Assembly: GCA_019638615.1 (NCBI GenBank)
Contig: JAHBTL010000018.1
Coordinates: 61,345-125,344 of the forward strand
DNA: 64,000 nt
Reading direction: 5' to 3'
DNA from: Chitinophagaceae bacterium
GTDB lineage: Bacteria > Bacteroidota > Bacteroidia > Chitinophagales > Chitinophagaceae
Both the position numbers and the translations under genes were made by a program. Numbering within the stretch: position 1 is the first letter of the stretch; each line of letters starts with the position of its first letter. The notes beneath the pieces were generated by a model. That model did not search any database and was not told the origin of the DNA. It was given only the letters and a program-made list of their open reading frames with translations. This document shows, one piece after another, positions 1 through 64,000 of this stretch.

Positions 1-2
1 GT

Positions 3-506
3 CTGAACCTTGACGAGGATGTCTATTTTGAAATAATAAAAACCAAAACCGCCTCCCTGCTGGCTTCCGCCTGCTCCGCGGGCGCATGGTCGGCCTGCCA
101 GAATGATGAAACGGCAGAAAAGTTCAGACAGTTTGGAGAATATACAGGTATTGCGTTCCAAATAAAAGACGACTTGTTTGATTATGGGGCAGACATTGTT
201 GGCAAGCCCACCGGCAACGATATTAAAGAAAAAAAGCTAACGATTCCGCTTATTTATACTTTAAGCCATGTAGAGCCGGGCAAGCGAAGAGAACTTATCT
301 ATATTCTTAAAAACCAAAACAGGATAAAATCCAAGGTCAATTATGTAATAGACCAGGTGAAGCAGGCCGGGGGCATAGAATATGGTATAAAAAAAATGAC
401 AGAGTACCGCGACAAAGCTTTGTCATTATTGCATGAATTTCCTCCTTCGGAGACGCGGCAGGCATTAGAAGAATTGGTAAATTACACAACCGACAGAAAG
501 CATTAG
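3..506 (+). CDS. Polyprenyl diphosphate synthase, C-terminal part (5' end outside window)
   Basis: This frame is open from the window edge, so the gene starts upstream; about 167 residues are visible. The family condenses isopentenyl diphosphate onto an allylic diphosphate to make the long chain of menaquinone. Seen directly: the KTKTASLLASACSAGA helix typical of trans-prenyltransferases, then FQIKDDLFDYGAD, the second Asp-rich motif (DDxxD) that binds the magnesium-diphosphate, followed by GKPTGNDIKEKKLTIPLIYTL. The first Asp-rich motif lies outside the window. Chain length (octaprenyl, heptaprenyl and so on) cannot be read from this part. recJ follows 15 bp downstream on the same strand, so the genes are probably co-transcribed. 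Confidence 0.9.
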   Translation: MNLDEDVYFEIIKTKTASLLASACSAGAWSACQNDETAEKFRQFGEYTGIAFQIKDDLFDYGADIVGKPTGNDIKEKKLTIPLIYTLSHVEPGKRRELIYILKNQNRIKSKVNYVIDQVKQAGGIEYGIKKMTEYRDKALSLLHEFPPSETRQALEELVNYTTDRKH

Positions 507-521
507 AAAAGTAAAGGCAGG

Positions 522-2231
522 ATGGAAAAAAGATGGCATATACTAAAAACACCGCAGCAAGCCACAGACCAGTTGTTTGCAGCCCTTAATATCCATCCGG
601 TAATTTGCAGCATACTGGCCCAACGCGGCATTTCCAGCTTCAACGAGGCAAAAAGTTATTTCCGTCCAAATCTTGACCATTTACATGATCCTTTTTTGAT
701 GAAGGATATGGAGAAAGCGCTCGGGAGATTATTAACCGCTTTTGCCAACAATGAAAAAATCCTGGTATTTGGTGATTATGATGTAGATGGCACTACCGCA
801 GTAGCCTGCATGTACCAGTTCCTTTGTAAAGTATATACTCCGGAATACATTAAATTTTATATTCCGCACCGGTACCGGGAGGGATACGGCGTTTCCAGGC
901 AGGGCATTGATTATGCGTTTGAAAACGATATTACCCTTATTATTTCGCTGGACTGTGGCATTAAATCTGCCGACCTTATCAGGTATGCCCGGTCAATAGG
1001 CATTGATTTTATTGTGTGCGACCACCATTTACCCGATGAAGTGCTTCCCCCGGCCACAGCCATACTTAATCCTAAACAGAAAGATTGTGCATACCCGTAC
1101 AAAGAGCTTTGCGGCTGTGGTGTTGGCTTTAAGCTTATTACCGCATTGGCAAGGCACTTTTCCCTCCCTGAATCATCTTATCACTGTTACCTCGACCTGG
1201 TTGCCACCGCTATTGCGGCCGATATAGTGCCGATGACAGGTGAAAACAGGATACTGGCATATTATGGTGTTAAGCAGGTGAACGAAGATCCGTCGCCGGG
1301 CATTAAAGCATTGATAGAGCTGAGCGGATTGAAACAAACCGTTATTCATATTACCAACCTTGTTTTTGTTATTGCCCCCAGGGTGAATGCGGCAGGGCGT
1401 ATGGACGATGCAAGAAAGGCTGTTCAATTATTTATTGAAAAAGATTATACAAAAGCAAGAGAATATGCAGGCTTTTTGCACAACGACAATGATGAACGAA
1501 AAGAGGCCGACAGCAGCATAACCGAACAGGCGCTGAGCATTATTGCAAATGATGAAGTATTGGTACAGCGTAAAACAACGGTGGTATATCAGCCCCACTG
1601 GCATAAAGGTGTGGTTGGCATTGTAGCCTCGCGGCTGATTGAGAAATATTATCGTCCAACCATTGTCCTGACCCAAAGCGGGTCTGTTGTGGCAGGCAGC
1701 GCGCGCAGCGTGCCGGGCTTTAACCTGTACGAGGCGGTACATGCATGCCGTCAGCATCTTCTTGGTTACGGGGGACATTTCGCAGCCGCAGGCATGACGC
1801 TCCTGCCGGAACAGGTAGAATTATTCAGCCAGAAATTTGAAGAAGTGGTAACGGCCCTGATAACTCCTGAATTATTGATTCCTGTATTGACCATAGATGC
1901 GGAAATTCAACTTTCGGACATTAAGCAGCCGTTTTATAACATTCTTTGCCAAATGGAACCTTACGGCCCCGAAAACCTGCGCCCGGTATTTGTATGCAGG
2001 AACGTATTGGATACTGGGAACTCAAGACTGGTAAAAGAGCAGCATATAAAATTCTCCGTTAAGCAGGGCAATACCATTATGAATGGCATAGGGTTCAACC
2101 TTGCCGAAAAATTTGAACTGCTCTTGCAGAAAAAAAATATTGATATTGTTTTTACAATAGACGAAAATGAATGGAACGGAGTCAAAAGTCTTCAACTTAA
2201 AGTACTGGATCTTGCATTAAGCAGCAATTGA
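522..2231 (+). CDS. recJ: Single-stranded-DNA-specific exonuclease RecJ
   Basis: RecJ degrades single-stranded DNA 5' to 3' in recombination and mismatch repair. The 569-residue protein has the full DHH-DHHA1 order: FGDYDVDG at 83-90 (motif I), SLDCGI at 142-147 (motif II), CDHHLP at 166-171 (DHH, motif III), HKGVVGIVASRL at 361-372 and GYGGHFAAAG at 415-424, the GGH motif of the DHHA1 domain. Metal-binding Asp and His residues are intact and the length is normal for the family. The ATG at 522 follows a weak purine-rich ribosome site (aaaggcagg). The stop codon overlaps the TTG start of the next gene, suggesting translational coupling. Confidence 0.97.
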   Translation: MEKRWHILKTPQQATDQLFAALNIHPVICSILAQRGISSFNEAKSYFRPNLDHLHDPFLMKDMEKALGRLLTAFANNEKILVFGDYDVDGTTAVACMYQFLCKVYTPEYIKFYIPHRYREGYGVSRQGIDYAFENDITLIISLDCGIKSADLIRYARSIGIDFIVCDHHLPDEVLPPATAILNPKQKDCAYPYKELCGCGVGFKLITALARHFSLPESSYHCYLDLVATAIAADIVPMTGENRILAYYGVKQVNEDPSPGIKALIELSGLKQTVIHITNLVFVIAPRVNAAGRMDDARKAVQLFIEKDYTKAREYAGFLHNDNDERKEADSSITEQALSIIANDEVLVQRKTTVVYQPHWHKGVVGIVASRLIEKYYRPTIVLTQSGSVVAGSARSVPGFNLYEAVHACRQHLLGYGGHFAAAGMTLLPEQVELFSQKFEEVVTALITPELLIPVLTIDAEIQLSDIKQPFYNILCQMEPYGPENLRPVFVCRNVLDTGNSRLVKEQHIKFSVKQGNTIMNGIGFNLAEKFELLLQKKNIDIVFTIDENEWNGVKSLQLKVLDLALSSN

Positions 2232-2923
2232 AAAAATGGTATAACTATATAAAATTATTCTGGTATTTTGCTTCCAACTGGAATCCTGTGCTGGCCTGCT
2301 TTATACTACATCACGAAATACGCGGAGAAAAGAAATACAGGCTTGACACTTCCAACCCTGCTGAGCTGAAAAACCTTACTATTGTAAATGGTGATATACA
2401 GCATTCATCGAGATATGAAGCTGTTAATTACTTTATACTGGAAGCATTGCTTGCAAGATTAATAACACTCACTGCTTCCCGCAGATTTACCGACCTGGGT
2501 TGTGGCAAGGGACGTGCCATGGTGGTAGCGGCACATTATGGCTTTACAAATATTACAGGAGTCGACTTTGCAAGCGAAGTATGCGACAGCGCCAGAAAAA
2601 ACATGCAGAAAGCGGCTGAAACTTTTCCTATAGAATATCAGGTATTATGTTGCAATGTGTTGGATTACACCATCCATGAAAACGACAGTGTTTTTTTTAT
2701 GTTCAACCCCTTCGGCCAGCAAACGCTTTTTGCTTTTCTTGAAAAGCTGGAAACATCCGTCAAAGAGCACCCCCGCGTTGTTTATTTTTTGTATGCAAGC
2801 CCGCGCCATATAGAAACTTTTTTTGAATTTGAGTATGAGCCTGTATACCGAAAAAGGAAATTAAGATGGCTGGATGGCGTGATCCTGAAAAAAGATCCTG
2901 CTGCAATACCTGAAGAACAATAA
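2228..2923 (+). CDS. Class I SAM-dependent methyltransferase
   Basis: This 231-residue protein has a Rossmann-type methyltransferase core: FTDLGCGKGRAMVVAA (motif I, SAM binding, about residues 87-102), GVDFA (motif II acidic strand end) and FFMFNPF near 160 in the motif IV position. The substrate is unknown. The N-terminal 80 residues are hydrophobic and aromatic and may form a cap. Translation appears to start at a TTG overlapping the TGA of recJ; the nearby ATG at 2236 is out of frame. The overlap argues for coupling to recJ. It could methylate a protein or a small molecule; nothing in the sequence decides. Confidence 0.82.
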   Translation: MKKWYNYIKLFWYFASNWNPVLACFILHHEIRGEKKYRLDTSNPAELKNLTIVNGDIQHSSRYEAVNYFILEALLARLITLTASRRFTDLGCGKGRAMVVAAHYGFTNITGVDFASEVCDSARKNMQKAAETFPIEYQVLCCNVLDYTIHENDSVFFMFNPFGQQTLFAFLEKLETSVKEHPRVVYFLYASPRHIETFFEFEYEPVYRKRKLRWLDGVILKKDPAAIPEEQ

Positions 2924-2946
2924 ATGCCCGGCAATTACCAGGCATT
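2923..2946. terminator. Bidirectional hairpin between convergent genes
   Basis: AATGCC (2923-2928) pairs with GGCATT (2941-2946), with inner CGG/CC pairing. It lies between the methyltransferase end and the htpG end, and both flanks are AT-rich. It could end transcription from both sides. Confidence 0.5.
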
Positions 2947-2973
2947 ATATTATTTCTATCAGTTTCAAAGAGA

Positions 2974-4824
2974 TCAGCTTTCAATAATGATCTTACTTTT
3001 TCTCTCTCCTCCTATCAGCTCCACGCTCCTGTTAATGAATTCAGTAAGATTATTGCCCTTTAAAAGCCCCTGCGACAGCAATGCCAGGTCTGCGAGGTTG
3101 TGAACCAGCTTTTGTTTTTTTGCGCTGTCGCTTTCGCTAAGTATGTTCTGAAATACAGGATGATTTCCATTAACTGTTAATGTCACTTCATCCGGCATAT
3201 TAGCATAAAAATTAGCCATGGGTCCGCTTACAGCCGCCATATCTTTCATACGGCGCATAAACTCTGGACGGGTTGCTACTACAGGCGGCGCTTCAGGACT
3301 TAACCCTTTTACATCCACCGTCATATTAATATCCTGCACTTTTACATCAAACAGGCTTTTTAAAGCACTCACCTCATCTGCAGAAAGAACAGAATCGCCT
3401 GCCTCCTGCTTATCAATCAAGTTATCCGCTATATCCGCATCTACACGTGTAAAAACAACGTTCTCCCACTTATGCTCTACCTGGTTTATAAAGGCCGCAT
3501 CCACCAGAGTTTCCATTTTCACTACTATATAACCCTTGGCTTTTGCCTGTTGTATATAAGCATCCTGCTGAACAGGGTGGGTGGTGTACAAAACAACCAG
3601 CTTACCCTCTTTGTTCTTCTGTAATGTTTCAGTAGCCAGCCGGTATTCTTCCAATGTGTAAAATTTACCGCCGTCAACATCTTCAAACAGGTTGAACTTA
3701 TTCGCTTTTTCGAAAAACTTATCGTCCGTCATCATTCCATACTTCACAAACAATCCAATGCTTTCCCATTTTTCCTCGAACTCCTTTCTTTCTTTATTAA
3801 AAATTTCCTCCAGTTTATCTGCTACTTTCTTTGTGATGTAATTATTGATCTTTTTAACGTTGGGATCGCCCTGCAAATAACTCCGGCTTACGTTCAATGG
3901 AATATCGGGCGAATCAATTACTCCCTGGAGCAACATCAGGAATTCAGGTACAATATCCTTTACCTCTTCTGTTACAAAAACCTGGTTGCTATACAGTTGA
4001 ATCTTATCTTTCTGGATCTCATAGCTTTGCTTGATTTTGGGGAAGTACAATATGCCTGTAAGATTAAAGGGATAATCTACATTTAAATGGATCCAGAATA
4101 AGGGTGTTTCATTAAAGGGATACAATTCCTTGTAAAAGTTCTGGTAATCTTCGGTAGTTAGTTCCGACGGTTTTTTAGTCCACGCCGGGGCCGTATTGTT
4201 GATTTGTTTATCCTCAAAAAATATAGGTACCGGTAAGAAGCGGCAGAACTTTTCCAGTATCTGCCTCAATCTTGAAGCATCCAAAAACTCCTTGCTTTCC
4301 TCGTTTATATGCAGTACTATATCTGTTCCTCTTTCTGCCTTTTCCGCTTCTTCGAGCGTAAATGCGGGACTTCCGTCGCATTCCCATTTAACAGCAGGCT
4401 GATCCTGCTGATAGGATTTCGTAATAACTTCCACCTTATCGCTCACCATGAACGACGAATAAAAGCCCAATCCAAAATGACCTATAATATTGGCTTCATT
4501 TTGCCCTTTATATTTCTGAAGAAATTCCTCCGCACCGCTGAAAGCTACCTGGTTCAGGTATTTGTCTACTTCCGCCGCAGTCATACCTACGCCCTTATCA
4601 GCTATCGTAATGGTTTTAGCTTCCGTATCCAGCTTTACATCAATCCGCAATTCACCTAATTCTCCTTTTGCCTCACCGATAGAAGAAAGCGTTTTTAGTT
4701 TTTGGGTAGCGTCAACAGCATTGCTTACCAGTTCGCGTAAAAAAATGTCATGTTCACTATAAAGAAACTTTTTAATAATCGGGAAAATATTCTCAGTCTG
4801 AACCCGTATGTTTCCTTTTTGCAT
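2974..4824 (-). CDS. htpG: Molecular chaperone HtpG (Hsp90)
   Basis: Bacterial Hsp90, a cytosolic ATP-dependent dimeric chaperone. The 616-residue length is normal. Visible landmarks are FLRELVSNAVDA (28-39) with the ATP/Mg-binding Glu and Asn, DKGVGM (76-81) and IGHFGLGFYSSFMV (114-127), which form the GHKL nucleotide pocket. The middle domain contains the conserved SYLQGDP segment, and the C-terminal dimerisation region ends in SKIIIES. The ATG is at 4822-4824. The gene is monocistronic, with an upstream element (4871-4910) shared with dnaK and hsp20 in this window, so heat-shock control is inferred. Confidence 0.98.
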   Translation of the reverse strand: MQKGNIRVQTENIFPIIKKFLYSEHDIFLRELVSNAVDATQKLKTLSSIGEAKGELGELRIDVKLDTEAKTITIADKGVGMTAAEVDKYLNQVAFSGAEEFLQKYKGQNEANIIGHFGLGFYSSFMVSDKVEVITKSYQQDQPAVKWECDGSPAFTLEEAEKAERGTDIVLHINEESKEFLDASRLRQILEKFCRFLPVPIFFEDKQINNTAPAWTKKPSELTTEDYQNFYKELYPFNETPLFWIHLNVDYPFNLTGILYFPKIKQSYEIQKDKIQLYSNQVFVTEEVKDIVPEFLMLLQGVIDSPDIPLNVSRSYLQGDPNVKKINNYITKKVADKLEEIFNKERKEFEEKWESIGLFVKYGMMTDDKFFEKANKFNLFEDVDGGKFYTLEEYRLATETLQKNKEGKLVVLYTTHPVQQDAYIQQAKAKGYIVVKMETLVDAAFINQVEHKWENVVFTRVDADIADNLIDKQEAGDSVLSADEVSALKSLFDVKVQDINMTVDVKGLSPEAPPVVATRPEFMRRMKDMAAVSGPMANFYANMPDEVTLTVNGNHPVFQNILSESDSAKKQKLVHNLADLALLSQGLLKGNNLTEFINRSVELIGGERKSKIIIES

Positions 4825-4870
4825 ATTCTTATTATTAATTTTTGTAATAAAATTTGATTATAAAAGCTTT

Positions 4871-4910
4871 CAAATAAAATGCCATCAGCTTAATATATGA
4901 CAGGTTGGCA
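4871..4910 (-). promoter_or_regulatory. Candidate heat-shock element upstream of htpG
   Basis: Read on the minus strand: TGCCA, exactly 21 bp, TGGCAT, 5 bp, TTG. The TTG ends 47 bp before the htpG start codon. The same layout occurs before dnaK (10221-10260) and hsp20 (47588-47627). An extra TGTCA follows the first half-site here. The two half-sites are 26 bp apart, the same as the spacing between the -33 and -7 boxes of Bacteroidota promoters, so the element probably overlaps the promoter. Confidence 0.7.
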
Positions 4911-5080
4911 AAATTTGAAGTTTGACGTTTTGGGTTTGACATTTGGAGTTTTGGCTGAATAGAGGGTTTTAAATTCCACCTAAATATTACGCATTATTAT
5001 AACATCAGACTTCAAACCATTAACTCCAGACCCAAAACAATAAACCATAAACTTTCAATAGCATATATAACAAAAAAACC

Positions 5081-5088
5081 TACCTTTG
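5081..5088 (+). promoter_or_regulatory. -7 promoter box of the rpsF operon
   Basis: TACCTTTG matches the Bacteroidota primary-sigma -7 consensus TAnnTTTG exactly and sits 35 bp before the rpsF start. No clear -33 TTG box was found at the expected spacing. The rest of the 298-bp gap (4825-5122) holds the htpG element and an imperfect inverted pair of TTTGAAGTTTG-like and CAGACTTCAAA-like stretches. Confidence 0.6.
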
Positions 5089-5122
5089 CACCCCATATTT
5101 TTTTTAACCAAAATTCAGGGTA

Positions 5123-5479
5123 ATGAACAATTATGAATTGATGGTGATTTTTACCCCTGTTCTGAGCGAAGAAGAATTTAAAAATGCTCAGAAAAAATAC
5201 ACGGATCTGGTTGCCCAGGTGGGCGGCGAGATCGTGCATTCTAACCCCTGGGGGTTAAAATCACTGGCGTATCCCGTCCAGAAGAAGACCACTGGTATCT
5301 ACTGGGTAGTGGAATTTACTGCGCCATCCAGCTTCAATGAAACTTTGAAGATTCAACTGCTTCGTGACGAGCAGGTATTACGTCACATGGTAACGAGACT
5401 CGATAAATACGCCGTCGCGTACAATGCCAGAAAGAAAAGTGGTGTAAATTATAAAAACGAAAAAGTGGAGGCTGAATAA
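5123..5479 (+). CDS. rpsF: 30S ribosomal protein bS6
   Basis: This 118-residue protein begins [18 protein letters not shown], the standard bS6 N-terminus, and carries the [21 protein letters not shown] core strand and [16 protein letters not shown]. bS6 pairs with bS18 on the platform of the small subunit. It is the first gene of the conserved rpsF-rpsR-rplI operon; rpsR starts one base after its stop. A -7 promoter box lies at 5081-5088. Confidence 0.97.
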
Positions 5480-5480
5480 C

Positions 5481-5747
5481 ATGGCAAAAGCAAATGAAAT
5501 TAAGTACCTGACGGCTATTAAAACCGAGAAGCCCAAGAAGAAATTCTGCCGCTTTAAAAAGTACGGTATTAAGTACATTGATTACAAGGACGTGGAGTTT
5601 TTGAAAAAATTCCTGAACGAGCAGGGTAAAATGTTGCCCCGCCGTATTACCGGTAATTCATTAAAGTACCAGCGTAAAGTGTCTGAAGCTATCAAAAAGG
5701 CACGTCAAATGGCGTTATTGCCGTATGTAACTGATCTTTTAAAGTAG
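5481..5747 (+). CDS. rpsR: 30S ribosomal protein bS18
   Basis: This 88-residue protein contains the bS18 signature [23 protein letters not shown] followed by [34 protein letters not shown], the RNA-binding face that docks with bS6. A single Cys remains at the position where some bS18 proteins bind zinc, so this is the C-minus form. Its stop codon overlaps the strong AGGAGG ribosome site of rplI. Confidence 0.97.
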
Positions 5748-5751
5748 GAGG
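5746..5751 (+). promoter_or_regulatory. Strong Shine-Dalgarno site of rplI
   Basis: A perfect AGGAGG sits five bases before the rplI ATG and overlaps the rpsR TAG stop. Strong Shine-Dalgarno sites are rare in Bacteroidota, so the site is notable and fixes the rplI start. Confidence 0.75.
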
Positions 5752-5756
5752 CAATC

Positions 5757-6203
5757 ATGGAAGTAATCTTAATACAAGACGTAGACAACCTGGGTTCGGC
5801 CAATGAAAAGGTGAAGGTAAAAAGCGGTTACGCCCGTAATTATCTGATCCCTCAAAAGTTTGCAATCGAAGCATCTCCTTCTAACTTAAAACAACTGGAA
5901 GAGAAATTAAAGCAGTTGAAAAAGAAAGAAGAAAAGCTGCTGGCCGAGATCAACCAGGTAATCAGCAAGCTCAACGAAAGCCCGCTCAGTATCGGCGCCA
6001 AAACCGGCACTTCGGGTAAAATTTTCGGAAGCATCACCACAGTTCAGATTGCACGCGCAATCCGCGATCAAAAAGGATATGAAATAGACCGTCGTCGTAT
6101 TCAAATCCTGGATGAAGTAAAAGAACTTGGTACCCACAAAGCAAAAATAGACTTTGGTAACGGCAACGAAACTGAACTTAGTTTTGAAGTTGTTGCCGAG
6201 TAA
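5757..6203 (+). CDS. rplI: 50S ribosomal protein bL9
   Basis: This 148-residue protein starts MEVILIQDVDNLGSANEKVKVKSGYARNYLIPQKFA, the conserved bL9 N-terminal rRNA-binding domain. A long charged connecting helix (about residues 40-75, rich in KQLEEKLKQLKKKEEK) follows, then the C-terminal domain with GKIFGSITT. bL9 binds 23S rRNA near the L1 stalk. It is the last gene of the operon, ended by a strong hairpin terminator at 6212-6239. Confidence 0.97.
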   Translation: MEVILIQDVDNLGSANEKVKVKSGYARNYLIPQKFAIEASPSNLKQLEEKLKQLKKKEEKLLAEINQVISKLNESPLSIGAKTGTSGKIFGSITTVQIARAIRDQKGYEIDRRRIQILDEVKELGTHKAKIDFGNGNETELSFEVVAE

Positions 6204-6211
6204 ATATTAAA

Positions 6212-6239
6212 AGCAGGAATCAGTCATTCCTGCTTTTTT
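6212..6239 (+). terminator. Rho-independent terminator of rpsF-rpsR-rplI
   Basis: AGCAGGAAT (6212-6220), a 5-base loop, then ATTCCTGCT (6226-6234) give a perfect 9-bp stem followed by a run of T residues. Confidence 0.9.
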
Positions 6240-6351
6240 GCTCGGTTAATACTGTATTTATATTTATATTATTTTACATATAGGGTGTAAATAATATAAA
6301 TATGATTCAATTATTACACTTTTATTTTGGAAAGCAGTATCTTCACAAAGA

Positions 6352-6439
6352 AGTAATGTCCGTTAGTTCCTATTCTGGCTGGTTTTACGGCTAACCTCCG
6401 GGTTTCTCAGATCATTGTAGCGACTAGGTTTCCATTACT
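6352..6439 (+). promoter_or_regulatory. Structured 5' leader of the RRM protein gene
   Basis: AGTAATG (6352-6358) can pair with CATTACT (6433-6439), enclosing an inner GTTAG (6362-6366)/CTAAC (6391-6395) stem and a GC-richer middle. The block ends 34 bp before the ATG and codes for nothing. It looks like a folded leader of a cold- or self-regulated RNA-binding protein gene. The structure was found by eye only. The AT-rich 6240-6350 stretch holds only a poor -7-like TTTATTTTG. Confidence 0.45.
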
Positions 6440-6473
6440 AATTTCAATTTTCACTTATTAAATTTTTGTTACA

Positions 6474-6860
6474 ATGAACTTGTATGTAGGCAACCTCTCT
6501 TGGACCATGACGGAGGACGACCTTAGAACTTTATTTGAACAGTATGGTACTGTTACTTCAATTAAAATTGTAAAGGATCGCGAAACCGGCAGAAGCAAAG
6601 GCTTTGGCTTTGTTGAAATGGAGAACGATACCGAAGCTCAAAATGCATTAAGCAGCCTGTACGATAAAGAAGTACAAGGAAGAAAAATCGTTATTAACGA
6701 AGCCCAGGAAAGGCCAGCTAAATCCGGCGGCGGTGGCGGATTCAAGAAAAGAAGCTTTGGCGGCGGCGGTGGCGGCGGCTACAACAAAGGCGGTGGTGGC
6801 GGATATCGCGACCGTGACCGTGGCGGCTATAATAAGAGAGATTACAATAACGATTATTAA
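6474..6860 (+). CDS. RRM-type RNA-binding protein with Gly-rich tail
   Basis: This 128-residue protein has one RNA recognition motif: RNP2 is LYVGNL (residues 3-8) and RNP1 is KGFGFVEM (about 43-50). The tail from about residue 83 is almost entirely glycine with Arg, Tyr, Asn and Lys (GGGGG runs, RDRDRGGYNKRDY), like eukaryotic and cyanobacterial glycine-rich RNA-binding proteins. In Bacteroidota such proteins are common and may take the place of other RNA chaperones; that role is inference. Its gene stands alone, with a 5' leader that looks folded and a strong terminator at 6887-6914. Confidence 0.93.
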   Translation: MNLYVGNLSWTMTEDDLRTLFEQYGTVTSIKIVKDRETGRSKGFGFVEMENDTEAQNALSSLYDKEVQGRKIVINEAQERPAKSGGGGGFKKRSFGGGGGGGYNKGGGGGYRDRDRGGYNKRDYNNDY

Positions 6861-6886
6861 TCTGTACATCATTTTCATGCTAAATA

Positions 6887-6914
6887 AAATCCCGGCTCAC
6901 GCCGGGATTTTTTG
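6887..6914 (+). terminator. Rho-independent terminator after the RRM gene
   Basis: AAATCCCGGC (6887-6896), loop TCAC, GCCGGGATTT (6901-6910), then more T residues: a perfect 10-bp stem. The gap to 7106 shows nothing else I can name. Confidence 0.92.
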
Positions 6915-7106
6915 TTTTATCCGAAACAACAATCATTGAGGTAGGATAATGAATGATGCATTTATTGCCTCACAGCGTTATCAAATGCAAACTTATACCT
7001 GCATGGCTATTTAGGGTATGCCTTTTGTCTTATAATTACATCCGGAACATTCCATCATTCTAACCTAAGGATCAGGTATAAATTCAATCACTATAAAACC
7101 ATAGGT

Positions 7107-7655
7107 ATGCAAAACAAGCTGTGTAACATCCTGGTCCCAATAGATTTTATGGGAAAGGACAAATGGGCTATAGCCAGGGCTATCGAATTAGCCAGCCATT
7201 TTAATTGCAATATACACCTGGTGCATGTTGTATTTAAACCTGTTTTTCCAATGCTCCCCATCGACTCCAGCCGGTTTACGCCTTATGCCTCGCATATTGA
7301 AATGCAGGAACGCAGGCAAAAACTTGCCGAATTAAAGGCCCTTTACAAAAATCGGTTAAAAGGCGATGGAAATATTGAAATAAGCCTGTTGCAGGGGCGC
7401 CCCAAACAGCAACTAAAAAATTACATTGATAGTTATGCGATGGATATGGTAGTAATGGGGCTGCCTGGATTTAATCTTCTTAAACGATTGATTTCTTCCA
7501 TTTCCATTAGTATCCTGGCTCGAAAAACCAACATTACAGTCTTAACGGTACGTTCCGGCGGACTGATCAGTTATCTTAAGAAAATGGTTCTGCCTTCACA
7601 CAATCATATTCCCATTGAGCATATCGAATTTGCCGGAATGCCCGCAGATTCATAA
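7107..7655 (+). CDS. Universal stress protein family (UspA-like)
   Basis: This 182-residue single-domain protein begins CNILVPIDFMGKDKWAIARAIELA, the usual first strand and helix of UspA folds, followed by IHLVHVVF. Near residue 139 the nucleotide loop reads GLPGFNLLKRLISSIS. The family ATP site is G-x2-G-x9-G-(S/T); here the third Gly is replaced by Ser, so ATP binding is doubtful. A C-terminal extension of about 25 residues follows the last core strand (ITVLTV). Its role in stress tolerance is known only at family level. It stands alone, convergent with the phosphodiesterase gene. Confidence 0.82.
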   Translation: MQNKLCNILVPIDFMGKDKWAIARAIELASHFNCNIHLVHVVFKPVFPMLPIDSSRFTPYASHIEMQERRQKLAELKALYKNRLKGDGNIEISLLQGRPKQQLKNYIDSYAMDMVVMGLPGFNLLKRLISSISISILARKTNITVLTVRSGGLISYLKKMVLPSHNHIPIEHIEFAGMPADS

Positions 7656-7669
7656 AGCATATAATAAAG

Positions 7670-7700
7670 CAGGCAGAAGTATAAAAAAAGTTTCTGCCTG
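7670..7700. terminator. Hairpin between convergent genes
   Basis: CAGGCAGAA (7670-7678) pairs with TTCTGCCTG (7692-7700) around a 13-base loop. The minus-strand side is followed by CTTTATTAT, so it best serves the phosphodiesterase gene. Confidence 0.55.
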
Positions 7701-7702
7701 TC

Positions 7703-8197
7703 TTATCGCGCTCCTAATTCAATCACTTCACAATCACGCATATTGGTTCCGTCAATCACCAGGCGGATGATCGTTCGCACTTTATGCCACCCCTGTCTGC
7801 CTGCGGCTCCGGGATTGATATGAAGGCATTGCAGCTTATCGTCGTACATTACTTTCAGTATGTGCGAATGCCCACTTATAAACAATTTAGCTCCTGAAGA
7901 CTTCAATTTATCTTTTACTCCAGGCGCATATCGCCCCGGATAGCCGGCAATATGCTGCATAAAAACAGGTACCTGCTCTACAGAAAAAAGAGTTTCCTCC
8001 GGGTAAGCAGATCGTATATCGTTTCCATCTATATTGCCGTATACACCCCGCAATAATTTAAAAGAGCTTAATTGTTCCGCCAGCGCAATGTTTCCAAAGT
8101 CGCCGGCATGCCATATTTCATCGCATTGCTCAAAATGCTTAAAAACATTTTCGTCAAGGTAACCGTGCGTATCCGATATAATTCCAATTTTCGTCAT
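7703..8197 (-). CDS. YfcE/MJ0936-like metallophosphoesterase
   Basis: A 164-residue calcineurin-like phosphoesterase. The motifs appear in order: GIISDTHG (DxH), HAGDFG (GD), GNIDG (GNxD), ISGHSH and a following NPG loop, the usual set of the YfcE/MJ0936 group of manganese-dependent phosphodiesterases. The physiological substrate is unknown. I chose the ATG at 8195-8197 because it puts the DxH motif nine residues in, as in the family; the frame extends only five more codons to a TTG. The dnaK terminator lies just upstream, so it is probably transcribed separately. Confidence 0.9.
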   Translation of the reverse strand: MTKIGIISDTHGYLDENVFKHFEQCDEIWHAGDFGNIALAEQLSSFKLLRGVYGNIDGNDIRSAYPEETLFSVEQVPVFMQHIAGYPGRYAPGVKDKLKSSGAKLFISGHSHILKVMYDDKLQCLHINPGAAGRQGWHKVRTIIRLVIDGTNMRDCEVIELGAR

Positions 8198-8210
8198 TAT
8201 TATCATATAC

Positions 8211-8238
8211 AAAAGCCCCTCTGGTTAAAGGGGCTTTT
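8211..8238 (-). terminator. Rho-independent terminator of dnaK
   Basis: AAAAGCCCC (8211-8219) and GGGGCTTTT (8230-8238) form a perfect 9-bp stem 22 bp after the dnaK stop; the minus-strand arm ends in TTTT. Confidence 0.9.
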
Positions 8239-8259
8239 GCAGAAAATGTTTACTCATTA

Positions 8260-10173
8260 TTATTTTACTTCTTCAAATTCGGCATCGGTAACATTATCGC
8301 CTGCTGCTGCATTTGCACCCTGGGGCTCCTGCTGACCCGCTGCTGCACCTGCGTTAGGATTTGCACCAGCCTGCTGAGCTTTGTATATGTCTTCAGAAGC
8401 GGAAGTCCATGCAGCATTTAATTCACTTAAAGAGCTGTCAATGGATGCAATATCCTGCTGCTTGTGGGCCTCTTTCAGCTTGTTCAACGCACCTTCAATT
8501 GGTCCCTTTTTATCCGCAGGAATTTTATCTCCAAATTCCTTCAATTGTTTTTCTGTCTGGAAAATAAGACTATCTGCCTGGTTTACCTTATCTACTTTCT
8601 CGCGTGCTTCTTTATCCGAAGCTTCATTGGCTTTCGCCTCCGCTTTCATTTTCTCAACCTCTTCTTTATTTAAACCACTACCGGCTTCAATCCTGATTTT
8701 CTGCTCTTTGCCTGTACCCTTATCTTTTGCGGTTACATTCAGTATGCCGTTGGCATCAATATCAAAAATCACTTCAATTTGCGGTACGCCGCGTGGGGCC
8801 GGGGGTATACCATCCAGATTAAACATACCGAGACTCTTGTTCTGCGAAGCCATCGGTCTTTCACCCTGTAATACATGAATTTGTACGCCAGGCTGATTGT
8901 CGGAAGCAGTAGAGAACACTTCTGATTTTTTTGTGGGGATGGTTGTATTCGAGTCAATCAGGCGGGTCATTACACCACCCATTGTTTCAATACCCAGCGA
9001 AAGCGGTGTTACATCGAGTAACAGCACATCTTTCACCTCACCGGTTAATACGGCGCCCTGTATAGCAGCTCCAATCGCTACCACTTCATCGGGGTTTACC
9101 CCTTTATTGGGTTTCTTACCGAAGAATTTTTCAACTATTTCCTGCACTTTGGGTATACGGGTACTACCGCCTACCAGTATCACTTCATCAATTTGAGAAG
9201 TTGACAAACCGGCATCCTTCAACGCCTGCTCGCAAGGCTTCAAGCACCTTTCAAACAAACTGTCGCTCAACTGCTCGAATTTGGCACGGCTGAGTTTTTT
9301 TACCAGGTGCTTGGGAACACCGTCTACCGCAGTTATATATGGAAGGTTGATTTCTGTTTCACTGGAAGAAGAAAGCTCCACTTTAGCCTTTTCGGCAGCT
9401 TCTTTTAAGCGCTGTAATGCCATCGGGTCTTTTCTCAAATCAATATTTTCATCCTTTTTGAACTCATCAGCCAACCAGTCAATAATTACTTTATCAAAAT
9501 CATCACCCCCCAGGTGTGTATCCCCATTGGTGGATTTTACTTCAAATACTCCATCGCCCAGCTCAAGAATGGATATATCGAAGGTACCTCCACCCAGGTC
9601 AAACACAGCTATTTTCTCGTCTTTGTGCTTTTTATCCAAACCATACGCGAGTGCGGCAGCAGTAGGTTCGTTCACAATACGCCGCACTGTTAAGCCGGCT
9701 ATTTCACCTGCTTCTTTAGTAGCCTGGCGCTGGGCATCGTTAAAGTAGGCAGGTACGGTAATTACAGCTTCTGTAACTTCCTGCCCCAGGTAATCTTCAG
9801 CAGTTTTTTTCATTTTCTGCAAGATCATTGCCGAAATTTCCTGTGGCGTATACAGTCTGCCATCTATATCAATACGAACTGTATTATTGTCGCCTTTAAC
9901 TACTTTATAGCTCCAGTGCTTTATTTCTTCGCTTACTTCATCAAACCTGCGCCCCATAAAGCGTTTTACCGAAGTAATGGTATTAACCGGGTTGGTAATA
10001 GCCTGTCGTTTAGCGGGATCACCCACCTTGCGTTCCCCATTTTTAAGGAAAGCAACCACTGAAGGCGTGGTACGACGCCCTTCATCATTGGCAATTACAA
10101 CTGGTTCGGTGCCTTCCATAACGGCAACGCAACTATTCGTTGTTCCTAAATCTATTCCTATTATTTTTCCCAT
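8260..10173 (-). CDS. dnaK: Molecular chaperone DnaK (Hsp70)
   Basis: This 637-residue Hsp70 has the N-terminal ATPase ([16 protein letters not shown] at 5-20, [11 protein letters not shown] near 192, [13 protein letters not shown] near 335), the substrate-binding domain ([19 protein letters not shown]) and the helical lid with a Q/G/A-rich tail ending TDAEFEEVK. The length is normal. grpE and dnaJ are not adjacent; a CbpA-type DnaJ is encoded at 26969-27889. The gene is monocistronic with its own terminator, and a candidate heat-shock element lies at 10221-10260. Confidence 0.98.
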
Positions 10174-10220
10174 ATCTTTATTTTTATCTCTTTACAATTG
10201 TTATAGCAATACCCTTTCGA

Positions 10221-10260
10221 CAAGCATTATGCCATCCATTGCGTGAGTGAAAAAATGGCA
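10221..10260 (-). promoter_or_regulatory. Candidate heat-shock element upstream of dnaK
   Basis: Minus strand: TGCCA, 21 bp, TGGCAT, 5 bp, TTG, ending 48 bp before the dnaK start. Here the two half-sites extend to an inverted repeat, TGCCAT and ATGGCA. Same spacing as at htpG and hsp20. Confidence 0.7.
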
Positions 10261-10375
10261 GTTTCAGGAGCTGGTCGCTGAGTCATATGTGTAATATTAT
10301 CACCTGTATTTTAACTGAATGCCAATTCTGAAGCCCTTAACTATTCCTATCTTTAACCGGTAATTTTTATTTTTA

Positions 10376-11812
10376 ATGAAACCTGCATCCCTTATTTTTT
10401 GTATTATCTGGGTAACGAGCCTGTTTTTAACCGCCTGCTCTAAAAAGCTGATCCCCGAAAAACCCAACCTAAGCAAAACCAGCTTTATAACCGATAGTTT
10501 GCCGGTAAGCGAAATCGACATTCCCCTTCGCATTAATCTAAAGCCTTTTTACAACATCGCAAACAAAAATGTTCAAACAACCTACACTTCTGAGGGCTGG
10601 CCCAATGAGTTTGTAGTAAGCAACTGCGATACACGATACATGTACCGGTTCAAACGTGGCCCATTGCGTATTTCCTCCAATGGCAATACGGTTAACTTTA
10701 ATTTTACCGGGAGCTATATCATTGCCGGCGCACAACGCGCATGTACCGGAAGCGGAAGCAACCGGGTGGCTGTCACCCCCTGGTCGCCCACCTGCACCTG
10801 CGGGCTAAACGAAGCCGAGCCTAAAGTAGACATTGGCTATAAGCTGCTATTGTCGCTTAAAAGCAATTATGACATTTCAACCGTAATGCAGCGCCTGGAG
10901 CCAAAGGCCATTGACAAATGTACAGTATGTTTCTGGGGACAGGACATTACCCCCACTGTGATGAAACAACTGAAAGAACAACTTGACTTAGCAGGGAAAG
11001 ACATCCAGGATTCGCTGAATAAGGTGAATATGCGCCCCCAGTTCCAGCAGCTATGGGACATACTCAATACCAGCATGCGATTGTATAACACGGGCTATTT
11101 GCAGATTAATCCTGAAAAGCTGCGCCTGAGCACATTATATGCAAAGGACGATACGCTGAATATTTCGATTGGCATTTCCGCTCGTCCGCTCATTAGTCTT
11201 TCCAAACCTGTGGACCACCGAACAGTGGTGCCTGATATCAGCGACTTTAATCAGCGCAAAGGCTTTAGCATTTATATCGACGCTGTTATGAATTACGATT
11301 CACTGAGCGCCCTGTTGACGACCCAGCTTTATAAAAAAAGGATAGACATGGAGAAAGTGGGCAGGTATATTATTGTTGAAAAGTGTGAGATATATGGTGA
11401 AGGGAATGAAAAACTTATCATCAAAATGCAGTTCAGCGGATCGGATAACGGAATACTATACCTGACTGGTAAACCTGTATTTGATAAAGAAAAAAATCAA
11501 TTGCAAATTAAAAATATTGACTATGACATAAAAACCAGGGATATGCTGGTAAAAACCGCCAGGTGGCTGTTTAACAGAAGGATCATTAATGAACTGAACA
11601 AACATTCCACGTTTAACATCCAGGAATATACAGATACCCTGATACAAAAAGTAAATGGGCAGATTAACAGTGAGTGGAAGAATGGAATATTTTCTTCAGG
11701 CAGCGTAACCAATTTGCAGGTGGTGGGGATTTACCCCCTGAACGATCACCTTATTTTGCGATGTAATACAAAGGGAGAGCTTTCCTTAAGGATTGATGTT
11801 ATCGACTTTTAA
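10376..11812 (+). CDS. DUF4403 family lipoprotein
   Basis: A 478-residue predicted lipoprotein. The N-terminus MKPASLIFCIIWVTSLFLTAC has a hydrophobic stretch and an LTAC lipobox, so it should be anchored in an envelope membrane. The body matches what I recall of DUF4403: an early SEIDIPLRINLKPFYN strand, long alternating beta segments, and a cluster of Cys residues (CTGSG, CTCG, CTVC) around 120-190. No catalytic motif is visible and the function is unknown. It ends two bases before the convergent response-regulator gene, leaving no room for a separate terminator. Confidence 0.72.
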   Translation: MKPASLIFCIIWVTSLFLTACSKKLIPEKPNLSKTSFITDSLPVSEIDIPLRINLKPFYNIANKNVQTTYTSEGWPNEFVVSNCDTRYMYRFKRGPLRISSNGNTVNFNFTGSYIIAGAQRACTGSGSNRVAVTPWSPTCTCGLNEAEPKVDIGYKLLLSLKSNYDISTVMQRLEPKAIDKCTVCFWGQDITPTVMKQLKEQLDLAGKDIQDSLNKVNMRPQFQQLWDILNTSMRLYNTGYLQINPEKLRLSTLYAKDDTLNISIGISARPLISLSKPVDHRTVVPDISDFNQRKGFSIYIDAVMNYDSLSALLTTQLYKKRIDMEKVGRYIIVEKCEIYGEGNEKLIIKMQFSGSDNGILYLTGKPVFDKEKNQLQIKNIDYDIKTRDMLVKTARWLFNRRIINELNKHSTFNIQEYTDTLIQKVNGQINSEWKNGIFSSGSVTNLQVVGIYPLNDHLILRCNTKGELSLRIDVIDF

Positions 11813-11814
11813 AA

Positions 11815-12477
11815 TTACACCTCAACGATACCGTTTTTTATCGCATACATTACCAGGCCAACGCGCGATTTAAGTTTCAGCTTTTCGAACAATACATTCC
11901 GGTGGTCTTCCACCCTTCGGGAGCTTACAAACATTTTTTCGGCAATTTCCTTATACGATAAATCAGAACAAACCCATCTTAAAAACTCTTTTTCTTTATC
12001 CGTCAAACCAGTCGTATCATCAGGGATATCCACATTCCTGTTCAGTCCCCCCACTATTTTTCCGGTGATGTCTTCTGACAAATAAAAATTCTTTTGCACG
12101 ATCGACTCCAGCGCCAGTTTAAGCTCCTCAGGCTCCGATGTTTTCATAATATACCCCTTAGCGCCCATTTTCAGCATACGGATGATGGTGTTTTCATCGC
12201 TGTACATGGAAAGTGCAAGCACTTTTATCTGGGGATAATTTTTATACAGCCACTCTGCCGTTTCAAAACCATTCATACCCGGCATATTTACATCCAGCAG
12301 GATAATATCAGGTATCATTTTTTTCCTGATTTTTTCTTTCAGATCTTCCCCATTTTCCGCCTGAAAATACGCGAAAAACTGATCAAAGGAATCGATAAGT
12401 TTACACAATGCGTTGCGCAGCAACGTATGATCGTCTACTACTGCTACCCTTATTTTGGAGATTTTATCTACCATCAT
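11815..12477 (-). CDS. NarL/LuxR-type response regulator
   Basis: A 220-residue regulator with a receiver domain (VAVVDDH with acidic pair D15-D16, LLDVNMPG with phospho-acceptor D62, and a conserved K in MKTSEPEEL) and a C-terminal LuxR helix-turn-helix (LTDKEKEFLRWVCSDLSYKEIAEKM). It should be phosphorylated by the kinase encoded just upstream. I start it at the ATG at 12475-12477; a longer frame begins with a GTG at 12501 that overlaps the kinase stop. Targets are unknown; the tandem palindromes at 14690-14756 upstream of the cluster are candidate sites. Confidence 0.93.
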   Translation of the reverse strand: MMVDKISKIRVAVVDDHTLLRNALCKLIDSFDQFFAYFQAENGEDLKEKIRKKMIPDIILLDVNMPGMNGFETAEWLYKNYPQIKVLALSMYSDENTIIRMLKMGAKGYIMKTSEPEELKLALESIVQKNFYLSEDITGKIVGGLNRNVDIPDDTTGLTDKEKEFLRWVCSDLSYKEIAEKMFVSSRRVEDHRNVLFEKLKLKSRVGLVMYAIKNGIVEV

Positions 12478-12493
12478 CTTATTGTTCTTAATG

Positions 12494-13300
12494 CTACGCA
12501 CGATGTAAAGGTACTTCCATGTTTACAGTTGTTCCTTCACCGGGTTTACTGTCAAATATCATTTTGGCGCCTATTAGTTTCGATCTGTTCAGCATACTCT
12601 TTAATCCAACACCATTCAAAGGAGACGTAGAGTCTTTCTTTTCCTGTAAACTGAACCCCACACCATTATCTTTCACCGAAAAAAGAAAAACATCAGTGGA
12701 GGTATAGTTCAGGGAAATAATTAATTGGGTAGCTTTAGCATGCTTAAGGATATTATTCACCAGTTCCTGGAAAATCCTGAAAATAAACACTTCCTTCTGT
12801 TCCCCCAGCCGGTATTCTGTTCCTTTCAGGTCAAGCGTTACCTCCATCAGCCCTGTTTTACGCAGGGTTTCCAGATCAAACCTGATCGATTCAACCAAAC
12901 CTATCTGGGCAATCCGGTCTGTATGAAGGCTTTTGGTTAAATCTGCCAGATCATATACAGCCTTATTCAATACATCTCTTATATGCTGTAAAGGAGCATA
13001 GGCCTGGTGCTCTTTTTCAAGCGGCAGTACTGCCAGAGAAAGCTTAACTACAGATAAAACCTGCCCAATATTGTCATGGAGCTCCTGGGCTATGGATTTT
13101 AAAGTTGTTTCCTGTATTTCCAGTTGCGACTTCAGCACTTCCTGGTCATATTCTTCTTTTAGCCTGGTCAGTTCTTCCTCCTGCCTATGTTGTTTCCGTT
13201 GGTATAAAAATAATATCGTAACTATAAAGCCAACAAGAACAAGAGCCAATAAGCCTCCCATTACAATTAAGAAGAGAATTTCCTGATTCTGATCTTGCAT
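12494..13300 (-). CDS. Sensor histidine kinase, HisKA_3 (NarX/DegS) type
   Basis: This 268-residue kinase has one N-terminal membrane helix (about residues 8-33), a coiled segment, then a HisKA_3 dimerisation domain with ELHDNIGQ and phospho-acceptor His75. A GHKL ATPase follows, with an N box (FQELVNNILKHA), VKDNGVGF and GVGLKSMLNR. It has no periplasmic sensor domain, so the signal may come through the seven-helix protein whose gene overlaps its start by 34 bases. It pairs with the downstream LuxR-type regulator. Confidence 0.93.
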   Translation of the reverse strand: MQDQNQEILFLIVMGGLLALVLVGFIVTILFLYQRKQHRQEEELTRLKEEYDQEVLKSQLEIQETTLKSIAQELHDNIGQVLSVVKLSLAVLPLEKEHQAYAPLQHIRDVLNKAVYDLADLTKSLHTDRIAQIGLVESIRFDLETLRKTGLMEVTLDLKGTEYRLGEQKEVFIFRIFQELVNNILKHAKATQLIISLNYTSTDVFLFSVKDNGVGFSLQEKKDSTSPLNGVGLKSMLNRSKLIGAKMIFDSKPGEGTTVNMEVPLHRA

Positions 13301-13917
13301 AAAAAGGCTACGATAAAAGATGAATATAATAAAATATTAAGAAGGGAAGAAAGAGAAACCAGATAATTGACGATTTTATTCGATGGACTGTAGAAGTAGC
13401 TTATCAGTGAATACAAAGGAAAGCTGCAACTGTAAAAAAATAACAGCCCGGATGATATCCAGAAAGAAGGTTCTCTTACCAAATCCACGGATTTTTCTGA
13501 CTGAAAAAGCTCATAAAAATAAAATATGGCAGCTAACACAATGAGTAAACTGCCCAGGCCTGCAGTAAGCGTATGGTACTGTTCACCTTTTTGAATGAAT
13601 AGCCTGTTCATTAAAAATACTACGGGGTACATCCATAAACAATTGTAAAGAAATTTTTTTATGACCGGATGGTGTATGATCTGGCTGAACATCCATAAAT
13701 AAAATACAAACTCAATGGCAGTAAAAATATTGTAGAGCGCTATGGTATTTATGCCCTTATAAGACATTCGAACGGCTATATATTCTACTGTGAAGGTTGT
13801 AAATAAATATACCGGAAAAAAAAACAAAAAACGCGAGGGTTTTTCTTTCTGAAAATATACGAGTGAGCTTGCCAGCGCAGCCAGCAGGATAAAAACAATA
13901 TATGCATCTCCGAACAT
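13267..13917 (-). CDS. Seven-helix membrane protein coupled to a histidine kinase
   Basis: This 216-residue protein is almost wholly hydrophobic, with about seven predicted membrane helices (roughly 5-22, 33-50, 60-80, 90-110, 118-136, 152-172 and 185-206) joined by short loops. I recognise no family motif. Its 3' end overlaps the kinase start by 34 bases, so it is translationally linked and is a good candidate for the sensor or membrane partner of that otherwise sensor-less kinase. That role is inferred from position alone. Confidence 0.72.
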   Translation of the reverse strand: MFGDAYIVFILLAALASSLVYFQKEKPSRFLFFFPVYLFTTFTVEYIAVRMSYKGINTIALYNIFTAIEFVFYLWMFSQIIHHPVIKKFLYNCLWMYPVVFLMNRLFIQKGEQYHTLTAGLGSLLIVLAAIFYFYELFQSEKSVDLVREPSFWISSGLLFFYSCSFPLYSLISYFYSPSNKIVNYLVSLSSLLNILLYSSFIVAFLCKIRIRKFSS

Positions 13918-13956
13918 TGCATTGCAATATAACTTTAAGAAGCAATACCCGGCAAT

Positions 13957-13981
13957 AAAAAAACCTCTTTTGCAAGAGGTT
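13957..13981 (-). terminator. Rho-independent terminator after the Pro-rich protein gene
   Basis: On the minus strand AACCTCTT, loop GCAA, AAGAGGTT are followed by a run of T residues. It separates the gene at 14008-14505 from the seven-helix/kinase/regulator operon, perhaps as an attenuating partial stop. Confidence 0.75.
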
Positions 13982-14007
13982 CTCCATTATTTATTATTCA
14001 ATAATTC

Positions 14008-14505
14008 TCAGATGATCAACATGCCATTCTCTCCTTTATCTACCAGCGCAGTGCCTATATCACCCCAGCTATCTGCATCGTTTGGAGGAGGAGGGGGAGG
14101 AGGGCACATCGGAGGGCATATTCTTCCCGCGTTGTATGCAAGGATCTTAGGCCCGTTTTCTCCCTGGATGTATACATCCCTTTGACCCAAACCATTTTCC
14201 TGCTCTTTGGTTTTGGTAGCTACCATCACAATGGTTTGCCTTCCGGCATATTCGGGTCTTTCAGCATAATTTTCCGGATAGGCGGCAAAACAGAATTTCA
14301 CACCATCTGCTGAATGTCTTTTAGCAGTCGCTAAAAACTCTTCCAATTCTTCGATGCTGTACCAAACTGTTAAAGAGTCTTCTTTACCAATACGTTCAGA
14401 ATTTTGCACCCATCTTTCCTGTTTGTATGTTCTGATAACAGTGTTTACATGTTCAGTGGACACATACTTTCCTACTTTAAGGGTTTTTTTCTCAATTGTA
14501 AGCAT
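14008..14505 (-). CDS. Conserved hypothetical protein with C-x3-C and poly-Pro segment
   Basis: A 165-residue soluble protein with no signal peptide. The N-terminal 60 residues are beta/alpha and charged (LTIEKKTLKVGKYVSTEHV). The middle resembles a small enzyme or sensor core. Near the C-terminus is CPPMC followed by seven prolines, then WGDIGTALVDKGENGMLII. The two cysteines could bind a metal or form a disulfide. I do not know the family. It is the first gene upstream of the membrane-protein/kinase/regulator operon but is separated from it by a terminator. Three tandem palindromes lie 185 to 250 bp before its start. Confidence 0.72.
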   Translation of the reverse strand: MLTIEKKTLKVGKYVSTEHVNTVIRTYKQERWVQNSERIGKEDSLTVWYSIEELEEFLATAKRHSADGVKFCFAAYPENYAERPEYAGRQTIVMVATKTKEQENGLGQRDVYIQGENGPKILAYNAGRICPPMCPPPPPPPNDADSWGDIGTALVDKGENGMLII

Positions 14506-14668
14506 GACATTAAATGGTTTAAGTGAATTAAAAATGAATTCACCATAAAGCTAACAAGGGGAGATAAAGAATAGAACACGCAAGAAGATGTAATTCAATC
14601 AATTATAAATTAACATTATTCATACTAAAAAGACAAACAATAACAAATGATAATTTTGTCTGAAAAAA

Positions 14669-14756
14669 ACCGTTTTTTATGCAAGAAAATACCGTTAAAA
14701 AACGGTAGCAAAAATACCGTTAAAAAACGGTAACAAAATACCGTTAAAAAACGGTA
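14669..14756. repeat. Three tandem 18-bp palindromes plus a half-site
   Basis: TACCGTTAAAAAACGGTA (7-bp arms, AAAA centre) occurs perfectly at 14690-14707, 14715-14732 and 14739-14756, with starts 25 and 24 bp apart. A further half-element, AACCGTTTTTTA (14669-14680), precedes them. This is either an array of operator sites or tandem hairpins. The closest gene is the minus-strand one starting at 14505. Confidence 0.85.
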
Positions 14757-15139
14757 GTAAAATCCAGTGTTTTATTTATGGTCGTTTCTTCATTTTACCT
14801 CACCTTTAGCATATACAATTGTTATACTCCAAACATTCAGGTAAAACCAACGATTAAGTGCAATATACCTACTGCAATGTCCTATAAAAATTCATTGGTC
14901 GAAAAGTTTGTACAAATCAATCAAAACATTTGACCTGATTTTTCAATATATGCTTATGTGCATTAAGCTACCGGTAAACCTTATCCTATTCTTTTGATCA
15001 CCAGCTGTTGCGAGCCTGTAAGGCACCCCTAAAACCAAAGAGGAATAATTTACTTAATTGTGTTAGCAAAAAATAAGGGAAAGACATCCAATAACTTATT
15101 TCTCCATCGTTTAGACAATGGAAGCCTGTCTTAAGTATT
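14757..15139. other. Gene-free stretch, only an inverted repeat
   Basis: I find no credible coding sequence, RNA gene or promoter here. The only structure is an imperfect inverted repeat: 21-base arms at 15037-15057 and 15131-15151 match at 18 positions (both built on AAAGAGGAATAA and ACTTAA), and inside them AAATAAG pairs with CTTATTT. The right arm runs into the 3' end of the GtrA gene. Confidence 0.5.
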
Positions 15140-15619
15140 TTATTCCTCTTTTTTACTCTTAAATGTAAAATGTCGCTGGGTAAGGTAGCTGAAGGAGATA
15201 ACTATTACAGTTGTAAGTATTTTAGCAATGGTTGGATACATTTGAAACTGCTCTACAAATAGTTTAATAAACAAATAATTCAGCAATACACATATTATCA
15301 CCAGCATAAAATAACGTAACAACTGTATTCTTCCACGCAGGTGAGACCCGGAAAAAACAATGTTACGCATCAGGTAAAAGCCAATAGGGAAAGTAATTAA
15401 AAAAGATATGATAAATGCCGCTGTGTAAGGGCTAATACTAACCAGCGGTGTGTGCACGATCTGCTTTTTCAGGACGAAATTGTAGGTAATAAAATAAATA
15501 ACGATGTCCAGTAACGTGTTCCCACCTCCACAAACTATGTAATGAAAGGTTTGTTTATCCAGTAATTTTCTCACAGGAGCGTAAAAATAGTCGAGCACAT
15601 CTATGATAAACTTTTTCAA
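15140..15619 (-). CDS. GtrA family membrane protein
   Basis: A 159-residue protein with four predicted helices and the GtrA-type opening FHYIVCGGGNTLLDIVIYFITYNFVL, plus the late segment SFSYLTQRHFTFK. GtrA/DPMS-type proteins move or help use polyprenyl-linked sugars in cell-surface glycan synthesis. No glycosyltransferase partner is adjacent. The start must be the TTG at 15619: an in-frame stop lies two codons upstream and no ATG occurs near the N-terminus. A GAGG sequence precedes it. Confidence 0.87.
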   Translation of the reverse strand: MKKFIIDVLDYFYAPVRKLLDKQTFHYIVCGGGNTLLDIVIYFITYNFVLKKQIVHTPLVSISPYTAAFIISFLITFPIGFYLMRNIVFSGSHLRGRIQLLRYFMLVIICVLLNYLFIKLFVEQFQMYPTIAKILTTVIVISFSYLTQRHFTFKSKKEE

Positions 15620-15720
15620 ACCTCAGGTGTCGTTAATACAGGCATTACAATCAAAAACAATACAAACCAGGTGCAATATAGAGCAGCTAATGGTAATGTA
15701 TTGTTTTTTCAATTAAAATA

Positions 15721-15885
15721 TTCTGCATTCCCGTAGCTGACCAAAAAGGTCGTCATTGCGGTCCCTACCTCTCCGAACGTTCGGGGGAAAAGCAATCTCA
15801 AATACTTAACCCTTTATCATTCAATAAGATTGCTTCAGGACTCTTACCAACCAACGACCTTTTGGAGTCAGCATTCCTTGCAGAA
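15721..15885. repeat. Nested inverted-repeat element
   Basis: From outside in: TTCTGCA/TGCAGAA, then GCTGACCAAAAAGGTCGT (15736-15753) against ACGACCTTTTGGAGTCAGC (15854-15872), then AAGCAATCT (15790-15798)/AGATTGCTT (15827-15835). It also contains a perfect CCGAACGTTCGG palindrome. The core GCTGACCAAAAAGGT is shared with the mobile element at 20728-20883. No protein is encoded. Confidence 0.75.
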
Positions 15886-15906
15886 ATGGAAATTGTATGT
15901 ACGCGC

Positions 15907-16440
15907 TTATTGCTTTATATATTGCACTTCTGCCTGAATCCTTACTTCGTCACTTACCACCATCCCACCGGTTTCGGTAACTGCGCTCCAGTTAAGGCCA
16001 AAATCTTTACGATTGATTTTGCCCGATACTGAAAAACCGGCTTTTACCTGTCCAAAGGGATCTTTTGCAATACCTCCCGCTTCAACATGCAGCTTAACCG
16101 GCCTGGTAACGCCGTGTAAAGTAAGTTCTCCCGACAATTCGAAATCGCCCTCTCCCGCTTTCTTAAACCCGGTACTTTTAAAAGTAAACTCCGGGTATTT
16201 TTCGACATCAAAAAAATCAGCACTTTTCAGGTGACCATCCCTTTGTTCATTACCCGTGGTTATTGAGTTAACCTTACCGGTGAACAATATTTTGGCAGTA
16301 CCAAATTCTTCTCCTTCCGTTTCTACTTCTGAATTAAAGCTTTTAAAGCTGCCTGTTACATTCGTGATCATCAGGTGGCGTACTTTAAATTCTAGTTCGC
16401 TGTGTGCGGGATCTATAACCCATTTTGTTGTTGCAGACAT
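15907..16440 (-). CDS. YceI family protein
   Basis: A 177-residue YceI-fold lipocalin-like barrel that binds isoprenoid-type lipids in known members. It begins TKWVIDPAHSELEFKVRHLMITNVTGSFKSF, the classic family opening, and continues with DFFDVEKYPEFTFKSTGF and LTLHGVTRPVKLHVE. There is no signal peptide, so this is a cytoplasmic-type member, common in Bacteroidota. A perfect 18-bp palindrome lies 55 bp before its start and may be an operator. ssb is divergently placed. Confidence 0.95.
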   Translation of the reverse strand: MSATTKWVIDPAHSELEFKVRHLMITNVTGSFKSFNSEVETEGEEFGTAKILFTGKVNSITTGNEQRDGHLKSADFFDVEKYPEFTFKSTGFKKAGEGDFELSGELTLHGVTRPVKLHVEAGGIAKDPFGQVKAGFSVSGKINRKDFGLNWSAVTETGGMVVSDEVRIQAEVQYIKQ

Positions 16441-16494
16441 AGTTAATTGTGTTGAGGTTTATAAAACTTGATTGAATAAGTATTTTTCATTAAA

Positions 16495-16512
16495 TTAATG
16501 TTTAAACATTAA
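16495..16512. promoter_or_regulatory. Perfect 18-bp palindrome between yceI and ssb genes
   Basis: TTAATGTTTAAACATTAA is a perfect dyad in the divergent gap, 55 bp from the yceI start and 124 bp from the ssb start. Its AT-rich, TTTAAA-centred form suits a MarR- or TetR-type dimer. No such regulator gene is adjacent. Confidence 0.5.
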
Positions 16513-16635
16513 TCCAAGAAATATGCCAGACGGATTTACTGCCATTATGACGGCACATTTATTGCAAGCCTGTCTTTGATCGTAAAGAGAAATAATAATA
16601 TTAACTTGGGTCTTTAAAACTTAAAAGCAGATGCT

Positions 16636-17049
16636 ATGATCAAATTACAAGTAATCGGGAATTTAGGTAAGGATTGTATCACTAACACAGTGAACGGAAA
16701 ATCAGTTATCAATTTCAGCGTGGCGCATACGGAAAAATTCCGGGATGCATCGGGCCAACAAAAAGAAAAAACAACATGGGTGGAATGTGCCTACTGGACT
16801 GACAGAACAGGCATTGCCCCTTACCTGAAAAAAGGCACCCAGGTATATGCTGAAGGTGCTCCGGAAGTAAGAACATTCACCAGGAACGACGGCACATCCG
16901 GTGCATCGCTCACAATGAGAGTGTTCAGCGTGCAGTTGCTGGGCAACGCAGGGCGCGGGGACTCAGCGCCGAATACCGGCACGTATACGCAGGAAAGCGG
17001 GTCGCCGGTGAGTGCCGGGGAAGTAGCATCAGACGATCTTCCTTTTTGA
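16636..17049 (+). CDS. ssb: Single-stranded DNA-binding protein
   Basis: A 137-residue SSB with an OB fold (MIKLQVIGNLGKDCITNTVNGKSVINFSVAHTE, TTWVECAYW, PYLKKGTQVYAEG) and a short acidic tail ending DDLPF, the tip that docks partner proteins. It protects single-stranded DNA and recruits repair enzymes. It stands alone with its own terminator, which suggests a secondary SSB rather than the one next to core replication genes; that is inference. Confidence 0.93.
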   Translation: MIKLQVIGNLGKDCITNTVNGKSVINFSVAHTEKFRDASGQQKEKTTWVECAYWTDRTGIAPYLKKGTQVYAEGAPEVRTFTRNDGTSGASLTMRVFSVQLLGNAGRGDSAPNTGTYTQESGSPVSAGEVASDDLPF

Positions 17050-17077
17050 TGTAAAATGATTGCCATTGCCAGGCAGG

Positions 17078-17111
17078 AGCGTAATTGCATAAAAGCGATT
17101 ACGCTTTTTTT
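17078..17111 (+). terminator. Rho-independent terminator of ssb
   Basis: AGCGTAAT (17078-17085) pairs with ATTACGCT (17098-17105), followed by TTTTTT. Confidence 0.82.
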
Positions 17112-17120
17112 ATGCTCTTT

Positions 17121-19085
17121 TTAACCGGGGGGAAGGATCTTCTTTAAGACGTCTTCTTTTATTTTTACCGGGTATTTCTTCTTCAACGTTTTTACCCAAT
17201 TCTGCTCAAGCAAATGCTGGTAATCGTTTATCACGAGCCCTTTTGCTTCTTCAAAGCTTTTTTGCGACGCATCATTGTGCTTGCCCAGCACATAAATAAG
17301 ATTGACCGAACCATCTCCCGTATCGTTTGCCATTTCCGCCAACTGCCCCACAGGAGTATTAGCCTCGTACCCCGGCAACTGATTGATTTCAAACCTTGCA
17401 GAATCGGCTATTATTTTTCCGGCAGATGCTTCCGAAGCAGTTCTCCAGCCTTTTAAATAAGTTTCAGGCATCTTTTTTATTTCTTCGGCAATGCTTTTAT
17501 CCATCACCGTAAAAAATATTGCATTTACGCTGGGCCCCCAGGTATAGCTGGCTTTGTTATTCTCATATTGCTTTTTTAACCCTGCCTGGTCTTCTGCTCC
17601 TTTATTCCATACCTGTTTCTCCATTATTTCAAACAGCTGATTTCCTTCAGAAAATTCAGTCAATTGATTTCGGAAATCCGCATTATAATCTTCCAGGTGA
17701 TCCTGATAATATATTCTTGCAGTTGCAGTGACATACTGCCGCAAAATTTTTTCATACGGTAGCTTGCTGCCCTGCCTGTAATTACTCTTTATAGACTGAA
17801 CATACACCCACCAGTCTTCCAGCTTTTTATGGTCTTTTCCAATAATAAAAACAATTGTTTCAGGAGCGGCATGTTCAGCGGGAATATAATTCCCGTTTGT
17901 TAATAAACTATCTGTTACCCGCCATAGCAGATCCTTACTTTTAAATACAAACCTGTATTGCAATTGTTCCAGTATCTTCTGATCCTGCTTTTCTTTGGCC
18001 AATTCCATGCGGGTATCCTGGAGTACATTGTTTTTAAATAAGACGAGCGCCTCGTTCGTATCTGCAACGGGTGGTATATGAGCCAGCCTTTTTACAATGT
18101 GTATTCCATACCCGGTTTCAAACGGCAAGGTATAATCTCCGTCGTTTTCAAGCTTAACAACGGCAGATTCAAACAGGAGATCATATTTCCCAATGCTGAA
18201 ATCGGGATTCAATGCTCCGCCGGCTGAAGTAACATTACGACCAGTATTGAATTGCTTCGCCAGTGCCTCAAAAGAAGTTCTCTGCTGCAAAGCTCTGTAA
18301 ATAGAATCGGCTCTCGCTTTTAACACCTGTTTTTCCCCCGCTGTAATACCCGGCGCGTACGAAAGCAGGATCTGGGCGGCTTTCATTCTTCCAAAGGCAG
18401 GCCGCTCATCTGTTTTCATCAGTATATGATAGCCTGCATTGCTTTTATATGGTGGTGAAAATTTCCCTTTGTTCAATTGGTATGCGATATTTTCGAGCGA
18501 ATAGGGCAACGTAAATACAGTGATGTAGCCAATGTCTCCTTTATTATTTTTTACCGAAGGATCAAGGGAATATTTTTGGGCGACCGATCCAAAATCCGCT
18601 CCGTCCAGCAGTTCATTATATGCCCTGGTAATATTTGTATATGCATTTACTGTATCCCCTGGCTCCAACGAAAAAAAGGTATCAGGGCCATTCACATAAT
18701 CAGGATGGAATGGAATAAAAATATGTGACACCCGTATATCACGCAGGCTTCGGTTAAACGCCTCCCTGCACAAAGCCTGTACTGCGCTATCGTCTGAAAG
18801 ATAGCTTTCTTCTATCTGTCTGCGGAAATTGAGCAATTCGGCCCTTTGGTTAGCAGAAGTATCTAACCTCCTGTCCTTGGCAGCCTGTACTTTCAACTTA
18901 AACGATATGTAAAGGTCAAGATAATCACGCATGGCTTGTTGTGAATGTTCCCCGGGGCTGTTCTTATAAAATGCGTGCAGAAATTCCTCCTGGCTTACAG
19001 CATGTTTGCCGTATGTAAAAAGTGTTTGTGCAGAAAGAGCTTTTCCGCCCAACAAAAAACAACCTATGATAATAAGCTTTTTCAT
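17121..19085 (-). CDS. Periplasmic parvulin-type peptidyl-prolyl isomerase (SurA/PpiD-like)
   Basis: A 654-residue exported foldase. The ATG at 19083-19085 gives a clear signal peptide (MKKLIIIGCFLLGGKALSAQ). Two rotamase domains follow: the first around residues 100-225 (IRVSHIFIP, SLDPSVKNNKGDIGYI, YKSNAGYHILMKTDERP), the second around 235-340 (AAQILLSYAP, FNTGRNVTSAGGALN, FETGYGIHIVKR). The C-terminal half is helical and family-specific. It likely helps outer-membrane proteins fold. It lies 104 bp after the thioredoxin-like gene on the same strand, so the two may form an envelope-folding operon. Confidence 0.9.
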   Translation of the reverse strand: MKKLIIIGCFLLGGKALSAQTLFTYGKHAVSQEEFLHAFYKNSPGEHSQQAMRDYLDLYISFKLKVQAAKDRRLDTSANQRAELLNFRRQIEESYLSDDSAVQALCREAFNRSLRDIRVSHIFIPFHPDYVNGPDTFFSLEPGDTVNAYTNITRAYNELLDGADFGSVAQKYSLDPSVKNNKGDIGYITVFTLPYSLENIAYQLNKGKFSPPYKSNAGYHILMKTDERPAFGRMKAAQILLSYAPGITAGEKQVLKARADSIYRALQQRTSFEALAKQFNTGRNVTSAGGALNPDFSIGKYDLLFESAVVKLENDGDYTLPFETGYGIHIVKRLAHIPPVADTNEALVLFKNNVLQDTRMELAKEKQDQKILEQLQYRFVFKSKDLLWRVTDSLLTNGNYIPAEHAAPETIVFIIGKDHKKLEDWWVYVQSIKSNYRQGSKLPYEKILRQYVTATARIYYQDHLEDYNADFRNQLTEFSEGNQLFEIMEKQVWNKGAEDQAGLKKQYENNKASYTWGPSVNAIFFTVMDKSIAEEIKKMPETYLKGWRTASEASAGKIIADSARFEINQLPGYEANTPVGQLAEMANDTGDGSVNLIYVLGKHNDASQKSFEEAKGLVINDYQHLLEQNWVKTLKKKYPVKIKEDVLKKILPPG

Positions 19086-19189
19086 AACAGTTAAAAGACG
19101 ATAATAGTTACAGGTATATATTGCAGGGCCAGGCATAACGGAATGCAAACAAATGCAACCGGGCTGCCGGTACAATTCAAAATACAGGG

Positions 19190-20620
19190 CTACTTTTTCA
19201 TCTTCACCTGCAGCAAATCGTCCATTTGTTCGTGATTCAGCTTTTTTGCCACGATATTTTTATCCTTATCAAGCAAATACAAAACCGGGGTTTGATATAC
19301 ATCAAACAACTGCTTATAACTGGGTTTGCCTGCGGCATATTCCGCGTCTTTTACCTCGGGCAACTGGTACACATGGATCCAGTCTTTCAGGTGATGCTCG
19401 CGAATGAACTTCAACCAGGCTTCTTTTCCCCCATCGGTCATCACGCCATATATTTTTACTCCCTGCTGTTTCCATTTATGCTGGAAAAGAGAGTCCAGCT
19501 TTGGCACTTCAACCTGGCAATGCCCGCAGGTGGGATCCCAGAAGCAAACTACCGTGTAGGGAGCATTTACACTGTACAATGTTCTTGACTTACCCGATGT
19601 ATCCACCATATCCATATTGGCGGCTTTTTCACCAATCAGGTTGGCCATTACACTATATGCCCTGTCGAAAACGACTTTTTTATATTTCTCATTCAGCCAG
19701 TAATCTGCCTTACCGGGCGCATAATATCGCTCAAATAAATTCACAAATACCGCGTCCTGACCCATATAAGCCGGGTTAATGTATTTTTCGGTAAGGGTGG
19801 AAAGAATGACTTTAAACATTTCTTTATTCGGCTGCGCGGCATCAATTATTTTATTGGCAGCCTTGCTTAAGGTATCAGGATGCTGCATAAGGACGGAATT
19901 AAAATAACGCTGCAATTTGGGTTCAAATACTGGTGTTCGTGCCAGCCTTTCATCTGCAAATGATACTCCATCCCAATAATGCTGTTTATAATATTGATAA
20001 GCAAAAGAAGAATCATATTTACCCCCGGGGTGTTTCGATGCATCGGGCACTTTGGGTTCCTGCAATACATTGAAAATAGCGCTGAGCAAATGAGCGGGAT
20101 GATCTTTTGTAAACTGCTCACGATATTGCTGCATTTCGCTGTTCAGCTTTGTTATCTGCGATTTGATCCTTGCAGAATCCGGATCCGAAGGATTATCTTT
20201 TAATTGTTTTTGCAATGCAAACATCGCTTTCCCTTTTTCCTGGGCGAGCTTTTGGTATGCCTGGAAAAGATCATTATCAGGGGAGCCGGTGAATTTGGTT
20301 TTACCAATAATATCGCTGGTATCGGCGCTTACCGAAAAAAACTGCTGTTGATCGATCAGCATTTCAAACCAGCCGTTCTTTTGCGGAAAGATTACCATAT
20401 ACACGCCACCCATCAGCTTTTCCTTACCGGAAAAAACAACTTCGCTTTTACTGTCAATGGCTGCAGAATCTACAATATATTGCTTGGGTCCGAAATGATG
20501 CCCCAGATACAGGAACCCGCTGGTATATGGTTTAAGCGTTACTTTGATCTGGTACCCGTTCTGGGCAAACGAAGAAAAACAAAACAGAAAAGAGAACAGC
20601 AATAGTATATGTGTCTTCAT
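19190..20620 (-). CDS. TlpA-like thiol:disulfide oxidoreductase with DUF4369/DUF5106-type regions
   Basis: A 476-residue exported protein. A signal peptide (MKTHILLLFSFLFCFSSFAQ) is followed by a DUF4369-like beta domain (about 22-115), a helical DUF5106-like middle (about 120-320) and a C-terminal thioredoxin fold (about 335-476). The redox pair is Cys365/Cys368 in WDPTCGHCQVEVPKL, and the cis-Pro segment is QTPVLYLLD. In Bacteroidota such proteins act as periplasmic reductases or disulfide partners. The CGHC pair suggests a more oxidising potential than classic CGPC; that is inference. Confidence 0.9.
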   Translation of the reverse strand: MKTHILLLFSFLFCFSSFAQNGYQIKVTLKPYTSGFLYLGHHFGPKQYIVDSAAIDSKSEVVFSGKEKLMGGVYMVIFPQKNGWFEMLIDQQQFFSVSADTSDIIGKTKFTGSPDNDLFQAYQKLAQEKGKAMFALQKQLKDNPSDPDSARIKSQITKLNSEMQQYREQFTKDHPAHLLSAIFNVLQEPKVPDASKHPGGKYDSSFAYQYYKQHYWDGVSFADERLARTPVFEPKLQRYFNSVLMQHPDTLSKAANKIIDAAQPNKEMFKVILSTLTEKYINPAYMGQDAVFVNLFERYYAPGKADYWLNEKYKKVVFDRAYSVMANLIGEKAANMDMVDTSGKSRTLYSVNAPYTVVCFWDPTCGHCQVEVPKLDSLFQHKWKQQGVKIYGVMTDGGKEAWLKFIREHHLKDWIHVYQLPEVKDAEYAAGKPSYKQLFDVYQTPVLYLLDKDKNIVAKKLNHEQMDDLLQVKMKK

Positions 20621-20727
20621 GTTGTATAAAGCCTTGCCACAAATCTATTTAAAAAGCATGTTGATTTACAGCAATTAACGTACTATTTGGAATTTTGTTG
20701 GATGGTGCCTGTAAATAATATGTTATT

Positions 20728-20883
20728 CAATGTCGTTTCCTTAAGGGGCTGACCAAAAAGGTAAATAAAGGCGCTGAGAATCGCATAAACGACTATTAGT
20801 CTCCATCACCTACCCGAATAAATTATTTATTTAGTAACCTTTTTGGTCACTCCCTACACAGAAACGTTAAGGAAACGACATTA
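20728..20883. mobile_element. Non-autonomous element (MITE), copy A, with 10-bp target duplication
   Basis: A 156-bp element bounded by CAATGTCGTTTCCTTAA at the left and its inverse at the right (TTAAGGAAACGACATT, 20867-20882). It is flanked by perfect direct repeats ATATGTTATT at 20718-20727 and 20884-20893. Inside, TGACCAAAAAGGT and ACCTTTTTGGTCA form a second inverted pair. No protein is encoded. Copy B is at 28371-28474. Confidence 0.85.
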
Positions 20884-21025
20884 ATATGTTATTACCGGAA
20901 ATGCTTACATTTTAATGACCGGTAAAACAGAGTATCCGGCAGTTTTTGATTACTCTATCCGGTTTAACTCACGTTAATTTTATATCATTGTACTATCCTT
21001 TTGTACCTGAACCACAAATAATTCT

Positions 21026-23455
21026 ATGAGATCGAAGCTTCTGTCAGCAATCTTTGCATTCTTCTTTTTAAAGGGAATTACCTATTCACAAACCATTGAT
21101 CTTTCTAAAGCCATCATTTGGGCAGACGATGCAAAAAATATTTCTCTTGCCAAACCGGTGCAGGTATTGAAGGAAGAAGTAGAGAAAAGAACTACGATAG
21201 AACTGGGATCTTCCTCTAAAATACCGGAGGAAGAACAATCTGCTATTTACCTCCTGACGTCGGGCAGGGAATCAAAACTACCCAAAGGTATACGGGCTTT
21301 GGTAAGCGCTATGCCTGAACCGGGAAATGAAGGCTACAGGCTGCTCGTTATTAAAGAAAAGGCATCGGTGATCATTGTTGGAAAAGATGTCCGAAGCGTA
21401 TTGTTTGGCATTGGAAAGCTATTGAGAAAATCGTTTATGCGCGAGGATGCATTTCTTGTACCCGACAATGTATCGCTTGTAAGTACGCCTAAATATCCTG
21501 TCAGGGGACATCAGCTTGGCTACCGCCCCAAAACCAATTCATACGACGCTTTTTCCGTTCAGCAGTTTGACCAGTATATAAGAGAGCTGGCATTGTTTGG
21601 CGCCAACAGCATTGAAATAATGCCACCACGTACCGACGACGACGATACCAGCGTACACATGAAACTATCATCCTTCAAAATGATGGTAGAACAATCGCGT
21701 ATTTGCAAAAGCTATAACCTCGATGTGTGGATGTGGTACCCGAATATGGGAGAAGATTATACCATCCGTGAAACCCAGCGGAAAGAAATGGCAGAACGGG
21801 TGGAAGTGTTTGCCGCACTGCCTAAGCTCGATCACTTGTTTGTTCCCGGCGGCGACCCCGGTGATGTGGAGCCGGATGTATTGTTCAAATGGCTGAATAC
21901 CGTATCGATCGCTTTAAGGCAGTATCACCCCAACGCAAAAATATGGGTATCGCCGCAGGTATTCCGTCCCACGCAAAAATGGTTCGACGATTTTTTCCGT
22001 CATGTGAACAGCGGCAGCTATCCCTGGTTCGGCGGAGTAGTGTTTGGCCCCTGGGTAAAAATACCGATAGCGGAGCTGCGCAAACTGGTAAAACCCGAAA
22101 TTCCCATCAGGAGATATCCTGATATCACGCATAGCCTTAGCTGTCAGTACCCTCTTCCCGACTGGGATCTTGCCTATGCCATGACCTTAGGGCGGGAATG
22201 CATTAATCCGCGCCCGGAAGATGAAAAGCATATACACAATGTATTTGCACCCTATGCATCGGGCAGCATCAGCTATTCGGAAGGTACCAATGATGATGTA
22301 AACAAATTTGTCTGGAGCGACCAGGACTGGGATCCCAATACGCCTGTAATAGAAACGATGCGTGATTATGCACGATTGTTTATGGGAACGGATATAGCCG
22401 AAGCTGCGACAAGAGGCATTATGATGCTGGAAAATAACATCAGGGGAGCCTTGCTTACCAACACAACGGTTGATGAAACACTGCTGCACTGGCAACGGCT
22501 TGAGCAAAACGCGACGCCTGAGCTGAAAAAAAACTTCCGGTTCCAGATGTGCGTGTTGCGGGCTTATTACGACGCGTACATAAAACAAAGGCTGATTTAC
22601 GAAACTGCGCAGGAAGCGCAGGCAAAGGATATATTACAAAGCGCAACCCCCGAAAATGCGCAATTGGCCGTACTGAAAGCCAAAATCATACTGGAAAAAG
22701 CCCTAACCGAACCGGTTGCAACCGCCCTGAAGGAAAAATGTTTTGTGCTGGCTGATTCACTTTTCAGCAGCATAGGCGCGCAGCTTACCATTGAGAAACA
22801 CGGCGCGATGCCGGGAAGGGGAAATTTTATTGACAATATTGATATCCCTTTAAATGACGCGGTATGGTTGAACGATCAACTGAATGCGTTTGAAAAAATT
22901 TCGGACGAGCGAGCGTGTTATAATAAAATACAGGAATTATTACATCGCACCGACCCGGGCCCCGGTGGGTTTTACGATCACTTTGGCAACCCGCGCAGTA
23001 AGCACAGGATCGTTTCCGATAAAACCTGGGCAGAAGATCCCGGCAGCCTGCAATCTCCCCGGATTAGTTTCGGAGTGGGCATTATTGGTGAAGAATGGGT
23101 GCATGAAGTAAGATCGCAAGGCTTTTCGGGGCAGGCTACTCCCGGTGCGTGGATGAGCCAGATCAATACGTTATACGATACTCCTTTAAAGATTAAGTAT
23201 ACCGACCTCGACACTACCGCCGGCTATAAAATGCGCATTACCTATACGGGCAGGTTCCGCTCCAAATTAAGACTGGTTGCCAACAATGATATTGTGATCC
23301 ACGATTTTATAGAAACAGGTACAAAGCCGGTTTATGAGTTTGATATTCCCCGGTCGGCCACCTCCTCCGGTACGGTAACCTTTAGCTGGACCTGCGGCGA
23401 AGGGCAGAGAGGATCGCAGGTTTGTGAAATATGGCTGATGAGGAAACAGGAGTAG
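21026..23455 (+). CDS. Putative exported glycoside hydrolase, family not assigned
   Basis: An 809-residue secreted protein with signal peptide MRSKLLSAIFAFFFLKGITYSQ. The N-terminal 130 residues look like the small alpha/beta domain that precedes catalytic barrels in GH20, GH67 and GH84 enzymes (YRLLVIKEKASVIIVGKDVRSVLFGIGKLLR). A TIM-barrel-like region follows (PVRGHQLGYRPKTNSYDAF, FGANSIEIMPPRTDDDD, YNLDVWMWYPNMG, LFVPGGDPGDVEP). The C-terminal 150 residues resemble a beta-sandwich. Acidic residues in the DDDD and GGDPGD segments could be catalytic. Substrate unknown; the converging sialidase-like and sugar oxidoreductase genes suggest glycan degradation. Confidence 0.65.
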   Translation: MRSKLLSAIFAFFFLKGITYSQTIDLSKAIIWADDAKNISLAKPVQVLKEEVEKRTTIELGSSSKIPEEEQSAIYLLTSGRESKLPKGIRALVSAMPEPGNEGYRLLVIKEKASVIIVGKDVRSVLFGIGKLLRKSFMREDAFLVPDNVSLVSTPKYPVRGHQLGYRPKTNSYDAFSVQQFDQYIRELALFGANSIEIMPPRTDDDDTSVHMKLSSFKMMVEQSRICKSYNLDVWMWYPNMGEDYTIRETQRKEMAERVEVFAALPKLDHLFVPGGDPGDVEPDVLFKWLNTVSIALRQYHPNAKIWVSPQVFRPTQKWFDDFFRHVNSGSYPWFGGVVFGPWVKIPIAELRKLVKPEIPIRRYPDITHSLSCQYPLPDWDLAYAMTLGRECINPRPEDEKHIHNVFAPYASGSISYSEGTNDDVNKFVWSDQDWDPNTPVIETMRDYARLFMGTDIAEAATRGIMMLENNIRGALLTNTTVDETLLHWQRLEQNATPELKKNFRFQMCVLRAYYDAYIKQRLIYETAQEAQAKDILQSATPENAQLAVLKAKIILEKALTEPVATALKEKCFVLADSLFSSIGAQLTIEKHGAMPGRGNFIDNIDIPLNDAVWLNDQLNAFEKISDERACYNKIQELLHRTDPGPGGFYDHFGNPRSKHRIVSDKTWAEDPGSLQSPRISFGVGIIGEEWVHEVRSQGFSGQATPGAWMSQINTLYDTPLKIKYTDLDTTAGYKMRITYTGRFRSKLRLVANNDIVIHDFIETGTKPVYEFDIPRSATSSGTVTFSWTCGEGQRGSQVCEIWLMRKQE

Positions 23456-23527
23456 AAAATTATATTACTATGAAAATGCAGGTACAGGCTTAGTAAACTA
23501 CTATCGCTCCCGATGCATTTCCCTGAA

Positions 23528-24511
23528 TTACCGCTTAACAATTTCGTCCATTATCCGGTTTGCCCGTGCACCGGTCTCGCCTGTGCTGGGGCATTTTCCT
23601 TCTCCTCTCAGTTCTTTCACAATGGTTTCCAGCAGCGGTTGCTGCACATGTGGCGGATAGGGTACATCATATTGCTGAACGCCTTCAGCAGTTTCTACTT
23701 TTATGAGGCTGCTTTCAAAAAAAGAAAATGTGATCTTTCCTTTTGAGCCTGTCAACTGCGACTGATCAATGCGTTGCGCTTTATTAATCGTATAACACCA
23801 GCTTCCGTTGCCCAGTATACCGTTCTCAAACTCAAAGTTGGCTACTACAATATCATCGGCAGGATACAAGCCTTCCTGGTTGCGTGCAATACCCCGGGCA
23901 TATTTTATTTTGCCCAAAGCATACTCCAGGAAATCAAACTGGTGAGACGCCAGGTCGTGAAAATGCCCGCCACCTGATATTTCCGGGAACACTCTCCACC
24001 GCGGCTTTGGGTTTTCGCCCACTTCTTCATCGTAAGGCTGCCAATGGAGTAAAATATTTACAAGACGGATATCTCCTATCACTCCTGAATCAATCAGCGC
24101 TTTCAATTGTATAAAATAGGGTAGTGTTCGCCGGTAGTAGGCAACAAATACAGGTACGCCGGCCTCGTGTCCTAACCGGTTGATCTCCTCACATTCCGCA
24201 AAATTCCTGGCCATAGGTTTTTCAATGTATACAGCCTTACCTGCTTTGATAGCTTTAGCGGCATATTCCAAATGCACATCAGGCGGAGTGGCAATATAAA
24301 CCGCATTCACCTCATCGTCGGCTATTAACTCATCCACATCGGTATACCAGCGTGGCACTTTATGCCTTTGGGCATAATCCTCGGCTTTTTCCTTGTTGCG
24401 CGCCATTACCGCTACCAGCGAAGCATGTTGTATTTTATTAATAGCAGGGGCGCCGCTTTTCTTTTCGGTAACATTGCCGCATCCTATCATCCCCCATTTT
24501 ATTTCGTGCAT
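23528..24511 (-). CDS. Gfo/Idh/MocA family oxidoreductase
   Basis: A 327-residue NAD(P)-dependent sugar or polyol dehydrogenase type. The N-terminal Rossmann motif GMIGCGNVTEKKSGAP, VYIATPPDVHLEYA and the catalytic-Lys motif YIEKPMARNFAE are present. GGGHFHDLASHQFDFLEYALG in the C-terminal domain carries the conserved His/Asp positions. I start at the ATG at 24509-24511, directly before the Rossmann strand; the open frame runs 63 codons further but that part reads as non-coding. It follows the aldolase gene by 79 bp in a likely catabolic operon. Confidence 0.92.
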   Translation of the reverse strand: MHEIKWGMIGCGNVTEKKSGAPAINKIQHASLVAVMARNKEKAEDYAQRHKVPRWYTDVDELIADDEVNAVYIATPPDVHLEYAAKAIKAGKAVYIEKPMARNFAECEEINRLGHEAGVPVFVAYYRRTLPYFIQLKALIDSGVIGDIRLVNILLHWQPYDEEVGENPKPRWRVFPEISGGGHFHDLASHQFDFLEYALGKIKYARGIARNQEGLYPADDIVVANFEFENGILGNGSWCYTINKAQRIDQSQLTGSKGKITFSFFESSLIKVETAEGVQQYDVPYPPHVQQPLLETIVKELRGEGKCPSTGETGARANRIMDEIVKR

Positions 24512-24590
24512 ATAAGTATGTAATTGTGAAAAGTTAAAGATGAAAAAACAATCCTTGTCAGCAAGGCATAACCTGCCGGGAAGGAAGGTA

Positions 24591-25400
24591 CTATACCACA
24601 GGTACTTCTTCCTGAACCGTGTTATCACCCGGGGTAATATCTCCCACAGCTTCTTTAATAATGCGCATATCAGCCTGTAACTTCTGACTAAACAACGCAA
24701 TATCTGAGCTATGCACTATTATATTTACCCCTTCCTTTATCCATCGCAATTGTCTTTGCGACTCCAGTGAAAAGTGAATACCGATGGAAAGCCCCATTTT
24801 TCTCGTTGTCCGAATAATATAGGCAGCCGCTTTTTCAAATTCAGGATGATCGTATTGCTCGGGTATACCCAGGCTGATAGAAAGATCATGCGGGCCGATG
24901 AACACAGCATCCAGTCCGGGAACACTCAAAAGTTCCTCCAGCTTTTCCATAGCAGGTACGCTTTCAATATTCGCTATCGCTATATTCCCTTTATTGTAAT
25001 GCTGCAGGTATTGCTTCATTTCGCTACTCAGCTCCTTCTCGCCTTTTAATACCTGCTGCAATATTTCGCCTTTCAGCGGCCGCAGTTTGGTTGCTCCTAC
25101 CAGGTCACGTATTTGCTCCACCGATTCAAGATAGGGCGCTATTACTCCTTTCGCACCGGCGTCAATGGCCTGGCATGCAAGATAAGGATCGGGGGAAGGA
25201 ATGCGTAAGACAGGTGTAATACCATGCGCCTGCACCACCTGGCACATTTTAGCCATTTCATTCCTGTGGATGGCAGTATGTTCCGTATCAATAAAGGCAA
25301 AATCCAAGCCCGACTTTTTAAATACCATCGGCCAACCCGGCGAAACAGAGGTAAGGCAGGTGCCATATACATTTTTTCCCTGCTTTAATTTTTGAAGCAT
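24591..25400 (-). CDS. HpcH/HpaI-type class II aldolase
   Basis: A 269-residue TIM-barrel aldolase of the 2,4-dihydroxyhept-2-enedioate/2-keto-3-deoxy-sugar-acid group, which splits hydroxy-oxo acids to pyruvate plus an aldehyde. Seen: FAFIDTEHTAIHRNEM, TPVLRIPSPDP, the KGVIAPYLES loop, IANIESVPAMEKLEEL with a metal-binding Glu, and DAVFIGPHDLSISLG with the metal-binding Asp. Next to an oxidoreductase and glycan-active proteins, it probably works on a sugar-acid intermediate; the exact substrate cannot be read. Confidence 0.9.
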   Translation of the reverse strand: MLQKLKQGKNVYGTCLTSVSPGWPMVFKKSGLDFAFIDTEHTAIHRNEMAKMCQVVQAHGITPVLRIPSPDPYLACQAIDAGAKGVIAPYLESVEQIRDLVGATKLRPLKGEILQQVLKGEKELSSEMKQYLQHYNKGNIAIANIESVPAMEKLEELLSVPGLDAVFIGPHDLSISLGIPEQYDHPEFEKAAAYIIRTTRKMGLSIGIHFSLESQRQLRWIKEGVNIIVHSSDIALFSQKLQADMRIIKEAVGDITPGDNTVQEEVPVV

Positions 25401-25456
25401 AATTATGTTTTACGATTGTAATATTTGCTGTTTATTCAAACGCCCGCATCCATGGT

Positions 25457-26632
25457 TCATTTTATTTTCCCGGGATCTACCACTACATACCTGATAGACT
25501 TCCTGTTTTTTGAGGCATGATGCGAGTAGGTCATATGCAGCAATCCATCTGCGCCCTGTATAAGAGCCGGATAAGAATAGCCACCCCCGTCTTTAGGATG
25601 ATCTTCTATCGGCACTTTCCATTTCCAGGTTTTGCCTTCATCATCCGACAAAAACAAGCTTAGCCTGTACCTGCCATCGTCTATATCATTTCCTAAAAAA
25701 GCCCATTTGCCATTTTTCAGCACGCAAACTTCCACACTTGCTGTATTCGGTATCCCGGTTTTATAACAAGGCGTCCAGGTTCTACCTTCATCTGCAGATT
25801 CGCTGTACTGTACTCTTGAAGGATCATCGCCACTGTCACGCATATACGCCGCTATAGTGCCATCTTTTTTCTCAGCCAGGGCCGGTTGAATAGGCCCCCT
25901 GCCAACAATAGGCAAGCCCGCCTGCCAGGTTGTACCATCATCATCTGAAACAGCCACCAGCGACAGGTTTAATCCGTCGGAATAAAGCGGTAGCAATATT
26001 TTTCCTTTCGAAGTAATAAGAGGCTTAATTCTTGTCATCCAGCCAATACTTCTTTTGCGTAAATCTTTGCTTGCTTCAATGATCATATCATCGTACGGTG
26101 GCGCATATTCAGCCCAGGCAATGCTCCTTTTGGGCAACTGTTTGAATTTTTTTGCTACTTCATCTGCAAATTCATCGCCGGGTTTCAGCAAAATATTATC
26201 CTGCCATTGCCAAACAGGCGCCCCGGCTTTAAGATAACTGACAGAGGTACGAACACGTAGTATAGAATATTCCCAACGATTGGCCTGAACCGCTATCCAT
26301 ACCAAAAACAATTTGCCGGACTTGTTTAAAAATAATACGGGATTACAGTCGGGTAAACCCGGCGTATCTGCCATTTCAAAAGGTGCACTCCATGTATGTT
26401 CCCCCTTTTTTAAACGGGCACCCATGATCTTTACATCATCTGCCGTTCTTTCACCGCTGCCATAAAACCATGCGGCCAGGTAATCGCCATTGGGCAGCGC
26501 CGCTAAAGTACTGGCATGTACATGTTTTTCCTGGGGTGTAAAAATCAGACCAGAGCTGACCACCGGCGATTGTTGGGCCGTAACAAAAGAAGCACATAAT
26601 AGCAAAATAGCCGGGAGCATTATTCTTTGCAT
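25457..26632 (-). CDS. Exported sialidase-like (BNR repeat) protein
   Basis: A 391-residue secreted protein with signal peptide MQRIMLPAILLLCASFVTAQ. Three Asp-box-like repeats (SDDDGTTW, SADEGRTW, SDDEGKTW) mark a six-bladed propeller of the BNR/sialidase-like superfamily. HVHASTLAALPNGDYLAAWFYGSGE is a family opening. I do not see the classical RIP motif, so true sialidase activity is uncertain; other acidic-sugar hydrolases or lyases share this fold. The start lies only 17 bp after cbpM on the same strand, so read-through from the chaperone genes is possible. Confidence 0.82.
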   Translation of the reverse strand: MQRIMLPAILLLCASFVTAQQSPVVSSGLIFTPQEKHVHASTLAALPNGDYLAAWFYGSGERTADDVKIMGARLKKGEHTWSAPFEMADTPGLPDCNPVLFLNKSGKLFLVWIAVQANRWEYSILRVRTSVSYLKAGAPVWQWQDNILLKPGDEFADEVAKKFKQLPKRSIAWAEYAPPYDDMIIEASKDLRKRSIGWMTRIKPLITSKGKILLPLYSDGLNLSLVAVSDDDGTTWQAGLPIVGRGPIQPALAEKKDGTIAAYMRDSGDDPSRVQYSESADEGRTWTPCYKTGIPNTASVEVCVLKNGKWAFLGNDIDDGRYRLSLFLSDDEGKTWKWKVPIEDHPKDGGGYSYPALIQGADGLLHMTYSHHASKNRKSIRYVVVDPGKIK

Positions 26633-26649
26633 CGTACAATTGATTGTAA

Positions 26650-26958
26650 TTACAACTCATCCGCATCCCGGTACAGGTAAAGCGTGTTTCTCAGCTCATT
26701 TATTTCCTGTTGCATACGTTTCATCCTATCCAGCAGGTTCGATACTACTTCAATGCCTTCAACATTGATTTCCAGGTCGCGGTGAAGGCGGATGAATTTT
26801 TCAAGCTCACCCAATTGCCCGGTATGTATAAATTGTTTTTCCTCAAAAGAGATCATTTCAATCAGTCCATACTCATGCAGCCTGTCCAGGAAAGATACCT
26901 CTATATTATAATGAATGCAACATTCATCCCTTAAAATAAGATCGTTGTTAACTGGCAT
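26650..26958 (-). CDS. cbpM: CbpM-like chaperone modulator
   Basis: A 102-residue MerR-like helical protein, starting LILRDECCIHYNIEVSFLDRLHEYGLIEM with a C-terminal coiled coil (VSNLLDRMKRMQQEINELRNTLYLY). CbpM binds the J-domain of CbpA and inhibits it. I use the ATG at 26956-26958, ten bases after the cbpA stop; a longer frame has ten extra residues that overlap cbpA. The cbpA-cbpM order matches the known pair. Confidence 0.87.
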   Translation of the reverse strand: MPVNNDLILRDECCIHYNIEVSFLDRLHEYGLIEMISFEEKQFIHTGQLGELEKFIRLHRDLEINVEGIEVVSNLLDRMKRMQQEINELRNTLYLYRDADEL

Positions 26959-26968
26959 ACACTTGTTT

Positions 26969-27889
26969 TTAACTGGACAATTGAGCAAGCTCTTTAAATA
27001 ACTCTTTCTGCTTCTCTGTAAGATTAACCGGCAGCTTCACATTCCATGTAATGATCAGATCTCCTGCTGCACCATCTTTCTTATACACCGGGAAACCCTT
27101 TCCTTTCAGCCTGGTTTTAGTACCATTTTGAGTTCCGGGATTTATTTTCAGTTTTACTTTCCCGTCAAATGTGTCAACAATTTTTTCACCACCCAGCACG
27201 GCTGTATACAAATCGAGCTCAGCGGTAACATACAGATCATCTCCCAGCCTTTTAAACAACGGATCTTCTTTTATATGAAATGTAATATAAAGATCCCCGA
27301 CAGGGCCACCATTAACGCCCGCGGCGCCATGTCCTTTCAGCTTAATGGTTTGTCCGTCGGCAATACCTGCAGGAATAGTGATCCGTATATTTTTATCATT
27401 TACAGTAAATGTACTTTGGTGTGTAACCGAAGCCTCCTTTAAAGTGAGTTGCATTTCCGCGTTGTAATCCTGTCCCCGGAATTTTGGCTGCCTGCTTCTA
27501 CCTCCGCTATCGCCAAATCCGCCACCTCCAAACATGCTGTTGAAAAAATCAGAGAAATCCCCGGATGAAAAATCTTCCGACGAAAAACTTTCGCCATATT
27601 GCGATTGCCCCCCGGGGGCGCCGCTGCTTTTACGCGATTGCCGGGCCTTTTCAAATTCATCGGCATGTTTCCAGTTTTCGCCGTACTGATCGTATTTTTT
27701 TCGCTTTTCGGGATCGCTCAATACCTCATTCGCTTCATTGATACGCTGAAACTTTTGATGCGCTTCTTTATCGTTTGGATTCAAGTCCGGATGGTATTGC
27801 CGGGCTAACTTCCTGTACGCTTTCTTTATATCTTCCTGGCTTGCATTTTTTTCAAGTCCTAATATTTTATAATAGTCTATGAACTCCAT
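26969..27889 (-). CDS. cbpA: CbpA-type DnaJ co-chaperone
   Basis: A 306-residue class B J-protein. The N-terminal J-domain (residues 4-69) carries the HPD triad in [13 protein letters not shown]-rich linker ([29 protein letters not shown]) and two C-terminal substrate-binding barrels follow; the four-Cys zinc finger of DnaJ is absent. It stimulates DnaK ATPase and delivers substrates. cbpM follows. The dnaK/hsp20 upstream element does not occur before this gene, so regulation probably differs. Confidence 0.95.
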
Positions 27890-27975
27890 AATATCATCAA
27901 TTCTAAAAAACGAGTGTAAATTACTAAAACCCTTAAAACATTTTTCAGCAACAGCCCGCTTTCACGCAAGGGGTA

Positions 27976-28284
27976 GCACCTACGGCGCATAAAACCTTAT
28001 TGTTATTATTTCTACCAACGGGTAGCCTCTACGAGGCATTATAACAACTTATTTTTTGCCCGCCGCGGCGGACTACCCGTTTGTAACCACCTGACCTTTA
28101 CCTCCCAACCTGCGCCGTAGGTACAGCCCTCTTTTATCCATTCTCCTTTGAGCAAACAGATATACAGATATTTTCTTTTACAAACGGGCGGTATCCATGA
28201 GGTATAAACAGTTTACTTTTGCACCATAGGTGCAACCCGTTTGTAACCGCCTGACCTTTACCTATCCCTGCGCCGTAGGTGCAG
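27976..28284. repeat. Cluster of short triloop hairpins (REP-like) with a direct repeat
   Basis: Several small hairpins of the form xxCC-TAC/ATA/GTA-GGxx occur: GCACC/GGCGC at 27976-27988, GCCTC/GAGGC at 28025-28037, CTGCGCC/GGTACAG at 28110-28126, TTGCACC/GGTGCAA at 28219-28235 and CTGCGCC/GGTGCAG at 28268-28284, plus CCGCC/GGCGG at 28060-28071. Stretches at about 28075-28136 and 28235-28294 are near-identical direct repeats (CCCGTTTGTAACC, CCTGACCTTTACCT, CAGCCCTCTTTTA). No coding potential; together with the mobile element at 28371-28474 this fills the gap before the AraC gene. Confidence 0.8.
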
Positions 28285-28370
28285 CCCTCTTTTACGCTGG
28301 CATGGAAACACTCTGTGAGGCACCTGGAAAAATCAGTTTTTTTCCCGCAGGTAAATACTCCTTTATAATT

Positions 28371-28474
28371 CAATGTCGTTTCCTTAAAATGTTGGTGAAA
28401 ACACCAACATCGGCGGTCGCCGTTGCGGGTGTTTTCACCCGCAATTACACAGAAACGTTAAGGAAACAACATTG
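28371..28474. mobile_element. Non-autonomous element (MITE), copy B, with 10-bp target duplication
   Basis: A 104-bp element with the same ends as copy A: CAATGTCGTTTCCTTAA (28371-28387) and TTAAGGAAACAACATTG (28458-28474). It is flanked by perfect CTTTATAATT repeats at 28361-28370 and 28475-28484. The interior differs: it holds hairpins ATGTTGGTG-AAAA-CACCAACAT and TTGCGGGTG-TTTT-CACCCGCAA. The right ends of both copies share ACACAGAAACG just inside the terminal repeat. Confidence 0.87.
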
Positions 28475-28580
28475 CTTTATAATTGGCAAATAATCCGCTG
28501 CAGGAGGGCAAGCTTCCGTGCTTTCAATCCTGGTTTCTATATCCACAGTGTGAATGTATTCATAAATTTGCATGATCGTT

Positions 28581-29144
28581 ATGAAACTTTTTATCAAAAA
28601 CATGGTTTGTCCCCGCTGTATAATGACGGTAAAACAAATACTGGAACAACAGCATATTGATTATACATCTGTACAGTTGGGAGAAGTGGAAACATCTCAG
28701 GTGCCTGACGATGAAAAGCTGCAACAATTGCAGTTGGCCCTTACGGCTGTTGGATTTTCTTTGATAGATGATCGTAAAAGCAGGATCATAGAACATATTA
28801 AGAAGATCATTATCACTCATGCCAGGAATGAAGAAGGAGCAGCTTCAACACAAAATCTTTCAGAAATACTCTCCGCCGCGCTGCACTATGATTATAACTA
28901 TCTCAGCAATCTTTTTTCTGAAATAGAAGGCACTACCATTGAAAAATATCTTATTGCGCAAAAAATTGAACGAGTTAAGGAATTGCTGGTATACGATGAG
29001 CTCACGTTAAATGAAATTGCCTGGCAACTGGGTTACAGCAGTACTGCCCATCTCAGCAACCAGTTTAAAAAAGTAACAGGGCTTACCCCTTCTCATTTTA
29101 AACAGGTAAAAGAAAACAAACGCCGGTCGCTGGATGAAATATAA
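28581..29144 (+). CDS. AraC-type regulator with N-terminal HMA-like metal domain
   Basis: A 187-residue protein joining two parts. Residues 1-70 look like a heavy-metal-associated (HMA) fold with MVCPRC (Cys10, Cys13), the Cu(I)-binding CxxC. Residues 85-180 form the two AraC helix-turn-helix units (LSEILSAALHYDYNYLSNLFS and LTLNEIAWQLGYSSTAHLSNQFKKVTGLTPSHFK). It heads a copper island, so it is probably the copper sensor and activator. I start at ATG 28581, in line with family N-termini; ATG 28572 adds three residues. The copper ATPase gene follows 88 bp downstream. Confidence 0.85.
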   Translation: MKLFIKNMVCPRCIMTVKQILEQQHIDYTSVQLGEVETSQVPDDEKLQQLQLALTAVGFSLIDDRKSRIIEHIKKIIITHARNEEGAASTQNLSEILSAALHYDYNYLSNLFSEIEGTTIEKYLIAQKIERVKELLVYDELTLNEIAWQLGYSSTAHLSNQFKKVTGLTPSHFKQVKENKRRSLDEI

Positions 29145-29170
29145 CCTGTAAAAGCTGCAAATATTCCACT

Positions 29171-29211
29171 GAATTGTATAACACTCGGGATAGTATACTG
29201 CCTGAACTTTG
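29171..29211 (+). promoter_or_regulatory. Repeated copper-island promoter/operator, copy 1
   Basis: GAATTGTATAACAC, 16 bp, CCTGAACTTTG. GAACTTTG is one base off the -7 consensus TAnnTTTG. The end lies 21 bp before the copA ATG. The identical layout precedes the copper chaperone gene at 31701-31741. Confidence 0.7.
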
Positions 29212-29232
29212 CATATTCAAAATGCATCCCAT

Positions 29233-31653
29233 ATGCAGGATTACAACAGCAATCATATCAGTTTACCATTGGAAGGCGTAGACAGCGAACATTGCGCTCT
29301 CATTGTTGATAAAGGTTTGAACAAGGTGGATGGTATTGTAAACCATCACGTAGAGCTTAACAATAAACAGGCGATCATAGAAACGAACGGGGACCTGGCA
29401 GTATTGCCACAGGCTGTAAAAGCTATTCGTGACCTGGGCTATAATGTAGTTACCGTAAAAAAGCATTATCCTGTTTTAAATATGAGCTGCGCGTCGTGCG
29501 CAGCCAGCTCACAAAGCATACTGGAAAATCAGCCAGGCGTAGTAAAAGCAGAGGTTAACTATGCCAACGCAAGCGCGGCAATAGAATACATCCCGGGAAT
29601 AACGGATCCGGGTAAACTAAAATCGGCCCTTCAGTCCGTTGGCTACGACCTGATGACAGACGAATCCGAAGAATCGAAAGATGAGCTGGAGAACATTCAA
29701 CAGAAAAGGTTACAGACATTAAAAACAAAGACGATCGCCGCTGTTTTGCTTTCCGCTCCACTCATGGTAACAGGTATGTTTTTTATGGACATGCCCTATG
29801 CTAATTATATAATGTGGGCGCTGGCTACTCCTGTAGTATTGTGGATAGGAAGGGATTTTTTCGTTAATGCGTGGAAGCAATTAAAACACCGGTCGGCCAA
29901 TATGGACACCCTGGTGGCGCTGAGTACCGGAGTGGCTTATATTTTCAGCATATTCAATACTTTGTTCCCGGAGTTTTGGCATAAAAGAGATTTGCATCCG
30001 CATGTGTATTTTGAAGCGGCCGCAGTAGTGATCGCATTTATCCTGCTGGGAAAGCTCCTGGAAGAAAAAGCAAAAAACAACACTTCATCCGCGCTAAAAA
30101 AGCTGATAGGGCTACAGCCCAAAACAGTTACAGTGATCCATCACGGCGGCCACCAGGCGCAGGTTCCGCTGGCTGAAGTGAAAAAAGGAGATATTATACT
30201 GGTAAAACCAGGTGAAAAAATAGCGGTAGACGGGATGGTAACTTCGGGTAGTTCGTATGTAGATGAAAGTTTGATCAGCGGCGAACCGATACCCGTTGAA
30301 AAAAAGAAAGAAAGCAAAGTTTTCGCTGGAACCATCAACCAGAAAGGCAGCCTGGAATTTAAGGCTGAAAAAGTAGGAGGCGATACCCTGCTGGCGCAAA
30401 TCATACAAATGGTAAAAGACGCGCAGGGAAGCAGGGCCCCTGTTCAAAAGCTGGTAGATAAAATAGCCGCAATATTTGTTCCTATAGTAATAGGCATTGC
30501 TGTTATTACATTTATTACATGGCTGGTACTGGGAGGACACAATGGTTTTACACAGGGGTTGATGGCAATGGTGACCGTACTTATTATCGCATGTCCCTGT
30601 GCGTTAGGGCTGGCAACACCTACCGCCATTATGGTGGGAGTAGGTAAGGGTGCCGCTAATGGCATACTGATAAAAGACGCCGAAAGCCTTGAGCTTTCAA
30701 AAAACATCAACGTGGTGGTATTAGATAAAACCGGAACACTTACAGAAGGCCGGCCTGTGGTCACAGATATTTATTGGATGGATGAACCCGGTACGCATGC
30801 AGATATACTGTATTCCATTGAAAAAAAATCGGAACATCCGCTTGCGGAAGCCATTGTTCATCATTTACGCGAACAGAAGGGAGTAGCAGTAGATAAGTTT
30901 GAAAATATTACAGGGCAGGGTATAAAAGCCACAGTAAACGATCGCACCTGGCTGGCCGGGAACAAAGCATTGATGTACCAATACGGGATAGACATTTCCC
31001 TGAAAGTTGAGCAGGCTGCTATACAATGGGAAACCAGTGCGAGGACTGTAATATACTTTTCCGATGAGCAGACGGTAAAGGCAATTGTAGGTATTGCAGA
31101 TAAGATCAAGCCTACCTCCGGGCAGGCGGTGCATCAATTGAAACAGAACGGTATTGAAGTATACATGCTTACAGGCGATAATGAAGCAACTGCGAAAGCT
31201 ATAGCGAAAGAAGCCGGTATATCACACTATAAAGCCAATGTACTGCCCGATCAGAAACTGGAGTTTATACAACAATTGCAGCAACAGGGGAAAACCGTAG
31301 CGATGGTGGGCGACGGGGTGAACGACAGCGCGGCGCTTGCGCAGTCCGATGTAGGCATCGCCATGGGAAAAGGCAGTGACATCGCGATAGAATCGGCGAA
31401 AATGACCATTGTTTCGGGCGATCTGGCTAAAGTATCTGAAGCCATCAGGCTATCACGTAAAACAGTCAGTACGATCCGTCAGAATTTATTCTGGGCTTTT
31501 ATTTATAATATCATCGGCATACCCATTGCTGCAGGCGTACTATATCCTGTAAATGGTTTTTTGCTCGACCCTATGATCGCCGGCGCAGCTATGGCGCTCA
31601 GCAGCATCAGTGTAGTAAGCAACAGCCTGCGACTGAAATGGTCATCTTTATAA
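29233..31653 (+). CDS. copA: Copper-translocating P1B-type ATPase
   Basis: An 806-residue inner-membrane Cu(I) exporter. The order is: a degenerate HMA domain that lacks CxxC (residues about 5-75), a second HMA domain with MSCASCA (Cys86, Cys89), eight membrane helices, the CPC ion site (Cys454-Pro-Cys456 in CPCALGLATPTA), the phosphorylation motif DKTGTL (Asp498), the SEHPLAEA nucleotide motif, LTGDN and GDGVNDSAAL. C-terminal YNIIGIP and NSLRLK match Cu(I) pumps. I start at ATG 29233, 21 bp after the promoter-like repeat; the frame extends to a TTG at 29209. Confidence 0.95.
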   Translation: MQDYNSNHISLPLEGVDSEHCALIVDKGLNKVDGIVNHHVELNNKQAIIETNGDLAVLPQAVKAIRDLGYNVVTVKKHYPVLNMSCASCAASSQSILENQPGVVKAEVNYANASAAIEYIPGITDPGKLKSALQSVGYDLMTDESEESKDELENIQQKRLQTLKTKTIAAVLLSAPLMVTGMFFMDMPYANYIMWALATPVVLWIGRDFFVNAWKQLKHRSANMDTLVALSTGVAYIFSIFNTLFPEFWHKRDLHPHVYFEAAAVVIAFILLGKLLEEKAKNNTSSALKKLIGLQPKTVTVIHHGGHQAQVPLAEVKKGDIILVKPGEKIAVDGMVTSGSSYVDESLISGEPIPVEKKKESKVFAGTINQKGSLEFKAEKVGGDTLLAQIIQMVKDAQGSRAPVQKLVDKIAAIFVPIVIGIAVITFITWLVLGGHNGFTQGLMAMVTVLIIACPCALGLATPTAIMVGVGKGAANGILIKDAESLELSKNINVVVLDKTGTLTEGRPVVTDIYWMDEPGTHADILYSIEKKSEHPLAEAIVHHLREQKGVAVDKFENITGQGIKATVNDRTWLAGNKALMYQYGIDISLKVEQAAIQWETSARTVIYFSDEQTVKAIVGIADKIKPTSGQAVHQLKQNGIEVYMLTGDNEATAKAIAKEAGISHYKANVLPDQKLEFIQQLQQQGKTVAMVGDGVNDSAALAQSDVGIAMGKGSDIAIESAKMTIVSGDLAKVSEAIRLSRKTVSTIRQNLFWAFIYNIIGIPIAAGVLYPVNGFLLDPMIAGAAMALSSISVVSNSLRLKWSSL

Positions 31654-31700
31654 ACTACAACAATTAATTATTATTCTGTAAATAGTGTAAATGACAGACG

Positions 31701-31741
31701 GAATTATATAACACGAATGCTCAGCAGCGACCTGAACTTTG
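31701..31741 (+). promoter_or_regulatory. Repeated copper-island promoter/operator, copy 2
   Basis: GAATTATATAACAC, 16 bp, CCTGAACTTTG: 24 of 25 motif bases match copy 1 with the same spacing, while the 16-bp middle is unrelated. It ends 18 bp before the next ATG (31760). Confidence 0.7.
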
Positions 31742-31759
31742 TACAATAAAATACATGAT

Positions 31760-31969
31760 ATGAAAGAGATCACTTTTAAAACGAATATCAATTGCAGCGG
31801 ATGCGTAGCCAGGGTTACACCACTGCTCAATGAAATAAAAGCAGTAAAAAGCTGGAACGTAAACATACAGGACCCGGCTAAAATATTAACTGTTCAGGCA
31901 GAGGACGATGCTGAGTCGGCCATTACCCATGCAGTAAAAAAAGCAGGCTTTACCATTGAGAAGGTATGA
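31760..31969 (+). CDS. CopZ-like small copper chaperone (HMA domain)
   Basis: A 69-residue stand-alone HMA domain: ITFKTNINCSGCVARVTPLLNEI, with the CxxC pair Cys12/Cys15, and a terminal AVKKAGFTIEKV. It would carry Cu(I) in the cytoplasm to the neighbouring ATPase. The ATG at 31760 fits the promoter position; a longer TTG frame begins inside the promoter-like motif and is unlikely. The DUF3347 gene follows 33 bp downstream. Confidence 0.9.
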   Translation: MKEITFKTNINCSGCVARVTPLLNEIKAVKSWNVNIQDPAKILTVQAEDDAESAITHAVKKAGFTIEKV

Positions 31970-32002
31970 GCCAATATTTATTCACCCAATAAATACATGT
32001 AT

Positions 32003-32485
32003 ATGAAAGCTTTCATACTGGCAGTAATAGCAGCGGCTGTTTCTTTTACGGCAAACGCGCAACAGGAAGGTTTTGCGCAACTGCTTTCTTCCTACTACGG
32101 TATTAAAGACGCACTGGTTGAGGCAGACAGCAAAAAAGCCGCTGAAAATGCAACGACATTCATCAGCCGGGCGGATGCGATCAATAATGACCCGTTAACA
32201 GAACAGGAACAAAAAATTTTCCAGGCGATAGTTATCAAATTAAAAAAAGATGCAGAGCAAATTGCAGGCGGAAAGAATGCTGAAACACAGAGAAAATTTT
32301 TTCAAATTCTTTCAGATAATATGTTTATCCTGGCGGAATCCATTAAACTGAGTGATCAGCCCGTATACCAGCAATATTGTCCTATGAAAAAGGCATATTG
32401 GTTGAGTAATGAATCAACCATTAAAAACCCATATTATGGAAAACAAATGCTGAATTGCGGGAAGGTTACAAAAACAATGAAGTAA
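32003..32485 (+). CDS. Exported DUF3347 protein
   Basis: A 160-residue secreted protein with signal peptide MKAFILAVIAAAVSFTANAQ. The body is a DUF3347 helical bundle (YYGIKDALVEADSKKAAENA) ending in the family's Cys/Met-rich signature QQYCPMKKAYWLSNE and NPYYGKQMLNCGKV. In other proteins this domain is attached to CusB-type copper efflux adaptors, and its CPM and MLNCG residues suggest Cu(I) binding. Its position between a copper chaperone and a multicopper oxidase supports a periplasmic copper role. An ATG at 31997 would add two residues. Confidence 0.88.
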   Translation: MKAFILAVIAAAVSFTANAQQEGFAQLLSSYYGIKDALVEADSKKAAENATTFISRADAINNDPLTEQEQKIFQAIVIKLKKDAEQIAGGKNAETQRKFFQILSDNMFILAESIKLSDQPVYQQYCPMKKAYWLSNESTIKNPYYGKQMLNCGKVTKTMK

Positions 32486-32565
32486 GATGCCTTATTTTTT
32501 AAATCTTCTGCATCGTCGTACAAAATTATATGAAATACCAGCATAATAATTGATTACGATATATT

Positions 32566-34809
32566 ATGAAAACAGCGCTTATCCTGATTAGCATACTTTT
32601 GATCACCAACGAAATGTATGCGCAAAAAAAAGTACGGTACGATCTGTATGTAAAAGATACAATGGTGCATTATACCGGCAAACATGTGCATGCCATTGCC
32701 ATCAATGGCTCTATACCGGCGCCTGAGCTGCATTTTACCGAAGGAGATACGGCAGAAGTATACGTGCACAATCTCATGCCAATGGAAACATCAGTGCACT
32801 GGCATGGATTGATATTGCCCAACCGGTACGACGGAGTGCCTTATCTTACGACTGCTCCTATCCTTCCCGGACAAACGAAGCTGTTCACTTTCCCGTTGGT
32901 ACAAAGCGGCACTTACTGGTATCATTCGCACACCATGCTGCAGGAACAAAGCGGTATGTATGGAGCATTTATCATTCACAAGCGCAATGAAAAGCCTGTT
33001 AAAGAATATACCCTACTGCTGAGCGACTGGACCAATGAAAACCCGCACCAGGTTTTTCGCAGCCTGTATGCCGCAACCGACTGGTATGCCATCAAAAAGA
33101 AAAGTACGCAAAGCTATACAGAAGCCATCCGCGAAGGGCATTTCAAAACCAAGCTTACCAATGAATGGAAACGCATGCTGGCCATGGATGTAAGTGATGT
33201 ATATTATAACCGGTTCTTTAATAACGGAAAAACAAGCGACAGCTTGCCGGAATTAAAAGCCGGCGATAAAGTAAGATTAAGGATCGTTAACGGCAGCTCC
33301 TCCACTTATTTCTGGCTGAAGTATGCCGCCGGCAAAATAAGAGTGATTGCCAACGACGGAATGGATACCGAGCCCGTGGCGGTAGACCGGTTAATAGTAG
33401 GTGTGGCGGAAACCTACGATGTGGAAGTAACCGTACCTCAAAACAGGCGTTACGAATTTCTTGCTACTTCAGAAGACCGGACAGGCAGCACTTCACTGTG
33501 GTTAGGTAGCGGAACACCTGTGCAGGCCGGAGCATTGCCGCGCCTGAAATATTTTGAAGGCATGAAGATGATGAACAGTATGATGAAGATGAACGGGCAA
33601 ATGGATGATATGGGTATGCAGATGAGCCTACAGCAAATGGATATGAACGCAGTAATGTATCCTGAAATAACAGGAGCGGGAAAAGAGGAAAAAAATAAAG
33701 AAGTCTCTCATACAGGGGAGCATGCCAATCATGACGCTTATACGCCAGGTACCGGTGCAGATCATTCAGCGCATCCGGCACATGCTAATGAAGACGGCAA
33801 CAATATAGTGACCCTGAATTACGCCATGCTTCACTCTCCCGTTAAAACCACGCTGCCTGATGGACCGGTTAAGGAATTAAGGTTTAACCTTACCGGCAAT
33901 ATGAACCGTTATGTATGGAGCATTGATAATAAAACCGTGTCGGAAACAGAACTGATCCCCATCAAGCAAGGCGAAAATGTGCGCATCATCCTTTACAACG
34001 GCACCATGATGCGTCACCCTATGCACCTGCACGGGCATTTCTTTAGAGTATTGAATGGCCAGGGTGATTATGCGCCGTTGAAAAACACGCTCGATATTAT
34101 GCCGATGGAAACCGATACGCTTGAATTTGCAGCGTCTGAAAGCGGCGACTGGTTTTTTCATTGCCATATATTGTACCACATGATGAGCGGCATGGGCCGG
34201 ATCTTCAGGTATGAAGACTCTCCCCCAAACCCTGAAATAGATAACCCGGCAAAAGCATTGCGGAAGGTATATGCCGATGACCGGCAATTTCATCTGCTGG
34301 GTAAAGTTGGGCTTGAAAGCAACGGCAGTGATGGAGAGATGACGTTGATGAATACACGCTGGGAAATTCAAACAGAATGGCGGCTGGGATTAAACAAACG
34401 ACATGGTTGGGAAAGTGAAACGCATATAGGGAGAAGGATAGGAGTGATGCAATGGCTGATGCCCTATATTGGCTTTGATTATCGTTACAGGAAAAGCATA
34501 CATCCCGAAAAAAATATTTTCGGGCAAATAAATACCAAAGACGAACGCAGTGTAATATGTGCGGGTATACAATATACTTTACCCTGGCTGGTAATTGCAG
34601 ATGCCCGGCTGGATATGGATGGCAAAGCTCGTATACAATTGTCGAGGGAAGATATACCGGTATCTCCGAGGCTGCGCCTCAATTTTATGTTGAATACCGA
34701 CAAAGAGTATATGGCAGGTTTCAGGTACATCCTCACTAAATATTTTTCCTTGTCAACCCACTACGACAGTGACATGGGCTGGGGCGGTGGTATTACACTT
34801 ACTTATTGA
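32566..34809 (+). CDS. CopA-type multicopper oxidase fused to a C-terminal barrel-like domain
   Basis: A 747-residue exported protein (signal MKTALILISILLITNEMYAQ). Three cupredoxin domains carry all copper ligands: HWHG (78-81), WYHSH (118-122), HPMHLHGH (484-491) and HCHILYHMMSGM (532-543; type 1 ligands Cys533, His538, Met543). A Met-rich stretch near 335-365 and a His-rich one near 375-410 lie between domains and may bind Cu(I). After residue 570 comes about 175 residues of alternating beta strands (GEMTLMNTRWEIQTEW, YRYRKS, FSLSTHYDSDMGWGGGITLTY) like the outer-membrane partner CopB. It should oxidise toxic Cu(I) in the periplasm. Confidence 0.92.
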   Translation: MKTALILISILLITNEMYAQKKVRYDLYVKDTMVHYTGKHVHAIAINGSIPAPELHFTEGDTAEVYVHNLMPMETSVHWHGLILPNRYDGVPYLTTAPILPGQTKLFTFPLVQSGTYWYHSHTMLQEQSGMYGAFIIHKRNEKPVKEYTLLLSDWTNENPHQVFRSLYAATDWYAIKKKSTQSYTEAIREGHFKTKLTNEWKRMLAMDVSDVYYNRFFNNGKTSDSLPELKAGDKVRLRIVNGSSSTYFWLKYAAGKIRVIANDGMDTEPVAVDRLIVGVAETYDVEVTVPQNRRYEFLATSEDRTGSTSLWLGSGTPVQAGALPRLKYFEGMKMMNSMMKMNGQMDDMGMQMSLQQMDMNAVMYPEITGAGKEEKNKEVSHTGEHANHDAYTPGTGADHSAHPAHANEDGNNIVTLNYAMLHSPVKTTLPDGPVKELRFNLTGNMNRYVWSIDNKTVSETELIPIKQGENVRIILYNGTMMRHPMHLHGHFFRVLNGQGDYAPLKNTLDIMPMETDTLEFAASESGDWFFHCHILYHMMSGMGRIFRYEDSPPNPEIDNPAKALRKVYADDRQFHLLGKVGLESNGSDGEMTLMNTRWEIQTEWRLGLNKRHGWESETHIGRRIGVMQWLMPYIGFDYRYRKSIHPEKNIFGQINTKDERSVICAGIQYTLPWLVIADARLDMDGKARIQLSREDIPVSPRLRLNFMLNTDKEYMAGFRYILTKYFSLSTHYDSDMGWGGGITLTY

Positions 34810-34879
34810 TTTACCTGCTTAGCGCCGGCTTTTGTATCTGAAAAGCTTATCTTTCCGGGTATAAAATTTTTACCCGGTT

Positions 34880-36157
34880 ATGAAAAAGATTTTACTTTCT
34901 TTTTTTCTTCTTTATTTCATCGGTAATTATACAGCAGCACAGGTACTAAAAGCGGACCTTCCCGCTGCGGCTCACGTAGATGGAAAAAGACTGGCACGTA
35001 TTGACGGTCTCATTCAACAATATATAGACAGCGGCTGGATTAACGGTGCAACCGCCATCGTGGCGCGCAACGGGAAAATAATATATCACAAAGGCATTGG
35101 CTATAACGATATCGTTAAAAAAACAGCGCTGCAAAAAGACGCCATCATGCGCATCGCATCACAAACAAAGGCCATTACCAGTGTTGCCGTTATGATGTTG
35201 TACGAAGAAGGTAAGTTTTTACTGGATGAGCCGGTGAGCAGGTATATCCCGGAGTTCAAAAATCCTGTAGTGCTCGATACATTCAACGAGGCAGATACTA
35301 CTTATACCACAGTGCCTGCAAAAAGCGAGATCACTATCAGGCAGCTGCTTACACACACTTCGGGGTTGCATTATGCGCAGATCGGTAATAAAACATTCAA
35401 TGCTATTTATGGCAAGTCCGGTATTGTAGCAGGTATAGGAGTGGGTAAATTAAGGCTGGGAGATGTTATTAAAAAGCTGGGTGGACTGCCGCTGGCCCAC
35501 CAGCCGGGAGAAAAATTTACTTATGGATTAAATACGGATGTTTTGGGTTACCTGGTTGAAGTAGTTTCGGGTATGAGCCTGGCAGGCTTTTTTCAAAAAA
35601 AGATCTTTGAACCATTGGGCATGAAGGATACTTATTTCTACCTGCCTGAGAGCAAAAAAGGACGCCTTGCCACGCTTTACGGTGACGACGAAACCAAGCA
35701 TATTAAAAAATCAGCTTCTTTTAATATCAACGGAACAGTTTATGCAGACTATCCCGGCTCCGACGGAACATACTATTCAGGTGGCGGTGGTTTGTCTTCT
35801 ACCGCGTACGACTACGCGATCTTTATGCAGATGTTATTGAACGGTGGCGTTTATAACGGGCAACGTATACTCTCCAAAAATACGGTGCGTATGATAACCA
35901 GCAACCAGATCGGCGATATTGGCTTCAGCCGCGGCAATGTATTTGGACTGGGCTTTGAGGTAGTAACAGCTAAAGGCAGCTCCTACTCACCATTACCGGA
36001 AGGAACTTTCAGTTGGGGTGGCATGTTCAGCTCTTCGTACTGGATAGACCCTAAAGAAAAAATTGTTGCCCAGTTGTTTTTAAATATATATCCTTTTAGT
36101 CATGGTAATATTCACGACAAATTTAAAGTGCTGGTATACCAGGCTTTAAACGATTAA
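34880..36157 (+). CDS. Exported serine hydrolase, beta-lactamase/class C esterase fold
   Basis: A 425-residue secreted protein (signal MKKILLSFFLLYFIGNYTAAQ) of the penicillin-binding-like hydrolase group. The nucleophile motif SxxK is SQTK at 94-97 in IMRIASQTKAITSVAVMMLYEEGK. LTHTSGLHY and the FTYGLNTDVLGYLVE segment in the Tyr-motif position follow. Such proteins are esterases, D-aminopeptidases or peptidoglycan enzymes; resistance to antibiotics cannot be claimed. An inverted repeat CCGGGTA/TACCCGG (34855-34877) lies just before the ATG. The amidohydrolase gene follows 30 bp downstream. Confidence 0.88.
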   Translation: MKKILLSFFLLYFIGNYTAAQVLKADLPAAAHVDGKRLARIDGLIQQYIDSGWINGATAIVARNGKIIYHKGIGYNDIVKKTALQKDAIMRIASQTKAITSVAVMMLYEEGKFLLDEPVSRYIPEFKNPVVLDTFNEADTTYTTVPAKSEITIRQLLTHTSGLHYAQIGNKTFNAIYGKSGIVAGIGVGKLRLGDVIKKLGGLPLAHQPGEKFTYGLNTDVLGYLVEVVSGMSLAGFFQKKIFEPLGMKDTYFYLPESKKGRLATLYGDDETKHIKKSASFNINGTVYADYPGSDGTYYSGGGGLSSTAYDYAIFMQMLLNGGVYNGQRILSKNTVRMITSNQIGDIGFSRGNVFGLGFEVVTAKGSSYSPLPEGTFSWGGMFSSSYWIDPKEKIVAQLFLNIYPFSHGNIHDKFKVLVYQALND

Positions 36158-36187
36158 AAAATAATCCTTAACAATGAACGACCGGCT

Positions 36188-37273
36188 ATGAAAAGATTTT
36201 TAATAAGTATTTCCGTTTTGGTTGCGCTTTCGGCAGGCGCACAACAAAAATCAATGGATTTTGAAAAGTACGATCCTGTTTCAACACTGGTAGTGCCTGA
36301 GCACAAACCAACCAGGGCCAAATACCCTTTTATAGATGTACACAACCATCAATGGAACCTGTCTGAACAAGCCATTCCATCATTGATAACCGCGATGGAT
36401 AAAATGAACATGGCGGTTATGGTAAACCTCAGCGGGGGTAATGGCAATAAATTAAAGGATATGGCTTCCAGTGTAAAAAAAGCAGCTCCCAAAAGATTCA
36501 TTGTTTTCGCCAATATTGATTTTGGAGGAATAGGTGGCCCTGACTGGACGGCAAAAGCGGTAAAACAACTGGAAGAGGATGTGCGTAATGGCGCCAATGG
36601 GTTGAAGATTTTCAAGAACCTTGGTTTTTCGGTAAAAGACAACAATGGTAAACGTGTAACTGTAGATGATCCCCGCCTGGATGCTGTTTGGGCAAAATGC
36701 GGTGAGCTCAAAATCCCGGTATTGATACACACTGCTGACCCCAGGCCTTTCTGGGATCCGCTGGACGAACATAACGAACGTTGGTTGGAACTGGTGACCC
36801 ATCCCGGCAGAAAAAGAGAGGCGGATAATCCTGAACCCTGGGAGCAATTGATAGAGGAACAGCACCGTATGTTCAAAAAACATTCTACAACCACTTTTAT
36901 AGCAGCCCATTTTGGCTGGTACCCTAACAACCTGCAAAAACTGGGAAGCCAGATGGATGAAATGCCCAATATAGTGGTTGAGTTTGGCGCCGTTATTGCC
37001 GAACTGGGGCGCCAACCCCGTGCGGCCAAACAGTTTTTTGATAAATACCAGGACAGGATCCTTTTTGGAAAAGACAGTTGGGTACCTGATGAATATAATA
37101 CCTATTTCAGGGTGCTTGAAACCCAGGATGAATATTTCCCTTATCATAAAAAATACCATGCCTTCTGGCGCATGTACGGCATGGGGCTGAGTGACGATGT
37201 GCTGAAAAAAGTATATTACAAAAACGCGTTACGTATTATTCCTAATATTGATAAAACCCTGTTCCCGGACTGA
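36188..37273 (+). CDS. Exported amidohydrolase-2 family enzyme
   Basis: A 361-residue protein with a signal peptide (MKRFLISISVLVALSAGAQQ) and a TIM-barrel of the amidohydrolase_2 group. Metal-site motifs are FIDVHNHQW (HxH), PVLIHTADPRPFWDP, FIAAHFGWYPNNL and the late Asp in RILFGKDSWVP. The family includes decarboxylases and lactone hydrolases; the substrate is not evident. It follows the serine hydrolase gene by 30 bp and may share its transcript. Confidence 0.88.
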   Translation: MKRFLISISVLVALSAGAQQKSMDFEKYDPVSTLVVPEHKPTRAKYPFIDVHNHQWNLSEQAIPSLITAMDKMNMAVMVNLSGGNGNKLKDMASSVKKAAPKRFIVFANIDFGGIGGPDWTAKAVKQLEEDVRNGANGLKIFKNLGFSVKDNNGKRVTVDDPRLDAVWAKCGELKIPVLIHTADPRPFWDPLDEHNERWLELVTHPGRKREADNPEPWEQLIEEQHRMFKKHSTTTFIAAHFGWYPNNLQKLGSQMDEMPNIVVEFGAVIAELGRQPRAAKQFFDKYQDRILFGKDSWVPDEYNTYFRVLETQDEYFPYHKKYHAFWRMYGMGLSDDVLKKVYYKNALRIIPNIDKTLFPD

Positions 37274-37325
37274 ATTTTTCCGAATTTACCGTTATCTTGC
37301 ACGTCCTTAAAAAGTTTTGACGATT

Positions 37326-37964
37326 ATGGAGTACAGCAAAATTATTTCTGTAACCGGCTTACCGGGTTTGTTTGAATTGTTAAGTTCCAAGGGCGATGGC
37401 GCTATTGTTCGTTCGCTCGACGATAAGTCTACCCGTTTTGTATCATCGCGGGTACACAATTTTTCGCATCTTGAAAGCATTGAAATATTTACGATACGCG
37501 AGAACGTAAATCTTGCAGATGTTTTTCTTGCCATGCAAAGCAGCGATAAGGCATTGCCCGAGGGTAAAGACAACGCTGCGGTAAAAGTATATTTTGAAGC
37601 AGTGTATCCCGATATGGATTTTGAGCGCGTGTATACCAGCGACATGAAAAAGATAGTTAAATGGCTGGAAATACTAAAGAGGAATAATATTGAAATAAAA
37701 GCCCCTGTGCCTGAACCGGAAGAAGAAACGGCGGCTGCGGAACAGAATGCTGAGCAGGAAACTGCGCCTGAAGCAGAAAAACCCAAAAAGGCCGCTAAAA
37801 AGAAAGAAGCGGCTCCTAAAGAAGAAAAGGAAGATACGAAAGAAGAAGAAATAAAGGCTCCAAAGAAAAAGGCGGCGCCTAAAAAAACGACTGCAACTAA
37901 AAAAGAGGAGAAAGAAGCGGCGCCTAAAAAGAAGGCGGCGCCCAAGAAAAAATCTAAAGAGTAA
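37326..37964 (+). CDS. DUF5606 protein with Lys/Ala/Pro-rich tail
   Basis: A 212-residue cytosolic protein. Residues 1-115 match the small conserved Bacteroidota domain DUF5606 (MEYSKIISVTGLPGLFELLSSKGDGAIVRSL, FSHLESIEIFTI, VYFEAVYPDMDFERVY). The rest is low complexity: acidic PEPEEETAAAEQ followed by many KKAAPKK-type repeats, like histone H1-type or nucleic-acid-binding tails. Function unknown; a DNA- or RNA-linked role is a guess from the tail. The start is ATG 37326 rather than the TTG three codons earlier. Confidence 0.85.
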   Translation: MEYSKIISVTGLPGLFELLSSKGDGAIVRSLDDKSTRFVSSRVHNFSHLESIEIFTIRENVNLADVFLAMQSSDKALPEGKDNAAVKVYFEAVYPDMDFERVYTSDMKKIVKWLEILKRNNIEIKAPVPEPEEETAAAEQNAEQETAPEAEKPKKAAKKKEAAPKEEKEDTKEEEIKAPKKKAAPKKTTATKKEEKEAAPKKKAAPKKKSKE

Positions 37965-38014
37965 CCTGTTACACTTACTTCCTATCGCTTACCACTAAAC
38001 GACGTGTGTTTGTT

Positions 38015-39733
38015 ATGATAAACGCAAGCGCTGATATTCGCAAGATTGAAAGGCATTTTTTGCCCGCTGACTTCCAGGTAACCACATGGGACAAACTGGA
38101 ACCCTACTTTAAAGAGCTTGCAGAAAGACCTATTGAGTCGAAAGCGGCCCTGGAAAAATGGCTGAAGGATTGCAGTGAGATTGAAGCCGTTACCTCAGAA
38201 GATGCCTGCTGGCGGCAGGTGCGCATGACCTGTAATACAGAAAGCGCAGCATTAAGAGATGCTTTTAATTATTTTTATACCGATATACAACCACATATGC
38301 AGTCGTATGTGGATATACTGAATAAAAAGCTTGTTAACTGCACCTATACCAAAGATCTTGACACAGACAGGTATTTTACTTATCTGCGTACTGTAAAAAA
38401 GAACATTGAACTGTTCCGCGAAGAAAATATACCCTTGCTTTCGGAACTAAATGTAATGCAGCAGCAGTACGGAGCCATTGCAGGGAAAATGACGATTGAG
38501 GTAGACGGAAGGGAATATACTTTACAACAGGCATCTAAATTCCTTGAAAACCCCGACAGGTCGGTAAGAGAGGCTGTATACCGGAAAATAAATGAAAGAA
38601 GGCTGCAGGACAAAGACGCGTTGAATGATTTGTTTACCCAACTCGTTCACAAACGCCACCAGGTAGCATTGAATGCGGGTTTCGCCAACTATCGTGATTA
38701 TATTTTTGTTGACAAAGGCCGGTTTGATTACTCAAAGGAAGATTGCTTCAATTTTCACGAAGGAGTAAAGAAATATGTACTGCCGCTGGTAGATATCATC
38801 AACAGGAAAAAGAAAAAGAAACTCGGACTTGATCCGTTAAAGCCCTGGGATACTGAAGCTGAACCCGAAGGAGTGAAGCCTTTAAATCCATTCAAAGATG
38901 GCAAAGAGCTCCTTCAGAAATCCATTGAATGCTTTAACCGGCTTCGTCCTTTTTTTGCAGATTGCCTGCGTAAAATGGATGAGCTGAAGCATCTTGACCT
39001 TGACAGTCGGAAAGGCAAGGCCCCAGGAGGATACAACATGCCTTTGTCAGAAAGTGGCGCTCCCTTTATTTTTATGAATGCCGCCGGACAAATGCACGAT
39101 GTCACCACCATGGTACACGAAGGAGGCCACGCCATCCACTCTTTTTTATCGCATCCGCTAGAGCTTAATTCGTTTAAAGAATATCCTATTGAAATGGCAG
39201 AAGTAGCCAGCATGTCGATGGAATTATTCAGCATGTACTATTGGGATGGCTTTTTTGATAACGCGGATGATCTGGCAAGGGCGAAAGAGCATCAATTGGA
39301 AAGAGTAATAACCGTAATGCCCTGGATAGCCACTATTGATAAATTCCAGCACTGGATATACGAAAATCCGTTCCATACGGTAGAAGAAAGAACATCCAGG
39401 TGGATGGAGATACTACAGGAGTTCTCGTCTACCGAAATAGATTTCAAGGGATTAGAAAAATACCGTGAGTCTGCATGGCAACGTCAATTGCATTTGTTCG
39501 AAGTTCCCTTCTACTACATTGAATACGGAATAGCTCAGTTAGGGGCGATCGGCATGTGGAAGCAGTTCAAAGAAAATAAAGAAAATGCTTTGGATAATTA
39601 CATGAAAGCATTAAGTTTGGGGAGTACAAAAACACTGCCGGAGCTGTATAAAACCGCAGGGCTATCATTCAACTTTTCACCAACCTACATAAAAGAATTA
39701 ATGGAGTTCGTTCATACCGAAATGCCGGCATAG
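38015..39733 (+). CDS. M3 family oligoendopeptidase
   Basis: A 572-residue cytosolic metallopeptidase of the thimet/PepF group, which cleaves short peptides. The zinc motif is MVHEGGHAIH (His368, Glu369, His372), with the third ligand Glu396 in EMAEVASMSMELF. Before it is the typical SGAPFIFMNAAGQMHDVTTM; near the end is PFYYIEYGIAQLGAIGMWK. The length is normal. I use ATG 38015; a GTG three codons upstream is also in frame. A strong terminator follows at 39774-39808. Confidence 0.95.
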   Translation: MINASADIRKIERHFLPADFQVTTWDKLEPYFKELAERPIESKAALEKWLKDCSEIEAVTSEDACWRQVRMTCNTESAALRDAFNYFYTDIQPHMQSYVDILNKKLVNCTYTKDLDTDRYFTYLRTVKKNIELFREENIPLLSELNVMQQQYGAIAGKMTIEVDGREYTLQQASKFLENPDRSVREAVYRKINERRLQDKDALNDLFTQLVHKRHQVALNAGFANYRDYIFVDKGRFDYSKEDCFNFHEGVKKYVLPLVDIINRKKKKKLGLDPLKPWDTEAEPEGVKPLNPFKDGKELLQKSIECFNRLRPFFADCLRKMDELKHLDLDSRKGKAPGGYNMPLSESGAPFIFMNAAGQMHDVTTMVHEGGHAIHSFLSHPLELNSFKEYPIEMAEVASMSMELFSMYYWDGFFDNADDLARAKEHQLERVITVMPWIATIDKFQHWIYENPFHTVEERTSRWMEILQEFSSTEIDFKGLEKYRESAWQRQLHLFEVPFYYIEYGIAQLGAIGMWKQFKENKENALDNYMKALSLGSTKTLPELYKTAGLSFNFSPTYIKELMEFVHTEMPA

Positions 39734-39773
39734 AATAACTTTAAAATAGCTACTAATCAGAGCCTTAACCAAA

Positions 39774-39808
39774 AGTCCCGGTGTTTCCACACCGGGGCTT
39801 TGCTTTTA
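39774..39808 (+). terminator. Rho-independent terminator after the M3 peptidase gene
   Basis: AGTCCCGGTGT (39774-39784), loop TTCC, ACACCGGGGCT (39789-39799), 11 bp with one G-T pair, then a T-rich tract. The rest of the gap to 40003 shows no gene. Confidence 0.85.
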
Positions 39809-40003
39809 TAGTAGCGGCCAATGGCACACCTGCGTCAATCTGCAGGTTCCCTTCTCCCTTTGACCAGTGAAATTGATATGCTAAAAATTTATGAATGCCG
39901 GGGAACAGGCTTACATCCCGGCAGTCAAAATTCAATAAAACTGATGTACATTTATAATGTTGAGCCGCTACAACTATAAGCAATTCATGCCTGACATTTA
40001 AAG

Positions 40004-42364
40004 ATGCTGATAGCTGAAAAAAAATTATTCCTGTGGGCTATAAGCTGTTTCCTGCTTTTCCCCTTAACGGCTGTACCACAGCAACATCCGGATGCCGAAA
40101 CCATTCTTATGGAGCAGGCTACCAACGCATTTTATATCGCTTCACAAAATGCGGACTCTGCTATGCAGTTGGCCAATGAAGCGTATGAGCAGGGAAAAAA
40201 AAGGAAGAGCAAAAAACTGGTGGCCAATGCATCTAATACCATTGGCTGGGTCTACCTGCATAAAGGCCGGCTGGACTCTGCCGCTGCTATGCTTGAAAGA
40301 TCAAAAGAACTTTTTTCTTCGCTGCAAAGCCATGAAGATGTGATAAAAGTGAATATCAACCTGGCAGAAGTACATAACAGGCAACACCAATATGTAGCAG
40401 CCATTGAACGCCTGCTGGAAGCCGATTCAATGAGCAACCAGATAAAACATATTCCGCTGCAGACAGATGTAAAACGACTGATGGGCATTGTGTACAGGCA
40501 AACGGGCGACAATGAAAAAGCGGTATATTATTTCAGGCAGGCCCTGGACGGTTTTGAATGGCAGAAAGATTACCTGCGATATAACAGTACGCTGATCGGT
40601 ATGAGCATATTGTATCGCACCATGAAGCTATACGACAGCAGCTTTGCTGTGCTGCAAAAGGGATTACAAATAGCAGAGCAGCATGGACAGGAGCCTTACC
40701 CTATAGCTATGCTGCATGAAAACCTTGCCGAAACCTATTTTGAAACAAAACAATATGAAGATGCTTTGAAGCATTTTTTTACCGCCTATCATATTTTTAC
40801 GGAGATCAATCACCCTTCCGATATTGCTTACGAATCCTCCTGCATCGGCAAAACATACACCGAACTCAAACAATATCCGCAGGCTGAACCCTACCTGCTG
40901 CAATCTTACCACATGAACGATTCGCTACGGTTTACCAGCCATAAGTTAGATGCCGCCCGCAACCTGGCGGAGATGTACCGCAAATGGGGCCACTGGGAGA
41001 AAGCATACGATTTTTTGCAGGTGTCCAACCGCCTCAAAGACAGTCTTGATATTGCCGCGCAAATAGAAAAGACTACTGAAATAAAAGAAAAGTACGAAAC
41101 GGAGAAAAAGGAGGCACAGATACAATTGCTCCGCGCAAGAAATCAGCAGACAATATGGTGGTTCCTGGCAGCTGTGCTGGCTGTGATCATGGCAGGACTG
41201 CTGTTCTGGCTGCGCAGCTATAAAAGAAGGATCAGGGAAGAAAGGATATTGAATTATTTCGCCACATCGTTGTATAACCAGAATACGGTGGATGATGTGT
41301 TTTGGGATATAGCTAAAAACTGTGTATCAAAACTGGGCTTTGAAGATTGCGTGGTCTACGGTTACGACAGCAACCGCAAAATGCTGGTACAAAAAGCAGC
41401 TTATGGCCCGAAAAATCCTTCAAAGCATATTATTTCCAACCTGATAGAGATACCCTTGGGCAAGGGAATTGTCGGTGCTGTAGCAGCTTCTTTACAACCG
41501 GAGATTGTCAACGACACCTCCAAAGACCCCAGGTATATAGTGGATGATGCTTCCCGGCGCTCCGAAATTACTATTCCCATCCTGCTCGACGGAAAGCTGC
41601 TCGGCATCATTGACTCCGAGCACAGCAGGAAAGGATTTTATACCCAACGGCATGTAAATCTGCTGCAAAAAATAGCCGACACCTGTTCCAAAAAAATAAC
41701 GAAATATTTTGTGGAAGAAAGCCTGCGCAGGCAGATTGCCACCGACCTGCACGATGATATGGGCTCTACCCTCAGCAGCATCAACATCATCAGCAAGCTT
41801 GCTGCAGAAAAGGAAGTTCCGGGAGAATACCTTGTGCGACAGATGCACCGTATAAACGACAACACCCGTAAAATGATGGATAGCCTCGGCGATATGGTAT
41901 GGGCCATTAACCCGGTAAATGATAATACAGACAGCCTCATTGCTAAAATGAAGGAATGGGCAGGAGAAATATGCGAATACGCGGAAGTGGTATTCCGGTT
42001 TGAGGTGAATGCCGATATACTGAACATTCCGATGAATGCCGCTAAGCGAAAAAATATCTTCCTCATTTTCAAGGAAGCGGTGAACAATGCCCTGAAATAC
42101 AGCGGTTGTACGAGAATAATGGCGGGCATCAGGAAAACCGGAACGGGGCAACTGCTGCTGTTTGTGCAGGACAATGGAAAGGGATTCGACGAAGCAGTTG
42201 TTAAAAAAGGGAACGGGCTTAACAATATGAAGGAAAGAGCATTGATGACAGGAGGCAATATTTCCGTTGAAAGTTCCCCGGGCGGCGGCACAACCATCGC
42301 TTTAACGTTTGTTGCTGAAGAAACGCCTGTCCCCATATTTGGGGGGAGCCCCTACATAAAATAA
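40004..42364 (+). CDS. TPR-GAF sensor histidine kinase
   Basis: A 786-residue hybrid sensor. After a signal-like N-terminus (LFLWAISCFLLFPLTAVPQQ) come about seven tetratricopeptide repeats (residues 30-365) that would lie in the periplasm. A membrane helix (WWFLAAVLAVIMAGLLFWL, about 386-404), a GAF domain (about 415-560), a HisKA_3-like helix pair with LHDDMGS (phospho-acceptor His583) and a GHKL ATPase (KEAVNNALKYSG, VQDNGKGFD, GNGLNNMKERA) follow. The regulator gene starts 19 bp downstream, so the two form a two-component system. The TPR ligand is unknown. Confidence 0.93.
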   Translation: MLIAEKKLFLWAISCFLLFPLTAVPQQHPDAETILMEQATNAFYIASQNADSAMQLANEAYEQGKKRKSKKLVANASNTIGWVYLHKGRLDSAAAMLERSKELFSSLQSHEDVIKVNINLAEVHNRQHQYVAAIERLLEADSMSNQIKHIPLQTDVKRLMGIVYRQTGDNEKAVYYFRQALDGFEWQKDYLRYNSTLIGMSILYRTMKLYDSSFAVLQKGLQIAEQHGQEPYPIAMLHENLAETYFETKQYEDALKHFFTAYHIFTEINHPSDIAYESSCIGKTYTELKQYPQAEPYLLQSYHMNDSLRFTSHKLDAARNLAEMYRKWGHWEKAYDFLQVSNRLKDSLDIAAQIEKTTEIKEKYETEKKEAQIQLLRARNQQTIWWFLAAVLAVIMAGLLFWLRSYKRRIREERILNYFATSLYNQNTVDDVFWDIAKNCVSKLGFEDCVVYGYDSNRKMLVQKAAYGPKNPSKHIISNLIEIPLGKGIVGAVAASLQPEIVNDTSKDPRYIVDDASRRSEITIPILLDGKLLGIIDSEHSRKGFYTQRHVNLLQKIADTCSKKITKYFVEESLRRQIATDLHDDMGSTLSSINIISKLAAEKEVPGEYLVRQMHRINDNTRKMMDSLGDMVWAINPVNDNTDSLIAKMKEWAGEICEYAEVVFRFEVNADILNIPMNAAKRKNIFLIFKEAVNNALKYSGCTRIMAGIRKTGTGQLLLFVQDNGKGFDEAVVKKGNGLNNMKERALMTGGNISVESSPGGGTTIALTFVAEETPVPIFGGSPYIK

Positions 42365-42383
42365 TTTTTATTTTGCATCCCAA

Positions 42384-43016
42384 ATGCCGGTAACCGTATG
42401 CATATTTGAAGATAACAAAGCCTTTCGCGGCAGTCTGGAAGAATTATTTTCTTTTTCAGATGATTTCGTGGTGACAGGTTCGTTTGACAGTTACCAGCAC
42501 GCATCAGGGGAAGTGCGCAACAGCAACCCTGATGTGATACTGATGGATATTGATATGCCCGGCATCAGCGGCATTGAAGCAGTAAAACAGATAAGGGACT
42601 TCAACAAAAAGGTAGCCATTATCATGCTTACCGTATTTGATGACAACAAACATGTGCTGGATGCCATTTTTGCCGGTGCTTCAGGGTATTTGCTGAAAAA
42701 ACATGTAGCGGAGAGGCTCATTACCGCCATCAGGGAAGTATTAAATGGGGGTGCTCCTATGAGCCCTGCCATTGCCAAAATGGTGCTGCAATCCATGCAG
42801 CCGCCGCAGGGCGAACCGTTAGACTATCATTTTACTTCCAGGGAAAAAGACATCCTGCAGTTGCTGTGCAAAGGCAACAGCTACAAAATGATCGCCGCAG
42901 AAACCGGGCTGAGTTTTGAAACCATCCGCAGCTATATCAAGCATATCTACGAAAAGCTGCAGGTACATTCCGCCACCGAGGCCGTCTCCAAAGCCATTAA
43001 AGAAAGACTGATTTAG
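42384..43016 (+). CDS. NarL/LuxR-type response regulator
   Basis: A 210-residue regulator: receiver domain VTVCIFEDNKAFRGSLEE with phospho-acceptor Asp55 in ILMDIDMPG, conserved Lys in GYLLKKHVAE, and a C-terminal LuxR helix-turn-helix (FTSREKDILQLLCKGNSYKMIAAETGLSFETIRSYIKHIYEKL). It is the cognate partner of the TPR-GAF kinase 19 bp upstream. Targets are not visible here. Confidence 0.95.
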   Translation: MPVTVCIFEDNKAFRGSLEELFSFSDDFVVTGSFDSYQHASGEVRNSNPDVILMDIDMPGISGIEAVKQIRDFNKKVAIIMLTVFDDNKHVLDAIFAGASGYLLKKHVAERLITAIREVLNGGAPMSPAIAKMVLQSMQPPQGEPLDYHFTSREKDILQLLCKGNSYKMIAAETGLSFETIRSYIKHIYEKLQVHSATEAVSKAIKERLI

Positions 43017-43082
43017 TGGTAAGTGATAAGGAGAATTTGCTCTCTTCCCATTGTGACTTGAGACCTGCAACCTGTTATTTCT

Positions 43083-43132
43083 GATTGCTGATTTTGACGG
43101 AGCGCTAAATCAGCGATCATAAATCAGCAATC
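43083..43132. repeat. Inverted repeat in the gap before the ELWxxDGT gene
   Basis: GATTGCTGATTT (43083-43094) and AAATCAGCAATC (43121-43132) are perfect 12-bp inverse copies; AAATCAGCGATC (43107-43118) is a near-direct repeat. Too far from T-runs for a terminator; probably a dispersed intergenic repeat. Confidence 0.6.
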
Positions 43133-43237
43133 CACCCGGGACCTGCTTCTTACTACTTACGACTTACTACATCCTCACTCATTTTGGGGTTGTAGCTGAA
43201 TTGAAATCACTCAAATTTTACGTTAAAATACTTATGT

Positions 43238-45043
43238 ATGCTACAAAATTTACGCCGCAGCCTTTTGTTGCTTCTTTTCCTGATATTCTGCTTAGCTGCT
43301 TTTCCCCAGGTATCTGCTACTGTTGTAAAAGATATTCACCCCGGTGGTTCGGGCAGCGAACCCAAATTCCTTGCTTTATATAACAATGCTATCTACTTCA
43401 GCGCTGTTGATGGTGTCAATGGCAGGGAGCTGTGGAAATCGGATGGAACTGAAGCCGGAACGGTAATGGTAAAGGATATCAGACCCGGAAGTACAGGATC
43501 TGAACCGGAATGGCTAACCGTGTGTAATGGGCTCCTCTATTTTTCGGCTAACAATGGAGTAAATGGCGGTGAGCTTTGGCGCACCGACGGTTCAGAAGCG
43601 GGAACGGTGATGGTAACCGATCTGACACCAGGCAATAGCACCAATCCGTTTCATTTAACCGATGTAAACGGGGTTCTCTTTTTTGCAATTTCAAATAGTA
43701 ACCCCGTTGTAGCCAATCGCGGACTATGGAAAAGTGATGGTACCGCAGCCGGCACGGTAAAAGTAGCCGGAACCTACAACAATGTGGTAGGGTCAGGGTT
43801 TATCACACCTGCTGACTTAACCAATGTAAACGGGACATTATACTTTAGAGGACAATGGCCAAGCCTTCCGCTCAGTTCTACCTTGTGGAAAAGCGATGGT
43901 ACGGAAGCGGGTACTGTAATGGTTTCAACCAACGTATCAAGGTTTCCTTACGGTATTCAACCTGCCTATCTTGCTGCATTTAATAACGAAGTGTATTTTG
44001 CCGCTGATATAGATACGGAAGGAGGTGCAGCTTTGTGGAAAAGCGATGGCACGGAAGCAGGAACAGTAGTAGTAAAAGATATGGATATCAACGGTACCAA
44101 TGGGGGAGTACAGCATCTCGCAAATATCAACAATACACTATATTTTTCAGGCTTTCCGGGAGCTTCTGCAAATACTGAACTTTGGAAAAGCGATGGTACC
44201 ACGGGTGGTACTATGTTTGTAAAAGATATTAATCCCGGATTGTCTGGTTCTAACTCTTCAAACTTTACAGATCATGCCGGCATGGTTTATTTTGTTGCCA
44301 ACACCACCGATTATGGATATGAAATTTGGCGAACAAATGGAACAGAAACAGGAACTGTATTGGTTGCTAACCTGTATCCGGGAACCGGTAGTACTTTTCC
44401 GAATGTTTCTATAGGCGGCAGGGTGCTTATCGCACTTAATGGTAACCTGTTTTTTCGCGGCTTCCAGGACAATGGACTTGGAGAAGAGTTGTATAGGTTA
44501 AATGAAACCATTTTGCCTGTAGTATGGGAAGACATCGGTATTGCTTGCAAAGAAGGTTTACCACATCTTTACTGGAAGACCGCCATCGAAATAAATACCA
44601 AAGATTTTATTGTTCAGGTCAGCACCGACGCTGTGAGCTGGACGAACGTGGACACCATTGCCGCAGCAGGAAACAGCAGCGCATCTGTTTCGTATCAATA
44701 TATTGGAAACAACACCCGGGGCGCCAGGCATTATTACAGGGTAGTACAAAGAGACCTGGACGGAAAATCAACCTACTCAACCGTATTGAATAATATTTGT
44801 GGAAAAGCAGCAGTGCGTTTAAATATATTTCCAAACCCTGCCGGTAATTTCATCACGCTATCCGGCATTGAAGACAGGGATGTAAGCCGTATTGAAATAT
44901 TTGATGCAGCCGGAAGAAATGTATTGCTATCAGGCAATAAGAAAGCTACTGTTGATATAAGCGTACTGACCAAAGGGCTGTATATTTTACGATTGATAAA
45001 ACCGGATGCTGGCACATTTAGCCTGAGGTTTATAAAACAATAA
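43238..45043 (+). CDS. Secreted ELWxxDGT-repeat protein with T9SS sorting domain
   Basis: A 601-residue secreted protein. A hydrophobic N-terminus (LRRSLLLLLFLIFCLAAFPQ) is followed by at least six repeats of the form ELWKSDGTEAGTVMVKDI, blades of a propeller-like fold. A beta-sandwich-like segment (about 415-520) and a type A T9SS C-terminal domain (LNIFPNPAGNFITLSG to GLYILRLI and LRFIKQ) complete it. It should cross the outer membrane by type IX secretion and be attached or released. The binding target is unknown; the Gly/Asp-rich repeats may bind calcium. Confidence 0.92.
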   Translation: MLQNLRRSLLLLLFLIFCLAAFPQVSATVVKDIHPGGSGSEPKFLALYNNAIYFSAVDGVNGRELWKSDGTEAGTVMVKDIRPGSTGSEPEWLTVCNGLLYFSANNGVNGGELWRTDGSEAGTVMVTDLTPGNSTNPFHLTDVNGVLFFAISNSNPVVANRGLWKSDGTAAGTVKVAGTYNNVVGSGFITPADLTNVNGTLYFRGQWPSLPLSSTLWKSDGTEAGTVMVSTNVSRFPYGIQPAYLAAFNNEVYFAADIDTEGGAALWKSDGTEAGTVVVKDMDINGTNGGVQHLANINNTLYFSGFPGASANTELWKSDGTTGGTMFVKDINPGLSGSNSSNFTDHAGMVYFVANTTDYGYEIWRTNGTETGTVLVANLYPGTGSTFPNVSIGGRVLIALNGNLFFRGFQDNGLGEELYRLNETILPVVWEDIGIACKEGLPHLYWKTAIEINTKDFIVQVSTDAVSWTNVDTIAAAGNSSASVSYQYIGNNTRGARHYYRVVQRDLDGKSTYSTVLNNICGKAAVRLNIFPNPAGNFITLSGIEDRDVSRIEIFDAAGRNVLLSGNKKATVDISVLTKGLYILRLIKPDAGTFSLRFIKQ

Positions 45044-45050
45044 AATCAAA

Positions 45051-45755
45051 ATGAGCACACTGCAAAAACTAAAGATTACCCGGTTTATGATAGCAGCGTT
45101 TACGCTGGTACTCGTATCATGCAGCAAAGACAATGTCCTGGAAGATCCGGGGGGGATCAGCCACTGTTAAGGATGCAGATGGCAACATATATAAAGCCGT
45201 GAAGATCGGCAACCAGGTATGGATGGCCGAAAACCTGAATGTAACTCATTATAATGACGGCGGAGAAATTTACAATGCCACCGCCTCAGCAACAAACCCC
45301 GACTCGTGGATAGAGCGCCCGGGTAGGCTGCGCTGCTATTACGACAATGAACCCAATAACGGGAAAATATACGGGCAGTTGTATAACTGGGACGCGGTAA
45401 ACAGCGGCAAGCTGGCTCCCAAAAGCTGGCATATACCAACAAATGGGAGGCGCTGACCACATTTTTGGGCGGGGAGATCACTGCCGGCGTAAAATTGAAA
45501 GCAACTACCTTATGGAATGCGGGATCAACCTATCCCGGAGATAACAGCATCGGTTTTGCGGCTTTGCCGGCAGTTGGGCGCGGCTACAACCTGGGTATAT
45601 TTGCAGGTAAGGGAACAGTCGCAGGTTTTTGGTCATCAACCAAAGCAGGAACATTTCTATATTCCTATATTTTATCGCTCAACTCCGCTATGTTTAACTC
45701 TTTTAATACAACATCTGAAAAAGAAGGGCTCTCTGTACGTTGTATAAAGGATTGA
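45051..45755 (+). pseudogene. Broken FISUMP-domain lipoprotein gene (two frameshifts)
   Basis: The gene starts at ATG 45051 with a lipoprotein signal (RFMIAAFTLVLVSCSKDN). The frame then breaks at a run of seven G residues near 45149-45155; six G would continue into VKDADGNIYKAVKIGNQVWM, the opening of a Fibrobacter-succinogenes-major-paralogous (FISUMP) domain. A second break follows KSWHIPTN at about 45445, where a few bases seem to be missing before the frame resumes as WEALTTFLGGEITAG and runs to GLSVRCIKD, a proper FISUMP end. All parts of one exported domain of about 230 residues are present. Two independent lesions favour a real pseudogene over a sequencing error. Confidence 0.82.
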
Positions 45756-45982
45756 CTGCAGGAATATCACTTGATAAGTCCGGTTTGGCCAGCAGTGCTC
45801 CGATAGCAGCATAGCCGTACTGTACTGTTATTATACTAAACCCGCGATGTGATTTCTTTACGCTATTTCATAATGCCTGTGTCAACAACATGGGCTTAAC
45901 AAAAGATGCTCAATTTCCTTTTTATAATAACCTCAAATACCGTAGCTTCATAACTCTTTTTATTACCAACTTTTTAATTGAT

Positions 45983-46624
45983 ATGAAAAAGTGTTTATTA
46001 TTACTTGCTACGGCTGCCATCTGTATTTTGTCGTGTGAAACACCTGCAATTGCCCAGCAGGATGGTTGGATACCTCTTTTTGATGGAACAATGAACAACT
46101 GGAAAGTAGGAAAAAACGCCTCCAGCTTCAGCATTGAAAACGGCACCATTAAAGTAAATGGACCTGTAGCGCATTTATATTACGATGGCCCTGTAAAAAA
46201 GCACCTGTTCAGAAATTTTGAATTCAGGGCCCAGGTAATGACCAAACCCGGTGCTAATTCAGGCATCTATTTTCATACCAGCTACCAGGAGGCCGGATGG
46301 CCTGAAAGAGGCTATGAAGTACAGGTAAACAATTCGCATACCGACTGGCGCAGGAGCGGCAGCCTGTACGATATAGTTGATATTAAAGAAACATACGCCA
46401 AAGACGATGAATGGTATACGGAATACATTAAAGTAGAGGGTAAGCATGTGATCATTAAAATAAACGATAAAGTGGTAGTGGATTATACGGAACCCTGCGA
46501 TGTAAAACGGGAAGACAACCATCCACTGCGCCTGATAACAGGCGGCACTTTTGCCCTGCAGGCCCATGATCCTAAAAGCATTGTATATTACAAAGATATT
46601 ATGGTAAAGCCTTTAGCAGATTAG
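45983..46624 (+). CDS. DUF1080 (3-keto-disaccharide hydrolase-type) exported protein
   Basis: A 213-residue protein. ATG 45983 gives a signal sequence (MKKCLLLLATAAICILSCETPAIAQ) that may be lipoprotein-type (ILSC). The mature part is a concanavalin-like jelly roll of the DUF1080 family: GWIPLFDGTMNNWKVG, NSGIYFHTSYQE, GYEVQVNN, IKVEGKHVIIKINDKVVVDYTEP and GTFALQAHDPKSIVYYKDI. Some members hydrolyse 3-keto-glycosides; the activity here is untested. The frame is open 31 codons further upstream, but the signal peptide fixes the start. A hairpin terminator follows. Confidence 0.92.
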   Translation: MKKCLLLLATAAICILSCETPAIAQQDGWIPLFDGTMNNWKVGKNASSFSIENGTIKVNGPVAHLYYDGPVKKHLFRNFEFRAQVMTKPGANSGIYFHTSYQEAGWPERGYEVQVNNSHTDWRRSGSLYDIVDIKETYAKDDEWYTEYIKVEGKHVIIKINDKVVVDYTEPCDVKREDNHPLRLITGGTFALQAHDPKSIVYYKDIMVKPLAD

Positions 46625-46649
46625 GATTAACAGCGATAGCATATTTCTA

Positions 46650-46677
46650 AACCCCGGTAAACCCGGGTTTTATTTTT
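46650..46677 (+). terminator. Terminator after the DUF1080 gene
   Basis: AACCC-c-GG, loop TAAA, CC-c-GGGTT with one C-C mismatch, followed by TTTATTTTT. Confidence 0.72.
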
Positions 46678-46679
46678 GT

Positions 46680-47012
46680 CTACATTTCATGTACCCGGTT
46701 AATATCGTCGATATGGATGCTAAGATTTTTAAACGCCTCCTTTGTAAGCAATCTTGTGTTTGCACAAAAATCATCCAGCGTACAACTGATCAGTTTTAAA
46801 TTAACAGGTAAGCCATTTTTCATTTCAATAAAGTCAATGTGCAGAATATCATTTTCAGTGGTGTCTTCATTGCCTTTTAGCTGGTGAAAAGCATCGTAGG
46901 CAAACTGAGGGTCGTTGCCAAGAAAAAACTGGCAAAATGTTTTAAACCCTTCTGCCGTTTTAATTCTTGCCTGAACATAAAATGCATTTTCCATATAGCT
47001 TGGTTTAAGCAT
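46680..47012 (-). CDS. Small hypothetical protein
   Basis: A 110-residue soluble protein, MLKPSYMENAFYVQARIKTAEGFKTFCQFFLGNDPQFAYDAFHQLKG at the N-terminus. It is alpha/beta, mildly acidic, with Cys in FCQFF, ISCTLDDFCANTR. I recognise no family. The start is ATG at 47010-47012; MENAF six residues later is an alternative. It follows hsp20 on the same strand beyond a hairpin (47031-47057), so it may be transcribed with hsp20 by read-through. Confidence 0.7.
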   Translation of the reverse strand: MLKPSYMENAFYVQARIKTAEGFKTFCQFFLGNDPQFAYDAFHQLKGNEDTTENDILHIDFIEMKNGLPVNLKLISCTLDDFCANTRLLTKEAFKNLSIHIDDINRVHEM

Positions 47013-47030
47013 AATCAACTATGCAAATAG

Positions 47031-47057
47031 CCAGATGAGAGAAATGCTCTCATCTGG
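47031..47057 (-). terminator. Strong hairpin after hsp20
   Basis: CCAGATGAGAG (47031-47041), loop AAATG, CTCTCATCTGG (47047-47057): a perfect 11-bp stem 23 bp beyond the hsp20 stop. The minus-strand tail CTATTTGC is only weakly T-rich, so it may be a weak terminator or a stabiliser. Confidence 0.65.
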
Positions 47058-47079
47058 TCTGAACAATGTGATTAAATGA

Positions 47080-47544
47080 CTATTGGATATCAATAGTACG
47101 TGATATCTTTTTTGCATTTTCCTTTTTAGGAATACTTACATGCAATACGCCATCTTCGTACCGGGCAGCGATATTGGAGGCGTCTACTGTTTCGTCAAGA
47201 TTAAAGCTCCTGCTGAACGCCTGGGCCCTGTATTCACGCCTGATCCACTGACCTGAAGCATCCTTTTGATTGTCCTCCTGCTTGTGCTCAAACGAAATTG
47301 AAAGCGTATCATCCGAAATGTTCAGTTGGAAATCCTGTTTTTTCAAACCTGGTGCAACAACTTCCATTTCATAGCTCTTGTCTGTTTCCCTCAAATTAAC
47401 AGGAACATTCTGTCGATGTAACGGACCGTTAACACCCCAATAGTCATCGTCGAAGAAACGGCTCAAATTATCCTGGAAGATCTGATCAACAACACTTCCA
47501 AAAGCTGCTGGACGGGCATTGTCTTTTTTAATGATGTTTGGCAT
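47080..47544 (-). CDS. hsp20: Small heat-shock protein Hsp20
   Basis: A 154-residue alpha-crystallin-type holdase. The N-terminal arm is followed by the core domain: NVPVNLRETDKSYEMEVVAPGLKKQDFQLNI, RREYRAQAFSRSFNLDETVD, and the family signature ARYEDGVLHVSIPKKE. A clear GGAGG ribosome site lies seven bases before the ATG, unusual for Bacteroidota and consistent with strong expression. The candidate heat-shock element lies at 47588-47627. Confidence 0.97.
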   Translation of the reverse strand: MPNIIKKDNARPAAFGSVVDQIFQDNLSRFFDDDYWGVNGPLHRQNVPVNLRETDKSYEMEVVAPGLKKQDFQLNISDDTLSISFEHKQEDNQKDASGQWIRREYRAQAFSRSFNLDETVDASNIAARYEDGVLHVSIPKKENAKKISRTIDIQ

Positions 47545-47587
47545 AATATCCTCCTTTTTTTTAAATGAATATCTATCCTTTTTAGTA

Positions 47588-47627
47588 CAACCTCAATGCC
47601 AGATAAATAATTTCTGAAATTTTGACA
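47588..47627 (-). promoter_or_regulatory. Candidate heat-shock element upstream of hsp20
   Basis: Minus strand: TGTCA, 21 bp, TGGCAT, 5 bp, TTG, ending 44 bp before the hsp20 ATG. Layout identical to the htpG and dnaK elements. Confidence 0.7.
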
Positions 47628-47747
47628 ACTGCTATTTTTCATATGCAACGAAATGCGGAAAAATTTGCACTATTCAGCCTGTGTAAGATGAAAGATTGTC
47701 ATTGATCCTGATTTCGGGGTTCAGAGAAAAATATATACATTCAGGAA

Positions 47748-48437
47748 ATGACGACGCCGGTTTATTATAATCCACTGCAACTTACATCCAAACAACTGGA
47801 CACATTGTTGTCGAAAGGGTGGTACCGGATGCATCAAAGCGTTTTTACCACCAATTATATTTTCATGGATAATAAGACGCTGCGCGTATTTTGGCTAAGA
47901 TATTCACTGCAAAAGTTGCAGTTCAGCAAAAAGCAACGAAAGCTTTTACAGCAAAACCAGCGTTTCAAAGTAACCAATAAACCAATGGCAATAACCGAAG
48001 AACTGGAGCATTTATATGCGCTGTATAAAACAGCTATTTCATTTGAACCATCTCCTTCTGTTACTGACTGGTTATATGGCGAAGATGACGACAAAAAGAT
48101 TTTCGATACACATATCATAGAGATAAGAGACGGAGAAAAACTTATAGCAGCCGGTATATACGATAAGGGAAACAGGAGCATTGCCGGTATCATGAATTTT
48201 TATCACCCCGAATACCGGAAGCTCAGCCTTGGCAAATACCTTGTTCTGTTAAAGGCGCAATATGCCATGGCGTCTCATTTAAAATGGTATTACCCCGGGT
48301 ACATTACACACGGCTACCCGGCATTTGATTATAAGCTTTTTGTAGGCGAGCCGAATATTGAAGTTTTTGTACCGGAGTTAAATGGCTGGTATCAGTACAA
48401 CACAGATATGCTTAACGCCGTAGCCGGTAATATATAA
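47748..48437 (+). CDS. Arginyl-tRNA-protein transferase-like (GNAT fold) protein
   Basis: A 229-residue protein. The opening LDTLLSKGWYRMHQSVFTTNY resembles the Arg/Leu-tRNA-protein transferase N-terminal segment (GWRRFGxxxF), and the late KWYYPGYITHGYPAFDYKLF matches the family's YYPGY-type C-terminal motif. These enzymes add an amino acid to protein N-termini, marking them for degradation. It is shorter than Ate1/Bpt, and the N-terminal Cys cluster of those enzymes is absent, so the activity is uncertain. A general acetyltransferase role is possible. It converges on the next gene with a 6-bp gap. Confidence 0.65.
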   Translation: MTTPVYYNPLQLTSKQLDTLLSKGWYRMHQSVFTTNYIFMDNKTLRVFWLRYSLQKLQFSKKQRKLLQQNQRFKVTNKPMAITEELEHLYALYKTAISFEPSPSVTDWLYGEDDDKKIFDTHIIEIRDGEKLIAAGIYDKGNRSIAGIMNFYHPEYRKLSLGKYLVLLKAQYAMASHLKWYYPGYITHGYPAFDYKLFVGEPNIEVFVPELNGWYQYNTDMLNAVAGNI

Positions 48438-48443
48438 ATTGTT

Positions 48444-49418
48444 TTACCAACCCAGTATCCAGGCAAATATCAAAGGAGCTACAATGGTAGCATCACTTTC
48501 AACAATAAATTTAGGCGTATTAATGTCCAGCTTTCCCCAGGTAATTTTTTCGTTCGGCACTGCCCCGGAGTAAGATCCGTAGGAAGTGGTGGAATCGCTG
48601 ATCTGGCAGAAATAGCTCCAGAAAGGAACATCGTGCCACTCAAGATCCTGGTACATCATGGGAACAACGCAGATAGGGAAATCGCCGGCAATACCACCCC
48701 CAATCTGAAAAAAGCCGACACCCTTTCCTCCGCTGTTGTTGCGATACCAGTCGGCCAGCCACACCATGTATTCTATCCCGCTTTTCATGGCGGAAGCTTT
48801 TATTTCATTCTTTATAACATACGATGCAAATATGTTTCCCATGGTACTGTCTTCCCAGCCGGGCACAACAATAGGAATGCTTTTTTCGGCTGCAGCCAGC
48901 ATCCAACTGTTTTTGGGATCTATTTCATAATACTGCTCCAGGACGCCGCTCAACAGCATTTTATACATATACTCATGAGGAAAGTAACGCTCGCCCTTTG
49001 CATCGGCTTCTTTCCATATTTTAGCTATATGCTGTTGTATTCTCCTGAAGGCCTCTTCTTCAGGAATACAGGTATCCGTAACCCGGTTATAGTGATTTTC
49101 CAGCAAGTCCCATTCATCCTGCGGGTTCAGGTCTCTGTAGTGGGGAACTCTTTTATAGTGACTGTGAGCCACCAGGTTCATTATATCTTCTTCGAGGTTC
49201 GCGCCTGTACAACTGATAATATGAACTTTGTCCTGCCGGATTATTTCAGCCAGCGACAAGCCCAGCTCCGCGGTGCTCATTGCACCGGCAAGCGTAATCA
49301 TCATTTTACCGCCTTCCAGCAAGTGTGTTTCATATCCTTTTGCTGCATCCATTAAAGCAGCGGCATTAAAATGACGGTAGTGATGCTGAATGTATTGAGA
49401 CACGGGACCTTTACTCAT
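48444..49418 (-). CDS. Deoxyhypusine synthase family protein
   Basis: A 324-residue NAD-dependent enzyme of the deoxyhypusine/homospermidine synthase group. Seen: LAGAMSTAELGLSLAEIIR, HIISCTGANLEEDIMNLVAHSHYKR, a VVPGWEDSTMGNIF loop, VGFFQIGGGIAGDFPICV and the active-Lys segment EKITWGKLD (eukaryotic enzyme: SWGKI). Bacteria lack eIF5A, so these members probably make homospermidine or a related polyamine; that is inference. The ATG is at 49416-49418. Confidence 0.92.
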   Translation of the reverse strand: MSKGPVSQYIQHHYRHFNAAALMDAAKGYETHLLEGGKMMITLAGAMSTAELGLSLAEIIRQDKVHIISCTGANLEEDIMNLVAHSHYKRVPHYRDLNPQDEWDLLENHYNRVTDTCIPEEEAFRRIQQHIAKIWKEADAKGERYFPHEYMYKMLLSGVLEQYYEIDPKNSWMLAAAEKSIPIVVPGWEDSTMGNIFASYVIKNEIKASAMKSGIEYMVWLADWYRNNSGGKGVGFFQIGGGIAGDFPICVVPMMYQDLEWHDVPFWSYFCQISDSTTSYGSYSGAVPNEKITWGKLDINTPKFIVESDATIVAPLIFAWILGW

Positions 49419-49495
49419 GATTTTGATTTTGTAAGCGGCAAAAATAGTGTTTTACTATAAATAATGGGGTGATATCCGGTTATGCATCCAACTTC

Positions 49496-49667
49496 TTAAA
49501 TGCTCAACAAATTTTTTAATCTTATAAGATATTTCGTTTCTCCCAGATACTGCAGGTAAGGACCATGGGTGACTTTGAATTTTTCGTCTTCAGCTTTTCC
49601 AGGTAATGACTGTGCCTGTGTGCACAAAACCAAGAATAAAAAGCAGGGTTGTAAGAATATGTTTCAT
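49496..49667 (-). pseudogene. Remnant of an exported purple-acid-phosphatase-like gene
   Basis: From ATG 49665-49667 the minus strand reads MKHILTTLLFILGFVHTG, a signal peptide, then stops after ITWKS. One frame over the text continues TQAQSLPGKAEDEKFKVTHGPYLQYLGET, the usual start of Bacteroidota metallophosphoesterases of the purple acid phosphatase type (HGPYLQ), then ends at 49496. No catalytic domain remains. It is a truncated, frameshifted gene start. Confidence 0.6.
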
Positions 49668-50027
49668 GTTTTAACCAGATTATTTACAGGTCTGCTCTTT
49701 AAAATCGTTTAGTATCAACTCATCATTATTATCATAATCAACCGAAACTATCAACTGGAGCAATCCAACCGGGTCTGCAGCATCTTTGCTCAATCTTACA
49801 TGATTGGGTTCCTGCCGGATACTAAAAATTATGAACAATGCTTTGATTAATCATTTTTATTTTCTAATATTACTTTCCCTCCCTGAGCAGAAGCCTATGA
49901 TCCTTTTTATAACATTACTATCCGCAACTAGAAAACTTTAGCGTATAAAACACCTGCCATCCCCTGTAAATCACATCCTGATTTTGTGTAAAACCTGTCC
50001 ATTTGTTCATGCATTAAATTCAATTTG
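49668..50027. other. Gene-free stretch before the giant genes
   Basis: No intact gene. On the minus strand 49680-49850 stays open without an ATG (QEPNHVRLSKDAADPVGLL ... DFKEQTCK) and could be another decayed gene end. No convincing promoter for the gene at 50028 was found; TCCATTTG at 49998-50005 is one base off the -7 consensus but lacks a -33 partner. Confidence 0.4.
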
Positions 50028-53000
50028 ATGACACAGGCGCAATTGTCTGCCATGCTCGAAAGCATTACCGGTCACCTTATCGCCAAAAGCGGCGCACAGG
50101 AAGAGCAACTTCAGCAGGCACGAATAAAAGTCGCATCTTCTCTGCTTAGTCAGCCAATAGAAAATACGGGCAGCGAGCAGCTTTTTTATAAAGCCAATCT
50201 ATATAGCAGGGAGAATATTAAAAGTGATACACTGCAAAGTATAGACAACCTGGCCCACCAGTTAATTGGCAATGCCGGGGCGGAACCAACCGAAAATATT
50301 TTTGTACGGAGCACGCCGATATTAAATGCAGCTATTGCGGGCAGCAAGCCCGACTGGGCCGCTGGCGTTTCCCCGGCTGAAAGCTTTGGCCCGTTTTTGA
50401 ATAATGAAGGGCGTGAAATATGGATAGATATTTACCGTGTAGAAAAGCTGATCACGCTGTATCTCGGTAACCAGCCTATTCTTTTATTTAAAACTTCGCT
50501 CCGCGGCGGCATATTCCTGCCCGCCAATCAACTCTCTACCGCTTATAATATTGTTGCCGGCAGTGTTTGGATCAATGCAAAATTTTTGTACGCTTCCGCG
50601 GCAGCAGACAGATTTGTTGGGGTACAGGTAAACAAGGGAACGCTCAAATTAAGCGCTGCGCCAACACTGCAGAACAACCAGATAACAATTAACCCGGCTA
50701 CGGCAATAGAAATGTCGCTGGAGCTGGTTCAGGATGAAGATGACGGAGCAACAGAAACTTCCCCTTATGGTAAAGATGCACGTGATGCCGTTTATATGCT
50801 TCCTGCAACATGGGCATTTACATGGCAAAACAATAAAGCGAACGTTACGCAGGTTGCTCTATCTTCCTGTAATATATACGGTCAGGATATTGCTTTCAGC
50901 TTTACGCCTGCGGCAGGCACTGCCTTCAAATATGTAAATGATATGCTGCTGATCCCCTGGAAAGCAAGCGTAAATGAATTTAGCTTTTTAAAAAATAAAA
51001 GCCCGTGGATTTTATCTGCCGACACCGCGGAGCTGCAAAAATCATATTGGGCTTTGCCAACCAGCGCAATCAATATAGCCTCACCTGTTGCTGCTTCCGG
51101 CAACGGATTGGTAATGCTGCAATGTGCAGAAGGATTACGCATCAGTTGGGCAGGGTTGCAGGATGAAGATATCCGTCTTGTTGCTCCAACAATATTAGGC
51201 AAGCCAGGTGATATTGCTGTTATTGATCTTGAATCGAATGGACTTGGCGCATCACATCATTTACAATTATGGCAGGATAACGAGAACCCCCATGGCACAA
51301 CCGCTGATCTTTTATTGCTGGAAAAAGCGCCGCTTATTTTTATCAGCAGCAGTAAGGCCGCGGTTGAAGTGATCAGCACTTTCTGCGCGGCAGATATACA
51401 GTCCGACAGACCAGTGAAAGTAAACGGTGAGCCATTCCCCGTAGAATCTTTATCGTGCTCACTAATGTTGAGCGGCGGCAAAAATGGAAGAAAGATAATG
51501 CTGATAGAAGATGATGTACAGGCTGACCAGGCAGTAAATGCTAATATAGCTGGCGCAGCTCAGCAGGTCCGGTTGTTTTCCATTGCGCTCGAAAATGCTT
51601 TGTTCACCGTATCTCCTGTAAAAACATTTATTCTTTTTGGAGAGTGCGATGATAGCATGACGGATGTGAAGCGCGGAAATTTTATTGTTGTATTTACACT
51701 CTACAGCTATTTGCCAACCCTGCCTGATCCTTATGTAGCGAACCTGGGATTATGGAGAAGGGGAGCCGGCAATGACCGGTATAACCGTCTTGCGGGAGCG
51801 GCGGGCTTCAGCAGCCTGCTGGTTTGTTTCATCACTTTTGTTGGGGCTGATGAAGCAACAGATAATGTAAAAGTCAACTTTTACTTTGGCGGCGTTGAGC
51901 TGCCCAATATTATGGATCTTCCGCAGCAAACGCCTGCTAAAAAAGCGCTTAAAGCATCTTCGGCAAAAGCAAGAACTACTATTACAGCGTTAAAAAAACC
52001 ATTACGACAAACAGCAACCGCCGCAAGATCGCTGTTCGGCAATTTGCGCACAACAACCAAATTAACAAGCAACCAGTTTTTACCGGAAGTAACAGATGAT
52101 ATTCTAACCGGCGAAATCATAAAACAGGAACCTCAACTGAATGTTGACCTGCTCTCAGGGTATAAAGATCCAAATGGAAAAATATACGATGCCGATACGC
52201 TTGCCAAAATAAAGAGAGACATAGAAGATGTATGGGATAGCAGCATCGGTGTTCAGCATGAATTTTTTTCTTTGTTAGATGTAAGCAGCAATGCCAACCA
52301 GTTGGGTGTAAGCTTTGGAACCAACTGGCAGATCATAAAAACAGGAAGTGTTCGCGGCAGGGACGGAGAAGTGCATAATATAGATTACAATGCCGCGGCA
52401 TATAATACCGCGTTCCCGTTTTTGGTGGAAGGCATGCAGGTTAAACTGCCATCGCACCGGGTGCGCGCCTTCACATTGCCGTTAATGGCCTGGGAGCCGG
52501 AGATCAATCTCACTCCGCCGGATAGTGATAATCCTCCTGCAAAATTATTAATGGATCCCGATGCAGGCTTTTTATATTATGCTGATGATGGCGGCCCGGC
52601 ACGTATATGGAATAACAATGCTGCCCCTGTTCCGTTGGCGCCCATACCCGTTACTAATGGATTGATTGAAGACTTTACATCGCAACCGGATAATTATACA
52701 CTGGCAACCTTCACCCTGCCATTTGGCTTAAAAGCCATCAGCTATATTTCAAAACATTTTGTTGAACCGCAAAAGCCGGCTATTGAAAATATCCGCCCCA
52801 GGTTCAGGAAGAATGAAGAAGATAATACTTATAAACTTGAGGGAGGGATACAGGTAAGCCTGCAGGCAGGAAGGTTCGGCAAACCCAATCCTGCCAATCC
52901 ATCAGAATATGACAGTGATATGTTTCCCGGCTATACTGTTCAGGCAAATAACCTGCTGAACTGGTATGGTATTGCTTCTTATGCAAGCAACCTGGGGCAC

Positions 53001-55601
53001 AGAGTTACAGAAATTTTTAATAATGAATTTTTATTCGGACCATTAAGCCTTTCCCCTCTTTTAAAAGATTCACGTGGTGTGCCTGTTTCCCGTATGGATG
53101 TTACAGGATATGGCGCCAGTATTTTCAGCAATTGGGTAAGTCCCGGTGCGGCGTTGGCGCAAACCAGTAAAGCAAGATTTGATGTGATGCTGGGTCGCAC
53201 GGGGCATGAAGTGATACAGGTGAAAAGCATTCTGTATCCCTGGGGTATACGTGTAGTGCGCACCATTACGGTTTTCCGTACCGGATCGGGCTATGTGTTC
53301 AGAACTGATAGCGGCTGGAAAGCGGAAAGCGACGGATTATTCGATTTTTCTTTCAGCTATTTAAAGAAAAATGTTGATCCGTTTGGCAATCTTACCACCA
53401 ACGATTTTAAGCATATACCCGATGAAGTAAATGGAATACCTCCGCAATATGAGTTTCACACGGGTATTATCAGGGGGCTATTTAATGTAAGAAATATTAA
53501 AGATGCGCCTTCTGTTACGGAGTATAAAAGTGAAAACATTATTGCTCCAAATGCTGATTACGTGAACGGTATAAAAGGGCAGGAATATACCAATGGTGCA
53601 ACAGAAAAACACGAACCTGTAAAATGTGGCGGCGTATATTTTGACGCGGACGTAGAAATAGAAAATGTAGTACAGGGGCATGTAAATAAAAGAGTAGTAT
53701 CAAAGCGCATACTTGGTTATGTGCAGGTGGCACCGGCAGGGAAGCCGCTAACTGCCCAACAGTTAAAAGAACTGCTGGATCTGCAAAACGGGAGCATCGG
53801 CGGCGATATAGATTGTGTGCTCAATATAAACAATAGCAACCAGCAAATACGTACGGCACGTTTTGATGTAGCGCCGTCTGTTAATAAGGCAGGTAACAGC
53901 CCGGTATTTGTAGTGGCGGCAAGGGGGTTGGTATTTCTTCCCAAAGATGGTAGCTGGGCTTTGGTGCAGCACAATGTAGGCACAGGAGAAGTTACGCCGT
54001 TGCCAACAGATACAATGATTCCGCTTATTCGCACAGGTGCATGGAAAAAAGGAAATGTGGTTGATAACAATACTCTGCAGAAGCAACTTGTTCGTGTAGC
54101 GCACCCCATGGAAATATTACGTGATCCTGCTGCTGACACACTGAACTTCGGTTACCTGCAATCAACCGCTACGCAAAAAGCATTGTTCCTTACTCCGGCG
54201 TACGAACTGAATAATGCTAAAATGCTCAGCAAAACGCCGCCTGTTTTTGCTGATGCTTACCGCCTGATGAGCGGAGAAAGTATATTTCCCAATATCGGTA
54301 ATGCTATAGACAATTTTGGCAAGGCAATGCCGCTGCTCAACAGCAAAGATGGTAATGGCAATACCTTCCAGGCTTTTGCGCAAAGCGCATTGGAAGACGG
54401 AGGAACAAAGGTTTGGGAGTTGATGCAGGTGGAAGCAGTGAAAGCAGGTGAAGCCGTGATCAGCCAGGGTATGAATATGCTGAAACAGGGAGCAAATGGC
54501 ATTCTTGATAAAGCATTGAGGTTTGATGTGCCTTCTTTTGAAGTGCCGCTGGTAGATACGGAAGCGCTTAGAATATATATTGAATATAAAACAGGTAAAA
54601 AGGATGCTCCTGCCAATACTTATGTAGACAGTAAACTGAACTTTGATGTAGATTCCTTTGCAGGCGATATGGCCGACCAGTGGAAAAGCCGTTTGAATAA
54701 CCTGGCAATGGTGGTTGACCTGGGTGATATGAAACGCCTGATGACCATCAAGGGGAACTTTGATGCAAAGAAAGGTAAGGAGAGTAATTATGAAGGTGGG
54801 CCGGATGCGGGTTCTGACGGTTTGCCCATGCCGGAAATAGAATTCAGCGATGCTTTACAACCGGTAATTGATATACTGCAGATGCTGGCATCATTAAGCA
54901 CCAATGATTATAAAGATGTATTGAAGAAAGGATTGAAGCTTGCCATGAGCAACAGCGGTGAAATATGGCAATATAAGTTTGAAGCCAGCAAAGAGATCGC
55001 CACCATCCGTTTCCCGCCACTGGAAGAAGCATACAACAGCGCCCAAACCCCGCTCAAGCTCGAAGCGTCATTAAGCGCAGGCGTATATTTTAATGCCGCA
55101 TTAAAAGTTACAACAGATCCTTCACAGCTTTTACCAACTGCAGGAGCATTTCTGCAATTCCACGGCGGTTTGCAGATCATGTGTTACTCCGTAGGTGTTG
55201 GTTCTATATATGCCATTGGAGCGGTAGATGTAAAAATTGCTGCGGATACCAAGGTTGGCCCGAGCTTGTACCTGAAATTTGGTTTTGGGGTATCTATAGT
55301 CGTTAGTCTGCCTGTGGTTGGCAATGCCAGCGTAAGCTTTATGGTAGGTGTGGAAATGTATGCAGATAAAGATAAAGTGGTGCTGGCGGCATTAATGGTA
55401 TTTAAAGGTCAGGCAAACCTGCTGGGTGGTTTGGTATGTGTTGCCATTACAATAGAAGCCAAAGGAATAGTGGTACGGGAACTGGGCAGTGATAAAACAG
55501 ACTGCAGCGCACAGGTAACATTTGCTATCGACATCAGCATATTCCTGATCATTGATATCAGCTTCTCCAAAACATGGGGAGAAGACAGGCAGATAGCGTA
55601 G
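50028..55601 (+). CDS. Giant protein of unknown function (1857 aa), first of a pair
   Basis: I do not recognise this family. The 1857-residue protein has no signal peptide and no T9SS tail, so it appears cytosolic or is exported unusually. The N-terminal 80 residues are helical (AQLSAMLESITGHL). Most of the rest reads as beta-rich modules. A basic Ala/Lys/Thr linker (PAKKALKASSAKARTTITAL) lies near 632-680, helices near 1430-1510, and a final block from about 1675 with long alternating small/hydrophobic strands (LKLEASLSAGVYFNAALKV, GPSLYLKFGFGVSIVV, NASVSFMVGVEMY) like a barrel or membrane-inserting sheet. The start is ATG 50028, preceded by an in-frame TTG. The 1478-aa partner follows 174 bp downstream. 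Confidence 0.85.
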   Translation: MTQAQLSAMLESITGHLIAKSGAQEEQLQQARIKVASSLLSQPIENTGSEQLFYKANLYSRENIKSDTLQSIDNLAHQLIGNAGAEPTENIFVRSTPILNAAIAGSKPDWAAGVSPAESFGPFLNNEGREIWIDIYRVEKLITLYLGNQPILLFKTSLRGGIFLPANQLSTAYNIVAGSVWINAKFLYASAAADRFVGVQVNKGTLKLSAAPTLQNNQITINPATAIEMSLELVQDEDDGATETSPYGKDARDAVYMLPATWAFTWQNNKANVTQVALSSCNIYGQDIAFSFTPAAGTAFKYVNDMLLIPWKASVNEFSFLKNKSPWILSADTAELQKSYWALPTSAINIASPVAASGNGLVMLQCAEGLRISWAGLQDEDIRLVAPTILGKPGDIAVIDLESNGLGASHHLQLWQDNENPHGTTADLLLLEKAPLIFISSSKAAVEVISTFCAADIQSDRPVKVNGEPFPVESLSCSLMLSGGKNGRKIMLIEDDVQADQAVNANIAGAAQQVRLFSIALENALFTVSPVKTFILFGECDDSMTDVKRGNFIVVFTLYSYLPTLPDPYVANLGLWRRGAGNDRYNRLAGAAGFSSLLVCFITFVGADEATDNVKVNFYFGGVELPNIMDLPQQTPAKKALKASSAKARTTITALKKPLRQTATAARSLFGNLRTTTKLTSNQFLPEVTDDILTGEIIKQEPQLNVDLLSGYKDPNGKIYDADTLAKIKRDIEDVWDSSIGVQHEFFSLLDVSSNANQLGVSFGTNWQIIKTGSVRGRDGEVHNIDYNAAAYNTAFPFLVEGMQVKLPSHRVRAFTLPLMAWEPEINLTPPDSDNPPAKLLMDPDAGFLYYADDGGPARIWNNNAAPVPLAPIPVTNGLIEDFTSQPDNYTLATFTLPFGLKAISYISKHFVEPQKPAIENIRPRFRKNEEDNTYKLEGGIQVSLQAGRFGKPNPANPSEYDSDMFPGYTVQANNLLNWYGIASYASNLGHRVTEIFNNEFLFGPLSLSPLLKDSRGVPVSRMDVTGYGASIFSNWVSPGAALAQTSKARFDVMLGRTGHEVIQVKSILYPWGIRVVRTITVFRTGSGYVFRTDSGWKAESDGLFDFSFSYLKKNVDPFGNLTTNDFKHIPDEVNGIPPQYEFHTGIIRGLFNVRNIKDAPSVTEYKSENIIAPNADYVNGIKGQEYTNGATEKHEPVKCGGVYFDADVEIENVVQGHVNKRVVSKRILGYVQVAPAGKPLTAQQLKELLDLQNGSIGGDIDCVLNINNSNQQIRTARFDVAPSVNKAGNSPVFVVAARGLVFLPKDGSWALVQHNVGTGEVTPLPTDTMIPLIRTGAWKKGNVVDNNTLQKQLVRVAHPMEILRDPAADTLNFGYLQSTATQKALFLTPAYELNNAKMLSKTPPVFADAYRLMSGESIFPNIGNAIDNFGKAMPLLNSKDGNGNTFQAFAQSALEDGGTKVWELMQVEAVKAGEAVISQGMNMLKQGANGILDKALRFDVPSFEVPLVDTEALRIYIEYKTGKKDAPANTYVDSKLNFDVDSFAGDMADQWKSRLNNLAMVVDLGDMKRLMTIKGNFDAKKGKESNYEGGPDAGSDGLPMPEIEFSDALQPVIDILQMLASLSTNDYKDVLKKGLKLAMSNSGEIWQYKFEASKEIATIRFPPLEEAYNSAQTPLKLEASLSAGVYFNAALKVTTDPSQLLPTAGAFLQFHGGLQIMCYSVGVGSIYAIGAVDVKIAADTKVGPSLYLKFGFGVSIVVSLPVVGNASVSFMVGVEMYADKDKVVLAALMVFKGQANLLGGLVCVAITIEAKGIVVRELGSDKTDCSAQVTFAIDISIFLIIDISFSKTWGEDRQIA

Positions 55602-55650
55602 GGCGGTGGGCTGTTAGCTATGAGCTTTCAGCAATCAGCTATCAGCAATA

Positions 55651-55703
55651 AAACCTATAAGGTTTGCCGGGCAGCATTGCAGCGCTGCAAACCTTATAGG
55701 TTT
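55651..55703. repeat. Perfect 17-bp inverted repeat between the giant genes
   Basis: AAACCTATAAGGTTTGC (55651-55667) and GCAAACCTTATAGGTTT (55687-55703) are perfect inverse copies, each itself nearly palindromic, around a GC-richer 19-bp centre. No T-run follows. It looks like a REP-type element sitting in the gap of the pair. Confidence 0.75.
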
Positions 55704-55775
55704 ATTAGTCCGAAACCTGTAACCTGAAACTTGTAACCCCAATGGAATCATAAAAATAAACAGACCTCATATATT

Positions 55776-58700
55776 ATGGAAGCGAACAGAAGATATACTA
55801 CGATGGTTTTCCCACAGGGATTTGATGGAACAGTATTAAAGCTGAACATCGTGCTTATTCCGCGTAACCGTGATCCCTTTAATAATGCAACAGGGCTGGC
55901 CGCGCCATTTGATACTGCCGTTCCCTTTGCGGATATTAACCCGGAGTTTGAACTTAAAGTAGTGAAAGGGTTGAGTGAATGGCCTATTGGCAACGCTTTA
56001 GCTGTTGGCAGAACCCCGGTTAGTATCGGCATTAACGTGAATGCTGCATCAAATAAAAAAGCTTTGCTTGAAGCGATCAGAGCAGATTTTGGCGCTAAGA
56101 TCAATATTACTGATACGGATAAAACACCCAACGAGTTTTACACGGTGAATAAATACCTGCCGGAAACGTACCGCGATTCCTTCAATTTTACGGGACCCCG
56201 GGTGCCTAATGCAAAAACGGACGACAGCTATCATTGCGCCATAAAAAAAGATACGAAGAAGAAAGATGGCTGGAAAAATGATGATGACCTGAGCTGGGGT
56301 AAGGTATTTGCCTATATACTCCGACAGCCATTGCTTGCAAAAGCATGCGGTATGGTTTACGAAACACAGTTGGTTATTGATGATGGCAATAAAGCATTAT
56401 TCGAAAAAGGTTGCTATATATACGCGGATATTGCCACGCCGGAGTATAAAAATATACAGGATCAGTTGATGATTACCGCAGATGGCCCGTTTATTAAGCC
56501 GTATGCTGCAAGGCTACCCAAATTAAAACTGGGCGATGAAAACAAACGACCTGTATTTGCACCTATTTTATTTCCGGTATTGTTTGTAAAAGCGGGTGAG
56601 CTTGTAGACCCCGAACCACCCAAAGCGCCGTGGGATAAAATTTTTGCTGAGCTCAATGAATATAATGACGGCTTCTCTAAAATTGTGCATGCTGCGCAAC
56701 CTGTAAGCCGTATATGGCTTGCAGAAAAACAGGACGGCGCTCCGCCTGTTAAGGATGAGGGCATACGGCTTGCATGGGATGATGAGCAGATACTGATATG
56801 GTATATGCGGCAGTTAGAAGCCAACCCGCAGGAGCCGGGTAAACGTATTGACGCGCCGCTTGGTGTATTCGGCTATAAGATTGATGTGAAGGAGGATGCC
56901 GTGAATGCTGATTGGAGTAGTCTTAATCTTGTGAGCTGCAAACAGGCATATAGTTTTGGCGGCGTACCGGTAGGTAATGAAGTCAACCAGCAACTGGAAT
57001 TGCCGTTCCAGGTTTTTCCCACGCAGTTGGATAATGATACCACAGCACCCTTCTGGCTGCCTATGTATTTTACAAGCTGGATAGGAAAGAGCATGATATT
57101 AAAAGACACTGATGCGATTGCTATTCACCAGAATGATGAAGCAAGAATAGATAAAGATGACCCCACTCCAACCAAAGCTGTTGATGCAAACAACATGTTT
57201 GATGAAGTGCCTGCGGCTACACAGCTCCGTTATGGCCGGCGTTACCAGTTCAGGGTGCGCATGATGGATATAAGCGGAGGCGGGCCCGGCATAACCGAAG
57301 ATATATATAATAATGCACCGGCTCCTGCATCTGAATGGAGTTTTAAAAGATATGTTGCTCCGGCTCTATGCCGGATAGAAAAGCCATTGAATATAAGATT
57401 GGTTAAGGCTGATTTTTATAATGAGATCATCGCCGAAGGAGCGCCTTCAACATTTGACGCGAATCCTGTAATCAATATTCAGCGCCCTTTGCTGAATTAC
57501 CCGGCTGTGGTGTTTACTGATAAATACCAGGCCCTGGGCAGTGATCCTGTACAACTGCTGATACAATCCGCGCAGGATCAAAAGCAGGGAGGAACAACTG
57601 CTGAACCCAAAGTTGTTCAACCCGCTATTGCCGATCCCGATGTAACCAAAGTGGAAATAAAAGTGGAAGTTGAAACGCTGAGGCTTGATAACCTGGCCAG
57701 CGATAGCGGTAAAGAAAATTATATTACACTATACAAAACCACAAGAGATTTCCCGGCGGTAGCTAATGCCGCTGATTTCGAAAATACACTTTCCCTGAAT
57801 GTAGTATTTCATGATATACCAACGCTTAACCTCGGCAGCCTTGATGGTCCATTCAATGATCCTGCATTGAACAAAGCTGCGATTGACGCTATGCAGGACA
57901 TACCGCTGCCTACCGCAAGAAAAATAAGAATGAGCATAAGAGCTGTGTGTAATGGAGATAATAGCTCGTATTACGGGTTTATTAATGAAGGCAATCATGA
58001 TCTTGACAGTCGTTATGGTAAAACAACGCAGTTCTGGTTTTATAAAGAGTCTGCTGATGAAAGCAACCTCCTGTTGCCTAAAGCGAATGTGCCGCAATTA
58101 CAGGGGCTGTACCTGCAGCCAGATCCTGAATATGTGCGCAAGGGAATTGTGGGACAGTTTTTCTTTTTCAGCACTGAAACAAGCGTACAGCCCGATATAA
58201 TGCAACGGCTTGCCCAGCAGTTGGATGTAAAAGCTAATGGCTTAACGCTGGTATCAGAAAAAGGGGAAAGGGTTGTGTTTGGCTGCAATAATAAAATACG
58301 CCATAGCCTTGCGCCCGATGGCAGCAGTATCACATTCTCATCAAAAGGAGACCTGTGTAATCACTGGCTGGGTTGTATAATATACCGCATTAACCGTGAC
58401 TGGAGCTGGGACGCGTTAGAAGATGTAGCCTTTACTATCTCCCGGAATAAAAAATTCAGTAAAGATGCGCCGGATGAAGCAGAGATACTGGCCAATATCG
58501 GCGATATAGAACTGAAACATTCAGCTTCGTTTGAATCATTGCAGGCAGATGCTTTCGGTAATGTAAACAGGAGCAGCACTACACTTATTTTTATTGACGC
58601 TATTGAACCAAAGTCTTCTTTGCTTACACCTGGCGGGCGACTGCGGTTTCCGGATACGATAGAAGTGCAGTATACCATCACACCAAATTTTAAACCGGGA

Positions 58701-60212
58701 CATGGGCAGCCTGCTACCATACAACCGGAATTGCTTGTATTGCCATCAACGGTTATACCTTCGCAGGTGCCTAAAATCGCGAGTGTAGGATTGGCGTTTT
58801 CTCCGTATATCAAAGCTGAAAAATATCAGTCTACAGAAGCAAGGCAAAGATATTTATGGGTTGAACTGGAAGAGCCGGTTGAAAACCCGGCGGATACTTT
58901 GTTCTGCAGGGTGCTTCATTATGCGCCGGACCAATTGATTGGCAATAACCAACAGCTTGCAGAACTGCTGCGCGAAACAGAAGAGCCCCCGCCATTGCCC
59001 ATTGATCCGGAATATATACGCATGATCACTCCCGGGCAAACAGATGATATGGCCGGCCTGAGCGCCATGCAACCCATGGAAAAGGCAAGTGATGATGATG
59101 ACATACACTACCTGCTGCCATTGCCTCCGGGTTTACATTCTGAAAGTCCTGAACTGTTTGGATTTTTTAATTATGAATTCCGTATCGGCCACGGGCACTG
59201 GAGTGACGGGCAGGAAGGAAAAGAAAATTTATGGAGTACAGCCCAAGGGCGCTTCGGTCGTCCGCTTGTTATAGCCGGTATGCAACATCCGGTGCCAACA
59301 CTGCTTTGCAATGTAAACAGGGATAAGGATAAAGTATATGTAACCGCACCTTATGCCAGAGCTGTGTGGAAAGGAAAGAATGTTACGAGTGATCCCCCAC
59401 GTACGCAACTGCACTGTGTATTATACGCACAGGTGCAGCAGGCAGACCGCCTTGAATACAGGAATATTCTGCTTGATGAAAAACTGATGACACTGATAAA
59501 GCCGCAGTCCAGGGGAACTGTCGGCACGTTTAATCCCGGAGCTTTTACCAATACAGTTGTTTCATCCATAACAGATATATCATCCGTGTGGTCTGTAAAG
59601 GAAGTGGATAGTATTGCAAGAGCCAATGTGGTGCTGAGCAATCTTACCTTAATGAATGAGGTATCGCGGCTAAATGTAAGCGGTGAATATGAGAGAAAGG
59701 TCACAAAGGCTATAACAGACTACAAGAAGGGTAAGGTGGTGAAAATAGATAAAGGCATGGCCACAACCATATTGCAGGCATTTGATGAGCTTAAGCTGAA
59801 AGAGGCGCCACCACCCGTAGCCGCTGTAAAATTTACAGACGCTACATTGGCAGCCGGCGCTGTAAAAGCCATTTATAAGGATCTACCCAAAACCGCTACC
59901 GCTGTTTGGGATAACAAAGAAATAGCGGTGTTGCTTAAACAATTAGGACTGCCTGAAGATGCGGCGCTGAGTGTGCTGGTAGTAGAGGTATTCGGCAATA
60001 TCACCAGCTTCTTTGATCATTTCTTTTCATTAACCGATGAACAATTGCAGGCGTTGCAGGGTAGTGATAATACGCAACTGATCGCATCAACATTACTGGA
60101 AAGAAGAAGAAAAAACCGCCAGGCGCTGAATGAAGAATTGGGTAATTACAGGATACTGCGTACCTCGCCGCTAACGGAAGTGCCGTTTGTTTGCTGCCCT
60201 ACGTGCGGGTGA
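55776..60212 (+). CDS. Giant protein of unknown function (1478 aa), second of a pair
   Basis: I do not recognise this family. It is a 1478-residue protein with no signal peptide or membrane helix. The N-terminus (TTMVFPQGFDGTVLKLNIVLIPRNRDPFN) and much of the body are beta-rich. Around 480-505 LRYGRRYQFRVRMMDISGGGPG looks like the F-G strands of a fibronectin-III-like module. Many segments are acidic with Pro-rich joints (EPPPLPIDPEYIRM). A helical section near 1280-1450 (LMNEVSRLNVSGEYERKVTKAI) precedes a terminal FVCCPTCG, a possible metal or disulfide site. Length, style and spacing tie it to the 1857-aa neighbour. Confidence 0.85.
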   Translation: MEANRRYTTMVFPQGFDGTVLKLNIVLIPRNRDPFNNATGLAAPFDTAVPFADINPEFELKVVKGLSEWPIGNALAVGRTPVSIGINVNAASNKKALLEAIRADFGAKINITDTDKTPNEFYTVNKYLPETYRDSFNFTGPRVPNAKTDDSYHCAIKKDTKKKDGWKNDDDLSWGKVFAYILRQPLLAKACGMVYETQLVIDDGNKALFEKGCYIYADIATPEYKNIQDQLMITADGPFIKPYAARLPKLKLGDENKRPVFAPILFPVLFVKAGELVDPEPPKAPWDKIFAELNEYNDGFSKIVHAAQPVSRIWLAEKQDGAPPVKDEGIRLAWDDEQILIWYMRQLEANPQEPGKRIDAPLGVFGYKIDVKEDAVNADWSSLNLVSCKQAYSFGGVPVGNEVNQQLELPFQVFPTQLDNDTTAPFWLPMYFTSWIGKSMILKDTDAIAIHQNDEARIDKDDPTPTKAVDANNMFDEVPAATQLRYGRRYQFRVRMMDISGGGPGITEDIYNNAPAPASEWSFKRYVAPALCRIEKPLNIRLVKADFYNEIIAEGAPSTFDANPVINIQRPLLNYPAVVFTDKYQALGSDPVQLLIQSAQDQKQGGTTAEPKVVQPAIADPDVTKVEIKVEVETLRLDNLASDSGKENYITLYKTTRDFPAVANAADFENTLSLNVVFHDIPTLNLGSLDGPFNDPALNKAAIDAMQDIPLPTARKIRMSIRAVCNGDNSSYYGFINEGNHDLDSRYGKTTQFWFYKESADESNLLLPKANVPQLQGLYLQPDPEYVRKGIVGQFFFFSTETSVQPDIMQRLAQQLDVKANGLTLVSEKGERVVFGCNNKIRHSLAPDGSSITFSSKGDLCNHWLGCIIYRINRDWSWDALEDVAFTISRNKKFSKDAPDEAEILANIGDIELKHSASFESLQADAFGNVNRSSTTLIFIDAIEPKSSLLTPGGRLRFPDTIEVQYTITPNFKPGHGQPATIQPELLVLPSTVIPSQVPKIASVGLAFSPYIKAEKYQSTEARQRYLWVELEEPVENPADTLFCRVLHYAPDQLIGNNQQLAELLRETEEPPPLPIDPEYIRMITPGQTDDMAGLSAMQPMEKASDDDDIHYLLPLPPGLHSESPELFGFFNYEFRIGHGHWSDGQEGKENLWSTAQGRFGRPLVIAGMQHPVPTLLCNVNRDKDKVYVTAPYARAVWKGKNVTSDPPRTQLHCVLYAQVQQADRLEYRNILLDEKLMTLIKPQSRGTVGTFNPGAFTNTVVSSITDISSVWSVKEVDSIARANVVLSNLTLMNEVSRLNVSGEYERKVTKAITDYKKGKVVKIDKGMATTILQAFDELKLKEAPPPVAAVKFTDATLAAGAVKAIYKDLPKTATAVWDNKEIAVLLKQLGLPEDAALSVLVVEVFGNITSFFDHFFSLTDEQLQALQGSDNTQLIASTLLERRRKNRQALNEELGNYRILRTSPLTEVPFVCCPTCG

Positions 60213-60414
60213 GGACATGGTCAGAGGGGATAAGCGAGCTGATTGGGGTAAGGAAATGCTCAGAGCCTATAGCATCCTTAAAAGCCATTCAATCGGCTCT
60301 ATTGATCAGGCCACGACCCTGTGCAAAACGAAAATCTGTAGTACACAAACCGGAACTCAAAAAATACAAACCATTAACCAACAACCTTTTACGCTGACAT
60401 AGCTGCAATATGGG

Positions 60415-61251
60415 TTAAAGCACTACTGTTTTATTACCACTCAGCATAACCCTGTCTTCCAAAACCAGCTTCAGCGATTGGGCCAGTACAATTTTTTCAA
60501 TATCCTTGCCGGCGCGTGCCATATCAGCGGCATTCTGCGAATGATCTACAGGTATTACATTCTGGCAAATGATCGGGCCTTCATCCAGGTTGTTGTTAAC
60601 AAAATGCGCAGTAGCCCCAATAATTTTTACTCCCCGCAGGTATGCCTGCCGGTAAGGATGCCCGCCCATAAAGGCAGGTAAAAATGAATGATGGATATTA
60701 ATGATCCGCTCTTCGTAATGCTTTACAAACTCAGGAGTAAGCACCCTCATGTATTTAGCCAGCACCAGGTAATCCGGAGCGTACTCATTTATTACTTTCA
60801 TCAATGCCTGCTCATGCGCATCCCGGGAAGTTTCAGCGGCATCAACAAAATGAAACGGAATATCAAACTTTTCAGTAAAGTTTTTCAACACATCATAATT
60901 GCCTATAACAGCAAGAATGTCGGCATTCCATTCTTTAAAATGATTGCGAACCAATAAATCGCCCAAACAATGATTTTCTTTGGTAACCAATATCACCAGC
61001 TTCTTACGCCTGTCAGATACCACTTTGATCTTGCTTTGCTGTGGCAGAACGCTCACCAGCTCTTCTTGCAGGGAGGGCACATTTGCCTCACCTTCTACTT
61101 CGGTGCGCATAAAAAAACGGTTGCTGTCCGCATCAACAAATTCACGGTTTTTGATGATATTCAACCCACGGTTATATAATATACCCGTGATCTTATAGAT
61201 CAACCCCTTTTCGTCTGGGCAATCCACCAGTACTGTTAAAAACTTAGTCAT
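60415..61251 (-). CDS. purU: Formyltetrahydrofolate deformylase PurU
   Basis: A 278-residue enzyme that hydrolyses 10-formyl-THF to formate and THF, balancing one-carbon pools. An N-terminal ACT domain (FLTVLVDCPDEKGLIYKITGILYNRGLNI) is followed by the formyltransferase fold: LVTKENHCLGDLL, YMRVLTPEFV, INIHHSFLPAF, and GATAHFVNNNLDEGPIICQ with the catalytic His and Asp (NxH...D layout). The length is normal. It stands alone. The 202-bp gap between it and the giant gene (60213-60414) shows no gene or clear terminator. Confidence 0.96.
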   Translation of the reverse strand: MTKFLTVLVDCPDEKGLIYKITGILYNRGLNIIKNREFVDADSNRFFMRTEVEGEANVPSLQEELVSVLPQQSKIKVVSDRRKKLVILVTKENHCLGDLLVRNHFKEWNADILAVIGNYDVLKNFTEKFDIPFHFVDAAETSRDAHEQALMKVINEYAPDYLVLAKYMRVLTPEFVKHYEERIINIHHSFLPAFMGGHPYRQAYLRGVKIIGATAHFVNNNLDEGPIICQNVIPVDHSQNAADMARAGKDIEKIVLAQSLKLVLEDRVMLSGNKTVVL

Positions 61252-61297
61252 GAAAGATAAATTGTCAGGTCAAAAACATTTGAAAGTAAACGATTTT

Positions 61298-62803
61298 TTA
61301 CTCTGTAACAGAAATAATATGATTCAGATTATTGAAGCCGGTAGCCTGCTCCCATGTATTTTCATTGGCAAGCCGTATGCTGTACTCCGACCGTCCATAC
61401 AATGATGCATATTTGTCGGGCAGGCTCAGGAGCAGCTCATACTTACCCGGCTGAACCTCTTTGGGCAGAACAAAGGCCTCATTTACTGTAATGTTACCCG
61501 GGTACCAAAATTGCGCATTGGCCGTACTCCGTAGTACGTATACTTTTTTTGAATTTGAGTGTCGTAAAATCAGCTCAACCGGGCGCGCATTAAACGGGGC
61601 GGCATACCCTTTGTTCACTAATTTCAGCACACAATTAAGGGATGCATTTTTTTGAAGGACGGCAGGCAACACAGCTTCCTGCAAAACAAACCGGTAGCCA
61701 AGATTCTTTTTAATATTTTCCATGCAACCCAGCGAATCCCAATCGTTGTTTACAAGATTGTTGTAGGCTGTATTTAAATAACTGTAATGCATAGCAGCCA
61801 TTTCCTGTTCTGCATGGCCGGCGGGCGCGCAATCGTTTTGCGGACTGAATGCGTCATCGCAGGTCTCTCCTCCTACTGCTACATACCGGCTGTCGGTCTC
61901 AAAGTAAGTCCTCATTCTTTTATTGGCCTCTTTCTTAGGAGACGAGGAACTGCCATAATCATAAAAAGTTCCATAATCGTCTGCGCTTGCCAAAAAACAA
62001 TCATTATGAAAGCCTACTCTTGATTTGTAAGACCGTGTCAGCGCATCTTTTGCAGTAATGGCCGGAATGCGGGTTCCGGCACCGGGGCCATATATGAATT
62101 TTTGCTTCATCTGCGGCGTACGTACCTGTACCATCCTGTCTTCCGGCAATGCATCCAGCAAAGCCTTTAATACTTCGTTCCTGTCTGTCCAATTACTGTC
62201 GAGTATTTTGCCCGCTCCGTTTTCAGATGCATCTCCAAAATAATCGGTATAATAATTCTCACCCCAGATGCCAATAAAGCCCTGCTGCACCACCGCTATT
62301 ACATCCGCATTTTTACGAAGCAGCGGCTGAAGCTGGCTGATATGCTCCAGCACAATATTTTTGGGGGCATCCCCATAGGGCGGGCAAATATGTTCTTTGT
62401 CCGCGCAATCGCCGCCATGCGGTTTATTGGTATAAGAAAACCGAAGGATCATCTTGATACCGGTCCTTCGTACAACCGCCATATCATTGTCTATTTGGGT
62501 TAAAAAAGCAGCGCTTATCGGCTTATTCACAAACTCTGCCAGCAGGTAATTCCTGAACAACAGGGTGGAATAAATAGCATAGGTGGCTTTACCGTGTTTT
62601 TGCAGATTTGTCCTGTTAAGCTGCAATATATTTCCGTTTAATACTCCCGCTTTACCGCCCTGCGTTTCAGAAGGAATATAAAATCCACGCTCCGGATTGG
62701 GGAAGTCGGCATTGCTTTCTGTATAGGTAAGAAGCACCTGGGATTGTGCAACGTGGAAAAATATAAAAAAGCTTATTACAACCAATACTATCGTTCGCAT
62801 CAT
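61298..62803 (-). CDS. Exported DUF4874/DUF4832 protein
   Basis: A 501-residue secreted protein with a signal peptide (MMRTIVLVVISFFIFFHVAQSQ); the frame runs 29 codons further but the signal fixes the start at 62803 or 62800. The N-terminal half is the DUF4874 barrel (ADFPNPERGFYIPSE, IKMILRFSYTNKP, AVVQQGFIGIWGE), with a Trp-Gly-Glu at a likely barrel active site. The C-terminal half is DUF4832, with a beta-sandwich end (GKYELLLSLPDKYASLYGRSEYSIRLANE). Members look like glycan-active proteins, but no activity is established to my knowledge. Confidence 0.85.
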   Translation of the reverse strand: MMRTIVLVVISFFIFFHVAQSQVLLTYTESNADFPNPERGFYIPSETQGGKAGVLNGNILQLNRTNLQKHGKATYAIYSTLLFRNYLLAEFVNKPISAAFLTQIDNDMAVVRRTGIKMILRFSYTNKPHGGDCADKEHICPPYGDAPKNIVLEHISQLQPLLRKNADVIAVVQQGFIGIWGENYYTDYFGDASENGAGKILDSNWTDRNEVLKALLDALPEDRMVQVRTPQMKQKFIYGPGAGTRIPAITAKDALTRSYKSRVGFHNDCFLASADDYGTFYDYGSSSSPKKEANKRMRTYFETDSRYVAVGGETCDDAFSPQNDCAPAGHAEQEMAAMHYSYLNTAYNNLVNNDWDSLGCMENIKKNLGYRFVLQEAVLPAVLQKNASLNCVLKLVNKGYAAPFNARPVELILRHSNSKKVYVLRSTANAQFWYPGNITVNEAFVLPKEVQPGKYELLLSLPDKYASLYGRSEYSIRLANENTWEQATGFNNLNHIISVTE

Positions 62804-63011
62804 CAAATGTAAGATTTGATTTCCCGTTATGAAAGATCCCGCCAATATTTTCAAATTGTGCCCCGGCAGGTAGAAAGCCATACAGCACAAAACTGAAAAT
62901 TCAGGACCCGGAATAAATATATTTTTAAAATCTCCCCGGGTTTGTTTAACTTTCCTGTTATTCCGCTACCCTGTTTGTCGCTATCCGAATTATTAACACC
63001 AAACGCTTTCC

Positions 63012-63935
63012 ATGAACACCAAATCTTGCACGTTGCTACTGTATTGCTGCGTTGTCAGCCAGCTTTCATTTTGCCAGCACTATTTTTACAATAACCAGTA
63101 TTACGACAGGGATATTTTATTTGAGATCAACGCTTCCGCAGGCCCAATAAACTGCCTTACAGATATTGGTGGAAAGAGTGGCAAAGGCAAAGGCTTTCTT
63201 AAAGACCTTAACATCGGTAACACCCGATTTTCCGCAGGTATAAGCATTGGTTTTATATACCGGTATGCAATGGGGTTAAGACTGGAAGGAAATATGGGCG
63301 TTATACAAGCGTATGACAGCATTTTAAAGGCGGATCCGTCAGAAGGAAGATACCGGTATCAACGCAACCTCAGCTTCAGAAGCCCTGTATCGGAATTGCT
63401 GTTGCTGGGTGAGCTGTATCCGGTAAGATTGCTGTTCCCGGCAGAAGAAGAGACGAAAGCTCCTGCTTTTTCACCTTATATTACAGGCGGTATCGGTGTT
63501 TTCCGGTTTCGCCCCCAGGCTAATCTCAATGGTATTTGGATAGACCTTGCTCCCCTGCATACCGAAGGCCAGGGATTTACAGAATACCCCGAAAGAAAAT
63601 CTTATTCACTTACACAGATTAACTTTCCTGTAGGCATAGGTTGCAAATATGAAGTATCTGCCTTATTTAATATGAGGATCGAAATTTTGCATCGTATCAC
63701 CCGGACCGATTACCTGGACGATGTGAGCACCCGGTATATTGATCCTTCCTTATTTGATCAATATCTTCCCCTTGAAAAAGCTTCAATGGCTCACAAGCTC
63801 CATGACAGGCAAAGAGAATTGAACCCACAACATGTTACAATACCCGGATCCATAAGAGGGAACGACCATAAAAACGATTCCTACTTTACCATCCAGCTAA
63901 AGCTGGGCTTTATTATGGGCAGGGAAAGAAGATAG
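63012..63935 (+). CDS. PorG-like (DUF6089-type) outer-membrane beta-barrel protein
   Basis: A 307-residue protein with an N-terminal export signal (KSCTLLLYCCVVSQLSFCQ) and repeated amphipathic strands: ILFEINASAGPINCLTDIGG, RFSAGISIGFIYRYAMGLRLEG, FSPYITGGIGVFRF, FPVGIGCKYEVSALFNMRIEI and a last strand TIQLKLGFIM. TDYLDDVSTRYIDP resembles the periplasmic turn of PorG/DUF6089 barrels linked to type IX secretion. Involvement in T9SS assembly is therefore possible but unproven. The last 65 bp of the window hold nothing recognisable. Confidence 0.72.
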   Translation: MNTKSCTLLLYCCVVSQLSFCQHYFYNNQYYDRDILFEINASAGPINCLTDIGGKSGKGKGFLKDLNIGNTRFSAGISIGFIYRYAMGLRLEGNMGVIQAYDSILKADPSEGRYRYQRNLSFRSPVSELLLLGELYPVRLLFPAEEETKAPAFSPYITGGIGVFRFRPQANLNGIWIDLAPLHTEGQGFTEYPERKSYSLTQINFPVGIGCKYEVSALFNMRIEILHRITRTDYLDDVSTRYIDPSLFDQYLPLEKASMAHKLHDRQRELNPQHVTIPGSIRGNDHKNDSYFTIQLKLGFIMGRERR

Positions 63936-64000
63936 CAGAAAAACCATGGGAAGATCTCAAATTTCAAATATAGTATGGTCCGGTAAAATATAAAGGGAGC

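What the first reader, a model, noticed from the sequence alone, without database searches (positions are those of the whole stretch)
10221..10260. Shared, identically spaced element before htpG, dnaK and hsp20
All three classical heat-shock genes in the window carry TGYCA-N21-TGGCAT-N5-TTG on their coding strand: 4871-4910, 10221-10260 and 47588-47627. The TTG ends 47, 48 and 44 bp before the start codons. Under uniform base use the 14 fixed positions give about 7e-9 per site (2/4^5 x 1/4^6 x 1/4^3), so chance is not a good explanation. Bacteroidota generally lack the RpoH-type heat-shock sigma factor and no CIRCE repeat is present, so this may be the operator or alternative promoter of their heat-shock response. 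Half-sites 26 bp apart match the -33/-7 spacing. cbpA, usp and the RRM gene do not have it.
Basis: partly seen in the sequence, partly recalled or inferred. Interest (0 to 1): 0.78.

Follow-up and report, generated by a model that had tools for sequence, protein, structure and literature searches.

The report
Sigma-54 heat-shock promoters with phased enhancer
Three chaperone genes in this Bacteroidota genome share a sigma-54-type promoter with a small activator-binding site just upstream, and related bacteria tend to keep that site on the same face of the DNA helix, which points to a dedicated activator of the heat-shock genes.

Summary
The element is real. In the 7.18-Mb genome the pattern occurs four times: before htpG, dnaK and hsp20, and once antisense inside a biotin-ligase gene. 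TGGCAT-N5-TTG is a sigma-54 (RpoN) -24/-12 box, not a -33/-7 promoter; the genome encodes RpoN. TGYCA is half of a 13-bp dyad, TGNCA-N3-TKNCA. In 147 family genomes dyad plus box hits 71 places in 63 genomes; 70 precede dnaK, htpG or hsp20 (reversed-pattern control: 2). Spacing is 12-14 bp in the family, not strictly fixed. Across the class the dyad lies 12 to 97 bp upstream of the box at dnaK and groES, in steps of 10.5 bp (R 0.84; 0 of 20,000 random sets), as expected of an enhancer whose activator must face the polymerase. The likely activator is an orphan PspF-like protein encoded just upstream of groES-groEL in 32 of 40 class regions. Sigma-54 boxes before these chaperones, with mapped 5' ends, are already published for Flavobacterium psychrophilum. 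I found no report of the phased dyad or its activator in eight searches. Binding, RpoN dependence and heat induction are untested here.

The parts
10248..10260 (-). dnaK upstream dyad TGCCA-TTT-TTTCA (proposed enhancer / activator site), 13 bp before the -24 box
   Evidence: a dyad (second half T[GTA]NCA) lies 12-14 bp before the box in 76 of 76 named relatives with the box
10229..10234 (-). dnaK -24 element TGGCAT
   Evidence: 79 of 79 named relatives with upstream DNA match [TGC]GGCAY-N5-TTG
10221..10223 (-). dnaK -12 element TTG (next base T, not the consensus C); predicted start of transcription about 10208
   Evidence: start inferred from sigma-54 geometry, not measured
8260..10173 (-). 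dnaK
   Evidence: NCBIfam PRK00290/TIGR02350 above cut-off
4898..4910 (-). htpG upstream dyad TGCCA-ACC-TGTCA
   Evidence: htpG of 12 of 12 genus genomes carries it, gap 13 in 11 and 12 in one
4879..4884 (-). htpG -24 element TGGCAT
4871..4873 (-). htpG -12 element TTG; predicted start of transcription about 4858
   Evidence: start inferred
2974..4824 (-). htpG
   Evidence: NCBIfam PRK05218 above cut-off
47615..47627 (-). hsp20 proximal dyad TGTCA-AAA-TTTCA
47689..47701 (-). hsp20 distal dyad, 87 bp before the -24 box, about seven helical turns from the proximal one
47596..47601 (-). hsp20 -24 element TGGCAT
47588..47590 (-). hsp20 -12 element TTG; predicted start of transcription about 47575
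   Evidence: start inferred
47080..47544 (-). small heat-shock protein gene (hsp20 / alpha-crystallin type)
   Evidence: matches Hsp18/Hsp20/IbpB models below their cut-offs

Best explanation
The shared element is a sigma-54 (RpoN) dependent promoter plus an enhancer. TGGCAT-N5-TTG is the -24/-12 box that binds RNA polymerase carrying sigma-54, which cannot open DNA by itself. TGNCA-N3-TKNCA, 12-14 bp upstream in this family, binds an activator. Under heat or protein-folding stress the activator assembles there and uses ATP to open the complex, switching on dnaK, htpG, hsp20 and, with differently spaced dyads, groES-groEL. The most likely activator is the orphan PspF-like enhancer-binding protein (EBP) encoded between miaB and lptE (G000 C33:57609-58862, own locus L200), whose gene lies a few genes upstream of groES-groEL in 32 of 40 class regions examined. 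Shown by sequence: the box, the dyad, their specificity to chaperone genes, the helical phasing, presence of RpoN and of the EBP, the gene order. Inferred: that RpoN uses the box, that this EBP binds the dyad, that heat is the signal. How the EBP is kept off without stress is unknown; release from a bound chaperone is my guess. My split: sigma-54 promoter about 0.93, dyad is an activator site about 0.9, this EBP is the activator about 0.75.
For: Box matches the sigma-54 consensus TGGCAC-N5-7-TTGCT quoted in PMC12316311. Own genome has one RpoN with three sigma-54 Pfam domains. dnaK box (TTG form) in 28 of 30 order loci, the other two having no upstream DNA (L017) or GGGCAT (L018); in 76 of 79 named relatives, 3 more as GGGCAT; by a stricter pattern in 59 of 73 class genomes, reversed control 0. 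groES: TGGCAY-N7-G (one CGGCAC) in 26 of 30 order loci, 32 of 32 class loci. Specificity: 70 of 71 family hits before dnaK, htpG or hsp20. Loci with a dyad within 220 bp, against the dinucleotide-shuffle mean: dnaK 23 of 28 vs 0.73, htpG 13 of 21 vs 0.31, groES 13 of 26 vs 0.41, hsp20 6 of 10 vs 0.22, phylum dnaK 23 of 30 vs 0.64. Phasing on newly fetched data: 21 collapsed gaps, R 0.842, best period 10.5 bp, 0 of 20,000 random sets. EBP: ortholog in 38 of 38 order genomes (one as a fragment, one aligned over 307 residues) and 73 of 73 class genomes; tblastn over 70 loci gives G[AS][FY]TGA in 69 and the HTH helix GISERTLYRK in 63 with near variants in 7; groES and groEL in the same cluster and strand in 32 of 40 regions, all seven genes detected in 23. 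In G009, G015, G019, G021 the only other EBP at E<=1e-60 has no HTH hit and reads GSFTSA. Published: F. psychrophilum 5' ends of groESL, lon, dnaK, grpE-dnaJ, htpG and clpB lie at sigma-54 motif SM4 (PMC9723704).
Against: No experiment ties RpoN, the EBP or heat to these sites. The consensus C after the -12 G is missing at all three window sites and in 76 of 79 family dnaK promoters; groES boxes often lack TTG. In one search no usable box was found at 9 of 30 htpG and 20 of 30 hsp20 loci, so htpG and above all hsp20 are less conserved members. EBP assignment is indirect: the EBP is in every class genome, including 14 of 73 where the dnaK pattern was not found, and at weaker scores in 100 of 223 genomes of other classes, so co-occurrence does not discriminate; two own receiver-domain EBPs also carry an HTH; in G029 the second EBP reads GSFTSA but has an HTH; one L037-type ortholog of 70 reads GSFTSA. 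No strict box lies upstream of the EBP gene in 30 of 30 loci. No dyad at 8 of 59 class dnaK and 9 of 32 class groES promoters, nor at dnaK or groES of G025, an order genome with a single EBP match. The second dnaK and second hsp20 of this assembly lack the strict box. In F. psychrophilum the strongest SM4 induction named was on blood agar; heat was not among the conditions in what I read.
Confidence: 0.78

Rival explanations
1. A sigma-54 promoter as above, but the dyad is bound by a different activator (one of the receiver-type EBPs, or a co-regulator that is not an EBP), while the PspF-like EBP acts elsewhere.
For: Own genome has two further EBPs with a Fis-type HTH (L038, L039). EBP presence does not discriminate between genomes with and without the dnaK pattern.
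Against: The PspF-like EBP is found in every class genome (73 of 73) and is linked to groES-groEL in 32 of 40 regions; the others' spread was not measured. In G009, G015, G019 and G021 the only other EBP at E<=1e-60 has no HTH hit and GSFTSA, while G009 and G015 keep the dyad at dnaK. In G029 the other EBP has an HTH. Five more two-match genomes (G011, G023, G028, G033, G037) were not read, and the E cut-off may hide weaker EBPs.
Confidence: 0.15
2. A housekeeping (sigma-A, -33/-7) promoter with a repressor or activator palindrome; TTG is the -33 element.
For: A weak TANNTT excess 18-19 nt after the TTG (16 of 79) fits an overlapping -7 box in some genomes.
Against: No TANNTTTG in 79 of 79; 79 of 79 match [TGC]GGCAY at exactly 5 bases from TTG, which sigma-A would not need; F. 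psychrophilum maps dnaK, htpG and groES 5' ends to the -24/-12 motif.
Confidence: 0.05
3. Chance or shared ancestry of neighbouring DNA, without function.
For: dnaK and htpG lie about 5 kb apart in the window, and close relatives share sequence by descent.
Against: Flanking columns carry little information while box and dyad stay; 71 hits vs 2 for the reversed pattern; groES and other families show the same dyad at phased distances.
Confidence: 0.01

Closest known systems
Sigma-54 (SM4) promoters of chaperone genes in Flavobacterium psychrophilum (PMC9723704; passages and section 15 part 1 seen)
   Same: -24/-12 boxes before dnaK, htpG, groES-groEL, grpE-dnaJ, lon, clpB, with experimentally mapped 5' ends; a sigma-54 regulator gene beside lptE and near groES by locus tag (THC0290_0733/0732 against 0729/0728)
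   Different: What I read names no upstream activator site, no phasing and no activator for the chaperone cluster; it notes three PF00158 proteins
Predicted sigma-54 regulon of Bacteroidota chaperones (PMC12316311; sections 15, 16, parts of the references and passages seen)
   Same: GroEL, IbpA, GroES, GrpE, DnaJ, DnaK predicted sigma-54 dependent and enriched in Bacteroidota, HSP90 family in Bacteroidia
   Different: Promoter scores only; no enhancer site or activator in what I read
Sigma-54 promoters with upstream activator sites, NtrC/NifA type (recalled)
   Same: -24/-12 box, upstream dyad, AAA+ activator, dependence on helical face
   Different: Here the dyad can lie as close as 12-14 bp from the -24 box; classical sites lie about 80-150 bp upstream (recalled)
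PspF, phage-shock activator of E. coli (NCBIfam TIGR02974; PDB 2bjw and others)
   Same: AAA+ sigma-54 activator without N-terminal sensor domain, with HTH
   Different: Below the PspF model cut-off (274.9 against 443.55 bits); 418 aa with a conserved short segment between AAA+ and HTH; different gene neighbourhood
RpoH (sigma-32) and HrcA/CIRCE heat-shock control (recalled)
   Same: Coordinate control of dnaK, groESL, htpG
   Different: No CIRCE better than random; RpoH not searched; here an ATP-driven activator would stand in for a sigma switch or repressor

Membership tests
Sigma-54-dependent promoter | GG doublet of the -24 element in TGGCAY | tested here: met
   3 of 3 window sites; 76 of 79 named relatives match [TC]GGCAY-N5-TTG and the other 3 GGGCAT
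Sigma-54-dependent promoter | G of the -12 element at fixed distance (10 bases) from the -24 GG | tested here: met
   TTG at N5 in 3 of 3 window sites and 79 of 79 relatives; groES 32 of 32 class loci match TGGCAY-N7-G
Sigma-54-dependent promoter | C after that G (TTGC; a consensus position, not invariant: PMC12316311 lists validated E. coli promoters without TTGC) | tested here: not met
   A or T at 3 of 3 window sites; C in 3 of 79 family dnaK
Sigma-54-dependent promoter | Genome encodes RpoN and activators | tested here: met
   four PF00158 proteins of strong score, one of them (L036) with GSFTSA and no HTH
Sigma-54-dependent promoter | Transcript starts about 12 nt after the -12 box and needs RpoN | not testable with these tools
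   5' ends at this motif reported for dnaK, htpG and groES of F. psychrophilum, not for this organism
Bacterial enhancer (UAS) for an EBP | Dyad upstream of the box, at variable distance but on one helical face | tested here: met
   gaps 12-97, period 10.5, R 0.842, n=21 collapsed; species within families are not independent
Bacterial enhancer (UAS) for an EBP | Binding by the EBP | not testable with these tools
   none
Bacterial enhancer-binding protein (activator candidate) | AAA+ domain with GAFTGA loop and Fis-type HTH | tested here: met
   PF00158 E 4.3e-69, PF02954 E 1.2e-12; G[AS][FY]TGA in 69 of 70 loci, GSFTSA in 1
PspF equivalog | Score above the curated PspF model cut-off | tested here: not met
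   274.9 bits against 443.55
HrcA/CIRCE operator | TTAGCACTC-N9-GAGTGCTAA (consensus recalled) | tested here: not met
   best matches no better than random sequence in 30 upstream regions for each of four genes
RpoH-type heat-shock promoter | RpoH encoded in the genome | not tested

The most novel reading that the evidence does not exclude
Class Bacteroidia has a dedicated heat-shock regulator of a kind not described before: a universal, sensorless PspF-like enhancer-binding protein, encoded with groES-groEL, that drives the core chaperone genes through sigma-54 from short-range enhancers kept in helical phase from one to nine turns upstream of the box, in place of the RpoH or HrcA systems of other bacteria, and that is probably released by unfolded protein through loss of chaperone binding.
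Probability: 0.5. Interest if true: 0.78.

Novelty: new variant of a known kind. Interest (0 to 1): 0.62.

Why it matters
How Bacteroidota, a dominant phylum of gut, soil and water, switch on their chaperones has, in what I found, no answer beyond reported sigma-54 boxes. A conserved enhancer and one named candidate activator turn that into a direct test: delete one gene, move one site by half a helical turn. Control of core chaperones by an ATP-driven activator rather than by a sigma switch or a repressor would be a different logic of heat-shock control. The phasing from one to nine turns across many species is also a natural experiment on how close an enhancer may lie to sigma-54 polymerase.

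Tried and rejected
-33/-7 (sigma-A) reading: rejected for lack of a TANNTTTG box, with the weak TANNTT excess noted. CIRCE/HrcA: no match better than random. The first regex demanded TTG at -12 and gave groES 0 of 30; reading the sequences showed NNG instead, so that negative came from my pattern. Strict 13-bp spacing as a defining feature: dropped after (12-14 bp). Further regulon members with a dyad 13 bp from the box: a one-mismatch scan of 12 genus genomes gave 37 places: dnaK 12 (11 by coordinates, G006 by sequence likeness), htpG 11, hsp20 2, 11 alike to the own biotin-ligase site (only the own copy was read), and 1 unidentified; reversed control 1. Members with the dyad at other distances would be missed. 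EBP autoregulation: no strict box upstream of the EBP gene on its coding strand in 30 of 30 loci (one lies downstream in L227); looser groES-type boxes were not sought there. EBP/dnaK co-occurrence across the phylum: not discriminating. A first count of the GAFTGA loop used ORFs picked by that very motif; I replaced it by the unpicked tblastn count.

Left out of counts: L017 and L267 have no upstream DNA. One search kept loci for 30 of its 38 matches, searches likewise 30 each. In one search, loci without a box in range or with under 150 bp upstream were dropped (28 dnaK, 21 htpG, 26 groES, 10 hsp20 of 30 each were counted; two of the htpG boxes are weak CGGCAC matches). One search used 59 dnaK loci of the class (30, 29) and 32 groES loci; 11 of the 40 loci lie outside the class and were looked at apart (dyad in 5 of 11). 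The 40 regions are 40 of the 57 same-class genomes, taken by hand down the list. L202, L203 and L480 were fetched and not used. The one family hit before none of the three genes (L179) was not identified: one search failed on a wrong frame.

Full report
Observation. The pattern TGYCA-N21-TGGCAT-N5-TTG is present exactly at 4871-4910, 10221-10260 and 47588-47627 on the minus strand, before HtpG, DnaK and an Hsp20-type gene. In the whole genome in which the window lies (G000, 7.18 Mb) the pattern with TGGCAY has four matches: these three and one antisense inside a biotin-ligase gene; the reversed pattern has none. So three of four sit at chaperone genes.

What the right half is. TGGCAT-N5-TTG is the -24/-12 box of sigma-54 promoters (consensus TGGCAC-N5-7-TTGCT as quoted in PMC12316311). 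The genome encodes one RpoN with activator-interacting, core-binding and DNA-binding domains and four strong PF00158 proteins. The dnaK box in TTG form is found in 28 of 30 order loci (L017 has no upstream DNA, L018 reads GGGCAT) and in 76 of 79 named records, mostly Chitinophagaceae by title, with the other three as GGGCAT (this set shares some genomes with the former). A stricter pattern that includes the dnaK start finds it in 59 of 73 class genomes (48 of 57 outside the order) and 21 of 223 other phylum genomes, several of which look accidental; reversed control 0. The C after the -12 G is rare (3 of 79). A first regex missed groES; reading the sequences shows TGGCAY-N7-G (one as CGGCAC) 67-111 bp before the matched GroES domain in 26 of 30 order loci and in 32 of 32 class loci.

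What the left half is. TGYCA belongs to a 13-bp dyad TGNCA-N3-TKNCA. In the genus the dnaK dyad often reads TGCCATTTTTGCA and the htpG dyad TGCCAACCTGTCA or TGTCAACCTGTCA; in more distant families mostly TGNCA-N3-TGTCA (48 dyads). Dyad plus box in 147 family genomes: 71 hits in 63 genomes, reversed control 2. All 71 were classified: 59 dnaK, 9 htpG, 2 hsp20, 1 other (63 by tblastn, 8 by coordinates). That 84 genomes have no strict hit fits the 12- and 14-bp gaps seen elsewhere, but was not checked genome by genome. In the window the only three boxes with a dyad are those of the three genes; two other strict boxes (16528 and 2519, minus strand) have none.

Helical phasing. In one search the gaps at dnaK, groES and hsp20 of distant relatives clustered near 12, 22, 43, 54, 65, 74 and 86 bp. 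I noted the prediction gap = 12.7 + 10.5k and then fetched 29 further class dnaK loci and 40 regions that gave 32 groES promoters. On these, collapsed to one value per family, gene and cluster (21 values, families f18, f20, f21, f22, f23, f25), the Rayleigh length is 0.842 at 10.5 bp (phase about 12.0 + 10.5k), the best of the periods 8.5-13 is 10.5, and 0 of 20,000 random sets reach it; all 26 values give 0.792. Dyads are found at 51 of 59 class dnaK (43 of 48 outside the own order) and 23 of 32 class groES promoters, against about 2% of shuffled sequences. The own hsp20 promoter has two dyads, 13 and 87 bp away, seven turns apart. Such phasing is what a DNA-bound activator needs to reach the polymerase over short DNA. 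Cautions: species within a family are not independent; the f20 dnaK gaps of the new set repeat those of the first set; the random gaps were drawn evenly from 8 to 110.

The activator. The protein of L037 (418 aa, AAA+ sigma-54 activation domain plus Fis-type HTH, no N-terminal sensor) has an ortholog in 38 of 38 order genomes (G011 a fragment, G035 aligned over 307 residues) and in all 73 class genomes, plus weaker matches in 100 of 223 genomes of other classes. tblastn over 70 loci gives the loop G[AS][FY]TGA in 69 and GSFTSA in one, and the HTH helix GISERTLYRK in 63 with single changes in 7; a short segment between AAA+ and HTH is also conserved. In 32 of 40 class regions groES and groEL lie in the same cluster and strand as the EBP, in the order miaB-EBP-lptE-TPR-secG-groES-groEL; all seven were detected in 23. 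In the own genome miaB-EBP-lptE-TPR-secG remains but groES is on another contig. Of the other own EBPs, L036 has no HTH and GSFTSA. Ten order genomes have two matches at E<=1e-60; I read the second EBP of five: in G009, G015, G019 and G021 it has no HTH hit and reads GSFTSA, in G029 it reads GSFTSA but has an HTH. The dnaK promoters of those first four keep the box, with a full dyad in G009 and G015 and a one-mismatch dyad in G019 and G021. EBPs with weaker scores could be missed, so this is support rather than proof. Against: the EBP is as present in genomes where the dnaK pattern was not seen, and G025, with one EBP match, has the box but no dyad.

Literature. PMC9723704 (passages and section 15 part 1 seen): in Flavobacterium psychrophilum 5'-end RNA-Seq places groESL, lon, dnaK, grpE-dnaJ, htpG and clpB behind motif SM4, the -24/-12 motif; mutation of SM4 was tested at a gliding operon; three PF00158 proteins are noted and not assigned. 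Its table also lists a 'probable sigma-54-dependent transcriptional regulator' with LptE (0733/0732), a few locus tags from groES-groEL (0729/0728), as expected from the order found here. PMC12316311 (sections 15, 16, parts of the references, passages seen) predicts the same genes as sigma-54 dependent in Bacteroidota. Eight searches listed no paper that, by title and start of abstract, treats a phased chaperone enhancer or this EBP as its activator; subscription papers are mostly not held.

Verdict. Real, and in good part explained: sigma-54 chaperone promoters as already reported in Flavobacterium, here extended to this family and class. What is new, as far as I could search, is the chaperone-specific dyad, its helical phasing over one to nine turns, and a single candidate activator tied to groES-groEL.

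Noticed in passing
window 16515-16555, minus strand: A sigma-54-like box TGGCATATTTCTTG 75-88 bp before a YceI-like gene (15907-16440), without the chaperone dyad but with an inverted repeat TGCC-N8-GGCA (16540-16555) just upstream; perhaps a target of another EBP.
   Followed up: partly
L036 (G000 C23), L481-L484: A receiver-AAA+ protein closest to NtrX models, without HTH and with GSFTSA in place of GAFTGA, in this genome and four relatives; possibly unable to activate sigma-54.
   Followed up: partly
G000 C67:98523-100439 (L198): A second dnaK, 82% identical at protein level, without the sigma-54 box; the assembly has 3.79% estimated contamination, so it may belong to another organism.
   Followed up: no
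L004 275-314 and similar matches: The only other exact genome match is antisense inside a biotin-ligase gene; 10 genus relatives have a closely similar match, probably because the coding sequence is conserved (those copies were not read).
   Followed up: partly
window 47748-49418: Next to hsp20 lie an arginyltransferase-like gene (47748-48437, below cut-offs) and a deoxyhypusine synthase-like gene (48444-49418).
   Followed up: no
groES promoters, L075-L104 and L437-L476: groES boxes keep TGGCAY and the -13 G but often replace TT of the -12 element (TCG, ATG, CTG, TAG), unlike dnaK.
   Followed up: partly
window 50025-55601: An 1858-aa open frame with no Pfam match at E<=0.001.
   Followed up: no
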